In this document: piece after piece, positions 1-64,000 of the stretch
How the letters are laid out: every line of letters starts with the position of its first letter
Numbering within the stretch: the stretch's first letter is position 1
Assembly (NCBI RefSeq): GCF_019972295.1
Contig: NZ_BLJA01000001.1
Location: forward strand, 3,007,574-3,071,573
From: Geobacter sp. AOG2
GTDB lineage: Bacteria; Desulfobacterota; Desulfuromonadia; Geobacterales; Pseudopelobacteraceae
DNA: 64,000 bases
Direction: 5' to 3'
The notes under the pieces: generated by a model
What the model was told of the DNA's origin: nothing
What the model saw: only the letters and a program-made list of their open reading frames with translations
Database searches by the model: none
Translations under genes and position numbers: made by a program

Positions 1-1667
1 CTGTCATGCTCGGAGCAGTCATTAGCGGGATTCAATTGCTGCCGTTTCTCGATTTTATGCGACAAAGTTCGACCTTTGCCCGGGGGGGACGAGGCGGGGG
101 CATGGCGGGGAATCTCTTTTACTCGCCAGAATGGGTGGCGAACCTTACAACGGCCATCACGTTTATCTGCCCAAATTTCTTCGGGAATCCTCTCGATCAT
201 AGCTACATCTGGCCCTTCACGAACTTCCAAAATTATAATGAGCAATCCGTATACTTCGGGCTGGTACCCCTGGCGCTGGCCGGTGGAGCCCTCTTCACCG
301 ATTCGAAACGTTTACCGTTACTCATTATCACCGTTCTGTCCATATTCTGCATAGGGGTCGCCTGGCACCTCCCCTGTTTCGAGGCCATCAGTCATCTACC
401 GGTGTTCTCAATGGCGCCCAGCAAGAGGTTTAGGCTCCCCTTCGTTTTTCTAGCCGCCGTCATGGCCGGTTTTGGGTATGATATTCTCCTAAACCGTATG
501 AGATCAGGGCAGGGTGAAAAAAAACAATCCTACTCCCCCCTTGCCATCCCTTTTGCGACAATATTGTTTTTCATCTTGATCATTGCCTTGAAAGTCTCGG
601 TGGCAAACGACATCCCTCCTGGGACTTTTGGCCAAAAAATTCTCGACTCTGTTTTCGCATTTCGGCAATGGAGGACGTACCTCCCTCTCGCCATTGCAGT
701 CGCCCTGAGCCTTGGATATCTCTTCAGCCAGCATTTCGTGAGAGTTTCCCGTCTTTTTCCCGGTGCTTTGATTGCTCTGACAGCATTCGAGTTATGTGCG
801 CTTGGTTGGGACTACAACCCCGTGGTTAAAGAAGCCGATATCCTGCCGGCTGCCCCCGCCGTTGAATTGTTAAAAAAGTGGGATAGGGAGCCTTACCGGA
901 TTTTGACAACGGATGGTTATTTTTACCCTAACTATGGCGCCGCCTATGGGATTGCCGACGTGGCGGGTTACGATGCACCGGTCTATCAAAGTTTTTCGGA
1001 CCTGTACCTTGCCCAGGGTGGCCGGAGCTTCGGAGAACAGATAGATTCCAGGCAGCAGTGGGACCCAAGCTGGCCCCTGGTCAATTTTCTCAATGTCAAG
1101 TACGTCATTTCTCCGCGTGACCTCCCCCCGGATAAATTCAAGCTGCTTTTTGAGAATAGATACTTCGCCATTTACGAAAACCTACATGTCCTGCCGAGAG
1201 TATTCATGGTCTATGACAGCGAGGTAGTCTCTGACCGCACGGCCATGCTGGATAAAATGCTTACCCAAAAAATAGATTTCCGGGGGAAGGTTTTTCTCGA
1301 TGAGCCTCCGCAAGCCCGGCTCGTGGCCGTGCCGGGGGCTCCGGCCAAATATTCCGTAAAACAGGCAAGGAATACCACCGATGAAGTCGATCTTACGGTC
1401 AGCAGCGACAGGCCCGGCATCCTCGTCATGAGCGACCTGTATACCCCGGACTGGCATGCGCGGGTAGATGGCAACGAGGTAAAATTGTACCGCGCGAATT
1501 ACGCCTACAGGGCCGTTTTGGTCCCTGCGGGCCAACATACGGTTTCCTTTCGTTATTTACCCAAGTCATATGTGATCGGGGTGGCCATGACCATGTGTGG
1601 GGTGGCAGTATTTCTTATTGCTTGTGGGGTGGGGTTGCGCAGGCGACGAACAGATAAGGCCGCATAG
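1..1667 (+). CDS. YfhO-family membrane protein, 5' end outside window
   Basis: The frame is open from the left edge, so the start lies outside the window; about 554 residues are visible. Hydrophobic segments fill the first 260 residues and the last 25. Between them is a large soluble part with YfhO-like features: DAPVYQSFSDLY, then near the end PDWHARVDG and a Y-R-A-V-L-V-P-x-G stretch before the last membrane helix. YfhO-family proteins are polytopic GT-C-like membrane proteins linked to glycosylation of lipids, teichoic acids or surface glycans; the substrate cannot be read from sequence. The C-terminus RRRRTDKAA is a positively charged cytoplasmic tail. It is separated by about 100 bp from a convergent small gene. 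Confidence 0.8.
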   Translation, partial: VMLGAVISGIQLLPFLDFMRQSSTFARGGRGGGMAGNLFYSPEWVANLTTAITFICPNFFGNPLDHSYIWPFTNFQNYNEQSVYFGLVPLALAGGALFTDSKRLPLLIITVLSIFCIGVAWHLPCFEAISHLPVFSMAPSKRFRLPFVFLAAVMAGFGYDILLNRMRSGQGEKKQSYSPLAIPFATILFFILIIALKVSVANDIPPGTFGQKILDSVFAFRQWRTYLPLAIAVALSLGYLFSQHFVRVSRLFPGALIALTAFELCALGWDYNPVVKEADILPAAPAVELLKKWDREPYRILTTDGYFYPNYGAAYGIADVAGYDAPVYQSFSDLYLAQGGRSFGEQIDSRQQWDPSWPLVNFLNVKYVISPRDLPPDKFKLLFENRYFAIYENLHVLPRVFMVYDSEVVSDRTAMLDKMLTQKIDFRGKVFLDEPPQARLVAVPGAPAKYSVKQARNTTDEVDLTVSSDRPGILVMSDLYTPDWHARVDGNEVKLYRANYAYRAVLVPAGQHTVSFRYLPKSYVIGVAMTMCGVAVFLIACGVGLRRRRTDKAA

Positions 1668-1767
1668 GGCTTTGATTGTTTGAGTGGGTTAGGCGCCAAT
1701 TTTGATAAGAGCGCGGGAGTGATGTCCGCAGCGATGACCGCAGTAAGCAATAATCACCACATCGTTT

Positions 1768-2049
1768 CTAGTAACCTCGTGCTTTTGCCCTGCGCTCAGC
1801 AAGTTCCATCTGTTGTTCATGTTTTATTCTTGCTTCCTCTTGTTTTTTTCGTTCCTCCTCATTTCTTTTTTCCTCCAGTGCCTGCATTTTCAGTTCTGCT
1901 CTGCGAGCCTCGGCGGTTTTTGCGTCATCTTCTCCACCCCAGTACTCGATAATGATCTGCGAGTCTGTCTCCCGGATAGTCCCTTGTCCGGCAAAGCAGG
2001 GCACAGCAATAACGAAGAACAATACGAGTAGGAAGAACATTCTTGCCAT
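1768..2049 (-). CDS. small exported coiled-coil protein, function unknown
   Basis: A 93-residue protein with a signal peptide (MARMFFLLVLFFVIAVPCFA) and a predicted cut after CFA. The mature part is short, then becomes a highly charged E/K/R/A-rich helix of about 50 residues that reads as a coiled coil. I chose the ATG at 2049 because TTGGGAAT lies just upstream; a TTG five codons earlier is also open. A plausible sigma-70 promoter sits upstream (2167-2196). It overlaps no other gene and converges on the YfhO gene. I do not recognise a family. The signal peptide, promoter and composition make it likely to be real. Confidence 0.6.
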   Translation of the reverse strand: MARMFFLLVLFFVIAVPCFAGQGTIRETDSQIIIEYWGGEDDAKTAEARRAELKMQALEEKRNEEERKKQEEARIKHEQQMELAERRAKARGY

Positions 2050-2166
2050 GGTATCTATTCCCAATAATGATGAGGCAACAAAAGATCAACCCGGAAGCGG
2101 TTTGACCTCTTCTGACTACTTCCCATCCGGAAAGCAGGCAACACGGGAACCATATCGCTAGAATCA

Positions 2167-2196
2167 AGTATAATCGCGGTGCCGGTTTTCTATCAA
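2167..2196 (-). promoter_or_regulatory. candidate sigma-70 promoter for the small exported protein
   Basis: Read on the minus strand, TTGATA (2191-2196) is followed after 18 bp by TATACT (2167-2172). It lies about 118 nt upstream of the ATG at 2049. The assignment rests only on match to consensus. Confidence 0.45.
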
Positions 2197-2308
2197 GGCT
2201 TTTTTAAAAAATCGGCGGCAATCACTGGGGTAGCATTGTTTAAACCTTTAGTTAGCTGTTGGGCAGGCCTTGTTATGGCAGATACCGTTTATACGCAGAG
2301 GTGTCTCA

Positions 2309-4111
2309 CTATGGTTTTTGGAGGGTTTCGGCCTCGTTGAATTTATTCATTTCATCCTGTGCTTTCGTTGTTTCACCCTGTTTTCGATATACCAATGAAA
2401 GATTATAATGTGCGGAGGCGTTTGACGGCTCAAGGGTAATCGCCTTTACTAGGTATCCCGCCGCGTTCACATAATCGCCCCGTTCGTAGTCCAGGCGCCC
2501 CATGGCGACCATCGCCGGCACAAAGTCCGGTTTAACCAGTAGAGAGCGCCACAGGCTATTTCCCGCCCGTATATAATTCCGGTTGTTAATGAATTGCTCC
2601 CCGGAGCGGCAAAGTGAACCAGCCAATTGAATTCGAGTTTTTTCCTCATCAGGTATATTCGCAACGGCTTTGTCATGCCAGATTTTGGCCCGCATCAAAT
2701 CTCCCCGTTTTGTATAGATCATTTCCAGAATCGCATATGGCTCTATATACGATGGCCGCGATTCAACCGATTTGAGTAGCAGTGGCTCAGCCTTATCGAA
2801 TCTGTTGGCTTCGCAGAAGACGGTTGCGACAAAAAACATGTGAGAGATTGGAAAATCGGGTTTAGAGCAGGAAATGGTTAAATAGCGTTCAGCGTTTTTC
2901 AGATCGCCCTTGTCATAATAATAGAGGCCGAGAGCCCCATAGCCAAAGTACGTCTCTGGGGCATCTTTTGTCATTTGGGTAAATAGGGTAAAATCATTTT
3001 TCCAGATGTTGTTTTGTTTGATGTCCATTACGGAATAGAGCGTACAAAGTAAAACGGTACTGCTCACCATAACCCGAAGTTTCCATTTGCACAGGAAGCT
3101 CGCCACAGCAAGAGCAAAACCCATTAAGGCAAAATAGGCATAGCGGTCGGCCATTAAGGCCGAAGAAGGTAACGGGATTACATTCATAACCGGAAGTAAA
3201 AATAAAAGAAACCAGCAGATGGCTATAAAGAGTTCGGAATTTTTCCTGACAACATAAAGCATGCTTATCAGCAGGATCACTCCTATCAAGCACAGGATTG
3301 CAATGTAGAAATTCACCTGTCCCGAGTAATAGACTTTAAGCTGGAAAGGCACTACCATGTTGACGAGATAGCGAATCACGAATAATGGCGCCAGCAACAA
3401 CCGTTCGGAAAAATGTATTGTTGCAAGAAAATTCGCTTTCGAGACGGCAAGCGACCGGAGGGCCAGATAACAGATGAGCGGGATCAGGTATAGTTTGTAA
3501 ATGCGAAGTTTTGGCTTTTCCAACCGGATGCGATAATCGTACAATATGAATATTACCGGCATCAACAAGGCAAATTCTTTTGAAAAAAGTGCAAGAGTGA
3601 AGCATGCGGCAGCGGGGATATGTTTTTTCTTTATATAGAAGAGTAGTGACAACAGCGAAAAACAGGCGGAAAGAAGGGTGTTTCTGCCGCCGGCGTGAAA
3701 ATTTACCGTTTCAACGGCAAGAGGATGTAATGAGAACACCAGTGCCGCTACAAATCCAAGGTTTTCTCTGTTGAAGAGTGCGACGACGACCCGGTAGAAG
3801 GTTATGGCAACCAGAATATGGAGAAAGAGATTGGTGATGTTAAAGCCGACGGGATTTACACCCCACACCGCCCGGTCCAAGGAAAATGAAACATACGTCA
3901 TGGGGCGATAATAGCCCGTGGGTGTTTCAAACTTGTCTTCGAGAAAGAAGAACTGAGGAATGTTGCTTAGCTTCTCCAGAAGAGGGTTATAAACGATTAA
4001 ATCGTTATCATCCCATACAAATTCATGATTGAGAGTGTTCCCATATACGAGCAGGAGAATGATCGTTATAAAAAGGTAGCGGTATAAGAGAGATTTTTGT
4101 ATGTCTATCAT
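2309..4111 (-). CDS. TMTC-like membrane glycosyltransferase with C-terminal TPR repeats
   Basis: About 600 residues. The N-terminal 370 or so are polytopic, with a first extracytoplasmic loop carrying FVWDDNDLIV and then TGYYRPMTYVSFSLDRA, as in bacterial relatives of TMTC/PMT-type GT-C enzymes. The C-terminal 200 residues are TPR-like helical pairs (for example NASAHYNLSLVYRKQGE). Such proteins are thought to transfer a sugar from a polyprenyl-phosphate carrier on the outer face of the membrane; acceptor unknown. I chose ATG 4111 because GGAAA precedes it at good spacing and the longer version lacks a start signal. It is a close paralogue of the product of 5859-7625. The two flank, in opposite orientation, the PMT-like gene at 4228. 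Base composition looks more A+T-rich than most neighbours. Confidence 0.8.
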   Translation of the reverse strand: MIDIQKSLLYRYLFITIILLLVYGNTLNHEFVWDDNDLIVYNPLLEKLSNIPQFFFLEDKFETPTGYYRPMTYVSFSLDRAVWGVNPVGFNITNLFLHILVAITFYRVVVALFNRENLGFVAALVFSLHPLAVETVNFHAGGRNTLLSACFSLLSLLFYIKKKHIPAAACFTLALFSKEFALLMPVIFILYDYRIRLEKPKLRIYKLYLIPLICYLALRSLAVSKANFLATIHFSERLLLAPLFVIRYLVNMVVPFQLKVYYSGQVNFYIAILCLIGVILLISMLYVVRKNSELFIAICWFLLFLLPVMNVIPLPSSALMADRYAYFALMGFALAVASFLCKWKLRVMVSSTVLLCTLYSVMDIKQNNIWKNDFTLFTQMTKDAPETYFGYGALGLYYYDKGDLKNAERYLTISCSKPDFPISHMFFVATVFCEANRFDKAEPLLLKSVESRPSYIEPYAILEMIYTKRGDLMRAKIWHDKAVANIPDEEKTRIQLAGSLCRSGEQFINNRNYIRAGNSLWRSLLVKPDFVPAMVAMGRLDYERGDYVNAAGYLVKAITLEPSNASAHYNLSLVYRKQGETTKAQDEMNKFNEAETLQKP

Positions 4112-4154
4112 AGCATTTCCATAGCGAATGTTTGTGTGATACGTCGTCGGAATA

Positions 4155-4184
4155 TTGACAGGTAACAACAATCAGATTAATGAT
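4155..4184 (+). promoter_or_regulatory. candidate promoter for the PMT-like gene at 4228
   Basis: TTGACA (4155-4160), 18-bp spacer, AATGAT (4179-4184). If used, transcription would begin near 4191, downstream of the in-frame ATG at 4180. That supports the TTG at 4228 as the true start. The -10 is only a 4 of 6 match. Confidence 0.35.
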
Positions 4185-4227
4185 TTCGAAAGGCTGCCAC
4201 CACAGCCCGCCACTCAGGAGCACACCC

Positions 4228-5730
4228 TTGAAACAATCCCCGGGAGCCATTCTCCCCACGTCAAATACCAAGAGAACTTTATGGGTGATTCTGCTCCTGA
4301 TGATGATTGTCGCTCTTTCGCTTATCGTGCGCCTCAGATTCCTGGCCGAGCCGTTTGATTGCGATGAAGGCTGGTATGCCTACATGGGGCAGGAAATACT
4401 TCGCGGTTCCTTGCCATACCGTGACCTGCCCGAGATGAAACCCCCCGGCGGTTTTTATCTGTACGCGGCCGGGATTGCTCTCTTCGGCCCGACCGCTGTT
4501 GGTGTCAGACTGTATTCTCTGATCATTTCCATGATAAGTATCATAGGGGTATACTTTGTTGCCCGAAGAATGGCCGGTATAACAGCCGGCTTATGGGGGG
4601 CATTCTGCTTGGCCATGCTTTCGGCGAGTCCCCTGATGCTCGGTGGAAGCACCAATCTGGAGGTTTTCCTTATTCCGCCACTTCTCGCGGCAGTCTGGTT
4701 CCACTCGGGTGAAACCCCTCCCGGACGGCTCGGGCTTTTCCTCTCAGGCGTATGCATCGGCAGTGCCCTGTTCATCAAACAGGTCGCAGTTCCGTTCGCC
4801 CTGTTGCTGGCGCTCTTTTCCTTTTATGCCGTACCGGAAAGGAGGTTGAGCCGTCAGCTCCGTTCACTGGCATGGTATGCCACGGGGGTTATTGCCGTGA
4901 GCGGGTTCGCGGTTGCCTGGATGGCCTACCAAGGCATACTGGCTGATTTTCTCCATTACAATTTTACCGTGCCCTATCGGTATGTTTCAAAAAATGATTT
5001 TTCCGGCCCCCCGCTTGGTCTGGTATTGGACAGGCTCGCTCCGGAGCTGGTCCTGGGAAGTATTGTGGCCATGCCGGCGGCGCTTTTCTTCTTGTTGCGC
5101 CGACAAAGTCGCGGCCTGCTATTAGGTGCCCTCCTGCTCCCTGCCGCCTGGCTTGCCGTCTTGCTGCCGGGAAAGCATTTTCCTCATTATTTCGTCGTTC
5201 TCATGCCCTTTCTGGCCATTATGACCGGCATCGGCCTGGCAAGACTCAAGCAGGTGGAATATCCGTTGAGGCTTGCTGCCTATGGGGTACTCGCCGTGGT
5301 CTTCGTCTGGTGTGGCAAGATGGCTTACCCTCTCTATTTCGTTATGACCCCCCATGAACTGTCGGACTACAAATATGGGTCAACATTCATCCAATCAGAA
5401 AAAATGGCAGAATATCTACGTAGTCACACTAAGAAGGGTGAAGTTTTTTACCAGTTTGGCTTCAACCCGGAGTTGTATTTTCTCTCGGGAACCCGTGCGC
5501 CGTTGCCTTTTGCCATGAGTATCTCGACCGTCTTTATGCGGGACCCTCAGCGCGCCGTCACGACAATGCTCGCAAAACTCGCCGCGAATCCGCCGCACTA
5601 CCTGTCATACGACCAGGAATGCGGAAACTTCCCGGGGAAAAGCGAAGTAGTGAATATTATCAACACAATGTATGTCAAGGATGCCAGTTTCGGTTCCGTA
5701 ACCTTATACCGTTTTCGTGGCAAAGAGTGA
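4228..5730 (+). CDS. PMT/ArnT-like GT-C membrane glycosyltransferase
   Basis: About 500 residues with some 11-13 hydrophobic helices. Just after helix 1 is the acidic loop FDCDEGWYAYMGQEILRG, then LPEMKPPGGFYLYA. This is the catalytic first-loop arrangement of PMT_2/glycosyltransferase-39-like enzymes, which use polyprenyl-phosphate sugars on the periplasmic side. A soluble C-terminal portion includes YQFGFNPELYFLSG. I chose TTG 4228 because AGGAG (4216-4220) stands 7 nt upstream; an ATG at 4180 has no good ribosome site. It is a paralogue of the proteins at 35044 and 47413, which share the DEG-x-Y-A loop and the ELYFL motif. It stands alone on the plus strand between two minus-strand TPR glycosyltransferase genes. 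Confidence 0.8.
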   Translation: MKQSPGAILPTSNTKRTLWVILLLMMIVALSLIVRLRFLAEPFDCDEGWYAYMGQEILRGSLPYRDLPEMKPPGGFYLYAAGIALFGPTAVGVRLYSLIISMISIIGVYFVARRMAGITAGLWGAFCLAMLSASPLMLGGSTNLEVFLIPPLLAAVWFHSGETPPGRLGLFLSGVCIGSALFIKQVAVPFALLLALFSFYAVPERRLSRQLRSLAWYATGVIAVSGFAVAWMAYQGILADFLHYNFTVPYRYVSKNDFSGPPLGLVLDRLAPELVLGSIVAMPAALFFLLRRQSRGLLLGALLLPAAWLAVLLPGKHFPHYFVVLMPFLAIMTGIGLARLKQVEYPLRLAAYGVLAVVFVWCGKMAYPLYFVMTPHELSDYKYGSTFIQSEKMAEYLRSHTKKGEVFYQFGFNPELYFLSGTRAPLPFAMSISTVFMRDPQRAVTTMLAKLAANPPHYLSYDQECGNFPGKSEVVNIINTMYVKDASFGSVTLYRFRGKE

Positions 5731-5858
5731 GTAGGTTCTCCCCGGTTTCGACCCGCAAGATTCATAAGAACCCTTGTTGGAATGCTATCGACGCCAAAAC
5801 GCGCTGCACGTATTCTTCCGTTTTCCCCTGGGGGTCTCACCTTGGGATGCGTCGATTC

Positions 5859-7625
5859 TTACGGCGTCCCCTTCGTCTCTCCCTGTTTTTGGCGTAACAA
5901 CGAGAGACTGCGCTGGGCAGAGGCATTCGCAGGATCAAGGGTTATGGCCCTTTCAAGGTATTTTGTTGCGTTCAAGAAGTCTCCCTGCTCGTATTTTACG
6001 CGCCCCAAGGCAACGATTGCCGGAACAAAGTCAGGCTTCACCAGCAGCGCCCGCCGCAAAATATTCGCCGCATGGGCGTACTTGCGTTCCGCTATAAACC
6101 TTTCCCCTTCGTGGCAAAAGTCCTCGGCCATTCTACCCAACTCTATCTCAAGATGGGGAATAGCTTTCCGGGCCTTGGCAAGGTATGAGTCGGCCAAGGC
6201 TTTATTCCCCTCCCGTTCGTAAATCATTTTTAAAAGCAGATACGTTTCCGGGTTGGCAGGGTCCTGCTCCAGGGATTTGAGCAGGAGGGCACTGGCTTTG
6301 TCAGCCTTGTTCGACTCCATGAAGATGGTGGCGGCGCCGACCAGATAAGAGGGAGGTATGTCCGGCTTGGAACAGGCTATTCCGAGAAAATGCTCAGTGT
6401 TTGTAATGTCGCCCTTGTCGTAATAATAAAGGGCAAGATTACGGTAACCGATGAACATTTCTGGAGCATCTTTTGCCATTTGGGCGAAAAACGTTGCGTC
6501 ATTCTTCCATATACGGTTTTGCCGGTAATCGGCAAGCGAATATGCAGAACATACGAGCACAACGGCAATGACCATGACCCGCGTATTGGCTTTGCAAATG
6601 AGTGCAGCCAGGGCCAGCGAAAACCCCATCAACGAAAAATAGGCATACCGGTCGGCTATCAGGGAGTTTGCGGGAATCGGTATTATGTTGATGACGGGCA
6701 GCAGGAAAAGGAGAAACCAGTAGTCCGAGAATATGAATACATTATACGTATCATACTTCTTACGGAGAAAAATAGCACACAGTAGAACAATTACCACGAT
6801 CAGGCAGGCTATACATACATAAATAGTAGTACTTTCGTCATACATGACCTTGAGCCGGAAAGGGAATATCATGTTGAGCAAGTATCGAACTGCGAGATAC
6901 GGAGATAACCACAACTGACCGGAAAGGTGAATTTTGTCGAGAAAGTTGGCCTTTTGGACGGCAAATGACCGAAGAGTCAGATAACCAACAACCGGAATCA
7001 TGTAGGGTATGAAGGAGGCAAAACGAATTTTTTCCCGTTGTAATCGATAATCGTACAGGAGGAAAACCATTGGCAAGAGCAGGGCGAACTCCTTCGAAAA
7101 AATTGCCAGGGTGAAACAAATGACTGCCGGTACAGTTTTTCCTTTTATGTACATAAGCAGCGACAGCAAGGTAAAGCAGGCGGCAAGAAGGGTATTCCGC
7201 CCGCCTGCAAGAAAGTTTACGGTTTCCCCGGCAAGCGGGTGTACGGCGAAGAGCACGGCGGCAACCAAGGCAAGTCGTTCCTTTTTGAACAACGCCAATG
7301 TTACTGCGTAGAAGAGCATTGCCACCAGAATCTGGAGAACCAGGTTGGTAATTTTGAACCCAAGCGGATTCAATCCCCACAGGGCCCGGTCCAGGGCAAA
7401 GGAGACATACGTCAAGGGTCGGTAATAGCCGGTTGCGGTAACAACCTTGTCTTCCGTGAGGAAAAATCGGGGTATGTTGCCGAGTGTATTCAGCAGGGGA
7501 TTATTGACGATAATATCGTTATCGTCCCAGACAAAGTCATGACGAAGGGTCGTGCCGTATACCAGAAGTATCAGTACGGTAATGAGTCCCAGGCTGAGAA
7601 TAAGCCGTTTTCTCGCATCAGCCAT
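5859..7625 (-). CDS. TMTC-like membrane glycosyltransferase with TPR repeats
   Basis: About 588 residues, a close paralogue of the 2309-4111 product: the same FVWDDNDIIVNNPLL loop, TGYYRPLTYVSFALDRALWG, multi-helix membrane domain and C-terminal TPRs (GRVKYEQGDFLNATKYLERA). ATG 7625 is chosen because it lies one base after the stop of the upstream gene, typical of translational coupling. The upstream partner is another TPR-containing GT-C protein, so the two may act together or in series. The acidic WDD loop is intact, so nothing suggests inactivation. The family role is transfer of sugar from a lipid carrier at the outer membrane face; the substrate cannot be told from sequence. Confidence 0.8.
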   Translation of the reverse strand: MADARKRLILSLGLITVLILLVYGTTLRHDFVWDDNDIIVNNPLLNTLGNIPRFFLTEDKVVTATGYYRPLTYVSFALDRALWGLNPLGFKITNLVLQILVAMLFYAVTLALFKKERLALVAAVLFAVHPLAGETVNFLAGGRNTLLAACFTLLSLLMYIKGKTVPAVICFTLAIFSKEFALLLPMVFLLYDYRLQREKIRFASFIPYMIPVVGYLTLRSFAVQKANFLDKIHLSGQLWLSPYLAVRYLLNMIFPFRLKVMYDESTTIYVCIACLIVVIVLLCAIFLRKKYDTYNVFIFSDYWFLLFLLPVINIIPIPANSLIADRYAYFSLMGFSLALAALICKANTRVMVIAVVLVCSAYSLADYRQNRIWKNDATFFAQMAKDAPEMFIGYRNLALYYYDKGDITNTEHFLGIACSKPDIPPSYLVGAATIFMESNKADKASALLLKSLEQDPANPETYLLLKMIYEREGNKALADSYLAKARKAIPHLEIELGRMAEDFCHEGERFIAERKYAHAANILRRALLVKPDFVPAIVALGRVKYEQGDFLNATKYLERAITLDPANASAQRSLSLLRQKQGETKGTP

Positions 7626-7626
7626 G

Positions 7627-9357
7627 CTATGTGCCCGCCTTCTTTTGAATGCACCACTGCAGACCCCGGCGTGCGTCCTCAAATCCGGGCTTCAATCGTA
7701 CCGCCTCGGCAAAATGGCTTATTGCCTCATCCCATCTTTCAAGTCCCATAAGAACAATGCCCAGATTATAATGGGCACCGACATTTTCCGGGTCAAGGCG
7801 CAGGACCTCGTTGTAATGGGCTATGGCCTCTTCAGCTTTTCCTTGAGCTTGAAGGGCGACCGCAATGTTGTAGTGGACATCCTTCGATTCCGGTTTCAAT
7901 GAGAGTGCCGTTGTAAAATATTTTATGGCCTCGGTCGGCTGTCCCATCTTCGCATAAATTATCCCCATATTGGTATAGGCATCGGCAAACCGCGGTTCCA
8001 ACTGCCGCACTATGGCAAATTGGTCAAGAGCGTCCTCAAACCGGTTTTCTTCATAGAGGGCATTACCAAGCATATAATGGGCATAATAATTGTCGGCAGT
8101 CACATCGATTGCATGGCTGAACAGTGCTGTGCTGTCCACCCAGGATTGCTCGTATCTCCAGGTTATAAAGCTATACATGACAATGATTCCCCCCGCCGCC
8201 ACGGCAAGCGGAACCCTCCAGGATGGCCACCGTATTGCCAACTCCGAGATTCCCCATACGGACATGATATATATCCCGATCGAGGGGAAATAGGTGTAGC
8301 GATCCGCCATGGATTGCAGACCCACCTGTACTATGCCGATAACCGGCACGAGTGTGCCGAGAAACCACAGCCAGCCGACGAGAAGATAGGCGCGTTTATG
8401 TGACAACGCATATACGGCATATGAAATCAACAGCAGTAGCAGGCCGGCGCCCGAACTTTCGAGCAACGGAATGGTCTTGGGGAGGGGGTAAAGGACAGCC
8501 AGGTCGTGCGGCCAGACCGTTTTACCCAGGTAACTCAGGTATGCAACGAGGGCATTGCCGATGCGAAATGACAGGGGTGTCACTTGCAGGGTGTGCATCG
8601 CCTCAACCTTTTGCACAGAGATGGTGATGTAACAGGAGAGCACCGCAAAAATGAACAGGGGGAGCTTTTCGATGATCAAACGGGAAAACGGCAGCTTTTT
8701 GCCTGCTTGGCGCTGTTCAACCGGTATGTCGGCATCACGGGTTCCAAAACGTTGTAACGGCCAGTAATCCAGGAGAAGCATGACAAACGGCAGGGTAACC
8801 ATCATCGGCTTACTCATCAAGGACAGCAGGAAACATCCGCACAGCACCAGGTACGGCCACGCAGTGCGTTTTCGTACATACCAGGAGTACGCTATGATCG
8901 CCAGCATTCCGAAGAACGTCGAAAGGACGTCCTTTCGTTCCGCAATCCAGGCAACCGATTCCACGTGTAGTGGGTGAACGGCAAAGAGCGTCGCTACGAG
9001 CAGGCTTCGCCAGACTGTTCCCGTGATTCTGGTGAGAATAAGGAAAAGCAGGCACGTGTTGGCGCTATGAAAGAGGAGGTTGACGAGGTGGTGCCCACGA
9101 GGGTCCATGCCAAACAGCTCGACATCCAGCATATGGGAAAGCCAGGTGATGGGATGCCAGTTGGCGGCATAGCCCGACGTGAAGGCCCAGACAACATTCT
9201 CCATGGAAATGCCGGAGGTTACATGCCTGTTGTTGGTAACGTACTGAAAGTCGTCGTAGTTCAAAAAGCCATTGCGGAGCACTCCCCAGTAGACGGTTAT
9301 CGTCAGCACGCTGAGGAAGAAACAAAAGCTTGCTTTTGTTCGGATCGACCGATTCAT
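7627..9357 (-). CDS. TMTC-family TPR membrane protein (GT-C)
   Basis: About 576 residues. N-terminal polytopic domain with the conserved loop FLNYDDFQYVTNN, then WHPITWLSHMLDVELFGMDP and VHPLHVESVAWIAERKDVLS, typical of bacterial TMTC homologues. The C-terminus holds three to four TPRs (VHYNIAVALQAQGKAEEAIA). Animal TMTC proteins O-mannosylate secreted proteins; the bacterial function is not established. ATG 9357 has AAGGG a few bases upstream; a longer frame to 9432 lacks signals. It is followed after 1 bp by the second TPR glycosyltransferase and preceded by a 167-bp gap after the gene at 9525. It resembles the products at 33280 and 59772. Confidence 0.85.
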   Translation of the reverse strand: MNRSIRTKASFCFFLSVLTITVYWGVLRNGFLNYDDFQYVTNNRHVTSGISMENVVWAFTSGYAANWHPITWLSHMLDVELFGMDPRGHHLVNLLFHSANTCLLFLILTRITGTVWRSLLVATLFAVHPLHVESVAWIAERKDVLSTFFGMLAIIAYSWYVRKRTAWPYLVLCGCFLLSLMSKPMMVTLPFVMLLLDYWPLQRFGTRDADIPVEQRQAGKKLPFSRLIIEKLPLFIFAVLSCYITISVQKVEAMHTLQVTPLSFRIGNALVAYLSYLGKTVWPHDLAVLYPLPKTIPLLESSGAGLLLLLISYAVYALSHKRAYLLVGWLWFLGTLVPVIGIVQVGLQSMADRYTYFPSIGIYIMSVWGISELAIRWPSWRVPLAVAAGGIIVMYSFITWRYEQSWVDSTALFSHAIDVTADNYYAHYMLGNALYEENRFEDALDQFAIVRQLEPRFADAYTNMGIIYAKMGQPTEAIKYFTTALSLKPESKDVHYNIAVALQAQGKAEEAIAHYNEVLRLDPENVGAHYNLGIVLMGLERWDEAISHFAEAVRLKPGFEDARRGLQWCIQKKAGT

Positions 9358-9524
9358 GATGCCCTTGTTTTTGGTCCCGTATTCGAATACGCACGAGACG
9401 GTTTTAACTCCGTCCCGCCAACCGATCAACATTCACCAATAGTTGTTACTTCATTAAAGACCGGGACGATGTTTAAAACCATGAGTAACACTTTTTCTGA
9501 AATAGGCCCTGTGGCAACAGCACA

Positions 9525-10865
9525 TTACTGGGGCGACAATATGAAAAATGTTTCGACGAAATAGTCCCAGGTCGTTTCGTCAAAGGGAATGACGCCTGTC
9601 CAATACTTGAGCATCAACCACGTCGTCAGCATCACGCAAATGGCCGTTACAAAAATCATTACTCGCTTCAGGAAGAGAGACGACAACCCCTCGTAGAGGG
9701 AACAGAAGCATATCGCAAAAAGTGGAATCGATTCTATGAATGCCCTGTGGCCAAAAGAGCCGCCATAGAACCAACTATGCCAGGAGGATATGACATAGAT
9801 ATTCAACGGCAGGAACACCAGGATCGGTGTGAAATATTCCCTGGCATTCTTTCGTATATAAAACAGGCCGGGGATGACAGTTAACAGGATTGGTGACCAG
9901 AAGAACAAGCCCTTGCGAACGCTGAACAATACGTTCAACACTTCAGGTTTTGCAAAATTAAAATACTCGCCGCGATATGAAAATATGACCAGATGCCCGG
10001 TGATGACCTTCCAGTACAGTAATTGCAAGGAAATAACGCAGGCACACAGCAGGGCCCCATATGTCATCTTGATTGCATTGTTTCTCCAGAAGGCAAGCCG
10101 GTCCGCCAGAGCCCGGAAGGAATCCACTCCGTACAGGATTCCAAACAGCAGCCAAAGTCCGTTTGTAGGTCGCGTTATGATTATGAGGCCGGCCAGCACA
10201 CCACTGGGCAGAAAATACCAGACGCGCCCCTCCGCATAGATACGCTGAACCATGAAAAGAAAGGCGGAAAAGAGAAAAAACGAGTAAACATGGCTGAAAA
10301 CACTGTCATAGGTGGCATAGTGAAAGAGGTTTGTGCCGAACACCATCCCGATCATTGCTACGAGTATCGACTCTTGCTTGAAATTTCTTTCCAGAACTTT
10401 CCAGAGAATCCCTATGCCCAATGTGGCGTAGAACAACCCTGAAAATGCGGCCATGTATTGAAACAGAGGTGAGAACCCATCGACCGGGGTATTGGTCACA
10501 AATGCCGCGATGCAGGCCAGGAAAAAGAACGGCATCATCAACAGCGCGGTGCCCATGGGATATTTTATCAGGTAGTTCGAGGAATTATCCCACAAGAGCG
10601 GGCCCGAATAGTGCCACAAGGATGGGGGCGCGCCAGGGATATGCCCGGCGTTAAAGACCGCGGCGATGCTCTGTAGACCGATATCGTGGTAAATGAACGC
10701 GGCGGGGAGGTAGAGATAATAACCGAGGCCGTCGCTACGGATCGGCGGGTAATTCAGCCGCAGTGCATAGACCGCGATGATGCCGATGATTCCCAGAATG
10801 GCTTCAGCCGCGAGGAAGAGCCGTAGCGGGTGTTTCAGGAGCGCCTGCTTCATCTCTCTCTTCAT
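9525..10865 (-). CDS. polytopic membrane protein, GT-C-like
   Basis: About 446 residues with a dozen hydrophobic helices. The first outer loop reads RSDGLGYYLYLPAAFIYHD, an Asp-Gly-x-x-Tyr-Tyr pattern found in a branch of GT-C-like membrane proteins that lacks the usual Asp-Glu pair. A later loop has YFNFAKPEVL and a conserved WHSWFYGGSFGHRAFIES. Its ATG overlaps the stop of the upstream gene by 4 bp (ATGA), so translation is likely coupled. A second ATG four codons in has a better purine-rich site. The family function is unknown; a glycosyltransferase role is inferred from topology and neighbours. Confidence 0.7.
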   Translation of the reverse strand: MKREMKQALLKHPLRLFLAAEAILGIIGIIAVYALRLNYPPIRSDGLGYYLYLPAAFIYHDIGLQSIAAVFNAGHIPGAPPSLWHYSGPLLWDNSSNYLIKYPMGTALLMMPFFFLACIAAFVTNTPVDGFSPLFQYMAAFSGLFYATLGIGILWKVLERNFKQESILVAMIGMVFGTNLFHYATYDSVFSHVYSFFLFSAFLFMVQRIYAEGRVWYFLPSGVLAGLIIITRPTNGLWLLFGILYGVDSFRALADRLAFWRNNAIKMTYGALLCACVISLQLLYWKVITGHLVIFSYRGEYFNFAKPEVLNVLFSVRKGLFFWSPILLTVIPGLFYIRKNAREYFTPILVFLPLNIYVISSWHSWFYGGSFGHRAFIESIPLFAICFCSLYEGLSSLFLKRVMIFVTAICVMLTTWLMLKYWTGVIPFDETTWDYFVETFFILSPQ

Positions 10866-12442
10866 TTGTTCGCTTGCCCGGCGGGGTCGAAAAGATAAGC
10901 GCAGTAGCTCTCATCGTTGACAACATCGGCATTGCGACATCCGATGAGGCGCAATTTCGGTTGCCACTCCCCAGGTAGCGGGAATTTCCTCATGACGAAC
11001 TCATCGACAACAACAACCACGGGTGAAGCGGATCGCGTCGCAAGCGGCAGAATCCGGTCCCAAACGACGGAGTGCAGCATGCGAGCGGTATCCCAAATGA
11101 CGTAAGATCCGAAACGGTCGCCGCAGGGATAATAAGCCGAGGGCTTGTCAAGGTAGCCGACCACCGGCATGCCGGTGACGTCGAGGTCGGCCAGCAGCGG
11201 CAGTTTGTCGAGTCCGCGTTCGCGGATCAACTCGGCAGTGGCTTTGGCCGCAGAGAAGGTGTATTTGTACTCGCCGGTAGCCGCAATAGCGGCCCCTGCC
11301 ATATGGATCACCAGGATTATAGGCAGCAGGACGGCAACCGCCCGTTCCGCATACCGCGACATCGGGTTGAGAGACCCTGGCAGGGATACGGGCGACATGG
11401 TTTCGGCAAGCCACAAGGCCGTTCCAAAACAGATAAAAAGAAAACCATGGTGGCGCAGATAGCCCATGTGCTTCACATAAAAGAAGGCCAGCAACCCCAG
11501 GCTGCCGGTTAGGTAATAGAGGAGGGCCAGAGGGCGCCGAAGGAGGGCAAGCGAAACAAGGATAAGGATCAGGGGGGCGCCGATCCAGGAAAATTCGCGG
11601 TATATTGGAAATACCGCAAGGAGTTCACTTTCCCAGAAACCAGGCCCGGGTTTCGGTAGCGGCAGATATGCCGCCGTCATGTTTTTCATCACCTGCGCCA
11701 GCTTGGCCGGATCGAATCCGAAGTGCCACCCCATTGCATATCCGGTATCCGGGGGGGGGATCATGTTGTAGACCGAGAATAGTATCCCCACTGCAGCGAT
11801 GGTCAGCCCGCGCCAGATGTTTTTTCTCCCTGGTACGGGCTGGTGCGTTGCGGTTTCGATTGTCAGCATGATAAGGGCCGCTATTGCAAGCAGGCAGGCG
11901 AGCATGCTCGTATTGGCCAGCAGCAGCAGCAAGGTGCCGAGCACAAAGGGGTGATCACGCCGGAACGGGAATACGGCGCAAAATGCGAACAGGGCAAGTA
12001 GCCCAAGAGAATAGTTCCTGGCGATGGTCCCGTACTCATAAACCGGATAGTAACCGAGAACGGCTACGAGGCGGATCCACCACGGAGCAGGTGCCGCCTT
12101 GGTGATAAGAAAAACGGTACCCCCGGAGACGGCGAGGTTTAACAACAGTATGGATTCCGGATTGGTGGTAATGCGTGTGAGGGGCCAAATCAAAATATAC
12201 CAGAGAGCGGGATGGCCATCGTAACGGATGTTATGGAAGATATCGAGCAGCGTTTGGCTATCTCTGGCGATGAGCCACGGGCCCATTTCATCCCGCCACA
12301 TCTCGTGGTGAAATGAAGTGAAACCTGCATAAATGAGAAAGAGCAAGGTCACAGAGAGGGCAAACAAGGTTTTCCTGTTTGGCCGGAGAGATGAAGTTAC
12401 AACCTCGGTCCGGTCTTGCACGATTTTCTCATCCGCAATCAT
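10862..12442 (-). CDS. GT-C-like polytopic membrane protein
   Basis: About 526 residues. The N-terminal arm is cytoplasmic (about 28 residues), followed by helix 1 and the acidic loop HEMWRDEMGPWLIARDS, then YDGHPALWYILIWPL. That layout matches membrane glycosyltransferases of the GT-C fold. About 10 further helices follow, then a soluble C-terminal domain of about 120 residues. No strong ribosome-binding site is visible at ATG 12442. The downstream gene overlaps by 4 bp. It follows a small lipoprotein gene by 25 bp and probably shares its transcript. Confidence 0.7.
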   Translation of the reverse strand: MIADEKIVQDRTEVVTSSLRPNRKTLFALSVTLLFLIYAGFTSFHHEMWRDEMGPWLIARDSQTLLDIFHNIRYDGHPALWYILIWPLTRITTNPESILLLNLAVSGGTVFLITKAAPAPWWIRLVAVLGYYPVYEYGTIARNYSLGLLALFAFCAVFPFRRDHPFVLGTLLLLLANTSMLACLLAIAALIMLTIETATHQPVPGRKNIWRGLTIAAVGILFSVYNMIPPPDTGYAMGWHFGFDPAKLAQVMKNMTAAYLPLPKPGPGFWESELLAVFPIYREFSWIGAPLILILVSLALLRRPLALLYYLTGSLGLLAFFYVKHMGYLRHHGFLFICFGTALWLAETMSPVSLPGSLNPMSRYAERAVAVLLPIILVIHMAGAAIAATGEYKYTFSAAKATAELIRERGLDKLPLLADLDVTGMPVVGYLDKPSAYYPCGDRFGSYVIWDTARMLHSVVWDRILPLATRSASPVVVVVDEFVMRKFPLPGEWQPKLRLIGCRNADVVNDESYCAYLFDPAGQANK

Positions 12443-12467
12443 TAGGCACAGGGGGAAAAAAAGAGCA

Positions 12468-12806
12468 TTATTTTACCTTTTCCAAAATGGTTTTTGCGCC
12501 GTTAACTTCTATTTCCAACTTGTTCCCGTCTAGTTTCCCAGAGTAAGCATCTTTAGCTTCATTGATTTTAATCGTGCCGTCAGCAGAAATAGTCCATTTA
12601 AATGGTGTTTTTGCCGTTTCTGTCGTTGCCATTCCCGCGTGACCTGGAATAGGAGTGAAGGTGGTTCCTGTATGATCTTTTTTGAATTCAGCTATAAAGC
12701 CTTTGACCTCATCATTTTTCCATTTTCCGACAAGCTTTGTTTCCGGTTTACTGCAGCCCATAGCAATCAATATAAAAATCGATAATAAACATAGTGATCT
12801 TTTCAT
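12468..12806 (-). CDS. small lipoprotein, function unknown
   Basis: A 112-residue protein with a lipoprotein signal: MKRSLCLLSIFILIAMGC, where LIAMGC is the lipobox and Cys18 the lipidated residue. The mature part starts SKPETKLVGKWKND and is rich in beta-prone and charged residues (DGTIKINEAKDAYSGKLDG), suggesting a small beta-barrel or lipocalin-like fold. ATG 12806 is preceded by GAGGAG at good spacing; a longer reading from 12857 has no such site. It lies 25 bp upstream of a GT-C gene in the same direction. I do not recognise a named family. Confidence 0.7.
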   Translation of the reverse strand: MKRSLCLLSIFILIAMGCSKPETKLVGKWKNDEVKGFIAEFKKDHTGTTFTPIPGHAGMATTETAKTPFKWTISADGTIKINEAKDAYSGKLDGNKLEIEVNGAKTILEKVK

Positions 12807-13602
12807 GGTTGTCTCCTCAAAATAGAAGTGCTGGTTAATCATCTGTTTGTGTGCCATCCGGCAAACCGGGGGAATCAGTCGCTAAAAGCGATGATAGTCT
12901 TTAATGATATATTATTTTCTCAAAATTTTAAACGAAAAATTTATGCCCAGATGGCCTTTCATGCCATCTGATCAGTTCTCGTGGAGAAGATCTTCTTCCC
13001 CTTGTCCTGATAATGTAATCAGGCCGGGTTGCTCATTTGAAGGGGGCTGAATTCCGAATGCGGATGGGTGTCATTCCGGGCCTAGCATGACGTATGGGCG
13101 GAGTAGCCGGAACTCATTCGGGAAATGAGCCGCCAGTGGAGATATTGATGAACTCTGGTTTGCGATAAAGCCGGCGGGCAAGTTAATGACATTGACATCC
13201 CTACCGATTTATTCGATAAAGTCACCTTGGGCGGACGCTATTCTCCCCGTGGCCGGGGCGGTCAAGGCCTTGAAAGCTCTAAATAAATTAGAGTGTCGGT
13301 ATGGGGCCATATACAGGCGCCAGGGAGAAAACGATGTTCGGCGTACGAAGAGGTGCCCTATGGGGAGCCACTTCCGTACGGCAACGAAAAAGGATATCCG
13401 AATGAATGCATCAACACTGTTCTTATGGGGAAATTGGATGTTCCGACTCAAAACCATCTGTTGGTAAGGAATCAAGATGATTGAAAAAACACTGACGTTA
13501 AATTGCTGCCGTCGCCCATCATAATCTTCAGCGTAGTTAAGCACTCAAAACTCTTGGCGCCTGCCAGAGGAGCCCAACAGTGAATGAAGCAGCGACGAAC
13601 TT
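12807..13602. other. gene-poor interval, possibly decayed coding sequence
   Basis: About 800 bp without a convincing gene. Short open stretches overlap in several frames between 13140 and 13485 (for instance one containing PYGEPLPYGNEKGYP at about 13350-13400). None has a start with a ribosome site or a recognisable family. Codon-like texture with frame changes suggests a decayed gene, but I cannot name it. Confidence 0.35.
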
Positions 13603-14679
13603 ATGAACCCACCGGACCAGCCTCAAGACATAATCTTCTCCCCCTCTGGCTGCTCTGAGGTTGTGGTGTTGATGTCGACTTTTAATGGCTCTTCATTCAT
13701 CGCTGACCAGATCAGGAGCATCCAGTGCCAGACATTCACCAACTGGGTTATGATCGTTCGCGATGATGGTTCGACGGATGAAACGCTTGATATTGTGAAA
13801 AATTTTGCAGCAGATGATGAAAGGATACAGATTGTAACCGATAACAGACCATCCCGACTGGGGCCGAAAGCCAGTTTTGGCGCCTTGATGGAGCGTGCTC
13901 AGGATATGCACGCACATTACTACTGTTTTGCTGATCAAGACGATGTGTGGCATTCTGACAAAATAGCGTCATCACTGGAGCGCCTCAAAAAAATCGAGGC
14001 TGATACGGGGGCAGATGTCCCGGTTCTCGTTTACAGCGATCTGCAAGTGGTGACAAAAGACCTTGTAGAAATCTCACCATCATTCTACGCGTACCAAGGG
14101 ATTCGTACCGGCGAAGAGCCCCCATTTCACACGCTGTTGGTGCAAAACCATATTGTCGGTTGCAGCATGATGTTCAACCGTTCGCTGCTGGAGATGGCGA
14201 CTCCGGTGCCGGAGCAGGCTTATATGCATGACTGGTGGGTGGCAATCTGTGCGCGCGTACGGGGAATCGTGTCTTTTCTGGATGAACCTACGGTTAAATA
14301 TCGGCAGCATGGTGGCAACAGTGCTGGCGCTGGTGGTATCAGGCGTCTTTTTAGCCTGAGCGGCTGGGGAACTCTCTGGCAAAAGCTGAACTGGATTTTT
14401 TTATGTTCGGTGTCCCAATCTGAAAGTCTCAGCCAGCGACTACATACAAGGGGCGATTCAGCCGGTGTGTTGAGTCCTACCGAAGCGGCGGCAGTGTATG
14501 CTGTAGAAGTTTGGGGGCAACTGGCCGAGATGAATGTACTTGAGCGGTTGGGCCTGGCAATCGGCTGGAGACTGAAATCGCAGAACAATCCCTTGACGAT
14601 TTTGCTCTACATACAGCTTTTACTGTTACCGATGTTGAAGCGTTTGCTTTACCGGCCCTCTAAAGGAAAAGAGAAATGA
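13603..14679 (+). CDS. GT2 glycosyltransferase, rhamnosyltransferase-like
   Basis: About 358 residues. GT-A fold signatures are MSTFNGSSFIADQIRSI, RDDGSTDET and the metal/nucleotide-binding ADQDDVWHSDK, the last typical of rhamnosyltransferases in O-antigen and rhamnan clusters. A helical C-terminus (ILLYIQLLLLPMLKRLLY) may dock on the membrane. It acts in the cytoplasm, adding a sugar to a lipid-linked glycan; rhamnose or another 6-deoxyhexose is the likeliest donor. It points toward the deoxysugar operon (14746-22866) and converges on its last gene. The ATG at 13603 has only a weak ribosome site. Confidence 0.8.
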   Translation: MNPPDQPQDIIFSPSGCSEVVVLMSTFNGSSFIADQIRSIQCQTFTNWVMIVRDDGSTDETLDIVKNFAADDERIQIVTDNRPSRLGPKASFGALMERAQDMHAHYYCFADQDDVWHSDKIASSLERLKKIEADTGADVPVLVYSDLQVVTKDLVEISPSFYAYQGIRTGEEPPFHTLLVQNHIVGCSMMFNRSLLEMATPVPEQAYMHDWWVAICARVRGIVSFLDEPTVKYRQHGGNSAGAGGIRRLFSLSGWGTLWQKLNWIFLCSVSQSESLSQRLHTRGDSAGVLSPTEAAAVYAVEVWGQLAEMNVLERLGLAIGWRLKSQNNPLTILLYIQLLLLPMLKRLLYRPSKGKEK

Positions 14680-14745
14680 GGCCTGGAAGCACACATGCTT
14701 AGAATGCCGGATCAGCACACTCGGGCACGATGAGTCCGAGAAAGA

Positions 14746-15846
14746 TCATTTGGGAGTGAAAGAACGTCTTAGTTGGAGGAAGCCGGGGAAAAATTTTCTG
14801 ATCCAGAAAACAATAAACCACACGATTATCAGGCTCGAGAACTTGCCAAGCAGCCAGAGAAAGCGTACCTCCGTAGAGAATCTCCCCCCACCGGTTTCCT
14901 CTAAAAACAGCGACTTGACAGCGGTGTTCTCATCGAAAAGGTGCGATATTGCCCTGGCTGTTGCCGCCACGCCGAACCGGTATTCCCCGATCTCATGTTT
15001 TGAGGATTTGTAGGCAAATGAATATAGATGCAATTTGCAGATTCCAGAAAGATTTGTTTTAAAGTCCTCTACAAGCGCCGGATTTCGAAAAACTTCTGCG
15101 CAACGCCGGATTAAAGGCAGCCCGGCATCCTTGAACTTCTGCAAATGCAGATTGCTTTGACTCCAAGACTCATTATGCGTCCGCATTACCACAAATGGCG
15201 CATCAATAAACAGAATTCTCCCCAGAAGAGCGCAACGGACGAGAAACAGGTATTCGCAGTACACGCCAACCGCCGAATCACATAACTCTTCGACGCCGCC
15301 TGTCTTTATTCTCAAGGCTGCCGTATCAAAAAGTCCCGCTGTTGAAATGATTTTGGCCCGGCCCTTAAAATAGGTTTTAAGAAAGCTCTGGCCTGAATAC
15401 TGCTGGAAGGAGCGTACGTGCACCGTTTTCGGCGAAAATGTGTTTGAACCCCGCAACAGGCTAAAAGAGGAAAAGAGCGCTGGCGGGAAATCGTACCGGC
15501 TGATAAACGTATGTGCCGTGCTTAAAAATTCCGGTTCGTACAGATCGTCATCAAACAGCCAGGTGAAATAACGTCCTCGCGCTAAAGCCAGCAGGGCATT
15601 CATGTTGCCCACCTCACGGAGATTGACCGAATGATTGATAATCCGGACTCGCGGGTCGATTATGCCAAGCATTTCGACGGTGAGGGTTTCAGCTTGGTAG
15701 TCATTGCCGACAATGATCTCGAAGTCGCCGAAAGACTGGGATAGCACTGACTGAAGGGTTTCGCGCAACAAGTCATGGCGGTTGTAGGTCGGCACGGCAA
15801 TGGTGAAAAACGGCCTGTTCCCCGTTTCATTTGCTACCACGAGCAT
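14746..15846 (-). CDS. GT2 family glycosyltransferase
   Basis: About 366 residues. The N-terminal GT-A fold has FFTIAVPTYNRHDLLRETL and QSFGDFEIIVGND, and the metal site WLFDDDLYEPEF. A hydrophobic segment near the C-terminus (SSLIIVWFIVFWIRKFF) suggests membrane association. It is the last gene of the eight-gene operon and overlaps the upstream epimerase by 13 bp. A GTG at 15840 is better spaced from GGGGAG than the ATG at 15846, so the true start may be two codons later. It probably transfers the sugar made by the operon or one next to it. Confidence 0.8.
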   Translation of the reverse strand: MLVVANETGNRPFFTIAVPTYNRHDLLRETLQSVLSQSFGDFEIIVGNDYQAETLTVEMLGIIDPRVRIINHSVNLREVGNMNALLALARGRYFTWLFDDDLYEPEFLSTAHTFISRYDFPPALFSSFSLLRGSNTFSPKTVHVRSFQQYSGQSFLKTYFKGRAKIISTAGLFDTAALRIKTGGVEELCDSAVGVYCEYLFLVRCALLGRILFIDAPFVVMRTHNESWSQSNLHLQKFKDAGLPLIRRCAEVFRNPALVEDFKTNLSGICKLHLYSFAYKSSKHEIGEYRFGVAATARAISHLFDENTAVKSLFLEETGGGRFSTEVRFLWLLGKFSSLIIVWFIVFWIRKFFPGFLQLRRSFTPK

Positions 15847-16772
15847 GCTCCCCGCAGGATGTCTATCGACTCGGCAACCCGTTTATGCAGGTCTCCTTTA
15901 AAGGTGAAGCCTAATGAACGGAACTTTTCGCAGGCAACGGCATAGGAAAGCTGGTTCATGATCCGATGGTCCACCAACTTCACCCGCGCATCAGGAATAA
16001 ACTCGCGGACCGTGTCGATTACCTGGCGGACAGTGGCGTTGATGGTGAGGACATTATAGATGTTTCCATCAAAAAGGTCATTGCCGATGATGAATTCAAT
16101 GGCTCGTACAGCATCACTTAAATCCAGGTAGGGCCGCTGCTGGTCCAGGGCTGATGTCCAAACCGTGAGCGGAATGCCCATGCAGGCCTGCCAGATAAAC
16201 TTATTCACCGCCGTGTGGAAGCGCATTCCGACGGACGCACCGAAGATTGTCCCGAAACGGCAAATGATGAAGCGCAAACGTTGTTCTTGACCGACCTGCG
16301 CCAACAGCTGCTCGGCGCGCAGCTTCGACTCGGCATAGGGGCTTTGGGGCTTCAGCTCATGGGGGGCGCATTGCTCGTCAACCACAGCGGCCTGGGTACC
16401 GTAGACGCTGGTGGTGGACAGGAACAAAAGCGGCGCGCCGACGCTGGCGCAGGCCCGGGCCACCCGCTCCGTACCAATGAAATTGGTTTGCTCGACTTTT
16501 TCCTGGATGTCGAAGCTCCCTTCAGCATTGGTGATGGCAGCCAAGTGGACTACCGTTAAAGCTCCTGCAAACAGTTCCTCCAAATCGGCGGTGAGGATGT
16601 CGGCTTCGCGGAACCGGTAGCGCCCCTGAGCGGGGAGGTTGAACAATGAACAGAAGCGTTGCGTGGAAAGGTTGTCCAACATTATGATCTCTGCCCCAGG
16701 GAACGTTTCCGGCAGGCTGCGGATCAGCTGTGAGCCGATATGTCCCAAGGCTCCGGTTACAACGATTTTCAT
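15834..16772 (-). CDS. NAD-dependent sugar epimerase/dehydratase (extended SDR)
   Basis: About 312 residues. A Rossmann motif TGALGHIG opens the protein. The active-site set is LSTTSVYG followed by Tyr146-x3-Lys150 (SPYAESK), as in NDP-sugar epimerases, dehydratases and 4-ketoreductases. A later RPYLDLSDAVRAIEFII matches the substrate-side region of this family. In this operon it likely reduces or epimerises a nucleotide-linked 4-keto deoxysugar. It lies 27 bp after the aminotransferase gene and overlaps the following GT2 gene. The exact reaction cannot be fixed from sequence. Confidence 0.85.
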   Translation of the reverse strand: MKIVVTGALGHIGSQLIRSLPETFPGAEIIMLDNLSTQRFCSLFNLPAQGRYRFREADILTADLEELFAGALTVVHLAAITNAEGSFDIQEKVEQTNFIGTERVARACASVGAPLLFLSTTSVYGTQAAVVDEQCAPHELKPQSPYAESKLRAEQLLAQVGQEQRLRFIICRFGTIFGASVGMRFHTAVNKFIWQACMGIPLTVWTSALDQQRPYLDLSDAVRAIEFIIGNDLFDGNIYNVLTINATVRQVIDTVREFIPDARVKLVDHRIMNQLSYAVACEKFRSLGFTFKGDLHKRVAESIDILRGACSW

Positions 16773-16799
16773 TGTGGAAGCTCCTTCACATTTCTCGGA

Positions 16800-17894
16800 T
16801 CAAATCCCCTGGAAGCGGTTGGCCGCATTGATTACCTGATCGATGTCGTCTTCGGTATGGCAGAAGGATATGGGCAGGCTCAGGGTTGTTGCATGAATCT
16901 CGTCGGCAACCGGATACGCCTGTTCGCTGAACATGCCCGCAAGGGCCTTCTGGCGGTGGGGGGGAACGGGGTAGTGGATCTCGGTCATGATCCCCTGATC
17001 CGCAAGGTACGCTTTCAGGTCGTCACGACGTGGATGGCGGATGTTGAAAATATGGTAAACATCGAAAAAATCCTCATGCACGCTCGGTTTTACGAATTCA
17101 TTTCTCAGACCGCTCTGATACATGGCTGCAAGGCGGCGCTTGTGATCATTGATGCGGTCGAGGGCCTGCAGCTTTACCGACAGGAAGGCCGCCTGCAGTT
17201 CATCCAAACGCGAATTCATACCAATACGGTCGTTGTAATACTTCCGGGTAGAACCGTAGTTACGTAGCATGCGAATAGACTCAGCCACCGCAGCGTCTCG
17301 TGTTGTGACGGCTCCGGCATCCCCGAAGGCGCCCAGGTTTTTGGTGGGATAAAAGCTGAAGGCGGCGGCATCGCCAAAGCTACCGGCAATCTGCCCCCGG
17401 AATCTTGCGCCATGGGCTTGGGCGCAGTCTTCGAACACCTTGAGTCCGTGCCTGTCGGCTATCGATATGATCCGGTCCATCCGGCACATCTTACCATACA
17501 GGTGTACGACCATTATTGCCGCGGTCTTTGCCGTGATACACGCTTCGATGGCATCCGGGTCGATAGTGTAGCTGGCAATGTCCGGTTCAGCCAGCACCGG
17601 CTTCAGATCTGCCTGGATAATGGAAAGTACGGTGGCAATGTAGGTGTTTGATGGAACAATCACCTCACTCCCCGGCGCAAACCCGAATGCTTTCAGCGAG
17701 AGGGTCAGAGCATCCATACCGGAAGCCACTCCGATGCAGTGAGGCATTCCACAGAACCGAGCAAATTCACGTTCGAATCGTTCAACTTGAGGGCCGAGGA
17801 TATACCATCCGCTTTCCAGTACTTCGCGGAATGTCTCACGTAATTCGGCAAAGAATGATACGTTTACCTTATGCAGATCTTCATAAGGAATCAT
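16800..17894 (-). CDS. DegT/DnrJ/EryC1-type sugar aminotransferase
   Basis: About 364 residues, the normal length for PLP-dependent nucleotide-sugar aminotransferases. The PLP lysine is Lys185 in [14 protein letters not shown]; Asp156 in FEDCAQAHG would contact the pyridine nitrogen. The wording around Lys185 is like 3-amino-3,6-dideoxyhexose enzymes of the FdtB/QdtB/DesV group. The enzyme would convert a keto sugar to an amino sugar using glutamate. It overlaps the epimerase gene upstream by 4 bp. It implies an aminodeoxysugar product, unless the enzyme is a PLP-dependent dehydratase relative; the lysine argues against that. Confidence 0.85.
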
Positions 17895-18838
17895 GCCCCC
17901 ACCACCGCCTTGATTTGCCGCAAACCATCTATAAAGGAAAAGGCAGGCTGCCAGTTGACAATGGAGCGAAGGCGACGGGAAGAAAATTCTACATGATCAA
18001 TTTCAATCTTTTTCCGTTCTTCCGGCCATGCTATATGCGTCACCTTGCCTTGCTCGAATATCCGGACGATTGTTTCGGCGATTTCAGCCACAGTTAGATG
18101 CTGATCGCTGGTGGCGAACCAGCTCTCGCCCACGAGACGGGGTTCAAAGGCGGCGCGCCACAGGATGTCAGTGGCATCCTCGATATAGAGTACATTCCGT
18201 GACTGGTTCCCCGTTCCGAATATGGTTATCTCCTGATTATTCAAGGCCTGGTGAATAAAGTAGTTGATAAACCCGAATTCCGGATAACCTTTACCATATG
18301 GCCCGTACAGGTTGGCAAAACGGAGTACCACCGTATGGAGATCATGAATGGTGTGATAAATACGGTAGTATTTTTCCGCCACTCCCTTATTGGCGGAATA
18401 TATTTCCAGCGGTCGCTCCCAGTGGTCTTCATCCACCACTTCCGTCACGGCCTTGCCGATGACGGTACTGCTGGAGGTGTAGACGATCCGCGCCTTTTTG
18501 TTCAGAAGCCGAACACTTTCCAGTAGTTTCAGATTACCCAGACAGTTAATCTCAGCGTCCAACAGGGGGTACTGAATCGACAGTGGGTGGGAGGTCTGGG
18601 CGGCGCAGTTGAATATGATATCCTTGTCCTGCACGATATCGGCCAGCAGGGTCTCATCGCGCAGGTCGCCGCGCACGAAGCGAATTCGCGGCCACACCGG
18701 TCTGAGATTGTTGGTGGTGGCGTGCAGGTGCGGCTCCAGCGAATCCATGACAGTTACCTGCACATCCGGCTCCGCCAGGCAGCGCCGCACGAGGTTGGCG
18801 CCCAAAAAACCCGCACCACCGATTATCAGAACATTCAT
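17891..18838 (-). CDS. NAD-dependent sugar epimerase/dehydratase (extended SDR)
   Basis: About 315 residues. Nucleotide-binding [10 protein letters not shown] at residues 7-16, a YTSSSTV stretch, and catalytic Tyr147-x3-Lys151 (YSANK). Substrate-binding region [10 protein letters not shown] and [12 protein letters not shown] follow. Overall it resembles UDP-glucose 4-epimerase and CDP-/dTDP-sugar epimerases. It overlaps both neighbours by 4 bp, so it is made in step with the aminotransferase and the second SDR. It is one of three SDR enzymes in the operon, each probably doing a separate step on the same NDP-sugar. Confidence 0.85.
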
Positions 18839-19806
18839 GAATATGCCTCCAGAGTCAGGTCTATCCCCTGATCGAATGTGACTTCCGGCCGCCAGCCAGT
18901 AGCCTGGACAAAGCGCCTCGTGTCAGCGACGAAATGGCGCTCCTCAATGGGTGAGAGGCCCGCGGGAGGCGCAACATGTTCCACCGTCACCTTGCCGCCG
19001 GTGCGGTGCATGGCCCGTTCGGCGACCAGGTTCATCGCTTCGGCGATACTGTACCCTACGCCGCTGCCGATAATATAGTGGCTACCGCTCAGTTCTTCCC
19101 CATTGAGCGCCGCCGCCAGAAATGCCCTGGCAGCATCTTCAACATAGATATAATCCCGGATATAGTCACCGGCGCCGTAGACGGTCAGCGTTTCCCCCTG
19201 CAGCGCACTCCGGATCATCCGGTTGAGCACGCCCCGGTCGCTCTGGCTGCTGGCTGGCCCGGGTCCATAGACATTGGAGAGCCGGAGCGCCGCCCCCCGC
19301 ACGAATCCTTGTTCGCTGTACCATCTCAGGTACTGTTCAGCCATCAGTTTGTGCAGATCATAGACCGTCAACGGGGTGTCGGGGTGTGATTCATCCACCG
19401 GAAGCCGCCGTGGTATGCCGGCCACCGTGACGGTGCTGGAAAAGCAGATTATCGGGCAGCACTTCCGTAGGCGGCATCCCTCCAACAGATGCAGCATCGG
19501 CATGACATTGATCGCATGGTCAGATAGCGGATTGCTGTTGGCGCGATAGGTACTGGTCTGGGCTGCCAAGTGAAAAACCACGTCAATACCGTCGATGGCC
19601 TGCTCCCATACCTGTGGGTCACGTACGTCAGCCGGCAGGTTTTCGAGCCGGCAGCACCCCTCCGGCTGCTCCCAGGCACTTTCCGGACGGTCCAGCCGGA
19701 CAATGCGGCAGTCTATCCCCCTCAGCAGCCTGATGATGGCTGATGCAACATAGCCGCAGCCGCCCGTGATGAGGATGCTCTTATTTTGGAAGGCTTCAAG
19801 ATTCAT
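18835..19806 (-). CDS. NAD-dependent sugar epimerase/dehydratase (extended SDR)
   Basis: About 323 residues. ITGGCGYVASAI is the dinucleotide motif; CFSSTVTVAG and Tyr149-x3-Lys153 (YDLHK) are the catalytic elements; LRLSNVYGPG and IRDYIYVEDAARA are typical of sugar SDRs. It starts 9 bp after the RmlC-like gene and overlaps the next SDR by 4 bp. The reaction (epimerisation, dehydration or ketoreduction) is not decided by sequence. It is distinct from the other two SDRs in the operon, so it is not a simple recent duplication. Confidence 0.85.
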   Translation of the reverse strand: MNLEAFQNKSILITGGCGYVASAIIRLLRGIDCRIVRLDRPESAWEQPEGCCRLENLPADVRDPQVWEQAIDGIDVVFHLAAQTSTYRANSNPLSDHAINVMPMLHLLEGCRLRKCCPIICFSSTVTVAGIPRRLPVDESHPDTPLTVYDLHKLMAEQYLRWYSEQGFVRGAALRLSNVYGPGPASSQSDRGVLNRMIRSALQGETLTVYGAGDYIRDYIYVEDAARAFLAAALNGEELSGSHYIIGSGVGYSIAEAMNLVAERAMHRTGGKVTVEHVAPPAGLSPIEERHFVADTRRFVQATGWRPEVTFDQGIDLTLEAYS

Positions 19807-19815
19807 ATTCCCGGT

Positions 19816-20274
19816 TTACCGAATCTCCGGCCCGCGCAGCCAATCGAACCGGATTTCCGGGTCATTATACGGGATTCGTATCTCATCTGCCGGATCATAG
19901 GTGTGCGACGTGACATAGAGCAGGTTGACCGGCCCCTGGACCGTCTTGCAGCCATGGGCAATGCCGGGAGGAATTTTCAGCGTGTGCGCTGGCTGGAAGT
20001 CACCCATGAAGAAATCCATGGTGCAACGGTATGTTGGAGATGCGGGGCGCAGGTCACACAGGCCGACCCGCAGAACTCCGCTGACCACGTACCACCAGTC
20101 GGTCTGGATGTTATGGAAATGCCAGGCTTTGATGACGTTGTCGAACATCAGGGAGTGGCTCCATTGACCGAAGCCTTCAGCGAAGAAGTCATCGCTGGCC
20201 CGGATGACTTCCCGGAAGAAGCCCCGCTCGTCACAGTGAGTCGTCAGCTCATTCAGTATGATGCCGTCAATCAT
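19816..20274 (-). CDS. RmlC-like cupin, dTDP-4-keto-sugar epimerase-related
   Basis: About 152 residues in a cupin fold. VIKAWHFHNIQTDWWYVVSG corresponds to the RmlC core with its catalytic His, and KIPPGIAHGCKT is the second cupin motif. DERGFFREVIRA at the N-terminus matches the RmlC family. It is shorter than classical RmlC (about 180), and WHFH replaces the usual R-G-L-H-x-Q, so it belongs to a side branch: either a 3- or 3,5-epimerase or a 3,4-ketoisomerase-like enzyme. It sits between the C-methyltransferase and an SDR with gaps of 10-20 bp. Confidence 0.75.
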   Translation of the reverse strand: MIDGIILNELTTHCDERGFFREVIRASDDFFAEGFGQWSHSLMFDNVIKAWHFHNIQTDWWYVVSGVLRVGLCDLRPASPTYRCTMDFFMGDFQPAHTLKIPPGIAHGCKTVQGPVNLLYVTSHTYDPADEIRIPYNDPEIRFDWLRGPEIR

Positions 20275-20293
20275 GGCAGGTTTTTCCGTCCTT

Positions 20294-21514
20294 TCAGTCC
20301 AGTATTTCTACCTGGGGTACATACACTATCCACTTCCCTCCTGCGGCTCGGAAGGCCTCTTCCTTTTTCATGATTTCCCGCTTGTGGTTCCAGGCGAACA
20401 GAAGCGCATAATCGGGGTAGTCCTGCACGAAGGATTCGTAAGGGCGGACAGGAATATGGGCTCCTGGGCTAAATTTTCCCTGCTTAATGGGGGTAGTGTC
20501 GCTGATGAACTCCACCAGATCGGGTGTGATGCCACAGTAATTGGTGATGGTTGTGCTCTTGGAGGTTGCGCCATAGCCGACCACCCGCTTTCCTTGGGCT
20601 CGTAACTCACACAGGAGTTTCATGAGCTGGTCCCGTGAGTTTTCACAATTACGACGGAATTTGTCGTATGTCTCAGTCAGGTGCAACCCGAGCCTGTACT
20701 CAATGTCGCGCTGCGCCGCCACATTGGCGGAAACTGCCCTGGTGCCCTTGTGGGCAATGACATAGCGCATGGAGCCTCCGTGCGTACCCTGGGGCTCGAC
20801 GTCGATGATCTCCATGCCGTAGCGCTCAAAAAGATGGCCGATGGAGGCCACGGAAAAGAGAAAGGTGTGCTCGTCGTAAATCTGATCGTAGGAAATTTTT
20901 TCGATGACGTCGCCCAGGTAGGGGTCTTCAAACATTACTACCCCTCCTGGTTTGAGCAGGATCGAGATTCCCTCCACGATGGAGTGGATGTACGGGATGT
21001 GGCACATGACATTGGCGGCCAGAAAGGCGTCTGCCTGGCCGTACTCCGTAATTATGCGGCGCGCCAGAGGGGCGTCGAAGAATTCGGTAACGGTGGTTAT
21101 CCCCTTGTCAATTGCCACTTGGGCAACATTTTTCGACGGTTCGATACCCAGATGCCGGATTCCGGCCGTGACAAAATTCTGCAGCATGATCCCGTCATTG
21201 CTTCCCATCTCGACCACGAAGGGGTCGTCATCGGTAAGGTAATCGGCGATGACATGGTCGGCGAACTCTTTGAAGTGTTGCGCCATATAGCGAGAGGTTC
21301 CGGAGAAAAAGGCGTAGTTTTCATGGAACATTTGCTCCCGGTCGGGCTGGTCGAGCAGTTGGACCATGCCGCATGCCGGGCAAAAACTAACTTGCATAGG
21401 GAATCGGTATTCCTCGTTGAACTGCTCGGGAAGAAGAAAACCATTGCCAAGCGGCATGCTGCCGAAGTCGATAAACGGCTCAATGGGGGAATTGCAAATC
21501 AGGCAGTTGATCAT
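20294..21514 (-). CDS. NDP-sugar C-methyltransferase (TylC3/NovU-like)
   Basis: About 406 residues with the three-part layout of sugar C-methyltransferases. An N-terminal zinc site has Cys4, Cys7, Cys45 and Cys48. A SAM domain carries VEMGSNDGIM, and a C-terminal sugar-binding domain contains RVVGYGATSKSTT. Tyr213, Glu215 and His216 (QIYDEHTFLF) align with the catalytic Tyr-x-Glu-His of the family. These enzymes methylate C3 of a dTDP-4-keto-hexose using SAM. The gene is second in the operon, 17 bp after the flippase. It predicts a branched, C-methylated deoxysugar. Confidence 0.85.
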   Translation of the reverse strand: MINCLICNSPIEPFIDFGSMPLGNGFLLPEQFNEEYRFPMQVSFCPACGMVQLLDQPDREQMFHENYAFFSGTSRYMAQHFKEFADHVIADYLTDDDPFVVEMGSNDGIMLQNFVTAGIRHLGIEPSKNVAQVAIDKGITTVTEFFDAPLARRIITEYGQADAFLAANVMCHIPYIHSIVEGISILLKPGGVVMFEDPYLGDVIEKISYDQIYDEHTFLFSVASIGHLFERYGMEIIDVEPQGTHGGSMRYVIAHKGTRAVSANVAAQRDIEYRLGLHLTETYDKFRRNCENSRDQLMKLLCELRAQGKRVVGYGATSKSTTITNYCGITPDLVEFISDTTPIKQGKFSPGAHIPVRPYESFVQDYPDYALLFAWNHKREIMKKEEAFRAAGGKWIVYVPQVEILD

Positions 21515-21531
21515 ATATGTGAGTTCCTTTT

Positions 21532-22866
21532 TTACCAGAATTTTGGGTACAGCATAGCCTTGGTCATCATAATACCGGTTCTGGAGAGTTGTTTAAATAA
21601 AAAACAGACGCCGTGCACTGCAAACCAATAAGCAATAAGTGAAGCAAAAGACGCGCCCAAACCACCATATCTAGGTATGAGTACAGCATTTAGTGCAACG
21701 TTTATGATTGCCCCCATCATAACGGTCACAAAATATATTTTCGTCCAATTCATGGTAGCCAGAAAGGCACTGCGGGCAAGTTCCATAAAAGTAAAAATGT
21801 TGGCCCAGGTCAGAACTATCGCCATGATGCCCGCCTTGGTATAAGCCGCACCAAACAGGTTTATTATCAGCCAGTGTGCGCTGAGTGACACGGGAATGGC
21901 AACGGCATATCCCAGAAAAGCCATCAGGTTGTAGTATTTCTGCAATTGAGCAAAGAAGTAGCTGTCACTAATTGTCCTAGCCTTAACTATACTTGGGTAA
22001 ACGGACCAGTAGATTGCTGTGGCTATGAAGTTCCACGGTTCAGCCATCCGCACGGCGACAGAATAAATCCCAACCTCTTTGTTTCCAAGAATATCGCCAA
22101 GCATAATCTGGTCGATTCGTTGGTAAACAGACATTGCAATGATTGACAATGCCAATGGCCAACTGTCCCGTATCAGCCTGCCTCCCCGCCTCATGGATGC
22201 GGTCCATTCTCCTAATCTGTGGCCTTTAGCTACATAGGAGATTACTAAACCGAGTGAACAGAGTCCCATTTCGATGGTGCCGGCCCAAGCGAAGGCTATA
22301 AGGGGAGCCTTACGGATGATGAGTATGATTCGTATGATCGAGCCGATAAAAAATGCGGGGCTCTTGGCATACACCGTGTACTTGGCCCGCACTTGGGAGA
22401 TGAACCAGCTTTCGATGACACCGGTTACCAGGAATAAATTGCCGAATGCCAGGATGGCGACCAGCCCGTGTACGAGGCTGTCGGATGGACGCAGATACAG
22501 TATGGTGGAAATTGCAATCACAAGTGATGCAATTCCACCTGCCAACCGCAAAATGAATGAGCTTCCCATTGTCTCTGCAGCACAAGAGGGGTCTCTGGCG
22601 ATATCCCGGACAATAATGTCCTCAAGTCCGAGCGTGGCCAACGGTGCAAACAGGGCGACAAAGGCCATGGCATAGCTGAGTGTTCCAAGTTTGTCCGGTC
22701 CCAGGTAACGTGCGATCCAGATGCTGATGGCCAGGCCTACGGCCATACGCATGATTTTGTCCACCATCTGCCAACCGGTATTGCCGATAATTATTCGGAA
22801 CTGGGGGTGTTCATCGAGGCGTTTGCGGATAATGTCCAGCAAATTTGTTGTCCACCAGGCATTCAT
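21532..22866 (-). CDS. Wzx-like oligosaccharide flippase (MOP superfamily)
   Basis: About 444 residues with 12-14 hydrophobic segments. The N-terminal IGNTGWQMVDKIMRM and RYLGPDKLGTLSYAMAF are typical of O-antigen/exopolysaccharide flippases. It would move an undecaprenyl-linked oligosaccharide from the inner to the outer face of the cytoplasmic membrane. It is the first gene of the deoxysugar operon; a 16-bp palindrome lies 26-41 bp upstream. Base composition looks more A+T-rich than the sugar genes after it, as often seen for wzx. Confidence 0.85.
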   Translation of the reverse strand: MNAWWTTNLLDIIRKRLDEHPQFRIIIGNTGWQMVDKIMRMAVGLAISIWIARYLGPDKLGTLSYAMAFVALFAPLATLGLEDIIVRDIARDPSCAAETMGSSFILRLAGGIASLVIAISTILYLRPSDSLVHGLVAILAFGNLFLVTGVIESWFISQVRAKYTVYAKSPAFFIGSIIRIILIIRKAPLIAFAWAGTIEMGLCSLGLVISYVAKGHRLGEWTASMRRGGRLIRDSWPLALSIIAMSVYQRIDQIMLGDILGNKEVGIYSVAVRMAEPWNFIATAIYWSVYPSIVKARTISDSYFFAQLQKYYNLMAFLGYAVAIPVSLSAHWLIINLFGAAYTKAGIMAIVLTWANIFTFMELARSAFLATMNWTKIYFVTVMMGAIINVALNAVLIPRYGGLGASFASLIAYWFAVHGVCFLFKQLSRTGIMMTKAMLYPKFW

Positions 22867-22891
22867 GATTTTTCTGTCTCTTCAAGGGCTA

Positions 22892-22907
22892 TCAGATAGC
22901 TATCTGA
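22892..22907. promoter_or_regulatory. 16-bp perfect palindrome upstream of the deoxysugar operon
   Basis: TCAGATAG followed at once by CTATCTGA, a perfect palindrome 26 bp before the flippase start codon. It could be a site for a dimeric regulator or a small cruciform in the 5' untranslated region. No regulator can be named. Confidence 0.35.
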
Positions 22908-23114
22908 CCAGGTAAGCCCCTTGCAAAAGTGTATGCAGTAAATTTTAAATATCATCCAAAAGGTCATGAAAGTCGAGATTCAAGGTTAACAACCTGATAT
23001 TGTTAGGTCGTCAGGCGCAACAGGCCAGGGCGCTACCGGTGAGGCTTGAGGAAAGAATATCATGGTTAATGGGGACAGTACAGAAGAGTCTGTTCCCCAT
23101 CTTGACAGCGCCTC

Positions 23115-23620
23115 TCAGTTTATCTTGCGGAGCGGGAGCAGCACCTTGTCAAGGTCCTTGAGTTGATTCAGACTGGGAAGTTCGTTTCAGTCGCTGCCAG
23201 TTGGCAATGGTTGGGACGGCCGCTCAAAGAGCACGAAGTGATGGCCCCAAGCGTTTGTTGCCAAGGCAGTCTTGAATTACCAGCAGAGCAGATCCTTAAG
23301 AAATGCTTCCTGAACGCTCCGAACTTGCGGGTGGTCTGCAGCTTTGCAGGGAGGAAGGACACTATCTCCGAACCCGCTTGTTCCCGTGCACTTGCCGAAT
23401 GCGACAGAGCGGATATTGGAGTCACGGTTTATGATTTGCTGGTTAAGGAAAATTTGGGCAAGGAATTGGTCGGGCACACAAGCGGCTCAACGGGCTGATT
23501 CAGGATTTGCTCAGGCAATTTGGAGAAAAAACGATTAAAAAGGCCAAAATATTTTCGCGGGAGAAGATGGGGGAGATGTTGTATCAACTTAATAATGAAT
23601 TGATTGAACATGGCAAATAA
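23115..23620 (+). pseudogene. decayed IS1182/IS5-type (DUF772) transposase remnant
   Basis: The first part reads AEREQHLVKVLELIQTGKF and continues to RPLKEHEVMA. It then shifts frame (a neighbouring frame gives QAFVAKAVLNY at about 23245-23275) and returns to NAPNLRVVCSFAGRK, TISEPACSRALAE and LLVKENLGKELVGH before a stop at 23498. This order matches the N-terminal DUF772 part of IS1182-type transposases. The catalytic middle and C-terminus are missing. The 3' part (to 23620) is open in another frame and ends in NELIEHGK; I cannot assign it. At least two frameshifts and an internal deletion make it non-functional. GGGGACAG and CTGTTCCCC (23071-23098) may be a relic of an element end. Confidence 0.6.
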
Positions 23621-23712
23621 ACGAACAGCATTCGCCAGATCCTGTACGCTTTTGCCAAAATAAGATCAGATTCATCCCTGACGCCATTTCGGCACGTTAT
23701 TATAAAGATCAT

Positions 23713-23744
23713 ACCGCCAGCGGCAGATGCCGCTGGCGGTTTTT
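23713..23744 (+). terminator. strong hairpin with T run
   Basis: A 13-bp perfect stem (23713-23725 with 23728-23740) around GA, followed by TTTTT at 23740-23744. The T run favours plus-strand termination, shielding the minus-strand gene ending at 23743 from read-through. It also forms at the 3' end of that gene's transcript and may stabilise it. Confidence 0.7.
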
Positions 23745-24801
23745 AAAGTGAATGGAGCAGTTTTGCCAACTCTTTGCTGATTTCAGAGTTACTACATCTT
23801 TTTGTAAATATATCATGGCCCTTCTCAGCCAGACGATCTCTTAAAGCTCCATCTGATTTCAGCTTGAGTATGGCATCTGCCAGCGCCTCCGCGTCAGCCA
23901 TAGGGACAAAGAAGGCACTTTCTCCGTCAACCAGTAATTCACGATTCGCCTCACAATCGCCAACGATAACAGGCTTTTTCATAGCCAGAAACTGGAACGT
24001 TTTTCCTGCGATCACTCGTCGCGCCTTCTTGATATCAGAAAAATGGCCGCCAAGACACACGTCTGATTTTGCAATTTCCCCCGGTAATCGTCCGTATGGA
24101 ATCCAATCAATAAAATGGATATTCGACACACCTTTTGCTTTGGCCAGATTCATAATCCTTTTCTTTTCCAGCCCATTTCCAATCACTACGAATTCTATAT
24201 CAGTAGCATTCTGTAATTTGCCGGCAGCTTCGACAATGTATTCAGTTCCGTGCAGTGGTAGAAAGGAAGAATAATAGAAAACCTTGAATTTATCGTCATC
24301 CCGCGGGGTCTCCCGGGGGTAAAAGAGGGATTCATCAGCCCCGACAAGCACCCTGTGGAACTTATCCGGTGGCTGATCGAAGGCTTTCGTGAAATAGTTG
24401 ATGTGTGCATACGTATCCAGGATAATCCTGTCCGCCCGATCACAGGCCGCCTTGTCCAAACGGTAGAGAATCCTTCCCGCCGGGGAATCGGGCCTGAATT
24501 TTTTCCGATCGAGACACATGGTGTCATACATGGAAACAAAGGGGTCGAAGATTATCGGTTTTGCAGTCGCTTTTTTTGCCAACGGAACGAAATAATGTCC
24601 CAGGCATCCTATAAACACAAAGTCGAAGTCCATTTTTCTCGCTGCAAGAACCTTTAAAACGGATTTGACAAATCTCCAGACGTACGTGCCTGATTCGTCG
24701 GAGCAATCAATAATATCGCAACCGCAGTTTCGAAGTCCTGCCAGGATCATCTCGTTTCTTACGTATGATCGTTCTTTGCCGCAGACGTAGAGAAGCTTCA
24801 T
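23743..24801 (-). CDS. GT4-type glycosyltransferase (GT-B fold)
   Basis: About 352 residues. N-terminal half: KLLYVCGKERSYVRNEMIL and IIFDPFVSMYDTMCLDR. C-terminal half: KVFYYSSFLPLHGTEYIVEA, VVIGNGLEKKRIM and the sugar-nucleotide site GKTFQFLAMKKPVIVGDCEA. In most GT4 enzymes the first residue of the E-x7-E motif is Glu; here it appears to be Gln (F-Q-F), which may change donor handling. It is a cytoplasmic, retaining enzyme adding a sugar to a lipid-linked or soluble acceptor. It follows the radical SAM gene by 21 bp in the same direction and is probably co-transcribed. Confidence 0.8.
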   Translation of the reverse strand: MKLLYVCGKERSYVRNEMILAGLRNCGCDIIDCSDESGTYVWRFVKSVLKVLAARKMDFDFVFIGCLGHYFVPLAKKATAKPIIFDPFVSMYDTMCLDRKKFRPDSPAGRILYRLDKAACDRADRIILDTYAHINYFTKAFDQPPDKFHRVLVGADESLFYPRETPRDDDKFKVFYYSSFLPLHGTEYIVEAAGKLQNATDIEFVVIGNGLEKKRIMNLAKAKGVSNIHFIDWIPYGRLPGEIAKSDVCLGGHFSDIKKARRVIAGKTFQFLAMKKPVIVGDCEANRELLVDGESAFFVPMADAEALADAILKLKSDGALRDRLAEKGHDIFTKRCSNSEISKELAKLLHSL

Positions 24802-24822
24802 GGTTACAATTCCTTCGCCTGC

Positions 24823-26259
24823 CTATTTGAGCGTTGCCCTGACCAAGTGGAAAAACCCCTTACAGATGCTGAAAAGATCATCCACAGATTTAATCCGGTT
24901 GATGTACCCCCAGACAATTTTCGGCCGGAGAAAAAAGAACAGATTAGCTCTCCTTTGTAACTGTTTCAATTCCCGACCCGACCTGCCGGCAGGATGATAA
25001 ACAGGTAAAAAATCGGTATACCCCCCCATCAGGCTGAGTTTTGTCCAGTCTATGGAATCTGGGTCAAGACACCCTTCCTGTATGGCAATATCCCAGAGTT
25101 CGGTCCCGGGAAATGGCGTGGCAATGGAGAAACGTACTTGATCCAGCGGCAGGCTGTAGGCGAATCGTATGGTTTGCAGCGACTCTTTACGGGTCTCGGT
25201 GGGCAGCCCGAGGATAAAGGATGCCCGGGATTTTATCCCCACTTTGTGAATAATCTCGACCGTTTTTCGAGTCTGTTCGAGGGTGATATTTTTCTTGATC
25301 AGATCAAGAAGTCGCTGGTTGCCAGACTCCAATCCCAGAGAGATGATGGAGCAACCCGCCCGCTTCATTGCGGTCAGTATTTCTTCGTCAAGCACATCCA
25401 CCCGTGCTTCTGCCCACCAGTTGAATTTAGCGGGATATCCCCTTCTGACGAATTCGTCGCAAAGCGCCAGGGTTCTCTTTTTGTCGACGGCGAAATTGTC
25501 GTCAAAGATCATCAGTTGATTGATCCGGTGATGCTCAAGGTAATATTCAATCTCCTCGATCACGCATGGTATCGAACGAAGGCGATAGGTTCGCTTTGTC
25601 AGAAGTTTGTTCGCGCAGAACATGCAGTCATAAGGGCATCCGCGCGACGTTATGATCAACCCGAGGCGGCTGCCCGTTCGCATGTCGGGGCTTATCCGAT
25701 ATTTTTCTATGGGAACCAGGTCGAGTGCCGGCATGGGATAACTGTCCAGGTCCGCGCTTATGATCCGATCCGGATTATGGCTTATAGCCGCTGCTCCATC
25801 TTTGAAGGATACACCGGCAATAGCGGCAAAAGGCTCCTGGTTCTGGAAAGCGGAACAGACTTCAAGGAATGTTTCTTCCCCCTCCCCCCTGACTACCAGA
25901 TCGACATTTTCGCTGTTCAAGAGGTCCTGCGGTCGCAGGCTGGCGTGTACCCCCCCCACAATAACAAGAGTCTCGTGTTTTTTCTGCTTGACGACCCGTG
26001 CGGTATCCAGGGTGCTGTACACGAGTGCGGATTGACAGGTGATGCCGACGATGTCAGGTTTAAGCTCATCAAGAACTTCTTCGAAATTTCTTTCTTCCAC
26101 CTGCGCGTCATAAATTCTGATTTTCCACGTTGGCTGGTGTTTTTGCAGATACGCGGCAATGTAGAGGAGGCCGACCGGGGGAAATACCCAGCCGACCTTT
26201 GCCAATCCCCCCATGTATCTGTTGATGTCGTAGGGTGGATTAACAAGTAATAGTATCAT
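24823..26259 (-). CDS. B12-binding-domain radical SAM protein
   Basis: About 478 residues. The N-terminal cobalamin-binding Rossmann domain (ILLLVNPPYDINRYMG, VIVGGVHASLRP, VVRGEGEETFLEV) is followed by a radical SAM barrel. Its cluster motif is intact: Cys208-x3-Cys212-x2-Cys215 (GCPYDCMFC). Such enzymes perform methylations or rearrangements on unreactive carbons. The sequence does not show which; a sugar, lipid or hopanoid are all possible. ATG 26259 has GGAGGG just upstream; a version from 26328 has no such site. It precedes a GT4 gene by 21 bp, so its product may be a modified sugar or lipid acceptor. Confidence 0.8.
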   Translation of the reverse strand: MILLLVNPPYDINRYMGGLAKVGWVFPPVGLLYIAAYLQKHQPTWKIRIYDAQVEERNFEEVLDELKPDIVGITCQSALVYSTLDTARVVKQKKHETLVIVGGVHASLRPQDLLNSENVDLVVRGEGEETFLEVCSAFQNQEPFAAIAGVSFKDGAAAISHNPDRIISADLDSYPMPALDLVPIEKYRISPDMRTGSRLGLIITSRGCPYDCMFCANKLLTKRTYRLRSIPCVIEEIEYYLEHHRINQLMIFDDNFAVDKKRTLALCDEFVRRGYPAKFNWWAEARVDVLDEEILTAMKRAGCSIISLGLESGNQRLLDLIKKNITLEQTRKTVEIIHKVGIKSRASFILGLPTETRKESLQTIRFAYSLPLDQVRFSIATPFPGTELWDIAIQEGCLDPDSIDWTKLSLMGGYTDFLPVYHPAGRSGRELKQLQRRANLFFFLRPKIVWGYINRIKSVDDLFSICKGFFHLVRATLK

Positions 26260-27008
26260 TATTCCCTCCAGAGAGATGTTTCGGCATCCGGCGCGTTTTT
26301 GAAAGCATTTTTTCTTACCTGGAAACAATAACAGGGTGGTTTTACTTATTTCAACCGGTTACGCTGAAAAGATTCAGAAGGAGTCTGCTTGTCTTGACAT
26401 GAACACTATTGCAAATAAGGCTCTCGGCACATGCCCGCATAAATTCCTGAAGAAAACCCCCTGATAGAAACTGCTCAATTTCCCCGGAGGCTGCTGAAAA
26501 TGCGACGCGAGTATGCCGTTTGACAACTGATTTATAACATCATTGAAGAAATTTTGAAGCAAGAAAAGTGGCTGGCCCGCCCTTTCCGGTTATGTCAAGA
26601 GTTCTCATTTTACTCACAAGTCTTCGCATGATTGATCCCGAAAATCCAACTTGACATGCCTGACAAAGCACCATAAGAATCCGTTTTGTCAAATCAAAAT
26701 GACTTTTTATCAATAATCTGTTACTATCGGCAGCGAATAGATGTGGTGGGTAGCATAGAGATTGCTGCTGCAATGTTTAGGACTACATCCGATCAACTTA
26801 CTGTTAAATAGCATATGCGGGTATTCTTCTAGTAAGTACTTTCAGGCATTGGCAAGGTAAAAGGATATTGTTGAATTATCTGCCGCGTCATTCTGACCCG
26901 AATCAATAATTATTCCGTGCCTGTTACGGGGATAGAGTAGCTTCGAAGACCATTTATAAAGTTCAATGTTATCATTCGTGAGTAAGTAGAGAGCACCCTG
27001 AAATTCAC
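26260..27008. other. intergenic region between divergent transcription units
   Basis: About 750 bp. On the minus strand, TTGAAA (26349-26354) and TATTGT (26325-26330) with an 18-bp spacer form a weak candidate promoter for the radical SAM gene. The rest is A+T-rich. It has no coding stretch with a credible start, no RNA gene I recognise, and no clear promoter for the kinase at 27009. Confidence 0.35.
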
Positions 27009-29324
27009 ATGAAAAATCATTTCCTCCAGCGTTTCCATTCCCTGTCGTTACGGACACTTCTGTTGCTGATGACGTTCGCGCTTGCCTTGCCGTCAATCAT
27101 CCTGATCTTCTATTCAGGATATCTTCAGAGCGAAGATGCCATACGCGAGGGCATCGATGATGGTCGAATGCTTGTTTACAGCATAGCAACCGAACAATAC
27201 AACCTTGCGGGTAATATCGAACAGTTGCTGACAGCATTAGCGCAAATCCCGGAGATAAAAACACATGATGTGAAGACAGCAAATACGATCCTGACCGATA
27301 TTCTGGAAAAGAACCCTCAGTACGGAAATATCATTATCGCGGACCCTGCTGGAACCGTCTGGGCATCCGGCTTGCCTATGAAGGCACCATTTTCCGTGCA
27401 TGACAGATTAACTTTCCAGAGTGCGGTCAAAAGTCGGCAGTTCTCCTCCGGTGATTACGGTATCGGCAGAATTTCGGCGCGGCCGACAATTGGCTTTGGT
27501 TATCCGGTAATCACCGCCAGCGGCAAATTAACCGATGTCATCTTGGCTAATATAAATTTTGTCCAATTTAATATGTTGTTAAACATGGGCGGCTTGCCTA
27601 GGGGATCATCATATAGCATTCTGGACAGAAACGGCATAATAGTGCACAGAAATCCGAATCCCAGCCATTTAATCGGGAAGAGGATTGAACATGACACTTT
27701 TATGAAAATGGTAGACGGCCCCGAAGCAAGTAATGAAGTGGCTTATGATGCAAATGGCGGAAAATATATTGTCTGCTACCGCAAATTGAGGTTGAAGAAC
27801 GAACAATCTCCCTATCTTTATATACGGGCAAGCATACCGCACAAGGAAACCCAGAAAAAGGCGGTATCGGCTCTCGCAAAGAAGGTAATATTCCTGGCTC
27901 CGCTCTTGCTTTTTGCTCTCTTCTTCGTCATGCGCCTCGGCAATATTTTCATCCTGAAGCGTATCGATAAACTCCAAAAAGCGGTGCTACGGCTGGCGGG
28001 GGGCGATCTTAAGTTCAGGGTAACCGACGAGGTCGCGGGTGGTGAATTTGGGCGCTTGGGACAGGCATTCGACGAAATGGCTGAAAAACTTGCGTCGAGG
28101 GAGCGGGCACTTCTTGAGAGCGAACGTGAGTTTGCCGACCTCTACAATAATGCACCATGCGGGTATCATTCGCTCAACAAGGAAGGGTTTTTCGTACGAA
28201 TAAACGATACTGAGCTCAATTGGCTCGGGTATGAACGGGATGAATTGATAGGTCACATGAAGTTTGGCGACATCATAACGCCTGATGGGGTGGAGATTCT
28301 TGAGAAAAGCTTTCATCTCCTCAAAGAACTGGGCTGGGTCCGTGGCCTTGAGTTTGAGCTGGTCCGCAAAGATGGATCGACGCTACCCGTGCTCTTGAAT
28401 GCGACCGCTCTCCACGCCCCTGATGGCTCCTTGCTGGTGATTATAAGCACGGTGTATGATATCGCCGAACGCAAGCAGGTTGAACGAGAGCTCAACGAGC
28501 TGAATAATAACCTGACAAAGAGAATCGAGGAGGAAACGGAGCGGCGCGTACAACATGAACGACTGTTGGCGCGCCACGCCCGCCTGGCTGCAATGGGGGA
28601 GATGATCGGAGCTATTGCCCATCAGTGGCGGCAACCGCTGGCCACAATTGGGGCAACAATCCAAAGTATCCGGATGGCCTGGGAGCGTAATTGCATCGAC
28701 AGATCATTTCTGGAGAGGGCCGAAGCGGACGCGCAAAAACAGCTTTATCATATGTCAGATACTATCGAGGACTTTCGGAATTTTTTTCTTCCCGAAAAAA
28801 TGATCGAGATCTTTGATCTCAAAGAAAAAATAGAAGAAGTCGTTTTGCTTGTCTCCTCCCAGTTTGCCAATTCCGGCGTCAGGTTGAACGTAGTCGACAA
28901 TTCACCGGATTGTCGCTTGAATATCAAGGGATATCAAAACGAGTTCAAACAATCTCTTATCAACCTTGTCAGCAATGCTTTTGACGCCATAATGGATAAA
29001 GCCGCCCATAACCATCAGCTTGGTAAGGGGCTTGCGGCTGAAGGACAGGTTATCGTCTCCATAGCAGGCGAAGGCAACAAAGCCGTCATTGAGGTTCAGG
29101 ATAATGGCTGCGGAATTCCGGATGAATATGCCGACAAGGTGTTCGACCCCTATTTTACAACCAAATCAGCGGAGAAGGGAACCGGTATAGGGCTCTATAT
29201 GACGAAACTCATCATCGAGGAAAGCATGGGAGGGAGCCTCAGCTTCACAAGTAGTCCGGACGGAACGAAATTCAAGGTGGAACTTGCTCTGGATGACTCT
29301 GTTGAGGGGGGCAGCAATGGCTGA
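27009..29324 (+). CDS. membrane sensor histidine kinase (Cache-HAMP-PAS-HisKA-HATPase)
   Basis: About 771 residues. TM1 is near residues 15-37; a periplasmic Cache-type sensor spans about 40-290; TM2 is about 293-314, then HAMP (to about 367), PAS (about 375-490) and a coiled coil. The phosphoacceptor is His538 in IGAIAHQWRQPLATIG. The ATPase has an N box at 652-656, G1 DNGCG at 698-702 and G2 GTGIGL at 724-729. It senses a small molecule outside the membrane and phosphorylates the NtrC-type regulator whose gene overlaps its last 8 bp. It is preceded by a 750-bp gap, so has its own promoter. Confidence 0.9.
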   Translation: MKNHFLQRFHSLSLRTLLLLMTFALALPSIILIFYSGYLQSEDAIREGIDDGRMLVYSIATEQYNLAGNIEQLLTALAQIPEIKTHDVKTANTILTDILEKNPQYGNIIIADPAGTVWASGLPMKAPFSVHDRLTFQSAVKSRQFSSGDYGIGRISARPTIGFGYPVITASGKLTDVILANINFVQFNMLLNMGGLPRGSSYSILDRNGIIVHRNPNPSHLIGKRIEHDTFMKMVDGPEASNEVAYDANGGKYIVCYRKLRLKNEQSPYLYIRASIPHKETQKKAVSALAKKVIFLAPLLLFALFFVMRLGNIFILKRIDKLQKAVLRLAGGDLKFRVTDEVAGGEFGRLGQAFDEMAEKLASRERALLESEREFADLYNNAPCGYHSLNKEGFFVRINDTELNWLGYERDELIGHMKFGDIITPDGVEILEKSFHLLKELGWVRGLEFELVRKDGSTLPVLLNATALHAPDGSLLVIISTVYDIAERKQVERELNELNNNLTKRIEEETERRVQHERLLARHARLAAMGEMIGAIAHQWRQPLATIGATIQSIRMAWERNCIDRSFLERAEADAQKQLYHMSDTIEDFRNFFLPEKMIEIFDLKEKIEEVVLLVSSQFANSGVRLNVVDNSPDCRLNIKGYQNEFKQSLINLVSNAFDAIMDKAAHNHQLGKGLAAEGQVIVSIAGEGNKAVIEVQDNGCGIPDEYADKVFDPYFTTKSAEKGTGIGLYMTKLIIEESMGGSLSFTSSPDGTKFKVELALDDSVEGGSNG

Positions 29325-30666
29325 CAAGGCAAAGATAACCATCCTCTATGTGGAGGATGATACGGATCTGCGAGAGCGTATTCATATCGTGCTTGCCATG
29401 CATTTCGAAAGAGTTTTACCCGCCGCCAACGGGAGGGAAGGGTTGGAGCTATTTATACGCGAGGCTCCCGACATTGTTGTTTGCGACATAAGAATGCCGA
29501 TCATGGACGGTCTTGAGATGACGAAGCGCATACGGGAGAGGTCGCCGGAGACGCCGGTCATCATCTGTACTGCGTTCACCGACACGACTTATCTGCTCAA
29601 AACGATCGAGCTGGGTGTTTCCGCGTATGTACGTAAACCGCTCGATTGCTGGCAGCTTGTTGAAACAATCAACCGGACCACGGTTCCGATCCTGCAGAAA
29701 AAAGAGCTGGAAGAGGCGAAGCAACACGAAAAAGCTTCGTTTGAGCTGCTCTTTGGCGAAAGTCTGGCGATGCAGGGCGTCATTAATCAGGCGCAGCGGA
29801 TTGCCGGGACCGATTTTTCCATAGTCATCCAAGGTGAAACCGGCGTGGGCAAGTCATATCTCGCGTCACTTATCCACGGTTTGAGCCAACGCAAACAGCA
29901 GCCGCTCGTGACGGTGAACGTCAGCTCCTTGCCCGAGACATTGGTGGAAAGTCAACTCTTCGGGCATCTCAAGGGGGCCTTCTCCGGTGCCGTTTCAGCA
30001 AAGAGAGGGCTCTTTGAAGAAGCTCATGGGGGGACACTCTTTCTCGACGATGTGGATTGCGCATCGCCGGCCGTTCAGGCCAAAATCCTTCATGCCGTCG
30101 AACAAAAGCAGTTTTTCCCTGTGGGTGGGACGAAACTGGTCAAGGTTGACACACGGATCATCGCGGCCAGCAACCGCGATCTTCTCTTTGAGGTGCAGCA
30201 GGGGAGTTTCAGGGAAGATCTCTACTACCGCCTTGGGGAAATTATGATCACTTTGCCGCCGTTGCGTGAAAGAGGTGTCGATATCATTTCCCTCTCCCAC
30301 AAGTTTCTTGCGGAAATTTCCCTGGAATTGAACCGAACTCCTCCACGCATAGCTCCTGAAGCGATTGTCTTGTTGAACCGTCATCCATGGCCCGGTAATG
30401 TCCGGGAACTGAAGAGTGTCATGAAGCGTGCCGCCCTTTTTGCCGGAGAAACTCTCACCCGTGAAGTGTTGGAAAGTGTTATGACCGTTACGGACCAGGC
30501 GACTACCGAAAAGAGTACCGTCCACCTGGGTACTCTCGAAGAAATGAAACGCGATGCCGTCAAACAGGCTTTAGCCGCTACCGGCGGTAAGAAAATGGAG
30601 GCGGCCCGCTTGCTTGATGTCGACTACAGCAGTTTTAAACGTATGCTGGATAAATACAACCTCTGA
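29317..30666 (+). CDS. NtrC-family sigma-54 response regulator
   Basis: About 449 residues: receiver (acid pair Asp14/15, phosphorylated Asp57, Lys107), AAA+ sigma-54 activator domain and a Fis-type helix-turn-helix at the C-terminus (ALAATGGKKMEAARLLDVDY). Walker A is GETGVGKS (173-180). Two oddities: the sigma-54 contact loop is GAFSGA (220-225) rather than GAFTGA, and Walker B reads LFLDDVD, with Asp in place of the usual Glu. Either may slow or alter activity. ATG 29317 overlaps the kinase stop by 8 bp and follows a G-rich site, so the pair is translationally coupled. Its targets are unknown; I found no convincing -24/-12 promoter in the window. Confidence 0.9.
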   Translation: MADKAKITILYVEDDTDLRERIHIVLAMHFERVLPAANGREGLELFIREAPDIVVCDIRMPIMDGLEMTKRIRERSPETPVIICTAFTDTTYLLKTIELGVSAYVRKPLDCWQLVETINRTTVPILQKKELEEAKQHEKASFELLFGESLAMQGVINQAQRIAGTDFSIVIQGETGVGKSYLASLIHGLSQRKQQPLVTVNVSSLPETLVESQLFGHLKGAFSGAVSAKRGLFEEAHGGTLFLDDVDCASPAVQAKILHAVEQKQFFPVGGTKLVKVDTRIIAASNRDLLFEVQQGSFREDLYYRLGEIMITLPPLRERGVDIISLSHKFLAEISLELNRTPPRIAPEAIVLLNRHPWPGNVRELKSVMKRAALFAGETLTREVLESVMTVTDQATTEKSTVHLGTLEEMKRDAVKQALAATGGKKMEAARLLDVDYSSFKRMLDKYNL

Positions 30667-30667
30667 G

Positions 30668-30718
30668 ACTCATCATTTTGCCTACCTGCTGTCGTTTTTA
30701 CTCATCATTTTGCCCACC
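30668..30718. repeat. pair of 19-bp direct repeats after the NtrC-type gene
   Basis: 30668-30686 and 30700-30718 share 18 of 19 positions (ACTCATCATTTTGCC then T or C, then ACC), offset 32 bp. Repeated ends of this sort occur in some IS21-type elements. No transposase gene lies beside them, so this would be a relic end; that identity is inference. Confidence 0.5.
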
Positions 30719-30985
30719 CCAGCTTAACCCATAAAACAAATAAAATTAATAATTACAGCATGTTGAAATGACGGTATTGGTCTTGCTGTTGTAATGACCT
30801 GTCGCAACTGCAAAGAAGAACGGGCTGTGCCGAAGTTCGCCTTCGCCCAAAAGGGCTGGATGGGACTTTGGGTCATACGATGAATGGTCTTCACCTCTAT
30901 CCTTTGCGAACCGAGATGACTCAGCCGTGTGATTGTTGCTGCTATTTGCATGGTTTGAGGTGTCCCCAATGGCGAATGGCGCGGC

Positions 30986-31192
30986 ATGATGACAATTGCG
31001 AACAATATAAATCTCACTGGTCCCGGCTTGTCCCAAAAATGCAAATTTTTGCTCAGTCCTTTCCAGGAATGTTACTGCATGAATATTACGGCGATTAAAA
31101 TTAATAAAATTATTAGGTTATGTGCCGGGGAGTTTAAATTATGCCCGGTGTATCGCAGCAAGACCGAGCAGGACAACTGGAATGATGAATGA
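30986..31192 (+). CDS. possible small Cys-rich protein
   Basis: A 68-residue frame with five cysteines in a tight pattern: KCKFLLSPFQECYCMN then IIRLCAGEFKLCPVY. Spacing Cys-x9-Cys-x-Cys-x15-Cys-x5-Cys looks like a small metal- or cluster-binding protein of a kind seen in Geobacter-like genomes, recalled from general knowledge rather than a search. The start (ATG 30986 or 30989) has no good ribosome-binding site, so it may be a fragment. It lies 35 bp before the GT-C gene at 31228. Confidence 0.4.
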   Translation: MMTIANNINLTGPGLSQKCKFLLSPFQECYCMNITAIKINKIIRLCAGEFKLCPVYRSKTEQDNWNDE

Positions 31193-31227
31193 CGGTTTTG
31201 AGGTAGGAACGTTTGAAAGGAGAGCCG

Positions 31228-32754
31228 TTGTTGACTTCAAGATCGACCAGAGAGCAAGTGTCATCCGAAATTTCTGACGGTTTACGGCCGACTTCGTATA
31301 TGGAGTATATTCTTTCCTCCAGCCGGAATTGGCCTACAATTGCCCTTCTTGTTTATTTCGGATTGCGGCTCCTCTTTTTTGCCATCAACATCTCCCCCCA
31401 AGTCCCACCGGACGAGGTAACCCATTTTGGGAAATGTGAAATATTCTCCAAAGTATTTCTGCTGCCCGGCAACACTCCAGAATCATACCAGTACGGGCTT
31501 GTTACCAACAGCCCCTGGGTCTATTACTGGCTCATGGGAAAACTGCTGGCCCTGAATTTCCTTGGGATACCCGATCTTGTGTTTCTGCGCCTACTCAATA
31601 TTCCCTTTGCCTTTGGCACTATCTATTTTGTCCGGCGCATGCTCCGACTCCTGACGGATGACCGGCTCACCGAGATTCTGTTGGTTGTGCTCATGACGAA
31701 TACCATGATGTTCTCCTTTCTCTCTGCCTCGGTATCATATGACAACTTGACAAATCTTCTGGCTGCCATGGCACTTTACTACCTCTTTGCCTTTTTCAAG
31801 GAACGGTCCGCTACCATGCTGGCGACTTCGATCCTCTGCCAGTTGGCGGGCTGCCTTACCAAGATCACGTTCTTGCCGCTGGTTCTCATCATGGGCATTG
31901 TGCTCGCAATCCATGAACTCAGGAATTTTCATCTGTTGCCTTCCGCCCTGAAAGCTTGGGTGCATTCTTCGGGCAAGCGCGGACTTGGCCTGACGCTCGC
32001 TGTTGTTTTGGGCCTGGTACTGAATATTCAGCTTTATGGCGGCAATTATATTCGTTATCGCGTTGTGGAACCGGAAGCATACGATGTCCTGCCCCTGGAG
32101 AACGCAATGCAATACCGGCTTGCGGCACGAAACTATATTTTCAACCTCTTCAAGGAAGGGCGTATTACGGCAGGGCAGGCGAACGAGATGGCCGCGAAGA
32201 TTAATCACCCCGGTGACCGGTCGGATACGATCAACCTCGTGAAACACTATGCGCAGATGCAGCAGGACGGGGCCAAACCGGTCGGGTTTCTCTTTTATAC
32301 GGCCTTATGGGCTCGCAACATGCTGGAAAGCACCTTCGGTATCAAGGCTCATCTCGGTGTGGCAAATAGCGGTCTATCGTTTATACCGCTAGCACTCCTG
32401 ATCCTGCTGGCAGGCTTTGCCTTTCTGGTTCGGTGGCGGCCATGGGAGAATTCCTGGCTTCCGTCATTACTGGCGGCGGTAGCCCTCTCATATGGTTTTT
32501 TCATTTTATACAAAGTTAATTATCCTGCGTACCTTGAATATAATGATTTTGTCATGACCGTTGCAGGACGTTACCTGTTCCCTGTTCTCGGCCCGATCTA
32601 TGTGCTCTTCAGCTATTACCTGCTACGGCTCTTCAGGGGAAGGAACGCACGATTCGTAATTTCAGTTGTGGCCGTAATCACTTTCATCGCTTGCGATTTC
32701 CCGTTTTTCCTCTCCAACGTCACTCCGGATTGGTTCACCTTTTCCTTGCAATGA
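31228..32754 (+). CDS. GT-C-like membrane protein (DUF2142-like)
   Basis: About 508 residues. The first outer loop reads PQVPPDEVTHFGKCEIFSK with an Asp-Glu pair; YQYGLVTNSPWVYYWLMGKL follows, and 10-12 helices in all. A long loop in the second half (PLENAMQYRLAARNYIFNLF) lies outside the membrane. It is a clear paralogue of the 49100-50620 product (the same PPDEVTHFG loop, ENAMQYRLAAR/EDAMQYRLAARSYVF, TPDW near the end). Both probably use a lipid-linked sugar. The start is unsettled: AAAGGAG at 31216-31222 points to TTG 31228 or TTG 31231; a TTG at 31213 is further upstream. No ATG is available before residue 23. Confidence 0.75.
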   Translation: MLTSRSTREQVSSEISDGLRPTSYMEYILSSSRNWPTIALLVYFGLRLLFFAINISPQVPPDEVTHFGKCEIFSKVFLLPGNTPESYQYGLVTNSPWVYYWLMGKLLALNFLGIPDLVFLRLLNIPFAFGTIYFVRRMLRLLTDDRLTEILLVVLMTNTMMFSFLSASVSYDNLTNLLAAMALYYLFAFFKERSATMLATSILCQLAGCLTKITFLPLVLIMGIVLAIHELRNFHLLPSALKAWVHSSGKRGLGLTLAVVLGLVLNIQLYGGNYIRYRVVEPEAYDVLPLENAMQYRLAARNYIFNLFKEGRITAGQANEMAAKINHPGDRSDTINLVKHYAQMQQDGAKPVGFLFYTALWARNMLESTFGIKAHLGVANSGLSFIPLALLILLAGFAFLVRWRPWENSWLPSLLAAVALSYGFFILYKVNYPAYLEYNDFVMTVAGRYLFPVLGPIYVLFSYYLLRLFRGRNARFVISVVAVITFIACDFPFFLSNVTPDWFTFSLQ

Positions 32755-33279
32755 AGTCTGGTTGGCCGGGTAAAGCCGGGAGATACATTGGCAGGTGCGT
32801 AAAAAAACAGCTTTGAAAATTAATACAACAATGTCGCGTTCCGTTTCCACCCCTGACAGCAGGCATGAAGGTGGTAGTTTCTGGCTATCAGTGCCGCCCA
32901 CTTACCCCCCTCGTTTTGAATCAGCCACAGGAGAAGGAAAGCTGTGCCAAACTGCTGACGTTTATATTTTTTTGCCATATTAAGAAGATCAGACCGCATC
33001 GCCTCGTCCAATTTCACCCAACCCCGACCCGCCTCCCGACGGAGCATTTCTTTTTAACAGCCGCCGTAAGCGTCACACGTTTGCGACTTCCGAGAGGTCG
33101 CATCATGCTTACCAAGAGATGACCCTGATATTCAGAGCATAATAACTCAATCTTGGTTGGAGATTGGACGTTTTAGTGATAATCTGGGGCTTCGGGCTGG
33201 TCCCGCCCGGCGTTTTTTCACAACTGGTTTTATTGAGTTTGTATGATGCTGAACGCGATTATTCTGAAATGATACCAAG
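32755..33279. other. intergenic region, no recognisable gene
   Basis: About 525 bp. Short frames on both strands (for example 32820-33047 minus) have no family resemblance and poor starts. The interval holds a small imperfect hairpin near 33089-33107 and a terminator-like hairpin at 33193-33218. Confidence 0.4.
33193..33218 (+). terminator. possible rho-independent terminator
   Basis: CGGGC (33193-33197) pairs with GCCCG (33205-33209) around a 7-nt loop, followed after 3 nt by TTTTTT. The stem is short. It would end transcription from the 31228 gene before the next gene at 33280. Confidence 0.35.
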
Positions 33280-35034
33280 ATGTTCACATACGGATGTTAT
33301 ATGGGCAGCAAGATGCGAAATCTGGTTTTAATCTGCGTTGCGTTACTTGTTATTAGCCTGGCCGTATATATGCGGGTGGGCGATTACGGGTTCCTGAACT
33401 ATGACGATGATGCATACGTTACGGATAATCCCCATGTAGCAAGTGGGATCACCGGCACAAGCATCGCGTGGGCCTTTACTTCCGTTGATGCGGCCAATTG
33501 GCACCCCGTCACCTGGTTGTCGCACATGGCGGACGTCGAACTGTACGGTATGAATCCCCGGGGCCACCATCTTACCAACGTCATCATCCACGCCATTTCG
33601 ACACTACTGGTCCTCTTACTTCTGCTCCGTTCGACCGGCGCGCTTTGGCCGAGCGCATTCGTCGCGGTACTGTTCGCGCTGCATCCTTTGCATGTGGAGT
33701 CGGTTGCCTGGGTTGCGGAACGGAAGGATGTCCTGAGCGCCTTTTTCTGGTTTCTCACTCTCCTCATATATGGTGAATTCGCGGCAAAGCGAAAACTCGG
33801 GCTCTATTTTCTTGCTCTTTTTACATTCATACTCGGTCTCATGTCCAAGCCGATGCTCGTAACCCTTCCCGTTGTCATGCTGTTGCTGGATTTCTGGCCT
33901 CTCAACCGTCTGCACAGGGAGGGGGAACCAGGGCTGCGTCTCCTTTCAGGCCGGGTACTGGCCCTTGTAAAAGAAAAAATCCCCTTCTTTATCTGTTCAT
34001 TTCTTTCGGCTGCCGTGACTATCTACGCCCAGAGCAAGGGTGGGGCGGTGAAAGGCCTTACAGAGGTCCCCTTTCAGCTTCGCATTGAAAATGTGCCAAT
34101 CGCATATGTAACGTACATCGGGAAAATATTCTGGCCCCACAACCTGGCAATGCTATACCCCCTCCCCCAGTCGATCCCGCTATGGCACGTCATCAGTTCA
34201 CTGTTCTTTCTGCTCCTCGTGTCGGGGGTAACGATTCGTGCCGCGCGCACATATCCCTACCTCGCGGTAGGATGGTTCTGGTTCCTCGTTACCCTTGTGC
34301 CTGTTATTGGTCTGGTTCAGGTCGGATTGCAGGCAATGGCGGATCGCTACATGTACATCCCCTTGACCGGCATAGGTATCATGGTTGCCTGGGGAGTTCG
34401 GGAGAGCACAAAAAGCCTGCCGCACCGCGAGGGTGTACTTGCCCTGCTTGCTGCAACGGTTATTATCGCATCAGCCGCGGTAACGTTTCATCAGATCGGT
34501 TTCTGGCGGGACAGCATTACCCTCTACCGGCACACCCTTCAGGTCACTACCGACAATTATATCATTCATGACAATCTGGGGCTCTCTCTCGAACGTGCAG
34601 GAAATCTGGATGCAGCGATCCGGGAATATGAGGAAGCATTGCGGATTAACCCCTTTTACCAGCGGTCCCTTGCCAACCTGGGCCTTGCTCTTGCCCGTAA
34701 AGGGAACCTGGATGCGGCAATCGGAAAGTACCAGGAGGCGCTTCAGATAAACCCCAATTACAACGTGGTGCATAACAACCTGGGCCTCGCTCTTGCCCGC
34801 AAAGGAAATCTGGATGCGGCAATTGGGGAGTACCATGAGGCGCTACGCATAAATCCCGATTACGTCGAAGCGCATAACAACCTTGGGGTGGCTCTTGCCC
34901 GCAAAGGGGATCTGGATGCGGCGATAGGGGAATTTCGGGAGGCGCTTCGGACAAGCCCCGATAACATGGAAGCGTATAAAAATCTGGAACGCGCCCTCAC
35001 CCTGACGGGGAGACGGATTCCGGGCCCGCAATAG
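33280..35034 (+). CDS. TMTC-family TPR membrane protein (GT-C)
   Basis: About 584 residues. The membrane domain carries FLNYDDDAYVTDN, WHPVTWLSHMADVELYGMNP and LHPLHVESVAWVAERKDVLS, nearly the same wording as the 7627-9357 protein. The last 150 residues are four TPRs so alike that the DNA is a 102-bp tandem repeat (34600-35007). Proposed role: sugar transfer to a protein or glycan acceptor at the outer membrane face, with the TPRs as docking arm. The start is uncertain: ATGs at 33280, 33301 and 33313 all have weak ribosome sites. Its end faces the end of the gene at 35044, only 9 bp away. Confidence 0.8.
   Translation: MFTYGCYMGSKMRNLVLICVALLVISLAVYMRVGDYGFLNYDDDAYVTDNPHVASGITGTSIAWAFTSVDAANWHPVTWLSHMADVELYGMNPRGHHLTNVIIHAISTLLVLLLLLRSTGALWPSAFVAVLFALHPLHVESVAWVAERKDVLSAFFWFLTLLIYGEFAAKRKLGLYFLALFTFILGLMSKPMLVTLPVVMLLLDFWPLNRLHREGEPGLRLLSGRVLALVKEKIPFFICSFLSAAVTIYAQSKGGAVKGLTEVPFQLRIENVPIAYVTYIGKIFWPHNLAMLYPLPQSIPLWHVISSLFFLLLVSGVTIRAARTYPYLAVGWFWFLVTLVPVIGLVQVGLQAMADRYMYIPLTGIGIMVAWGVRESTKSLPHREGVLALLAATVIIASAAVTFHQIGFWRDSITLYRHTLQVTTDNYIIHDNLGLSLERAGNLDAAIREYEEALRINPFYQRSLANLGLALARKGNLDAAIGKYQEALQINPNYNVVHNNLGLALARKGNLDAAIGEYHEALRINPDYVEAHNNLGVALARKGDLDAAIGEFREALRTSPDNMEAYKNLERALTLTGRRIPGPQ
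34600..35007 (+). repeat. four tandem 102-bp repeats encoding TPR units
   Basis: Units begin near 34600, 34702, 34804 and 34906, each encoding 34 residues around GNLDAAIGEY-type helices. Near-identical neighbours (for example LDAAIGKY and LDAAIGEY) point to recent expansion or gene conversion. Such repeats can change copy number by slippage without breaking the frame. Confidence 0.8.
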
Positions 35035-35043
35035 GCTAGAAGC

Positions 35044-36528
35044 CTAGTGTGCGGAGCATCGGAAGATAACGGCAAAGCCCATCTTCATTTCTTCGGAACA
35101 ATTCCTCTTCAGGTAATCGTTGACCTCAAAAATGCCTTCATAATCCGCCCACTCGGGTTGCAAAACGATATACGCCGGTTTTTTGTCAGCAAGGGTCTGC
35201 TTCATTTTTCCGATGGCCTGCTGCGGGTCTTTCGACCAGCCAGGAAGAAAACTGACAAGAAAAGGGTTTGGACAGCGTCGGCCAGCCAGAAAATAGAGTT
35301 CGGGTTCGAAACCCCATTGGAATATGTAGTCATCCGGCCGAGTATGTTCCCGAAGGTAACGTGCCACCCTTATGGAGTCAACGAAAGTGGTTGAGCTGTA
35401 GCTTGCGACCATCACCTGCTCAGGCGAATAGGAGGTATAGAACCTGAAATTTCTCTCTGCCGAATAGACAAACGCCCCGAGCACAGCTACGGATGCCAAG
35501 CATGCAGGGACTCTCGGCATCTTTGTGATGAGCACTAGGCCGACGCCCCCGGGAATAGCCAGGAAGGGGATGATCATGAAATAATAATGGGGAAAGTTTT
35601 TTCCGGGGAGGGCAATCGCCAAGCTCACGGCCAGGATCAACAGAAGCGGCAGGCTGCCCGCTACGGTCCGTTTTGTCATCGCTAGCCACACGGCCGCCGG
35701 GATTCCCAGAAGGGCGGGAACCACCAGCGTTGAGCGGAGATACCGCAGGACGGCGCCCAGCGGCACATCCTGAAATAATACGAGATCCTTATAGCGACGG
35801 GGGAACTCGACCGTCCAGTAGAGGAAATCGCCGAGGGCGCCGTGGAGGTGGAAGTAAGCGATTGCCGCCACGGCGCATGCTGTGATCGGAAACAGAAAGG
35901 CGGCCAGGTCAAGCGCGGAATCTTTCGAAAACACTGTCCCTGACCTGGAGAAGGGAATCAGCATACATTCCAAAACCACCACCGGAAGGGCCACCGGCTT
36001 GACCAGCATGGCAAGGGCCGCGCAGAGGCCGACCCCGTAGAGGTACGAGCGCTTTTGGGTGTCCATCGCCAGGAGAAGACACCAGACCCCCGCGGTCATC
36101 GGCAGGACGAGAAAGACCTCCGTGTTGCTGTTTCCCTGCAACCGGGGGATGGTGGAAAAGACGCCATACAACAAGGCCGAACAGAGTCCGGCTCTGGTTC
36201 CTCCGATATGGCGGGCGACGCCGTAGATTGCAAGTGCCGTCAGCATGGAGTAGAGAGCGGCGAACATGCGCACCGCCTCGATGGTGGCGCCAAACATGCC
36301 GATTGCCAGGGCATAGAGGTAGAAGGTGCCGGGCGGCTTGATCTCGATGGCGTCCCGGTAAGGAAGCCCTCCCCGGAGGATTTCCTGGGCAATGGTGGCG
36401 TACTGCCCCTCGTCCCTGTCGAAAGGTTCATGGATGAAGGCCAGCCTGAGGAGCGTGGAGAGTGCCAGGATGACAATCAGCCACAGGGTTTCAGGGTGTT
36501 CCTTCAGGTAATTCAGTGCATATTTCAT
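35044..36528 (-). CDS. PMT/ArnT-like GT-C membrane glycosyltransferase
   Basis: About 494 residues. After helix 1 comes FDRDEGQYATIAQEILRG and AIEIKPPGTFYLYA, the acidic first loop of PMT_2-type enzymes. About 11-12 helices follow, then a soluble tail with FQWGFEPELYFLAGRR. It resembles the proteins at 4228 and 47413, so three copies of this type are present. It is the last gene of the long minus-strand operon and overlaps the methyltransferase gene by 4 bp. Donor likely a polyprenyl-phosphate sugar; acceptor unknown. Confidence 0.8.
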   Translation of the reverse strand: MKYALNYLKEHPETLWLIVILALSTLLRLAFIHEPFDRDEGQYATIAQEILRGGLPYRDAIEIKPPGTFYLYALAIGMFGATIEAVRMFAALYSMLTALAIYGVARHIGGTRAGLCSALLYGVFSTIPRLQGNSNTEVFLVLPMTAGVWCLLLAMDTQKRSYLYGVGLCAALAMLVKPVALPVVVLECMLIPFSRSGTVFSKDSALDLAAFLFPITACAVAAIAYFHLHGALGDFLYWTVEFPRRYKDLVLFQDVPLGAVLRYLRSTLVVPALLGIPAAVWLAMTKRTVAGSLPLLLILAVSLAIALPGKNFPHYYFMIIPFLAIPGGVGLVLITKMPRVPACLASVAVLGAFVYSAERNFRFYTSYSPEQVMVASYSSTTFVDSIRVARYLREHTRPDDYIFQWGFEPELYFLAGRRCPNPFLVSFLPGWSKDPQQAIGKMKQTLADKKPAYIVLQPEWADYEGIFEVNDYLKRNCSEEMKMGFAVIFRCSAH

Positions 36529-37478
36529 GGTTCTGCGCCGGGCATCCGCCCGGAATCGGACGCGGTGCCGGCATGAACCGGTTTGAAACCGACAACGGCG
36601 ATGTTGCCGACCGGAACCGACAGGGACCAGGCTCCCACGCCTGCCCGGTCGAGGGTTGCGATCAACGTGCGTTTCATGTCCTGGGGGAGCGGCAGCAGCC
36701 TGAGCCAGTACCGCAGGGGGTAGCGGTTTACGATATCCAATACCGCAACATCGGTAAAACCGGCTTGTTCCAGAAGATAGCGGGCACTTTTGGGAGAGAA
36801 AAGCTGGAGGTGCTCGATGTCGAAAATCGGTGATTTTTTACCGAGCAGCCGCGCCGACAGGGCGCGCCGGTTATGGCAAATGAAATAGGCCGCCCCTCCG
36901 GGCTTGAGAAGTTTCCGCACCGCCCGGGCCATCTCCAGCGGATCGGCGAGATGTTCCAGGGTCTGAAAGCAGGTCACCAGACTGAGGGTTTCGGGGGCAA
37001 AATCGCCACCGCGAAAGATCCCTTCCCTGATGAGTGGCCGTACATCTTCACGGGCAGCCGCTATGGGAGCCCGAGACGGTTCGACTCCAGCCACCCCGTC
37101 AAAGCCTTGCTCCAGCAAACATTCAAGAAAAGCCCCGTCGCCCGTGCCGATGTCCAGGGCGCCATGGCGGTCCGGCAATCGCCCGACAAATTTTGAAAGT
37201 GTCGCGGCATAGGTCGCGGCAGCATAGTGTGCCTCAACCCCGCTGTCATAGGCCGCTTCACTGTAGCCCTCCGCCAGGTCGTCCTCGCACGGCAGGGGGT
37301 TGGCATACAACAGGTCGCAGGTAGGACAGTCGATCAACCGGTAATGCATGTATTCCGGCATCTTGCGAGAAGCGAAGGCAAAGCTGTCCAGTTGTTTCAG
37401 TTCAAAATCAGCCTCGGCAAAGACGCTGCCGGTGTCCGATGAACCGCATAGCGGGCAGGACCGTGAAATCATCTCCAT
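36525..37478 (-). CDS. SAM-dependent methyltransferase with N-terminal zinc site
   Basis: About 317 residues. An N-terminal Cys-rich site (SCPLCGSSD and IDCPTCDLLYANPL) probably binds zinc. The SAM fold follows: ALDIGTGDGAFLECLLEQG, CFQTLEHLADP and LLKPGGAAYFICHN. Methyltransferases of this layout near glycosyltransferases usually methylate a sugar or glycan end. ATG 37478 has GGAG 10-11 bp upstream; a longer frame from 37514 would overlap the gene before it. It overlaps the next gene (PMT-like) by 4 bp. Confidence 0.75.
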   Translation of the reverse strand: MEMISRSCPLCGSSDTGSVFAEADFELKQLDSFAFASRKMPEYMHYRLIDCPTCDLLYANPLPCEDDLAEGYSEAAYDSGVEAHYAAATYAATLSKFVGRLPDRHGALDIGTGDGAFLECLLEQGFDGVAGVEPSRAPIAAAREDVRPLIREGIFRGGDFAPETLSLVTCFQTLEHLADPLEMARAVRKLLKPGGAAYFICHNRRALSARLLGKKSPIFDIEHLQLFSPKSARYLLEQAGFTDVAVLDIVNRYPLRYWLRLLPLPQDMKRTLIATLDRAGVGAWSLSVPVGNIAVVGFKPVHAGTASDSGRMPGAEP

Positions 37479-37494
37479 GCGTGGTTGTCTCCGG

Positions 37495-39459
37495 TTAGTT
37501 TTGGCGCCGGCCAACGGAGAAGTTTCGCACTTCCCCGTCCCGGACCAGGTTTTTACGGATGAACAGCGGTCTCTGTTTGACCTCTTCGAATATCTTGGCG
37601 ATGTATTCGCCGATGATTCCTACGGCAAAGAGATTGATCGAGCCGAAGAAAAGGATCAGGAGCAGCATGGTGGTTACGCCTTTGGGGGCAAGCCCGGGGA
37701 ACAGGAGGCGGCTCGCTATCTGTCCGAGCCCCAGCATGATCGAGATGATAAAGAGGATCGTACCGGCAAAGCTCAGGATGTTCAGCGGGGTATTGCTGAA
37801 GGAGAGGATACCCTTCTTGGCCCAGCCGATATTCTTGAAGAGGCTGTTGGTGGTGACGCCGAACATCCGTTCCGGCCGGACATAGTCGACGCCGGTCTGC
37901 CGGAAGCCGACGAAGGCCCGGATCCCTCGCAGGAACAGGTCGCGTTCGGGGAATTGCAGCAGGCACTGCACGACCTTCTTGTCGATCAGCGAGAAATCGC
38001 CGGCGTCGTGGGGTATGGTGAGATAGGAAAAGGCGTCGAAAACCCGGTAGAACAGCTTGTATGCCACCCGCATGAACAGGGTTGCCTCCCGTTTGACCCG
38101 GCAGCCATAGACCACGTCGTAGCCTTCGCGCCATTTGGCCACGAATTGTTCGATAAGTTCGGGCGGGTCCTGCAGATCGCCGTCCAGCAGCACGCAGGCA
38201 TTCTTGGACGCGATCTCCATACCGCTGCGGAAGGCTGCCTGGGAACCGAAATTGCGGGAATGGGAGATACCGGTGACCCGTTTGTCCCGCCGCGTAATGG
38301 CGCGGATGACCTCTTCGCTGTCGTCCGGGCTGTTGTCGTTGACAAAGATGATCTCGTAGTCGATCTTGAGCTTGGCAAAGGTATCCTTCAGGCGTTGGTA
38401 CATGATCGGGATGGCCTGGTTGTCCTTGTAGCAGGCAATAACGGCTGTCACGCTGTGGGTGGTGTCGAGGCTGAACTGTTTCGAAGAAAGGTGGTATTTC
38501 TCCGGGTCGGGGAGGGAACGATACCAGCCGACCATCTTGCCGAGGCCTTCGCGCAGCCCGGTCCGTGGCCGCCAATCCAGTCGCCGTGCGGCTTTGTCGG
38601 GGTTGGCGAACCAGTCGCTGACATCCCAGATGCGGTCGGGCATGGAGGAAAACTGTGGTTCGTGATCGATCCCGAACAGGTCCTTGGCCGTCGCAGCGAT
38701 GTCGGCGATGGTCGTCTTGCAGCCGCTGCCTATGTTGAAGGACGCGCCGTAGTCCTCCTCCCGGAGGTTGAGGGCGGTGGCCACGAAGGCTTCGACCACG
38801 TCGTCGATATAGATGAAGTCGCGGGAGATGTCGGGATGGACGAAGTCCGGGTAGTCTCCTGCCACGCCGTGGCGGATGACGGTGGGGATCAGGCGCGAGG
38901 AGTCCTCCTGCGGACCATAAACCGAATAGAGCCGGAGGTTGGCGCAGGGGAACCGCTTCTTGCGGCCAAAGTAGTTGATGAGGGCGGCGCTGGAAACCTT
39001 GGATACCGCGTAGTCGCTGTTGGGTTCAAAGGGAGCGGACTCTTCCGGGCCGGAGCTGTTGTCTCCGTACTCGGAAGAACTGCCCGAATGGACGTAACAG
39101 GAGATCGAGAGTCTCTCCATCAGGTGTAGCAGCCTCGTGGTCAGGTTGAAGTTCGTCCGGTAGATAAGCTGGAAATCGGTTTCAAAGGAATAGCCGCCAT
39201 AAGAGACGCAGTTGAAAACGGTCCGGGGGGCGATCTCGGCAAAGAGGCTCTCCAGGTCGGCGTCCACCAGCAGATCCACCACGACCTTGTTTCGTTCCGG
39301 CAGATCTTCCAGGCGCCAGGCGTCGAAGGTGGAGGTAGTTCCGTACACGTCATCCCGGTGTGCCAGGAGAGCGCGCACCAAATTGGCGCCGATGAAACCG
39401 CTGCCGCCGAGGACGAGGATCGGTCCCTGGAGGTTTTTTATCTTGTGGGCGATGGTCAT
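37495..39459 (-). CDS. fusion: NAD-dependent epimerase plus GT2 polyprenyl-phosphate glycosyltransferase
   Basis: About 654 residues in two parts. Residues 1-330 are an extended SDR (LVLGGSGFIGANLVRAL, HSGSSSEYG, YAVSK with the catalytic Tyr and Lys, LRLYSVYGP). Residues 345-654 are a GT2 of the DPM1/ArnC type: AVIACYKDNQAI, FVNDNSPDDSEEV, the metal site LLDGDLQDPPELIE, HDAGDFSLIDKKV, and two C-terminal membrane helices. A single frame runs through with no stop or shift. The SDR may make the sugar nucleotide that the GT2 moves to polyprenyl phosphate. It lies in the long minus-strand operon, 17 bp before the methyltransferase gene. Confidence 0.85.
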   Translation of the reverse strand: MTIAHKIKNLQGPILVLGGSGFIGANLVRALLAHRDDVYGTTSTFDAWRLEDLPERNKVVVDLLVDADLESLFAEIAPRTVFNCVSYGGYSFETDFQLIYRTNFNLTTRLLHLMERLSISCYVHSGSSSEYGDNSSGPEESAPFEPNSDYAVSKVSSAALINYFGRKKRFPCANLRLYSVYGPQEDSSRLIPTVIRHGVAGDYPDFVHPDISRDFIYIDDVVEAFVATALNLREEDYGASFNIGSGCKTTIADIAATAKDLFGIDHEPQFSSMPDRIWDVSDWFANPDKAARRLDWRPRTGLREGLGKMVGWYRSLPDPEKYHLSSKQFSLDTTHSVTAVIACYKDNQAIPIMYQRLKDTFAKLKIDYEIIFVNDNSPDDSEEVIRAITRRDKRVTGISHSRNFGSQAAFRSGMEIASKNACVLLDGDLQDPPELIEQFVAKWREGYDVVYGCRVKREATLFMRVAYKLFYRVFDAFSYLTIPHDAGDFSLIDKKVVQCLLQFPERDLFLRGIRAFVGFRQTGVDYVRPERMFGVTTNSLFKNIGWAKKGILSFSNTPLNILSFAGTILFIISIMLGLGQIASRLLFPGLAPKGVTTMLLLILFFGSINLFAVGIIGEYIAKIFEEVKQRPLFIRKNLVRDGEVRNFSVGRRQN

Positions 39460-39590
39460 AAGGTTGTGTGCTCCGAAAATAGGGACATAGTTATTTCAAT
39501 CCTTGCAGCTTGTCATAATTTTTATCAGTTTGTCGATTCTGCTTTGAGTCTGTTTGATTGCCGGTTCCCCACCTCCCGCTTGCAACGCGG

Positions 39591-41234
39591 TTAGTGGTTG
39601 TCCCTCCTCAATAGAAACCAATATGGGGTTTGTTCGAGTAACTTGAATTGTTTATTAAGATAGCTTTTGTAACTTGTCAACACTACGAAATTATACTTAT
39701 CAATGATGACCATGTCTGCGTTAGAAAAAACTTGTTCAGCATGCAGATGATTCTTTTCAGTATAGCTCGCCCCTGGCCACCAGTAGAGTTGAGTCCCGGT
39801 GGTAGGTTTGAGCCCAAGAGCAAAATTGAACGGATTTACAATGTTAAGGGTAACGAGTTTGGTGCTTGGAGTGACATGTTTTCTAAGAAGTTTCAGTCCA
39901 TCATTCAAACGCTGCGGATAATCAGACCAAACGTTCAAGCCTGAAGGCACATAGACATTTTTCAATAATGGAGAATCAAAACGCTGGGCTTCAACATCGT
40001 TTGGGTCTGCAGACAGTTCGCTACTCAAGGCGCATACAATATACGACGTCTCGCGAACTATAGTAAGAATACTAAATGAAAACGTAAATATGATCAGAGC
40101 TGAAAGGTATATGGATCTATAGTTATCGACCAGCAGGAGTTCGCGAAGAGCAATGAGAGCTATAAACGGTGGAAAGACCAGTATCGGCAGTTGGGTATTT
40201 GAAACGCCGAGAACAAGATCCGCAGCCAGTAAGAAAACGGCTGAAATAAATGCTCTAACCAGCGAATTGGTATCTCCCTTCTGAGAAGTGAGACAAAGCC
40301 ATCCTGTGGCAACTATCGTGAAAAGCACCATCGATATCGGCACAGTCAGTTGCGAGATCAACTTCCAGACTGGTCCAAATAATGATGGCCGAGTTTCCTT
40401 CACCACATTGTATAACAGTAACATGTCATCGAAAAAGGCTCCAGGTTTTACGCCGAGCACGAACCAGAAGAAGACTATGGGTATCAGGAACCCGGAGAAT
40501 ATCCAGGCTGATTTTTTAAAATTCAAACCGGCAAAGAATTGCCCTATTAGTAAGGCACAAACGCCTATGACAAAAAAGTTGAGTTTCAATAAAAGCAAAA
40601 GAGAAACAAGTGCCCCAATAATGAGATTCTCGACCCGCTCAACAATCATCGAGCTACTGCCTTGTTTTTGAAAGAAAGATACTACGCAAATGCACATTAG
40701 AATCCCGAAGGCATGCCGGTTGTATGACATTGCATAGTCGGTTTCATGGGCGCCCCATCCGAGGGGTACGACTCCGGAAGTTGTCGTCATCACTGTCGCC
40801 GAAAATATGAGAGCAAGAAGAGGGTTCAGGCGTTTGCGCGATAAAAGCCAAGCCAGCGATGTGGTGAGCGTCATCACAAGAAGGTTTGAGCTTACGACTG
40901 CCGGAATAGTCGGTCCGAAAAGACTTACGCCAATTGCATATACATAGCTGAATACCGGGCCAAGCTGAGAAGAGAAATCATTGTGCGGTACCTGTCCTGA
41001 TGTTACACGATATCCGGCATCAATAAATCCCATGACATCTGGCGGTGAAGCCACCAGAGGGACAGGGGCGACCGCCCACTGAGCTACAATTGAAAGGACC
41101 GTCAAAGCCAGCAATGATGTCTGAGCGCGAGAATAAGCTCGTTCGGATGTACCGCCGAGGATGGTAGAAAATCGTTCAGTGGAGAGTTGTTTAAAAGTTT
41201 GTGGTATCTTCTGGCAGATATCACGAAACGTCAT
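39591..41234 (-). CDS. polytopic membrane protein, GT-C-like
   Basis: About 547 residues with 10-12 hydrophobic helices. The first outer loop contains SPPDVMGFIDAGYRVTSG and FSSQLGPVFSYVYAIG, a layout like other GT-C enzymes, but the acidic pair is not obvious. The C-terminal domain of about 120 residues is soluble. Base composition stands out: sampled rows are about 35-38% G+C (hand count) against about 53% in a row of the epimerase-GT2 fusion gene, suggesting acquisition by transfer. The gene overlaps its upstream neighbour by 4 bp, so it is co-translated there. Function is unknown; glycosyltransferase is inferred. Confidence 0.65.
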   Translation of the reverse strand: MTFRDICQKIPQTFKQLSTERFSTILGGTSERAYSRAQTSLLALTVLSIVAQWAVAPVPLVASPPDVMGFIDAGYRVTSGQVPHNDFSSQLGPVFSYVYAIGVSLFGPTIPAVVSSNLLVMTLTTSLAWLLSRKRLNPLLALIFSATVMTTTSGVVPLGWGAHETDYAMSYNRHAFGILMCICVVSFFQKQGSSSMIVERVENLIIGALVSLLLLLKLNFFVIGVCALLIGQFFAGLNFKKSAWIFSGFLIPIVFFWFVLGVKPGAFFDDMLLLYNVVKETRPSLFGPVWKLISQLTVPISMVLFTIVATGWLCLTSQKGDTNSLVRAFISAVFLLAADLVLGVSNTQLPILVFPPFIALIALRELLLVDNYRSIYLSALIIFTFSFSILTIVRETSYIVCALSSELSADPNDVEAQRFDSPLLKNVYVPSGLNVWSDYPQRLNDGLKLLRKHVTPSTKLVTLNIVNPFNFALGLKPTTGTQLYWWPGASYTEKNHLHAEQVFSNADMVIIDKYNFVVLTSYKSYLNKQFKLLEQTPYWFLLRRDNH

Positions 41235-43183
41235 GGTTTCGTTCCATTTTTCAACGTGCCTAGTACCACCGTCTCGCCGACGACGGTTTTGTTATCGTAC
41301 TTCAGACCCTTGAGCAGCCAGGTGAGGTCCGGGCTGCAGACAAGGTAATAGCCGCTGTCGAGCAGTTTCTGCATATATCTGGTGAGGTCCTTGGTGAATA
41401 TCCAGGTCTCGAAGGGGTTGCAGTACCCCACCGGGGCATAGCCTCCGTAGTAGTAAAAGGCAAAATCCGACTTGTCCACGAAAAAGAGTTTGTTGCTGTT
41501 GTTGGTGACCTCCCTGATTTTTCCCATAAAACCGTAAAACTGCCCCGGTAATCCGATGGATTTATAGGTGATCTTGGTGTTTTTAACGTTTATGAACTGG
41601 ATCTGCCCCTTCCGCACGATGTTGTCCGAATAGGACACGATGATCACCAGGATCAGGGCGATCGCAATGCCGGAACCGCCGTATTTTTTCACGGAAAGGG
41701 GTACGTTGTCCGTCTGGTCATTGTCCAGTACACGCATTGTGAGATCGAGTACCAGAAAGAAGTGAAACAGCAGCACGATGGCGATATTGAGGATGTTGTG
41801 CTCATGGCTTCTGCCGAAAAAGTAAATAGAATCGCCTATGGCGCAGTACGTCAGCATAAAGCCGCTGGCAAGGTAGGCGGGGGTCACCTGATTGCGCAAC
41901 CTGAATAGCAGTATCACGGAGACGCTGAAGAGGGCGGGCACATACCAGTAAAAGGAGTCTCGGGCGATCTGAATGAATCCGATGCCAATTTTTTGGTAGT
42001 AGCCGGCGTAATTGCCATACTCCGTATTTCGGAACAGGAAATAGCTTGTGATACCGAAGAGGATGAGGATCGAAAGCGGAAGCATAGCGCGCTTCAACTG
42101 TTCCAGAAGGCTCTTCAGGAACGGGGGTCTTTGCTCGCTGCCCAGATAGCCGACCAGCCATAAGGAGATGATAAGTTGGATGTAGGCGGCGCTATAAATG
42201 ATGCCGAAGTTTTTCAGCAGAAGCATCAGCAGCCCGCATACCAGACCGGCTGCCCAGTGATAGGGCCCCAGGCGGTAGACCACCAGCAGCAAGGAAATCC
42301 AGAGGTCGAGCCTGATGGGTGTGGTCTGAAAGGTCAGGGTCGCGTCGAAGGGGGTGGCGTAGATACGCCCCAGGACCAAGGCCACCAGAAGGAATACGGA
42401 AAGCTCCTTTTTCAGAAAAAGCCTGCGGGACAGGAGGTAGACGCACAGAAAGGCCAGATAATAGGCTGCTTGGCCGAGAACCCGAAATTGGGCGAGGTCC
42501 AGCCCCATTTTCATCCAGCCCGCCGCCAGCAGGGAGGGAAGCAGGTCGTACTGGAAGTAGATGTCGGACAGGGCAGCGCCATGCAACAGTCGGAGAGCAG
42601 GCGCGAAAACGTAGGTATAATCCCTCCAGCCGAATGCGGAGGCTGCCAGAAAACAGGGAGGGACCAGCAGCAGTGCCGCCAGCAGGGGCTCCCACCGGGT
42701 AAAACGCCGGTTAAGGTAATAGAGCAGTGCGGTCGGTGGAGATACAACCAGGATGATCAGAAGAGACTGGAAGATCATGTCCGATAGTGTTGGGACCTCC
42801 ATGCTGTTCCAGGGAGGGATAAAGCCGATGGTCAGGCAATAGGAGGCTGAGGCTGCCACTCCCAGGCACAATAGCGCGCGTCGGGCATTACTGCCGGTGA
42901 TATGCCTGAGAAAAAAGGAGAGCGTGAAGGCGCTGACGATGTTGACGAATACCAGGATGTAGAGCGCATAGATCTCGACGCCGTCATGCTCCCCGGTGGC
43001 ACTGAGAATCCATGGGGTGATGTCTTCCGCTTTGAAGGGGATGTTCTGTGCCCATATCCAAGGCGCCAGCAGATAGTAGCAATAGTACCAGAGGCCGGTG
43101 GCGGACAGAGCCAGCAGCACGGTTTCCAGGAGTTCCGAAATCGGGTTACGGCTCATGTGTACCTCATGATGCATGTGTTCCAT
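41231..43183 (-). CDS. large polytopic membrane protein, probable GT-C
   Basis: About 650 residues, with around 12-13 helices and a soluble C-terminus of about 100 residues containing YYYGGYAPVGYCNPFETW. A long N-terminal stretch (to about residue 190) is hydrophobic, and RDYTYVFAPALRLLHG follows. No family I can name. The ATG at 43183 shares a base with the stop codon of the transketolase C-subunit gene (TAATG); an ATG at 43156 has a better ribosome site (GAGG, 6-nt spacing). The next gene overlaps by 4 bp. Placement between transketolase and GT genes supports a role in making or moving a sugar. Confidence 0.6.
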   Translation of the reverse strand: MEHMHHEVHMSRNPISELLETVLLALSATGLWYYCYYLLAPWIWAQNIPFKAEDITPWILSATGEHDGVEIYALYILVFVNIVSAFTLSFFLRHITGSNARRALLCLGVAASASYCLTIGFIPPWNSMEVPTLSDMIFQSLLIILVVSPPTALLYYLNRRFTRWEPLLAALLLVPPCFLAASAFGWRDYTYVFAPALRLLHGAALSDIYFQYDLLPSLLAAGWMKMGLDLAQFRVLGQAAYYLAFLCVYLLSRRLFLKKELSVFLLVALVLGRIYATPFDATLTFQTTPIRLDLWISLLLVVYRLGPYHWAAGLVCGLLMLLLKNFGIIYSAAYIQLIISLWLVGYLGSEQRPPFLKSLLEQLKRAMLPLSILILFGITSYFLFRNTEYGNYAGYYQKIGIGFIQIARDSFYWYVPALFSVSVILLFRLRNQVTPAYLASGFMLTYCAIGDSIYFFGRSHEHNILNIAIVLLFHFFLVLDLTMRVLDNDQTDNVPLSVKKYGGSGIAIALILVIIVSYSDNIVRKGQIQFINVKNTKITYKSIGLPGQFYGFMGKIREVTNNSNKLFFVDKSDFAFYYYGGYAPVGYCNPFETWIFTKDLTRYMQKLLDSGYYLVCSPDLTWLLKGLKYDNKTVVGETVVLGTLKNGTKP

Positions 43184-44130
43184 TATTTGGCCTTGCAGCA
43201 GGCAGCAGACCAGAGCTGCCGGTAAGCGGTGGCGATGCCTTGGGCATCGAGCCCCGATCGGGAGAGCAAGGTATCGCGATCATAACAGGCGTCTGGAAAT
43301 TGCATCGGTATGGCAAGCATCCGAAAACGGTTGCCACTGCCAGTTTCCGCAATAATCCTGGCGATTTCCTGCCCCATTCCTCCGGTAGCGACGTGCTCTT
43401 CCACGGTCAGGAGCGGTCCGCCTCCGGCGACAATGGTACGAAGGTATTCTTCGGGGAATGGTCGGAGGGTCGCGACACGGACGATGGCAGGGTGAATGCC
43501 GACCTGGTTGAGCATGGCGGCGGCCTTCAGCGTTTCGTGGAGAATGAAGCCGCAGGTTACGAGAGTGCCGTCTGTCCCTTCCCGCACAAGGGCTGGTTTG
43601 GAGATGTCCGGGGTGCTGTCGAGGGATTTGAAGACATGGGGCTCTTTGTTGCGCCCCAGACGCAGATAGGCAGGGCTGTCGAGGGAGGCTGCCTCCCGGA
43701 CGCACAGGCGAACCTCGTGAGGATCGGCGGGGGTCCAGATTTTTATCTGCGGAAGACAGCTCAATACGCCGATGTCGTCAACCCCGTGGTGGGTCGAACC
43801 GTTCGGGCCATAAGCAAATCCTCCTCCGACACCCACTACCACGACATTTGCCTTGTTATAGCAGAGATCGATCTTGATTTGTTCAAGGCAGCGTAGCGTC
43901 ACAAAAGGGGTGATCGAGTAGACGAACGGCAAAAGGCCGGTCTTTGCCAGACCCGCCGCGTAGCCGACCATGCCGGCCTCGCGGATGCCGCAGTTTATGA
44001 CCCTGGCCGGGTCATGTTCCCGGAGTTGGTCGAAGAGCTTGTAGCCCAGGTCGCCGGTCAGGAAGACCACCCGGCGGTCATGGCGGAAAAGGGTATAAAG
44101 CTCGGAAAAGAAGGCGTCACGCATCGGCAA
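43183..44130 (-). CDS. transketolase, C-terminal subunit (split enzyme)
   Basis: About 315 residues. It contains the ThDP/pyrimidine-binding half: FLTGDLGYKLFDQL, the catalytic Glu in CGIREAGMVGYAAG, PNGSTHHGVDDIG and LLTVEEHVATGGMGQEIAR. It pairs with the 44117-44935 product, which it overlaps by 14 bp; together they make a two-polypeptide transketolase. It would move a two-carbon ketol unit between sugar phosphates. In this setting it may supply a heptose, a pentose or a ketose donor for the glycan, or act on an unusual aldehyde; this cannot be decided from sequence. Confidence 0.85.
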   Translation of the reverse strand: MPMRDAFFSELYTLFRHDRRVVFLTGDLGYKLFDQLREHDPARVINCGIREAGMVGYAAGLAKTGLLPFVYSITPFVTLRCLEQIKIDLCYNKANVVVVGVGGGFAYGPNGSTHHGVDDIGVLSCLPQIKIWTPADPHEVRLCVREAASLDSPAYLRLGRNKEPHVFKSLDSTPDISKPALVREGTDGTLVTCGFILHETLKAAAMLNQVGIHPAIVRVATLRPFPEEYLRTIVAGGGPLLTVEEHVATGGMGQEIARIIAETGSGNRFRMLAIPMQFPDACYDRDTLLSRSGLDAQGIATAYRQLWSAACCKAK

Positions 44131-44935
44131 GCCCCTTCAGCGCTTCTTCGCGGTCATCGCCCTGGACGGGACGGTAATGCCACTCAAGATCGCCTTCCAT
44201 GAAATTGACCCCTCTCCCCTTGACGGTGCGGCAGAGCACAACCCGCGGTTTTCCAACAGTGGCGGGGCGGCCCAGGGTTCTAACAAGCTCCCGGTAGTCG
44301 TGGCCGTCGGCCTCCTCGACCTCCCAACCGAAACCCTTCCAACAGTCGGCCAGTCTGACGGCCGGGGAAACCTCGTCGCAGGCGCCGCAGGCCTGAAGAC
44401 CGTTGCAGTCGACAATCGCCACCAGGTTATCCAACTTGTCCGTGCTGGCCAATGCCGCCGCCTCCCAGACGCTTCCTTCATTACACTCGCCATCGCCCAG
44501 TAGGACGAAAACTCTGGCTCCAAGCCCCTGGAGTTTGATTCCGGCGGCCATGCCCGCGCCTATCGCAAGACCATGTCCGAGAGTGCCGGTGGCACACTCC
44601 ACCCCGGTGACCTTTCCCGCGATGGGGTGTTCGGCAAGGATGGAACCGTTGTGGCCGTAGGTTGCCAGCACCTGGCGGTCGATAAATCCCATCTGGGCAA
44701 GGACCGCGTAGAGCGCCATGCAACCGTGTCCTTTGGAGAGGACAAAACGGTCCCGCCCAGGGCTCTCCACGGCGGCGGGGGTACAGTTCATGACCTCTGC
44801 ATAAAGTGCCGCGAGTATGTCGATGCATGATAACGCCACGCCCACATGCCCTGAGTGTTCCGCCATCTTGATGATATCGCGGCGCAGGCCGTTCAGGAGG
44901 TCCGCAGTTTTTTGATTAACCGAATGATCTGTCAT
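44117..44935 (-). CDS. transketolase, N-terminal subunit (split enzyme)
   Basis: About 272 residues. ThDP-binding half: DRFVLSKGHGCMALYAVLA, TGTLGHGLAIGAGMAAGIK, the diphosphate/metal motif LLGDGECNEGSVWEAA and DNLVAIVDCN. It is the usual length for the N-subunit of split transketolases. It is followed, with a 14-bp overlap, by the C-subunit. The upstream gap of about 75 bp from the GT-C gene contains no clear promoter, so it is probably part of the long operon. See the C-subunit entry for role. Confidence 0.85.
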   Translation of the reverse strand: MTDHSVNQKTADLLNGLRRDIIKMAEHSGHVGVALSCIDILAALYAEVMNCTPAAVESPGRDRFVLSKGHGCMALYAVLAQMGFIDRQVLATYGHNGSILAEHPIAGKVTGVECATGTLGHGLAIGAGMAAGIKLQGLGARVFVLLGDGECNEGSVWEAAALASTDKLDNLVAIVDCNGLQACGACDEVSPAVRLADCWKGFGWEVEEADGHDYRELVRTLGRPATVGKPRVVLCRTVKGRGVNFMEGDLEWHYRPVQGDDREEALKGLADA

Positions 44936-45009
44936 GGTAATTGTGCAACCTTCACTGAGTAGTCACGCAGGGGATAAGGCCAAAATAACAGTATTGGCGG
45001 GACTATCTC

Positions 45010-46590
45010 CTAGCGATCGAGAAAACCGGGGGGGACGTATCTGTATATCCCTATCGTCGGACCCGTGAACAGTTGTTCCCTGTCCCGCGTATAATCCAGG
45101 AGGAACGCCAACCCTCTTGCCAAGTCATTATTGAGATAGAAAGGGTATGACCCGTCTGAAAAATATTCTCTCGGGGCGAACTTCCTGACCAGGGGCAGCG
45201 AAAAAACCTTGCCATAAAATTCTGCTTCTGCATGGTATTTTCCGATCTCGCCCAAGTATCGGTCATATAAGCCCGACGAAACAATTACATAGCGGATCGT
45301 CTTGTTTTTGTCCAGCGTATTGTAGGCGTTAAGAACGCTTCCGTCGCGCATATTGCTGGGATAAAAGGGGGTGAAGCCTTCATAGAGGGTATTTTCTTCC
45401 GCAATGCCTGCCTTTTGAGTGAACAGGTATGAAGCAAATCGGGTATCTTTCAGGGTGAATTGCGCCGTCATGACTGAACTGGCAATCAGCAGCTTGCATA
45501 CGATGAGGAAAAGCGCCACACACCAGAAGGGGAAGAGGTACCTTCTGGATAGTTGCACCGCTTTCTCATGGGCGACATTGATCCCGTATGCCGAAACAAG
45601 CAGGGGACAGGTATACATGGGCAATGCCCACCGCTCCCAGTGCAGGCCGACCTTGCTGAGCACCATCCAGTAGAATAAACCAAAAAAAACCGGCAGGGCG
45701 TACGGTTTTTCCTTCCGAACGATGTAAACCCCTCCCAGAAAGAAAAAGAGCAACATGATCACGCCGGAAAAATCCAGATATGACGTGGCATAGAAGGCCA
45801 TGTTCCCCGGCCAGCCCAGGCCGTCCGCTCCCAGATGGATCGGGTAGGCGTTCACCAATACCGCTTTTATCGCTTTGTCATAGTTGAGGAAAAGATATGG
45901 CGAGGCCAGGAAAAGAAACAGCAAAAAAGCCGAAACGGTCTCTGAAAGCCTTTTCAACAAAACGGTTCTTTCCCTAAAGTGTTTACTGATGATGACTGAT
46001 ACCATGAGCAGCAGAGTCAACCCGCCCGGATATTTTACACTAAGGGAGAGTGCGCAAAATAAGGCGCCTGCCAACAAGTTTCTGTGGGAAGGGTGTTTCA
46101 AATATCTGACGGCAAACAGGATTACGGACAAAATGAACAGAGCCAGAGGCATGTCCGCGGTAATATAGTGAGAATGATCCACATAGGAGGGAAATATCGC
46201 CACGAGAAGCGCTGCAATCAGGCCGGTATTCGCATTGAACTCTTTCCCGATAAGGTATGCTGCGACAATACAGGCGGTTCCCAGCAGAGCGACAAAAATC
46301 CGTGATATCCGATAAAATAGCAATTTGTGGTCATCAAAGGTTTTCGTGAGAGGTTGTTTGTACACGAGATGACTCGCCGCATGGTAAAGTACCGCATTGG
46401 CATAGATGTCGAAATGATCGGGGTGGTTGTATTCGCCAGGGTCCAACGAAGATCGCTTGGCCATATCGAACGGGACATCCGCAACAACTGGCTCATCCGG
46501 GTGGAGAAGAAAGGGAAATCCCCAATCGGACCCGATGACCCTGAGGGAAAGCCCCAGAAAAATTATTGCGAGTAACGTTATCCGCTTCAT
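45010..46590 (-). CDS. GT-C membrane glycosyltransferase (PMT_2-like)
   Basis: About 526 residues. Its first helix ends before WGFPFLLHPDEPVVADVPF, an outer loop with the Asp-Glu pair, then EYNHPDHFDIYANAVLYH. About 11 helices, among them the region YITADMPLALFILSVILF, and a soluble C-terminal domain of about 140 residues (FTPFYPSNMRDGSVLNAYNT). The architecture fits PMT_2-like enzymes that transfer sugar from polyprenyl phosphate. It starts 18 bp after the GT2 gene at 46609, whose product could make its donor. Confidence 0.75.
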   Translation of the reverse strand: MKRITLLAIIFLGLSLRVIGSDWGFPFLLHPDEPVVADVPFDMAKRSSLDPGEYNHPDHFDIYANAVLYHAASHLVYKQPLTKTFDDHKLLFYRISRIFVALLGTACIVAAYLIGKEFNANTGLIAALLVAIFPSYVDHSHYITADMPLALFILSVILFAVRYLKHPSHRNLLAGALFCALSLSVKYPGGLTLLLMVSVIISKHFRERTVLLKRLSETVSAFLLFLFLASPYLFLNYDKAIKAVLVNAYPIHLGADGLGWPGNMAFYATSYLDFSGVIMLLFFFLGGVYIVRKEKPYALPVFFGLFYWMVLSKVGLHWERWALPMYTCPLLVSAYGINVAHEKAVQLSRRYLFPFWCVALFLIVCKLLIASSVMTAQFTLKDTRFASYLFTQKAGIAEENTLYEGFTPFYPSNMRDGSVLNAYNTLDKNKTIRYVIVSSGLYDRYLGEIGKYHAEAEFYGKVFSLPLVRKFAPREYFSDGSYPFYLNNDLARGLAFLLDYTRDREQLFTGPTIGIYRYVPPGFLDR

Positions 46591-46608
46591 AAACTTGTCT
46601 CGTCCCCT

Positions 46609-47340
46609 TCAGTGACGATACGCTCCCGTCAGGTCAAAAAACCGTATTCTGAAGATATCCGTGAACATACGCAGTGAATCGCGGACCAGACTGACTTTTG
46701 AGCCTGCTATATCGGTCCAGTTGACCGGCACTTCCGCAATACGATAGTCGTTATGCTTGCATAGATACAATGCTTCGACATCGAACCCGAAATCATCGAT
46801 CCGTTGGAGAGAAAAAACCGTCTCTGCCGCGTCGGCGGTAAATAGTTTGAAACCACACTGGGTATCCCGGATTCCTTGTACCATAAGTGCGGTCACGATA
46901 AAATGGAAGATCCTCCCGATCACCTTGCGATGCAAATGGGCATTTACCAGGCATGAATCATCCTTCATGGCGCGTGAAGCTATCGCTACATCCGCGCCGT
47001 CGGCTATGGCTTTTTGCAGACGTTCCAGTTCCGTGATGGGAGTGGCGCCGTCGGCGTCGGTAAATAACCGAAGGTTGCCGGACGCGCGGAGCATTCCCGT
47101 CTTTACCGCATATCCCTTGCCCCGGTTACCGGGGAGGCGGATCAGTTTTACCCTGGTGTTTTCCTGCATAAAGCGGGCGACAACCTCCGCGGTGGCGTCA
47201 TGGCTTCCATCGTCGACGATGATTACCTCATAGGGGCGATCCCCATGTTCGAGGTATTCCAGAACGCTTGCCAGATACGGCGGAAGACGTTTTTCCTCAT
47301 TATATGCCGGAATGATTATGGACAGTGAGACAGAATTCAA
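46609..47340 (-). CDS. GT2, dolichyl/polyprenyl-phosphate glucose synthase-like
   Basis: About 243 residues. SIIIPAYNEEKRLPPYLASV, IIVDDGSHDATAEVV, the metal site LFTDADGATPITEL, and later GIRDTQCGFKLF and VEALYLCKH match ALG5/DPM-type GT2 enzymes that load a hexose onto polyprenyl phosphate. It lacks C-terminal membrane helices, as in the short members of the family. It is followed at 18 bp by a PMT_2-like GT-C gene and preceded at 72 bp by another, so it probably supplies their donor. Confidence 0.85.
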   Translation of the reverse strand: MNSVSLSIIIPAYNEEKRLPPYLASVLEYLEHGDRPYEVIIVDDGSHDATAEVVARFMQENTRVKLIRLPGNRGKGYAVKTGMLRASGNLRLFTDADGATPITELERLQKAIADGADVAIASRAMKDDSCLVNAHLHRKVIGRIFHFIVTALMVQGIRDTQCGFKLFTADAAETVFSLQRIDDFGFDVEALYLCKHNDYRIAEVPVNWTDIAGSKVSLVRDSLRMFTDIFRIRFFDLTGAYRH

Positions 47341-47412
47341 CGTTAGCCCCGATTTGGGAAATGGAGGGTCACGAACGTCTTCGCATTCCTGCGAGGAGCA
47401 CCGGTGGGACCC

Positions 47413-49041
47413 TTATTGCTTGCGTTTGTAGATGACCAGATTTGCATCGGAACCGGGGGTGTATTTTGCGGCGTCGGGCTCCCAGACAAAAAGAGAGGCG
47501 CCATTGTAAAGGTCAACGATTCCAACCCGTTCATAGTATTTTTTTACATACGCATCGAACCACTTGAAGATAACATCCGGTGAAAAAGGCCCCCGCAGCC
47601 ACGAGAATTGCATATTGGTAAAGACACAATATTTCGGTTGCGACTGTTCGATCTCGCGAATCAATTCACGCTGCATCTGCTCGGCATGGGGTTGGTCTTC
47701 CATCAGGCTGTACATGTAAATATAGCCGGTGGCCGGAAGTCTTCCGGTGTAAAAATAGATCTCCGGCTCGGAGCCAAGGACCGCGATCCGATCGGCGTCG
47801 GTGGTGTGATCCTTCAGGTAGCGGCCTAACTCCGCTGCTGCCGGAAAGGCGCTTGCTCCATAGGTCGAATAGCTCACTTCCTGGGGGGTAAGAAAGAAAA
47901 AACAGCTCTTCTCGCGATAGAGGCCGTACACGATGGCCGCCATGATCAGAAAAGCGGGCGCCATTCGCCGCAGCCATTCATTACCACTTTTTACCGTAGC
48001 GAGAAAATCACCGATCCCCGTACTGGCGGCACCGATCAGCAGGGCGGTTGCCGGCAGGATCACGATGAAGTAGTGCCACCTGAAATAGAAGCCGGGACAG
48101 ATTGCAAGAAACGAGGTAAAAAACAATCCCGCAACAAACAGCCTGTCCTTGCACCGCACCCGGTTTGCGGAGAGGAGGAGCGCGCCTGTGCATGCCAGAA
48201 GCCAGAGCGGAATATTGGGGTAATAAATGACGGAAAAGTTGTGGACCAATGCCTCGATACCCTGGCTGATCGAAAGGCTGGAGGCGTATTCCCGGGCATA
48301 GGTTACCGTCCAGAACCAGAAGGTTTCAAACGTCCCGGCCTTGAGTACCCAGAGGATAATGAGGGTGTAGGGGATTATCGCGCCAAGCAGAAAAAGGGCT
48401 ATACCGGTCAGGGACGTTTTGCCGCCCGCAGCCTCATGTTTGTACATGCGCCAGGCGAGATAGAGGAATGCGAAGACGATAAACAGCGCCGCATGCTGTT
48501 TCATGGTGAATGCCAATCCGAAACAGAGCCCGCTTATGAACAAAAGCCGGGAACGGCCTCCATCAAAGTGACGCAGCAGCAGGAGACAGCCCGCCAATGC
48601 AAACAGCACGATAAAGTGGGTCGCATGGGCAAAAAAACCATATACTGTTTTGCTGAGAGACAAAACAGCGTAGCTCGCGCAGGCAGCGAATGCGGCATCC
48701 CGGTCGAACAGCCTCGATGCCAGTAAATAGACGAACATAATGCATATGCCGTTGGCGATCAAAAGCCCCAGATGGATGCCGAACGGGGTCTGGCCAAACA
48801 GTGCCATACAGAGAGCGTAAACAATGCTGACGCCGGGGAGTTTCATGGAATAGGCATGGGCATAGGGGGGTATGCCGTTAAGCAACTGTTGCCCCATGTA
48901 GGCGTATTCACCCTCGTCGCGCTCAAGGGGAACCTGGAGCAGACGGATGCGAACATAGGCAACCGTGCCCAGAACGAGGGCCAGCAGGATGTACTGTAGA
49001 TATGTCACTCGCTTTGAGGATTCGGTATCGCTTAATTTCAT
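47413..49041 (-). CDS. PMT/ArnT-like GT-C membrane glycosyltransferase
   Basis: About 542 residues. The first outer loop VPLERDEGEYAYMGQQLLNG and PPYAHAYSMKLPGVSIVYAL is the acidic catalytic loop type shared with the proteins at 4228 and 35044. About 12 helices are followed by a soluble tail with VLGSEPEIYFYTGRLPATGY. The conserved EPE/NPE-L/I-Y-F motif in the tail links the three paralogues. It is separated by 58 bp from the upstream DUF2142-like gene and by 72 bp from the GT2 gene. Donor probably a polyprenyl-phosphate hexose. Confidence 0.8.
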   Translation of the reverse strand: MKLSDTESSKRVTYLQYILLALVLGTVAYVRIRLLQVPLERDEGEYAYMGQQLLNGIPPYAHAYSMKLPGVSIVYALCMALFGQTPFGIHLGLLIANGICIMFVYLLASRLFDRDAAFAACASYAVLSLSKTVYGFFAHATHFIVLFALAGCLLLLRHFDGGRSRLLFISGLCFGLAFTMKQHAALFIVFAFLYLAWRMYKHEAAGGKTSLTGIALFLLGAIIPYTLIILWVLKAGTFETFWFWTVTYAREYASSLSISQGIEALVHNFSVIYYPNIPLWLLACTGALLLSANRVRCKDRLFVAGLFFTSFLAICPGFYFRWHYFIVILPATALLIGAASTGIGDFLATVKSGNEWLRRMAPAFLIMAAIVYGLYREKSCFFFLTPQEVSYSTYGASAFPAAAELGRYLKDHTTDADRIAVLGSEPEIYFYTGRLPATGYIYMYSLMEDQPHAEQMQRELIREIEQSQPKYCVFTNMQFSWLRGPFSPDVIFKWFDAYVKKYYERVGIVDLYNGASLFVWEPDAAKYTPGSDANLVIYKRKQ

Positions 49042-49099
49042 ATCCTGTGCCCTGCAATATATGGGGAATGTGTAAAGCGTATGGAAGCCGGCGTGGCTG

Positions 49100-50620
49100 T
49101 CAGTTCGGTGGCCAATAGCTCCAGTCGGGGGTGATGCGGGCGCAAAACAAAGGAAAGTCGGATATGATGAAGATAAAAGCAGCCAGCCCGAAAACGGCCA
49201 GTTGCGCGCCCCTGCCTTTGAAAAGCCGCAACAGGTAAAAGCTCGACAGAATGTAAATCGGGCCTAGGACCGGGAAAATGTAGCGCCCGTGCAGTGCGAC
49301 AAATGGCGCGCCGTTACTGAGGTACTCGTGGTAATTGAACTGGTACATGAGAAAATAAGTGTAAAATCCTGCAATAACCAGAAGGCTGGTGGGAAGCCAT
49401 TCTGCATCCCGAGGTCGCCATCGGGTCAAAAAAGCGATCAGCGTTATCGCTGCCAGAAAGGCGATGGGTGCAATCGTCGGCCAGCGGTTGAGTATCTGGA
49501 GGTGGGCAAACACCCCGAAGGTGCCGGCCGCCATCCGGCCCACCCACAACGGTATGTACGCCGACAGCCCCATTTTGGGTATCTCACCATTCTTGAAGCG
49601 TTCATAGTTTTCGATCATAAAGACCGCATCGGCACGGTCGCCGGGATGTTTGATCAGGGAGGTCATTGCCAGAGCCTGCGCTTTGGAGACACGCCCTTCC
49701 TTGAAAGCATCGAAAACGTAGCTGCGGGCAGCGAGCCTGTACTGCATGGCGTCTTCCAGGGGGAGTACCGTGGTCATCTCAACGGTAATAGCCCCATAGT
49801 GCAGGTAATTGCCGGCGTAAAGCTGAATGTTAAGGGCCAGGCCGAGCAGTAGTACCAGCGTTACGATAGTGCCGCGCAGTCCGGAAGCACGATAAAATGC
49901 CACGAGCGCCGAGGGGAGCCCCGGAATTTTTTTGATCTCGTGGATGATCAGTACGGCATTCAGAACCGGTATCAGTGGCAGGAAGGTGATTTTGGTGAGA
50001 CACCCGGCAAGCTGGCAAACAAATGAAGCGACAAGCGCGCCAGGAGAGCGGTTCTTAAAGAAAGCCAGAAGATAATAGACGGCCATGGCCGCCAGAAGGT
50101 TTGCCAGATTGTCATAGGAGACGAACGCCGAAAGAAAGGTCAGCATCATCGTATTGGTCGTGGCAACGACCAGCAGAATCTGGGTAAGTCGGTGATCCGT
50201 CACCAGGCGAAGCGTTCGCCAGACGTAGAATACAAAGGCAAAGGCAAGCGGGATGTTGAGCAGGCGCAAAAAAACCAGGTCGGAGACGCCGAAGAAATTC
50301 ACTGTCAGGAGTTTGCCCATGATCCAGTAGTAGAGCCACGGGATATTGGTAACCAGACCGTACTGATAGGATTCGGGAGAGTTCTTCGGTAAAAAGGGGA
50401 CCGTGGAAAATATCGTGCAGATTCCGAAGTGCGTCACCTCGTCAGGTGGTATGAAAGGAGAAATGGTGGTTGCCAGAAAGAGCAGCCGCAGCCCAAAATA
50501 AAGCATGAGTGTAACAATCGACCATATCAGCACACGGCGAGACGGGAAAGCCTCCTCCCCTGGGCCATTGATGGAGGCTTGCCCTGCTGCGTGTGCTTTA
50601 TCATCCGAGTCAAGAGTCAA
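49100..50620 (-). CDS. GT-C-like membrane protein (DUF2142-like)
   Basis: About 506 residues, paralogous to the 31228-32754 product: PFIPPDEVTHFGICTIFS, YQYGLVTNIPWLYYWIMG, LEDAMQYRLAARSYVF and TPDWSYWPPN. Ten to twelve helices. The start is a TTG at 50620 with AGGGGA 5 nt upstream; no ATG precedes the first helix, so a non-ATG start is likely in both paralogues. It is preceded by a small lipoprotein gene (48 bp). A sugar-transfer role is inferred from topology and context. Confidence 0.75.
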   Translation of the reverse strand: MTLDSDDKAHAAGQASINGPGEEAFPSRRVLIWSIVTLMLYFGLRLLFLATTISPFIPPDEVTHFGICTIFSTVPFLPKNSPESYQYGLVTNIPWLYYWIMGKLLTVNFFGVSDLVFLRLLNIPLAFAFVFYVWRTLRLVTDHRLTQILLVVATTNTMMLTFLSAFVSYDNLANLLAAMAVYYLLAFFKNRSPGALVASFVCQLAGCLTKITFLPLIPVLNAVLIIHEIKKIPGLPSALVAFYRASGLRGTIVTLVLLLGLALNIQLYAGNYLHYGAITVEMTTVLPLEDAMQYRLAARSYVFDAFKEGRVSKAQALAMTSLIKHPGDRADAVFMIENYERFKNGEIPKMGLSAYIPLWVGRMAAGTFGVFAHLQILNRWPTIAPIAFLAAITLIAFLTRWRPRDAEWLPTSLLVIAGFYTYFLMYQFNYHEYLSNGAPFVALHGRYIFPVLGPIYILSSFYLLRLFKGRGAQLAVFGLAAFIFIISDFPLFCARITPDWSYWPPN

Positions 50621-50668
50621 TTATTTCCCCTGGTGCTTCGCAAGTTCCGGCGGAACGCCAACTTCCGG

Positions 50669-51109
50669 TTAACGCTTATAGAAATATGCTTTGAGCTTGC
50701 CGTCCCGCTGTTTCACCATCATCATTTTACGTTCTTTTACCGGATTAATATATGAAACTATCCAGTAATCAACGCCTTTTTCCTCAACCTTGAAATCCTT
50801 GAAAGCGCTGCCGTAATTATTCTTCAGGGGGGCAAACGTCGATATAATGGTAGCGACCATATCATCTTTCATCGCATTCCATTTCTCTGTGCCCGCTTTT
50901 TTAATGATCTCTTGTTGGGTGGATCCATATTTCTGGGCCGCTGTGTCAAAATCGATAATATCTTTTAACGTTTTGTCACCAGTTGCCGCTTTTTTTATGA
51001 ATTCCTTACAGACGGCGATGGCAGGGTCGTTTTTGTTCGAACAGGAAATGAATAACAACGATGTTGCCAGGAATAGACACAGCACAAATATTCTCGATAA
51101 GTTCAACAT
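50669..51109 (-). CDS. lipoprotein, function unknown
   Basis: A 146-residue protein with signal peptide MLNLSRIFVLCLFLATSLLF and lipobox FISC; the mature chain starts at Cys followed by SNKNDPAIAVCKEF. The rest is a small alpha/beta domain (TAAQKYGSTQQEIIKKAGTE and KAYFYKR at the end), like small periplasmic lipoproteins of the DUF4878/NTF2-like kind, though I cannot assign it. It lies in the long operon between a GT2 gene and a GT-C gene, 48-50 bp from each. Confidence 0.7.
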   Translation of the reverse strand: MLNLSRIFVLCLFLATSLLFISCSNKNDPAIAVCKEFIKKAATGDKTLKDIIDFDTAAQKYGSTQQEIIKKAGTEKWNAMKDDMVATIISTFAPLKNNYGSAFKDFKVEEKGVDYWIVSYINPVKERKMMMVKQRDGKLKAYFYKR

Positions 51110-51158
51110 ACTTGCTCCTTCGCCTGTTTTTATTGTATTTTGTACAGCTGTGGTAAGC

Positions 51159-52106
51159 CTAATCTTTGTCCGGATAGTTTAGTTTTTTCACGCGGTACTG
51201 CACATCCTCCATGAGCCTCCGGTTAACTGCCAAAAGGTCCGCCAGAAAAGCTGTCAGTATGGTTTGAAAACCGATACCCAGAAGGATCGACGATAAAATC
51301 AAGGACTGAACATGCCCCGCGCCGCTGACGGTGATGTAGTAATACAAATATCGGAGCCCCCCCATCAATCCCAAACTGAAAAGAAATATCCCTACCGACA
51401 TGAAAAACCTGAATGGCTTATAGACGACAAATATTCTCACAATGGTAACAAACGATCTGCTTATGTACGAGCAGAGACTTTTCACCAGGCGTGATGGGCG
51501 CAGATACCCGTTTACCTTCACCGGTACGGAAATGATGGCAATATTCTTCTGTCCGGCCTGAATTATTGTTTCCAGCGTGTAGGTATAATTATTAAATACG
51601 TTGATCCTCATCGCTGCTTCCCGGCTCATCGCCCTGAAACCGCTCGGAGCATCCGGAATGTCCGTTTTGCTGACAAAGCGCACAACTGCGCTGCCGAGTT
51701 TCTGCAATACCTTCTTTACCAAAGAAAAAGATTCAATATTGTCAATTGGCCTGATACCGATGACGATATCCGCCTTTTGGGCGAGGATCGGGGAAACAAG
51801 GGCCGGAATGTCGGCGGCCACATACTGGTTGTCCGCATCGGTGTTCACGATGACATCCGCACCCAACCTGATACAGGCATCCAGCCCTGCGAGGAATGCG
51901 CTTGCAAGGCCCTGATTCTTGGTAAAACTGATAATGTGGTCGACGCCGCATTTTTTTGCGATCTCAACGGTGTCGTCGGTGCTGCCGTCATTGATGACGA
52001 GCCATTCAACGTCGCTGAATCCCGCTACTTCGCGGGGCAGGTCCTTGATGGCAATGGGCAATGTCTCAGCCTCATTGTAGCAAGGTATTTGAATGACGAG
52101 TTTCAT
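51159..52106 (-). CDS. GT2, polyprenyl-phosphate sugar synthase-like with C-terminal membrane helices
   Basis: About 315 residues. GT-A core: VIQIPCYNEAETLPIAI, LVINDGSTDDTVEI, the metal site VIVNTDADNQYVAAD, then IPDAPSGFRAMSREAAM. Two hydrophobic helices near 225-295 anchor it, as in DPM1-type and GtrB-type synthases. It would load a hexose onto polyprenyl phosphate, giving the donor for GT-C enzymes in the operon. It follows the PMT-like gene at 52240 by 133 bp and the lipoprotein gene begins 49 bp after it. Confidence 0.85.
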   Translation of the reverse strand: MKLVIQIPCYNEAETLPIAIKDLPREVAGFSDVEWLVINDGSTDDTVEIAKKCGVDHIISFTKNQGLASAFLAGLDACIRLGADVIVNTDADNQYVAADIPALVSPILAQKADIVIGIRPIDNIESFSLVKKVLQKLGSAVVRFVSKTDIPDAPSGFRAMSREAAMRINVFNNYTYTLETIIQAGQKNIAIISVPVKVNGYLRPSRLVKSLCSYISRSFVTIVRIFVVYKPFRFFMSVGIFLFSLGLMGGLRYLYYYITVSGAGHVQSLILSSILLGIGFQTILTAFLADLLAVNRRLMEDVQYRVKKLNYPDKD

Positions 52107-52239
52107 GGTTTTGCCATCACCCCGCTGGTTTTGTTAACGATATCCCGGGCCGCCGGCATTCGTTGCACACAGAGATGTCAAGCTGCGTGGTTGCTCTGTC
52201 ACGAGTGAAGCCTGCGTTGCCGGTTCCCGAACGGTACGT

Positions 52240-53889
52240 CTAATGAGCCGGCGGGAAAGAAACAATATGATATCTTTCATCCAGTCCCTTGTCGAGCAGG
52301 AATGGCAATGGCCCAAAACCGCTGGAGTAATATCCGGCCCCCGCATTGTAGTTCATGGTGGTAAGAAAACTTAATGGCGTGAATTGCAAGACCTGTAGAG
52401 GAGAGGCCTGCGCTATGATTTCCGGAAACGCGTTGGTGTTGTTTTCCGCGACCACCATGAGATCTCCCGGCTGGATGGTCGAATGTTTCCTGTCGTACGC
52501 GGTGCCCCCGTTTTTTTCCATGTAGTACTGGAAACCCCAATGCCCCTGGAACCAGAGGGGCTTTGCAGAGCCGCCGTAAGTCCGGCCAATAACCCGTGCC
52601 GCCGTGCGCGCCGATTCCGCCAGTCTGAAGTCTGCCCACGTGACAAGCATGGAAACCAGCCATGCGCACGTTAAGGGCACCACCACCCGTTTGAAGTCTG
52701 GTTGCCAGGTCTGCCCCATCTGATTTTCCAGGAAACGCATGACAATAATCCCTGTGACAGGAGCCATCGGGAGTATGCTCCGGCCATTTACAGACCAATT
52801 TACGATGGAAGCGAAAACAAAAGTCCCCAGCATCCAAAAGAAAAGCAGAAGGGATTCCGGGCATTGCCGCCGCCAATAGTCAAAACCGGCTAGAATCAGA
52901 ATGTTGATTCCAGCGACCACGAGGAAAGCGAGTTGCAGATAATATCCCCACGAGGCACTCTCTGCCACATGGGGGAAATTGGTCTGGCTCAAAGCCAGGG
53001 CGAAGAGAGGGATTGCGAGCGCCGACGCAACGATGCTCCGCTTATTCAACGCTTTCGCGGCAAAGAACAGGGTGGAAATGAGGCAGCCGCCCGTAAAGCT
53101 CAGGCCGGTAACCAGACTGGGAAAGACGGCGGAGATATTTATGCCCTTTTCTTTGCTGGCGTAATTGGCTGCATCCGATAAAAGCCCCCTGCCGTAGAGG
53201 ACGTAGGTGTCCCATTGGTACAAACAGAGGAAAGTAACGGGGATCAGGAGAAACAGCGACCGGTGCCTTTTGCCACCTTTGGTTGCCAGGGTAAACAGGA
53301 GAAGGAGCGGGATCAGGCTTACCCCGAAGTATTTTGTAAGGCTGCAGAGTGTTATCAGCAAGGCTGCGATTGAAAGGTCTTGCCATCTGTCGCTTTTTAT
53401 GCCGCGCATCCAAAAGTAAATCGCCCAGACATAAAAAGCCAGCATCATGGTGTCACACATCACTGTCGTGCTCGACAAAAGAAAAACCGGGTTCAGTATA
53501 CCGATAAGTGTTGCAGTCAATGGATGTTGCGTAAACTCTTGGGCCAGAAAATAGGTTCCCGCTGCCGTACTGACTGCGGGGAGCAGAAAAGCAAGGTGAA
53601 GGGATGTTTCGTTCCAGCCTGCAAGGGTCCCCGCGAATGAGGCGTAATATGATGCGAATGGAGGGTTCTTTATGATCCTGGCCGCGTCCATCTCCGTCCC
53701 ATACCAGTTGATCTTGAATCCGTAGAAGTCAAGCGGATGGGCCTGGATCTGCTTGGCTACCCAGATGAAAAGCGGTTCATCAATGTTGAACGCCTTGTTG
53801 GCAAAAGGGATAAGGCATGCGACGGTTAAAGTGATCAGGATAAGTATTGGTACAGTATGAGTGGATATGTGGGGGTTACGGTTGGTCAT
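52240..53889 (-). CDS. GT-C membrane glycosyltransferase (PMT_2-like)
   Basis: About 549 residues. The first outer loop is FNIDEPLFIWVAKQIQAHP with an Asp-Glu pair, and KNPPFASYYASFAG follows; 11-12 helices and a soluble C-terminus with GYYSSGFGPLPFLLDKG. It is the first gene of the long minus-strand operon. A GTG at 53907 is also in frame, but it has no spacing from its purine stretch; ATG 53889 is my choice, with modest support. A candidate promoter lies at 54016-54044. Confidence 0.75.
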   Translation of the reverse strand: MTNRNPHISTHTVPILILITLTVACLIPFANKAFNIDEPLFIWVAKQIQAHPLDFYGFKINWYGTEMDAARIIKNPPFASYYASFAGTLAGWNETSLHLAFLLPAVSTAAGTYFLAQEFTQHPLTATLIGILNPVFLLSSTTVMCDTMMLAFYVWAIYFWMRGIKSDRWQDLSIAALLITLCSLTKYFGVSLIPLLLLFTLATKGGKRHRSLFLLIPVTFLCLYQWDTYVLYGRGLLSDAANYASKEKGINISAVFPSLVTGLSFTGGCLISTLFFAAKALNKRSIVASALAIPLFALALSQTNFPHVAESASWGYYLQLAFLVVAGINILILAGFDYWRRQCPESLLLFFWMLGTFVFASIVNWSVNGRSILPMAPVTGIIVMRFLENQMGQTWQPDFKRVVVPLTCAWLVSMLVTWADFRLAESARTAARVIGRTYGGSAKPLWFQGHWGFQYYMEKNGGTAYDRKHSTIQPGDLMVVAENNTNAFPEIIAQASPLQVLQFTPLSFLTTMNYNAGAGYYSSGFGPLPFLLDKGLDERYHIVSFPPAH

Positions 53890-54394
53890 GACGGGAACAG
53901 TTCTCACCCTTGTGCTGTCCGGAGGTAAAGCGGCGCCAATCTGAGCGGGTAGGGAGTGCGGCAGGCTGATGGATACTCGTCTTGGCTGACTCGGCGCTTT
54001 TTTCCATAATTCGATTTTATAACATTTATTGATTTAAATAGCAATCAAGGTTGTCAGCAGGGTAAGAGTTCCCGATTTGCCTCGAATGCCTGTCAAAATC
54101 CCCAATTGTATTGACGGCAGATCATTCCAAGTGATATTTTTCACCTGCTTGCCCGTAATGCAAGGCACCGCTCCCCATGTCATTTTGATAACGTTATTAC
54201 TGAGGCCATCTCTGTCGGAATAATGCCGAGGTGACGTGGCATGCTCGGATAGAATTGGCTGACACTGAATGCAAATAATGATAAAATATGGTAATTAGAA
54301 AATAATCTTCAGATGTTTTTGTAAAGGATGTGAAGGTATGTGCATCCGATTTATATAAAGGTGTCATTAATTCTGATGTGCCCAGGGAGAATAT
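53890..54394. other. intergenic region between divergent units
   Basis: About 500 bp, A+T-rich in its middle. It holds a candidate minus-strand promoter (54016-54044). TATATAAA near 54352-54359 is -10-like for the plus-strand BchE-like gene but has no convincing -35. No gene was recognised. Confidence 0.35.
54016..54044 (-). promoter_or_regulatory. candidate sigma-70 promoter for the 35-54 kb operon
   Basis: On the minus strand TTGCTA (54039-54044) and TATAAA (54016-54021) are separated by 17 bp, with the start site about 120 bp before ATG 53889. It is the only reasonable promoter seen upstream of fourteen closely spaced genes. Confidence 0.4.
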
Positions 54395-55870
54395 ATTAAG
54401 CCTGTAGCAAGCCCCAATAAAATCCTCTTTGTTACCCCGCCGTATCACTGCGGCGTGGCGGAGGTCATCGGTCGCTGGATACCGCTCAACTTCGTCTATC
54501 TGGCTGGCGTTGCCCGCCAGGCCGGGCTGGTTGCCGAAATCTACGATGCTGCCGCCAAGGAACACGGCTATCCCGAGATGGGGGCTTACCTGCGGGAGAA
54601 TGGAGCGGAGTATGTCGCCACCACCGCCATTACCGCCACCATCAACGACGCCATCAAAACCCTCGAGCTGGTTAAAGACATCGATCCCAACTCCGTCACC
54701 ATCCTTGGCGGGGTTCATCCCACCTTCATGTACGATGAGGTCTTCGCCGCCTCCCCTGCCGTCGACTATATCGTCATCGGCGAGGGTGAGGCCACGTTGC
54801 GGCATCTGCTTTCGGTTTTGGAGGAGGGCGGCAACCCGGCAACGGTCCCCGGAATCGCCTTTCGGCAGAATGGTGCGGTGATCAGGACCGCCACGCGTGC
54901 CTTCATCGATGACCTGGACGATCTGCCGGTAGCATGGGATCTGCTGGAATGGAAAGAGTATACCTATTTTGTCATTCCCAACTCACGGCTGGGGGCGATC
55001 AGCACCTCGCGCGGCTGCGACCAGGACAATGGCTTTGGCTCTCAGCAGCGGTTCTGGGAAAAGTCGTGGCGGGCCCGCGATCCCCGCAGCGTCGTGGCAG
55101 AGATGGAGTATCTGTACAAAACCTATCAGGTCAACGTCCTCCTGATTACCGACGAGCATCCCACCAGGGATCGGGAACGATGGGAAACCCTTCTCGACCT
55201 GCTCATCGCACGTGAGCTACCGCTTCACCTTTTACTGGAGACCAGGGCTTCCGACATCATCCGTGACCGGGAAATCATCTGGAAATACCGGAAAGCCGGC
55301 ATCATACACATCTTCGTGGGTTTCGAGGCTGCCAGCCAAAGCCCTCTGGATGCGGTCGGAAGGGAGACAGGCATTGCCGTGGTCAAACAAGCCCTGGCAC
55401 TGATTCACGAACAGGGGATCGTGTCTGATGTGTCATTCGTGCTCGGTTTTCCCGAGGAGACCCCCGACAGCATAAAAAAAACCATGCAACTGGTCCAGCA
55501 GTGCAATCCGGATAACGCCAACTTCCTGGCCCTGACCCCCTGGCCGTATGCAGACAGGTACGAAGAGGTCAAGCCGTATATCCGCCAATGGGACTATTCC
55601 AAATACAACCTGGTGGATCCGGTCGTCGAGCCGCGGAACATGAACCTCTTGCAGGTCGATGTGGCACTGGCGGACTGTTACCGCAGATTCTACATGGGTA
55701 AGATACTGGACGTCATGACCATGAAGGACGACTTCAAACGGGGATACCTGCTGCGGGCGACAAAACTGTTCATGAGCAGTGCGTTTGTTATCAGAAAACT
55801 GGGCGTTGGAATTTTGGGTAAGATCCCGGCAAAAATGGCGGAACTCAGAGCAAAACGTAAAGAAGGGTGA
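54395..55870 (+). CDS. BchE-like B12-binding radical SAM paralogue with degenerate cluster motif
   Basis: About 491 residues if counted from ATT 54395. It resembles BchE (anaerobic Mg-protoporphyrin ester cyclase): ILFVTPPYHCGVAEVIGRW, VTILGGVHPTFMYDE, IGEGEATLRHLL, then the radical SAM part with WKEYTYFVIPNS, RDPRSVVAEMEYL and VSFVLGFPEETPDS. Where the paralogue at 58048 has CDMGCAFC, this protein reads CDQDNGFG, so two of three cluster cysteines (expected near 212 and 215) are Asn and Gly. A standard start is missing: homology begins before the first GTG (54455), and the only start-like codon with a ribosome site (GGAG 54386-54389) is ATT 54395. It is either a decaying gene or a protein reused without its cluster chemistry. 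Confidence 0.7.
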   Translation: MKPVASPNKILFVTPPYHCGVAEVIGRWIPLNFVYLAGVARQAGLVAEIYDAAAKEHGYPEMGAYLRENGAEYVATTAITATINDAIKTLELVKDIDPNSVTILGGVHPTFMYDEVFAASPAVDYIVIGEGEATLRHLLSVLEEGGNPATVPGIAFRQNGAVIRTATRAFIDDLDDLPVAWDLLEWKEYTYFVIPNSRLGAISTSRGCDQDNGFGSQQRFWEKSWRARDPRSVVAEMEYLYKTYQVNVLLITDEHPTRDRERWETLLDLLIARELPLHLLLETRASDIIRDREIIWKYRKAGIIHIFVGFEAASQSPLDAVGRETGIAVVKQALALIHEQGIVSDVSFVLGFPEETPDSIKKTMQLVQQCNPDNANFLALTPWPYADRYEEVKPYIRQWDYSKYNLVDPVVEPRNMNLLQVDVALADCYRRFYMGKILDVMTMKDDFKRGYLLRATKLFMSSAFVIRKLGVGILGKIPAKMAELRAKRKEG

Positions 55871-55937
55871 TCGCCGTGAAACCCGGCGAACTGGCAAAAC
55901 GATGATGGGTAAGGCACCGTAAGGTGACGGAGAATAC

Positions 55938-56651
55938 ATGTCCCAATCCATCAGTAGTCAAGGCACGGTACTGATCGTTGAAGACGACCGCAACACTGCC
56001 GCGCTGGTGGCAGCCTATCTCGAGCGTGAGGGGTTCGCGACGGTGGTCGTCCATGACGGCGGGCAGGCCATTCAGGCGGCTGGTTCCTGCAGCCCCGTGT
56101 TCGTGATCCTGGACGTCATGCTGCCGGGCATGGACGGCTGGGAAATCTGCCGAACGCTTCGCAAGACGTCCGATGTCCCGGTGCTGATGCTTACGGCTCG
56201 GGAAGAGGAACTCGACCGGGTTGCGGGATTGGCAATGGGGGCCGACGATTATGTGGTCAAGCCTTTCAGCCCGCGTGAATTGGTGGAGCGGGTCAGGGCG
56301 ATCCTGCGTCGTAGCAGGCCGGTATCCCCCCAGCCTGTTATGGTCCTCTCTTTTGCCGGTCTCGAACTGGATATAGAGAAGCATAGGGTAGCCCGTGACG
56401 GGCGGCCCATTGAGCTGACTTCGTCGGAATACAAGATCCTGCAAGCGCTGATGAGTTCCCCTGGTAAGGCATTTTCCCGTGAAGAGCTTCTGAGTCAGTG
56501 CTACCCCCAGGGCGAGGTGGTCATCGACCGGGTCATCGATGTCCACATCGGCAAGCTGCGGCAAAAGATCGAGGATGACCCCTCCCGTCCCCGGTACATT
56601 CAGACGGTGCGGGGGCACGGCTATCGTTTCAGCGACGAGAGTGGCGATTAG
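55938..56651 (+). CDS. OmpR/PhoB-family response regulator
   Basis: About 237 residues: receiver (TVLIVEDDRNT, phosphorylated Asp59 in VILDVMLPG, Lys108 in DDYVVKPF) and a C-terminal winged helix (HIGKLRQKIEDDPSRP and YIQTVRGHGYRF). Closest in style to BaeR-type regulators. A kinase gene follows by 9 bp. It probably binds 11-bp direct repeats; four such repeats lie at 57892-57935 ahead of the BchE-like gene at 58048. Its gene is 67 bp after the degenerate BchE-like gene, possibly in one transcript. Confidence 0.9.
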   Translation: MSQSISSQGTVLIVEDDRNTAALVAAYLEREGFATVVVHDGGQAIQAAGSCSPVFVILDVMLPGMDGWEICRTLRKTSDVPVLMLTAREEELDRVAGLAMGADDYVVKPFSPRELVERVRAILRRSRPVSPQPVMVLSFAGLELDIEKHRVARDGRPIELTSSEYKILQALMSSPGKAFSREELLSQCYPQGEVVIDRVIDVHIGKLRQKIEDDPSRPRYIQTVRGHGYRFSDESGD

Positions 56652-56660
56652 GAGGGACGG

Positions 56661-57728
56661 ATGAGGCAGCGCCTGCTCTGGAAGTTGCTGATAGGTCATA
56701 TTGTTCCTGTTTTTGCTATTATAGCTCTGTTGGTCTGGCGTGCCATTGACCGGCGAGCGGCTGACTATTATTCGGTACTTGTCGAGCGTTACCGCGTCAT
56801 GCCGGCCGAATCACACCACCTGTTCCTCAGCGCAGTCCATCGTGATCTGCTTTGGGGGGCCCTCACGGCCTTGGCGCTGACCCTGCTTCTGACCTATATG
56901 CTGACCCACTGGGTATTGCGCCCCCTCTCCCGCATAACCGCCATTACCAGAAAAGTTGCCGACGGCAATTATTCCGAGCGCGTGAAGGTTGTGTCCCGCT
57001 ACGAGGTTGGGCAACTGGCCGACGCCTTTAATCACATGGCCGATAACCTGGAGAAGATCGAACATCTGCGGAAAAACATGGTGGCCGACATCTCCCATGA
57101 ATTGCGCACACCATTGACCAACCTGCGTGGTTATCTGGAGGGGCTGAGCGACTCCGTCATACCTCCCTCTCCGGAGACCTTCCGGATGCTTGAGCAAGAG
57201 GTTTTGCGCCTGGTAAATCTGGTCGAGGACCTCCAGCAATTGGCGCGGGCCGATGCGGCCAAGGCCTTTCTCGATCGCCAGGAACTCTCCCTCCATGAAC
57301 TGCTCGAACAGATCATGAACCTGTACCGGCCCAATTTTCAGGAGAAAGAGATTGACGTGCAGTGGTGCCTGGAGCCGGGCACGGATAGGGTTGTGGGTGA
57401 CAGTGACAAACTGTTGCAGGCGATCCGAAATCTGGCCGATAATGCTTGGAAATACACACCGCGCGGGGGAAATGTTACGATCTCGACCCTGCGAATTGCG
57501 GACGAGATCAAGACCGTGTTCGCCAACAGTGGTGCGGTGATTGCCGAGCAGGATATCCACTATCTCTTCGAGCGGTTCTTCCGGGCGGATCGCTCCCGTT
57601 CCCGCGACGCGGGCGGTGCAGGCATCGGTTTGGCAATCGTTAAGGAGTTGATCGAGGCGCACGGCGGTACGGTCGGTGCTGAAAGCGACGCGAGCGGCAC
57701 GCGGGTATGGTTCACCCTTCCGGTTTAG
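56661..57728 (+). CDS. sensor histidine kinase (BaeS-like)
   Basis: About 355 residues. TM1 is about residues 9-27; the periplasmic loop is very short (about 35 residues) to TM2 (about 63-84); then HAMP, HisKA with His146 in DISHELRTPLTNL, and HATPase with NLADNAWKYTPRGG and GGAGIGLAIVKELIEAHGG. The small sensor loop suggests it senses membrane state or a partner rather than a soluble ligand. Its stop codon TAG is formed of the TA target site plus the first base of a MITE-like insert (57728-57881), so its last residues may have been altered by the insertion. Confidence 0.9.
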   Translation: MRQRLLWKLLIGHIVPVFAIIALLVWRAIDRRAADYYSVLVERYRVMPAESHHLFLSAVHRDLLWGALTALALTLLLTYMLTHWVLRPLSRITAITRKVADGNYSERVKVVSRYEVGQLADAFNHMADNLEKIEHLRKNMVADISHELRTPLTNLRGYLEGLSDSVIPPSPETFRMLEQEVLRLVNLVEDLQQLARADAAKAFLDRQELSLHELLEQIMNLYRPNFQEKEIDVQWCLEPGTDRVVGDSDKLLQAIRNLADNAWKYTPRGGNVTISTLRIADEIKTVFANSGAVIAEQDIHYLFERFFRADRSRSRDAGGAGIGLAIVKELIEAHGGTVGAESDASGTRVWFTLPV

Positions 57729-57881
57729 TGTCCCGTGCGGTTAGTCCGTACTCGTGACGCCGGCTCTTTTAGCCGCCGCCTTCGTTGCAGTTCCTTGATG
57801 TAGGCCATGCTACACCTGTGTCGCCGCACCTCGGCACCAGCCAAACACCCTGTACTTCCCACGATTAGCCGCACGGGACAC
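57728..57881. mobile_element. MITE-like 154-bp element with terminal inverted repeats and TA flanks
   Basis: The ends are inverted: GTGTCCCGTGCGG at the left (57728-57740) and CCGCACGGGACAC at the right (57869-57881), with pairing continuing inward. TA lies just outside on both sides (57726-57727 and 57882-57883), like a TA target duplication. The inside has no coding frame. It looks like a non-autonomous element, possibly mobilised by an IS630/Tc1-type transposase (inference). Confidence 0.6.
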
Positions 57882-57891
57882 TAGCCGCCAT

Positions 57892-57935
57892 CTTTACCAA
57901 AACTTTACATTTCCCTTATTACCCCTTTACGTTCC
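57892..57935 (+). promoter_or_regulatory. four 11-bp direct repeats, likely OmpR/PhoB-type operator
   Basis: Consecutive 11-mers are CTTTACCAAAA, CTTTACATTTC, CCTTATTACCC and CTTTACGTTCC, three of them sharing CTTTAC at exact 11-bp phase. Winged-helix regulators of this family bind in tandem with 11-bp spacing. The array is 113 bp before ATG 58048, with a TATATT (57946-57951) close by that could serve as a -10. Confidence 0.6.
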
Positions 57936-58047
57936 TTTGGTACGGTATATTCGGCTGTACATGATCCCTGCGCGATAGACTGATGACTGATGCGTAGCAG
58001 CATTGGGTGAAATCAACCGAAAATATCACTCTGGACGGGAGAAACAC

Positions 58048-59514
58048 ATGAGCAAGATACTTTTTGTAACGGCACCATATTTCTGTTGGGGGGTACAGGT
58101 CGTCGGCACCTGGCCGCCGCTTCATCTGGCCTATCTCGCCGGCGCCGCACTCGATGCCGGGGACGAGGCCAGAATCTATGATGCCATGAACAAGAAGCAT
58201 TCGTTCGAGGATATCCGGGCGGAGATACAGCGTTACCAGCCCGATTACGTCATGACCCTGGACTACCTTCCGGTCACCGGGGCCATCAGTACCGCAACGG
58301 TGCCCGCCGCGCTCAAAATTCTCAATATTGCCAAGGAGGTGAACCCGAACATCGTCACTCTCCTGGGTGGCCCGCATCCGAGCTTTATGTACGAGGAGAT
58401 CTACGAAGATCAGGAAAATCTGGTTGACTATATCCTTTGTGGCGAGCCGGAGCAAACCCTGAAGGATCTGGTCGCCGCAATTCCAAAGGGCGAAGCCAAG
58501 AATGTCGCCGGCATCGCGTTTCGCGACGGCGATAAGATCGTGGCTAACAAGCGGCACCACCACATCGCCAAGCTCGATGACCTCAAGCCAGCCTGGCACC
58601 TTCTCGACTGGGACGACTACCAGTACAAGGTCGAACCCGGCGGCAGGATGGCCTCCATCCTGACTTCTCGGGGCTGCGATATGGGGTGCGCCTTCTGTAG
58701 CCAACGGATGTTCTGGCGCGAGGACTGGCGCTGCCGTACCCCGGAGAACGTAATTGATGAGATCGAACTCCTGGTTACCACCTACGACATCAAATTCATC
58801 ACCTTGATCGACCCGTACCCCACCAAGCACCGTGACCGGTGGGAATTACTGCTCGACAGGCTGATCGAACGCAATTTCGGAGTGTACTTCCTGATCGAGA
58901 CCCGCGTAGAGGATATCATTCGCGACGCGGACATCCTGCACAAGTACCGCGATGCCGGTATCATCCATGTCTATCTGGGAGCGGAAAGCGCCGACAAGGA
59001 TACCTTGAACAGTCTGAATAAGGGGACCAGCTTCGAGCAGAACAAGCAGGCCCTTGATCTGCTGCGTGAGGCAGAAATCATTACGGAAGCATCGTTCATG
59101 GTCGGTTTCCCGAACGAAACCTGGGAAACCATAGAAAACACCATCGAATCCGCCAAATATCTCAATCCTGACATTGCCGTGTTCCCCGTGGTCACCCCAA
59201 TGCCGTTCACGCCGTTACACAAGGAGATGAAGGACCGCATCAGGGTATGGGATTATTCCAAATACAACCTGGTAACGCCAATTGTCGAGCCGTACGAAAT
59301 GACCATGGAAGAGATAACCCAGGCGCTCGGAACCTGCTACATGAAGTTCTACGGCAATAAGGTGCAGGAAATTGTGGAACTGGAAGATGGCTTCAAGAGG
59401 AAGTACATGCTTAGCGCTTTTCGTGAAATGATGAAAGACCACGGCGAGCATTTCGATTTTGCCGGCTCCGACATGCCGATGCATTTTAACACGGGCGGTA
59501 TGCCCGCGCTGTAG
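58048..59514 (+). CDS. BchE-like B12-binding radical SAM protein (intact cluster motif)
   Basis: About 488 residues. The N-terminal B12-type Rossmann domain (MSKILFVTAPYFCWGV, LLGGPHPSFMYEEIYE, CGEPEQTLKDL) is followed by a radical SAM barrel with Cys210-x3-Cys214-x2-Cys217 (RGCDMGCAFC), SQRMFWREDWR, and EASFMVGFPNETWET. Overall order and spacing resemble BchE, which forms ring E of bacteriochlorophyll anaerobically. No photosynthesis genes lie in the window, so another substrate is likely. The start at 58048 has GGGAGA upstream at 6-7 nt. A terminator hairpin lies at 59593. The four direct repeats upstream imply control by the neighbouring OmpR-type regulator. Confidence 0.85.
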   Translation: MSKILFVTAPYFCWGVQVVGTWPPLHLAYLAGAALDAGDEARIYDAMNKKHSFEDIRAEIQRYQPDYVMTLDYLPVTGAISTATVPAALKILNIAKEVNPNIVTLLGGPHPSFMYEEIYEDQENLVDYILCGEPEQTLKDLVAAIPKGEAKNVAGIAFRDGDKIVANKRHHHIAKLDDLKPAWHLLDWDDYQYKVEPGGRMASILTSRGCDMGCAFCSQRMFWREDWRCRTPENVIDEIELLVTTYDIKFITLIDPYPTKHRDRWELLLDRLIERNFGVYFLIETRVEDIIRDADILHKYRDAGIIHVYLGAESADKDTLNSLNKGTSFEQNKQALDLLREAEIITEASFMVGFPNETWETIENTIESAKYLNPDIAVFPVVTPMPFTPLHKEMKDRIRVWDYSKYNLVTPIVEPYEMTMEEITQALGTCYMKFYGNKVQEIVELEDGFKRKYMLSAFREMMKDHGEHFDFAGSDMPMHFNTGGMPAL

Positions 59515-59592
59515 AAGCGTGAGACGACATCTGTGTCAGGTGGGGTGGAGACGGATGGGCTGATATAGATAATTGCTGATGAAAGAGCACAA

Positions 59593-59627
59593 AAACAGGC
59601 CGGGAGATATGTTCTCCCGGCCTGTTT
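59593..59627 (+). terminator. strong hairpin terminator
   Basis: A perfect 15-bp stem (59593-59607 with 59613-59627) with a 5-nt loop, ending in TTT followed by AAAATC. It lies about 80 bp after the BchE-like gene and would isolate it from the TPR gene at 59772. The flanking A and T bases allow action on either strand. Confidence 0.7.
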
Positions 59628-59771
59628 AAAATCTCATTTCTCTTCCCAATTCTTACAATTCAGGTTATCTGTTACTAAGGCTTCCTGTTTCGCCGATGGA
59701 TGGGTAAGTCAACTTGCCCTCGGATGACGCTGCACGGGATCTGCCGAATCCAGCAGGATTTGCCGGTTTTA

Positions 59772-61667
59772 ATGGCTGATAAAGAGAAAATGATGCAAGT
59801 CACTCTCGCAAAAATTAAACCCCATCTCGTTTTTACAATAGGCCTGATCTTCCTGACACTTTTCGTGTATGGCCAGACCTTTGGGTTCGATTTTCTCTCC
59901 AATTGGGACGACTATCAGTATGTGACGAATAATCCTGATATCCGGGGGGTTACCGCAAAAAACCTGATAGCTGTTTTTTCCTCACATTACCTAGGGAACT
60001 ACGCACCGATTCATCTCCTTTCCTACATGTTCGACTATCAGGTGGCAGGGTTGAACCCGGCATGGTTCCATGGGGTCAATCTGGTAGTACATATAGCAAA
60101 TGGATTGCTGTTCTACCTGCTTGTCTATCGTTTGACGGGGAAACCCTTCTGGGCATTCGTGTCGTCCTCAGTTTTTCTTCTCCATCCCGCCCAGGTCGAG
60201 TCGGTGGCATGGGTATCCGAACGCAAGAATCTCCTTGCCATGTTTTTTTCACTCTGCTCCTTTCTTTCATATATCGCGTATCGTCGGCAAACCGGGGAGA
60301 GGAGGCACGCCGCGTACGTATTCTCCACGATTTTTCTGATACTGGCACTCCTTGCGAAGTCGATCGCGGTCATCATGCCGTTCGTTTTTTTGCTTCACGA
60401 TGTTTTTCTTGAAACTCCTGTCCGCAGAAAAAACTTGTTTGTTGACAAAATTTTCTACGTTGTCGTCGCTGCTGTCGCAGCGGGCATTACCCTGGTCACT
60501 CAGTCTGTGGAAATGGGTGGAGGAAGCGTCGATTTCTTTGATGGGAACAGTACCGCCAAAATTTTTACCATGCTTCCCGTCCTGACCCGCTACATGCAGA
60601 CACTGGTCTGGCCTTCAAATCTGGATTTGAACTCAGTCTACATATTTTATATAAAATACCGCATTGACCGGGATGTTGTCGTCGCTCTCCTTCTTGTTCT
60701 CACACTCTCCATCGCCGGCATATACCTTTTGCGCCGAGACCGGCGCTTATTCTTCGGTTTCTCCCTCTTTTTCTTGGGACTTGTTCCTGTCTCCCAGATT
60801 GTCCCGCTCGCGACCCTGATGAACGACCGCTATCTTTACTTCCCCATGCTCGGTGCCGCGTGGATTCTCGGCGGATTGTTGTCACGCTGCAACGACGCGT
60901 TCACACAAAACAAAATAAATCCCGCATTGGTGCTCATTGCTTGCATCCTTATCCCGTGCACGCTAGTTTCCCGCGAACGGACGGCAGTCTGGAAAAACGC
61001 CATAACCCTGTGGAGCGATGTGGTAAAGAAACTGCCAACACTCAAAGACCAACGCGCGGCCCTGGCGGCAGCCTACCTCTATGCCGGTCAGAAAACAAAA
61101 GCTCTCGAAACCTACGAAGAACTTTTTGCTCTGAAACGGAATTTTTCTGATCCACTGGCAGAACAAAAGGCGTTGCTTCAAACAGCAACCCTATACATGG
61201 ATGCGGGAGCATCCGAAAAGGCCTTGCCGTTTCTGAGCGCCCTCACGACAAAGTTTCCCGGGTATGCCTGGGGATTCCAGAAGCTCGGGGACTATCATGA
61301 CCGCCTCCGGAATCTTCCGGAGGCCGAGAAAGCCTATCACAGGGCTTTGGCCCTTGCCCCTGATTCATTGCCGACACTGATTGCCCTTGGAAACATCTGC
61401 ATGAAAACGGGGAAGGTGGATGAAGCGCGGACCTATTTTCTTACGGCTTACGAAAAGGGTGGCAACGGCCCGTATCTTCAGTATCTTCTTGCCGGTGTTG
61501 AAGCGCGTGCCCAACACCATGAGAAATCACTACAGTACCTCGCAGAAGCGCTCAGGCTCGGTTACCGTGATCTTGACGCCATCACCAGTAATACGGATCT
61601 AGCCTCTATCCGGCAACTCCCTTCCTTCGCTCGTCTGATCTCCAACTATTTTGGGGGGAAAGACTGA
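59772..61667 (+). CDS. TMTC-like membrane protein with TPR repeats
   Basis: About 631 residues. Outer loop FLSNWDDYQYVTNNPDI and YAPIHLLSYMFDYQVAGLNP, then HPAQVESVAWVSERKNLLAM, show it is a TMTC-type member like those at 7627 and 33280. The last 200 residues have TPRs (PLAEQKALLQTATLYMDAG and PGYAWGFQKLGDYHDRLRN). Five such proteins are present, and this one is the most divergent. The start is uncertain: ATG 59772 or ATG 59790 (the latter has AAAGAGAAA just upstream). It converges on the GT2 gene at 61800. Confidence 0.75.
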   Translation: MADKEKMMQVTLAKIKPHLVFTIGLIFLTLFVYGQTFGFDFLSNWDDYQYVTNNPDIRGVTAKNLIAVFSSHYLGNYAPIHLLSYMFDYQVAGLNPAWFHGVNLVVHIANGLLFYLLVYRLTGKPFWAFVSSSVFLLHPAQVESVAWVSERKNLLAMFFSLCSFLSYIAYRRQTGERRHAAYVFSTIFLILALLAKSIAVIMPFVFLLHDVFLETPVRRKNLFVDKIFYVVVAAVAAGITLVTQSVEMGGGSVDFFDGNSTAKIFTMLPVLTRYMQTLVWPSNLDLNSVYIFYIKYRIDRDVVVALLLVLTLSIAGIYLLRRDRRLFFGFSLFFLGLVPVSQIVPLATLMNDRYLYFPMLGAAWILGGLLSRCNDAFTQNKINPALVLIACILIPCTLVSRERTAVWKNAITLWSDVVKKLPTLKDQRAALAAAYLYAGQKTKALETYEELFALKRNFSDPLAEQKALLQTATLYMDAGASEKALPFLSALTTKFPGYAWGFQKLGDYHDRLRNLPEAEKAYHRALALAPDSLPTLIALGNICMKTGKVDEARTYFLTAYEKGGNGPYLQYLLAGVEARAQHHEKSLQYLAEALRLGYRDLDAITSNTDLASIRQLPSFARLISNYFGGKD

Positions 61668-61799
61668 TATTGCGGGGAAGAACTTCCCATGCCACGCAGA
61701 GATAAGGTCTATCCAGGGGGGGCGGGATGTCCCATGGGTAGCAACTGTTTTGAAACATTGATTTTCAAAATGCGTTAAAGCCGCTTTAAGGGCCAACTA

Positions 61800-62585
61800 T
61801 CATAACCCCTTGGCCTTGCCGGAAGATATCTCGTTTTCCCGCGTCTTTCCGAATGCTCTTGCGGAATCCAGAAGCTTCAATTTGCACAGCCTGAATGTCA
61901 AGGCAGTTCTCAGCACCCCCAACCCATAGGTTACGCTACGGCGGAAACTGATCGATGATGCGTCACTGAAGTATTTGGTGGGGCACGAGAGCTCGCCGAT
62001 CCGAAAGTCGAACCAGGCGATCTGGGCCAGCATCTGGTTGTCGAACACAAAATCATCCGAGTTAAGATCCAGGGGGAGGTCCTCCAGTACTTCGCGCGAA
62101 AAGGCCCGGTATCCGGTATGGTACTCGGAGAGCTTCTGGCCGAGCAGGATGTTTTCAACAAAAGTGAGGAAACGGTTGGCAATGTATTTGTAAAGCGGCA
62201 TCCCGCCTTTTAGCGCGCCGGTGCCGAGAATGCGCGAAGCAAGCACCGCATCGAACTCTCCCCATGCGATCATGGCCGCCATGGCTGGCAGTAGCAGTGG
62301 AGTGTACTGATAGTCTGGGTGCAGCATGATCACGATGTCGGCCCCTCTATCCAGTGCCGTACGGTAACAGGTCTTCTGGTTGCCGCCATACCCCTTGTTC
62401 TCCGCATGTATGATGGTGTGTATGCCGAGGCGCCGCGCCACATCCGCAGTTTGATCGCGACTGGCGTCGTCCACGAGGATTACTTCGTCCACGACATCAA
62501 GGGGGATTTCCCGATAGGTTATTTCAAGGGTCTTGGCGGCATTGTAAGCAGGGAGTACCGCTACAATTTTTTTCCCGTTCAGCAT
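61800..62585 (-). CDS. GT2 glycosyltransferase, polyprenyl-phosphate mannosyltransferase-like
   Basis: About 261 residues. [36 protein letters not shown], and the metal-site equivalent [15 protein letters not shown], followed by [19 protein letters not shown]. The length and motifs suit the GT2 proteins of the DPM1/UDP-glucose type near glycan clusters; no membrane helices follow. It probably charges a lipid carrier used by the GT-C enzymes. Upstream is a short gap to the lipoprotein gene at 62755, which carries its own terminator. Confidence 0.8.
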
Positions 62586-62697
62586 GTCTTTGTTTTCCCG
62601 TACAAAAAGGATGGAGTAGCTAGCTCTCTTCGATTATTACAGTTTTTGCCCCGGGTCAGGGAGCATGGGGTTGCATATCGTGTCGAGGAATTACTGC

Positions 62698-62730
62698 AAA
62701 AAGTAAAGGCAGGAAAAGCTCCCCGCCTTT
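62698..62730 (-). terminator. rho-independent terminator of the lipoprotein gene
   Basis: On the minus strand a 9-bp stem (one G-U pair) is formed by 62722-62730 and 62705-62713 around an 8-nt loop, then a run of T's (62698-62702). It lies just after the stop of the gene at 62755 and separates it from the GT2 gene. Confidence 0.6.
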
Positions 62731-62754
62731 TGAGTTATTCTTTAAGCGCGATTG

Positions 62755-63504
62755 CTATTTATGTTGTGGAACAGGGCCGGCAGAGAAGATAATGCTGTCA
62801 AATGTCCTGTTGAGGCTTTTGCTCGGGAAATTCGTCATTTCAGCCCCATTCCGGAGTTCCAGTTCCTGCCCTACGGATACCTTCATGGTCGGTGCCGCTA
62901 CCCAAGTCTTTTTGCCGTCTTTTTCAAGATTTACGTACGTATAGCCGCCACTGTTCATGGTCTCCACAACTTTGCCGGAAATCGTAGAGCCGCTCGGCGC
63001 GTTCTGGGGCATAGCCGGAAGATGTTCGTGCGCCGGTTGTGTCTGCTGGTCTATCGAGGGGTGCCCCGCAGGCAGTATGTTGTGTGGTCCGGAGTTGGTA
63101 GGAACTTCTGATTTCGTGGCAGCGGCATTGGTTGCTACTCCAGGGGAGAAGATGATGTTATCAAAGGTGCGTTTCAGGGTGCTGCTGGTGAATTTGCCCA
63201 TCGCCATGCCCGGCCAGAGTTTCAGCTCTTGCCCGACCTGGACTTTGAGAAGGGGAATGGCTACCCAGGTGTTCTTTCCGTCCTTTTCGAGATTGACATA
63301 GGTATAGCCGCTGCTGTTCATGGTCTCCACTACCTTGCCGGTCAGGAGTTGTGGCTCGGACTGCTGTGTGGCATGGGTAGTAATGGGGGCGGTCGCCTTT
63401 GGCGCTGGAACCGTTGTTGTCTGTGTGGTTGCACAGCCGGCCTGGAGGGCTGCTGCGAGGGCAAGTGAGCATCCTACGGCAACTGTTTTGCTGCGTACAT
63501 TCAT
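62755..63504 (-). CDS. lipoprotein with two copies of an OB-like/NrfJ-like domain
   Basis: About 249 residues. Signal peptide MNVRSKTVAVGCSLALAAAL with lipobox LQAGC. After a T/P-rich linker come two repeats: LTGKVVETMNSSGYTYVNLE then DGKNTWVAIPLLKVQVGQEL, and again SGKVVETMNSGGYTYVNLE then GKKTWVAAPTMKVSVGQELE. Each ends in TFDNIIFS or TFDSIIFS. This resembles small periplasmic domains near nitrite reductase (NrfJ-like), but no such genes are here. The two copies are separated by an H/Q/P-rich linker. It faces rplU across about 290 bp and has its own terminator. Function unknown. Confidence 0.8.
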   Translation of the reverse strand: MNVRSKTVAVGCSLALAAALQAGCATTQTTTVPAPKATAPITTHATQQSEPQLLTGKVVETMNSSGYTYVNLEKDGKNTWVAIPLLKVQVGQELKLWPGMAMGKFTSSTLKRTFDNIIFSPGVATNAAATKSEVPTNSGPHNILPAGHPSIDQQTQPAHEHLPAMPQNAPSGSTISGKVVETMNSGGYTYVNLEKDGKKTWVAAPTMKVSVGQELELRNGAEMTNFPSKSLNRTFDSIIFSAGPVPQHK

Positions 63505-63728
63505 TTTTGGCTCCTGACTTCATGGGTAATGTGCTGCGAGCGCTGCTGAACAAAGCTTGTGACGCGTTGACTACGTTAACTCTTTTAGTACACTATTTCA
63601 AACAGTTTTGGAAGCCGTAACTTATTGGGCGTGAAAGAAAAGAGTTGTGTACGGATGCCGCCATTCGCAACCCGTCGTTGTGGAGAAAGGCCCGTGAGTG
63701 CAACAGGGCGGGGGGTTGTAAATTTATC

Positions 63729-63757
63729 TTGACTTACATCTCTCGTTTGTCTATAGT
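63729..63757 (+). promoter_or_regulatory. sigma-70 promoter of rplU
   Basis: TTGACT (63729-63734), a 17-bp spacer, TATAGT (63752-63757). The start would be near 63764, about 30 nt before the ATG, typical for a strong ribosomal protein promoter. Confidence 0.7.
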
Positions 63758-63795
63758 CCATAACTCTTTAAAATTGAATCAGATGGAGACGTCAT

Positions 63796-64000
63796 ATGTA
63801 TGCGGTTATCAAGACAGGCGGTAAGCAGTATAAGGTAAGCGAGGGGGAGTTTCTCAAGGTTGAAAAACTTGATGGAAACATCGGGGACAGCATTGAGTTC
63901 GCCGAAGTCCTCATGGTTGGCGGCGAAAAGGTTGCCATCGGTGCTCCGCTGGTTGCCGGCGCCACGGTGACTGCCAAGATTGCGGCCCAAGGCAAGGACA
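63796..64000 (+). CDS. rplU: 50S ribosomal protein L21, 3' end outside window
   Basis: The first 68 codons are present. [18 protein letters not shown] is the almost invariant L21 start, and LEVEKLDG-like text follows as [15 protein letters not shown]21 binds 23S rRNA early in 50S assembly. GGAG (63785-63788) stands 7 nt before ATG 63796, and a good sigma-70 promoter is just upstream. In most bacteria rpmA (L27) and an Obg GTPase gene follow; they would lie beyond the window. It marks the end of the glycan island and the return to core genome. Confidence 0.97.

Follow-up and report, generated by a model that had tools for sequence, protein, structure and literature searches.

The analysis of a 64,000-nucleotide stretch of DNA from Geobacter sp. 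AOG2 (the window) indicates that one of its genes, here called gene A, is a real gene which would start at AUU and respond to IF3, and that its product, a BchE-like protein lacking two cysteines of the radical SAM cluster motif, is most likely a pseudoenzyme retained in this lineage. We assign to this reading a probability of about 0.55; within it, the near-cognate AUH start (H being A, C or U) is most likely an old trait of the lineage kept by selection. The features of the window on which the protein part of this reading is based are the following:

54395–55870, forward strand: gene A, BchE-like B12-binding/radical-SAM protein of 491 residues with two cluster cysteines missing (translation, Pfam, NCBIfam)
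55016–55018, forward strand: TGC, the sole cluster cysteine kept, C208 (codon read directly)
55028–55030, forward strand: AAT, Asn212 replacing the second cluster cysteine (codon read directly; orthologue columns)
55037–55039, forward strand: GGC, Gly215 replacing the third cluster cysteine (codon read directly; orthologue columns)
58048–59514, forward strand: gene B, a paralogue with an intact CDMGCAFC motif and an ATG start (translation, Pfam, orthologous loci)

Radical SAM enzymes require three cysteines to hold their cluster. A first-pass annotation of this DNA had noted that the motif CDMGCAFC of the paralogue at 58048 is replaced in gene A by CDQDNGFG, with the first cysteine alone left, and direct reading of the codons at 55016, 55028 and 55037 bears this out. 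With the ATT at 54395 taken as residue 1, the motif reads C208-D-Q-D-N212-G-F-G215, so that two of the three cluster cysteines are gone and the CxxxCxxC signature of catalytic members is absent; the protein has four cysteines in all, and C208 is the only one within the motif. The remainder of the domain architecture is in place. The B12-binding domain (PF02310) spans residues 18–138 (E 7.4e-22), which puts the protein in the B12-binding radical SAM class by its domains, and Radical_SAM (PF04055) spans residues 213–367 (E 1.4e-12, 48.5 bits vs a cut-off of 29.5), the match beginning at profile position 12 and thus missing the start of the cysteine motif. This Pfam match, together with structural matches obtained with Foldseek, identifies a homologous radical SAM fold. 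In NCBIfam, A and B each match best to the profile of BchE (TIGR02026), which covers them nearly at full length and shares their B12-binding plus radical SAM layout; however, both proteins score below its curated equivalog cut-off of 481.35 bits (372.5 bits for A and 409 for B), and A of the window differs further from BchE in the lack of two cluster cysteines.

The AlphaFold model of gene A was of good confidence (mean pLDDT 83.7, pTM 0.85, 13 sequences), the motif-bearing block of residues 211–220 averaging a pLDDT of 66. The nearest solved folds were those of TsrM (6wte, E 2.1e-21), AprD4 (6fd2, TM 0.71/0.76), MgmA, CysS, TokK and OxsB, and AprD4, TokK and OxsB also match gene A by sequence. 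The resemblance to AprD4, TsrM, TokK and OxsB is nonetheless distant, with just 16–18% identity in the 17 best Foldseek matches, and these four are active, cluster-bearing enzymes, unlike gene A of the window. Literature searches on BchE together with Geobacter and radical SAM found nothing, those on radical SAM homologues that are inactive or have missing cysteines returned no paper on topic by title, and a full-text search for radical SAM and pseudoenzyme gave no paper whose title or abstract uses either term.

The distribution of the altered motif was determined among orthologues, defined as protein matches at E 1e-150 or better and found in 46 of 141 genomes of the order, the window included. 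CxxxCxxC is intact in 44 of the 45 other orthologues. The exception, in genome G121 (locus L113), has the motif CSHQGDFCC, in which the middle cluster cysteine was lost independently, and carries an intact B directly downstream. A wider sample of 395 genomes from the phylum added three new sequences among six matches, at 50–52% identity; two of them were read and keep the motif intact, their nearest canonical starts being GTG and ATG, and the third (L147) was left unparsed. A cysteine loss like that of the window is thus confined to its own lineage of gene A, and a family-wide non-catalytic role for the protein is ruled out. The annotation had left a choice between an early pseudogene and a non-catalytic partner; of the latter, the version conserved across the family falls with this orthologue count, and a pseudoenzyme specific to the lineage is the version favoured. 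The nearest relative carrying gene A, G053, has an intact motif and a protein 72% identical to that of the window, and because no closer relative was found the loss cannot be dated. As a separate observation, the orthologue in G129 (L091) contains one in-frame TAA and has no ATH start, and it is perhaps a real pseudogene.

To the extent that motifs predict function, gene A would encode a complete BchE-like, B12-dependent radical SAM enzyme in most lineages, and in that of the window the 4Fe-4S site, and presumably the cluster with it, would have been lost through the changes Cys212→Asn and Cys215→Gly. The fate of the rest of the protein was assessed with a branch model implemented in our own codon script (F3x4, 7 taxa, 480 codons), which is unchecked against a standard program. 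The annotation had proposed dN/dS as a measure of decay, and on this measure the idea of general decay failed: omega was 0.1125 on the window branch vs 0.1167 in the background, the damage being mainly at the cluster site. The likelihood falls by 1.9 lnL units at an omega of 0.18 and by 19.7 at 1.0, a value that is rejected. As a branch average, therefore, gene A shows no relaxed selection in the window lineage. In addition, the frame is open through to the TGA at 55868, as read directly in the sequence, so that neither a broken frame nor relaxed constraint marks the gene as a pseudogene; loss of catalytic residues with the rest under purifying selection, as averaged over the branch, is instead the pattern of a pseudoenzyme. 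The annotated statement that the frame is otherwise conserved also holds, since the window departs at only four of the 108 columns in which the other orthologues agree to at least 97%: one A→V, the two cluster cysteines and one E→D. That two of the four fall on the three cysteine columns is unexpected by chance (hypergeometric P 0.003), also when the doubtful or truncated sequences of G121, G129, G038 and G030 are left out (departures at 6 of 113 columns, P 0.007). With fully invariant columns only, the clustering is not significant over all sequences (P 0.11) and has a P of 0.005 without those four.

A faster rate was looked for in the window copy, both in branch length and in omega, and was not seen: its branch in the protein tree measures 0.228 vs 0.230 for the intact sister G053. 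When the two genomes are compared, identity is 93% for B and just 72% for A; gene A has a much higher rate than B in both lineages, and the loss of the cysteines goes with no further increase. In G121, omega was 0.112 vs 0.077 (the two differing by 1.2 lnL units), and its gene A protein branch, 0.242, is longer than those of its sisters (0.08–0.11).

These values bear on the strongest competing explanation, which we consider possible but clearly less probable than the preferred one, namely that gene A is a recent pseudogene whose cluster site was lately destroyed by a single complex local mutation, the AUU being simply the inherited start of the lineage. It would account for the retention of the motif in all orthologues but that of G121 and for the packing of the changes into a few codons (TGC ATT TTC TGC in G053 vs AAT GGC TTT GGC in the window), as neighbouring altered codons could stem from one complex mutation. 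A brief neutral period would, moreover, barely alter the branch omega, and by a rough estimate the branch average tolerates such a recent period up to about 8% of the branch. Against this, omega is not raised, the branch shows no excess length relative to the intact G053 and the frame is fully open. If the changes arose point by point, about six substitutions would be needed in the two cysteine codons and the codon behind the first cysteine, a number which, by our own rough estimate, is unlikely for three codons in so brief a neutral time. On balance, a retained pseudoenzyme is favoured over a fresh pseudogene by about two to one, not proven. The remainder of the protein would then be kept under normal purifying selection, with its fold retained as the model suggests, and gene A may persist as a non-catalytic cobalamin- or substrate-binding helper, possibly of the intact B in the same cluster.

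It is improbable, on the other hand, that the protein is still an enzyme, with C208 and non-cysteine ligands (Asn212 or others) holding a cluster or another metal, or with SAM chemistry proceeding without the usual cluster. In favour of such an activity, almost every near-invariant residue outside the motif is retained, and G121 likewise has an altered motif together with a branch omega of 0.11; however, the general need for all three cluster cysteines, and the presence in the motif of just one of the four cysteines of the protein, argue against it.

The second part of the main reading concerns the initiation of translation, for which two features of the window are relevant:

54385–54389, forward strand: Shine-Dalgarno-like GGGAG, 5 nt before the ATT (sequence; GGAG in orthologues)
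54395–54397, forward strand: ATT, the inferred start codon of gene A (ATH at the same place in orthologues)

As annotated, homology begins before the first GTG, at 54455: the conserved ILFVTPP strand lies ahead of it, and a start there would cut 20 residues, among them the strand that opens the B12 domain (modelled as E9-14). From the upstream TGA at 54374 to this strand, the window contains no ATG, GTG, TTG or CTG in frame, and the ATT with its GGGAG is indeed the sole start-like codon with a ribosome site. The same position is occupied by ATH in 27 of the 46 orthologues, the window included (ATA in 21, ATC in 4 and ATT in 2, the window being one of the two). In all 27 the A of the ATH lies 27 nt from the ILFVTPP strand, and in 26 of them a GGAG occurs within 16 nt before the codon, GGGAAA taking its place in the remaining one (G001). 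These orthologues thus have a conserved AUH start with a Shine-Dalgarno site, as in infC. The third base is A, C or T and never G, with at least five changes on the tree by parsimony and none to G. Mean entropy at the three codon positions was 1.69/1.73/1.65 in the region 36–19 nt upstream, 0.83/0.88/1.27 over codons 2–9 and 0.23/0.09/1.05 over codons 10–29; codon-like constraint begins at the ATH codon.

The other 19 orthologues have a nearby ATG (14), GTG (1, G116) or TTG (1, G053), a doubtful start (1, G129) or a contig edge (2, G014 and G042), so that non-ATH forms make up 17 of the 44 uncut by a contig edge, the sister G053 among them. In the protein tree, which is unrooted and displayed with an arbitrary root on G117, one split (bootstrap 80) separates all ATH forms, together with G053, G129 and the two edge cases, from the ATG/GTG forms. 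The ATH genomes are drawn from four families (f1, f2, f3 and f4). Gene B, used as a control, starts with ATG in 32 of 33 cases and with GTG in one. The annotation had treated the missing orthodox start as a defect; being an old trait common to intact orthologues, it is no evidence of decay.

A canonical start elsewhere, either at an in-frame ATG further upstream, which several relatives have, or at the internal GTG 54455, is very unlikely. An in-frame ATG does lie 33 nt before the ATH in G045, G046, G040, G038, G099 and G120, and 14 of the 27 ATH genomes have some in-frame ATG, GTG, TTG or CTG between the upstream stop and the strand. Nevertheless, the other 13, the window included, have none, stops in G007, G041 and G030 block a start 33 nt upstream, codon periodicity is absent in the region 36–19 nt before the ATH, and the GTG would lose the strongly conserved first strand. 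In G007 and others an out-of-frame ATG follows the Shine-Dalgarno site, but programmed frameshifting from it was discarded because, by eye, this ATG is missing in the window, G034, G078 and others. No Rfam match was found in 53900–54600 up to E 1, and two stretches of the window examined for a leader hairpin showed no advantage in folding over shuffled sequences (z +1.11 and +0.44). By eye and by a 70% consensus, a block resembling a promoter (about GAAATGGCTGGATTTTAACGC ... CATGCTA) recurs ahead of the leader in many ATH orthologues; in the corresponding region of the window, 54226–54394, the copy is diverged. A sequencing or assembly error in the cysteine codons, to which the confinement of this altered motif to one genome might point, can be practically dismissed, multi-base in-frame substitutions in a single-contig genome of 3.92 Mb rated 100% complete being in our judgement an unusual type of error.

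The order itself provides a precedent for such starts. The infC gene was found in 128 of 138 genomes, and of 31 loci tried (30 supplied, L116–L145, plus that of the window genome, L115) 28 were readable; in each of the 28, a GGAGGT site precedes an ATA start of infC. From this uniformity it follows that the order very probably initiates at AUA when a strong Shine-Dalgarno site is present. In infC of the window genome, two in-frame TTG occur further upstream and one GTG downstream. No literature on Geobacter with a noncanonical AUA start codon was found. In two sources (PMC5472188, PMC13009471), infC and pcnB are reported as precedents of unusual starts, sigR of Streptomyces has a GTC start and ccpN/cvfC1 of Staphylococcus aureus an AUA/AUU start, the conserved non-canonical codon reducing expression of sigR and ccpN/cvfC1. 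Gene A shares with infC (AUU/AUA) and pcnB (AUU) a Shine-Dalgarno site and a conserved AUH start, but it is an enzyme-type gene adjoining a two-component system, infC has the longer site (AGGAGGT), and the IF3 effect is here a prediction. Like sigR and ccpN/cvfC1, it is a gene other than infC with a conserved non-canonical start; those are other genes in other phyla, where the effect on expression was measured, whereas for gene A it is deduced. Judged from these parallels, the start of gene A is probably IF3-sensitive, which would place the gene alongside infC, pcnB, sigR and ccpN. Gene A would be translated at low efficiency from its AUU, and weak, IF3-sensitive AUH initiation may keep its level low, as for infC.

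Between genes A and B, the window contains a two-component system:

55938–56651, forward strand: response regulator (Response_reg + Trans_reg_C), in a place common to many orthologous loci (domains)
56661–57728, forward strand: sensor histidine kinase (HAMP, HisKA, HATPase_c), in a place common to many orthologous loci (domains)

Gene B is 45% identical to gene A and is its next match in the genome, which contains no second, intact copy of gene A and no other match above 30% identity. In the loci retrieved, B was present in 33 genomes, with its motif intact in all 33. Among ATH genomes it lies 3.4–6.0 kb downstream of the start of gene A in 21 of 27; in G043, G038, G030 and G091 the contig ends just behind or within gene A, and no local B was found in G007 (74% complete) and G034. 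Wherever a response regulator and a kinase were called, they lie between A and B; the ORF calls came from a simple procedure that occasionally chose the opposite strand. B directly follows A in six genomes whose gene A has a canonical start (G104, G105, G113, G114, G116 and G121). Elsewhere, as in G013, gene A begins with ATG downstream of MacB/FtsX-type permeases, an ABC ATPase and an FtrD-like protein; in this genome (99% complete) the one match at E ≤ 1e-80 is gene A itself, so that A occurs without B. The two genes are together often, not always. Between the kinase gene and gene B, a 159-nt element (57727–57885) whose ends look by eye like inverted repeats has 15 matches in the genome including itself, the others at 67–93% identity, and looks like a MITE- or REP-type repeat.

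A partnership of A and B is suggested by this gene neighbourhood, in which A also stands without a local B in some genomes. On a broader and more tentative view, which we hold to be somewhat less likely than its opposite, gene A would lead a gene cluster in this order, and in four of its families the AUH start would act as a selected, IF3-dependent throttle. In the window lineage the product, and perhaps independently that of G121, would have become a cluster-less pseudoenzyme that assists the chemistry carried out by the intact B.

Apart from infC and pcnB, the bacterial genes known to have retained a start codon outside AUG, GUG and UUG are few, and a gene finder limited to these three codons would start gene A at GTG 54455 and lose 20 residues. 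A comparative case drawn from many genomes offers a direct route to testing IF3 control of an enzyme gene. If the preferred reading is true, gene A of the window would give this superfamily a naturally occurring pseudoenzyme of an uncommon kind, a B12/radical-SAM homologue without a cluster that is maintained by purifying selection.
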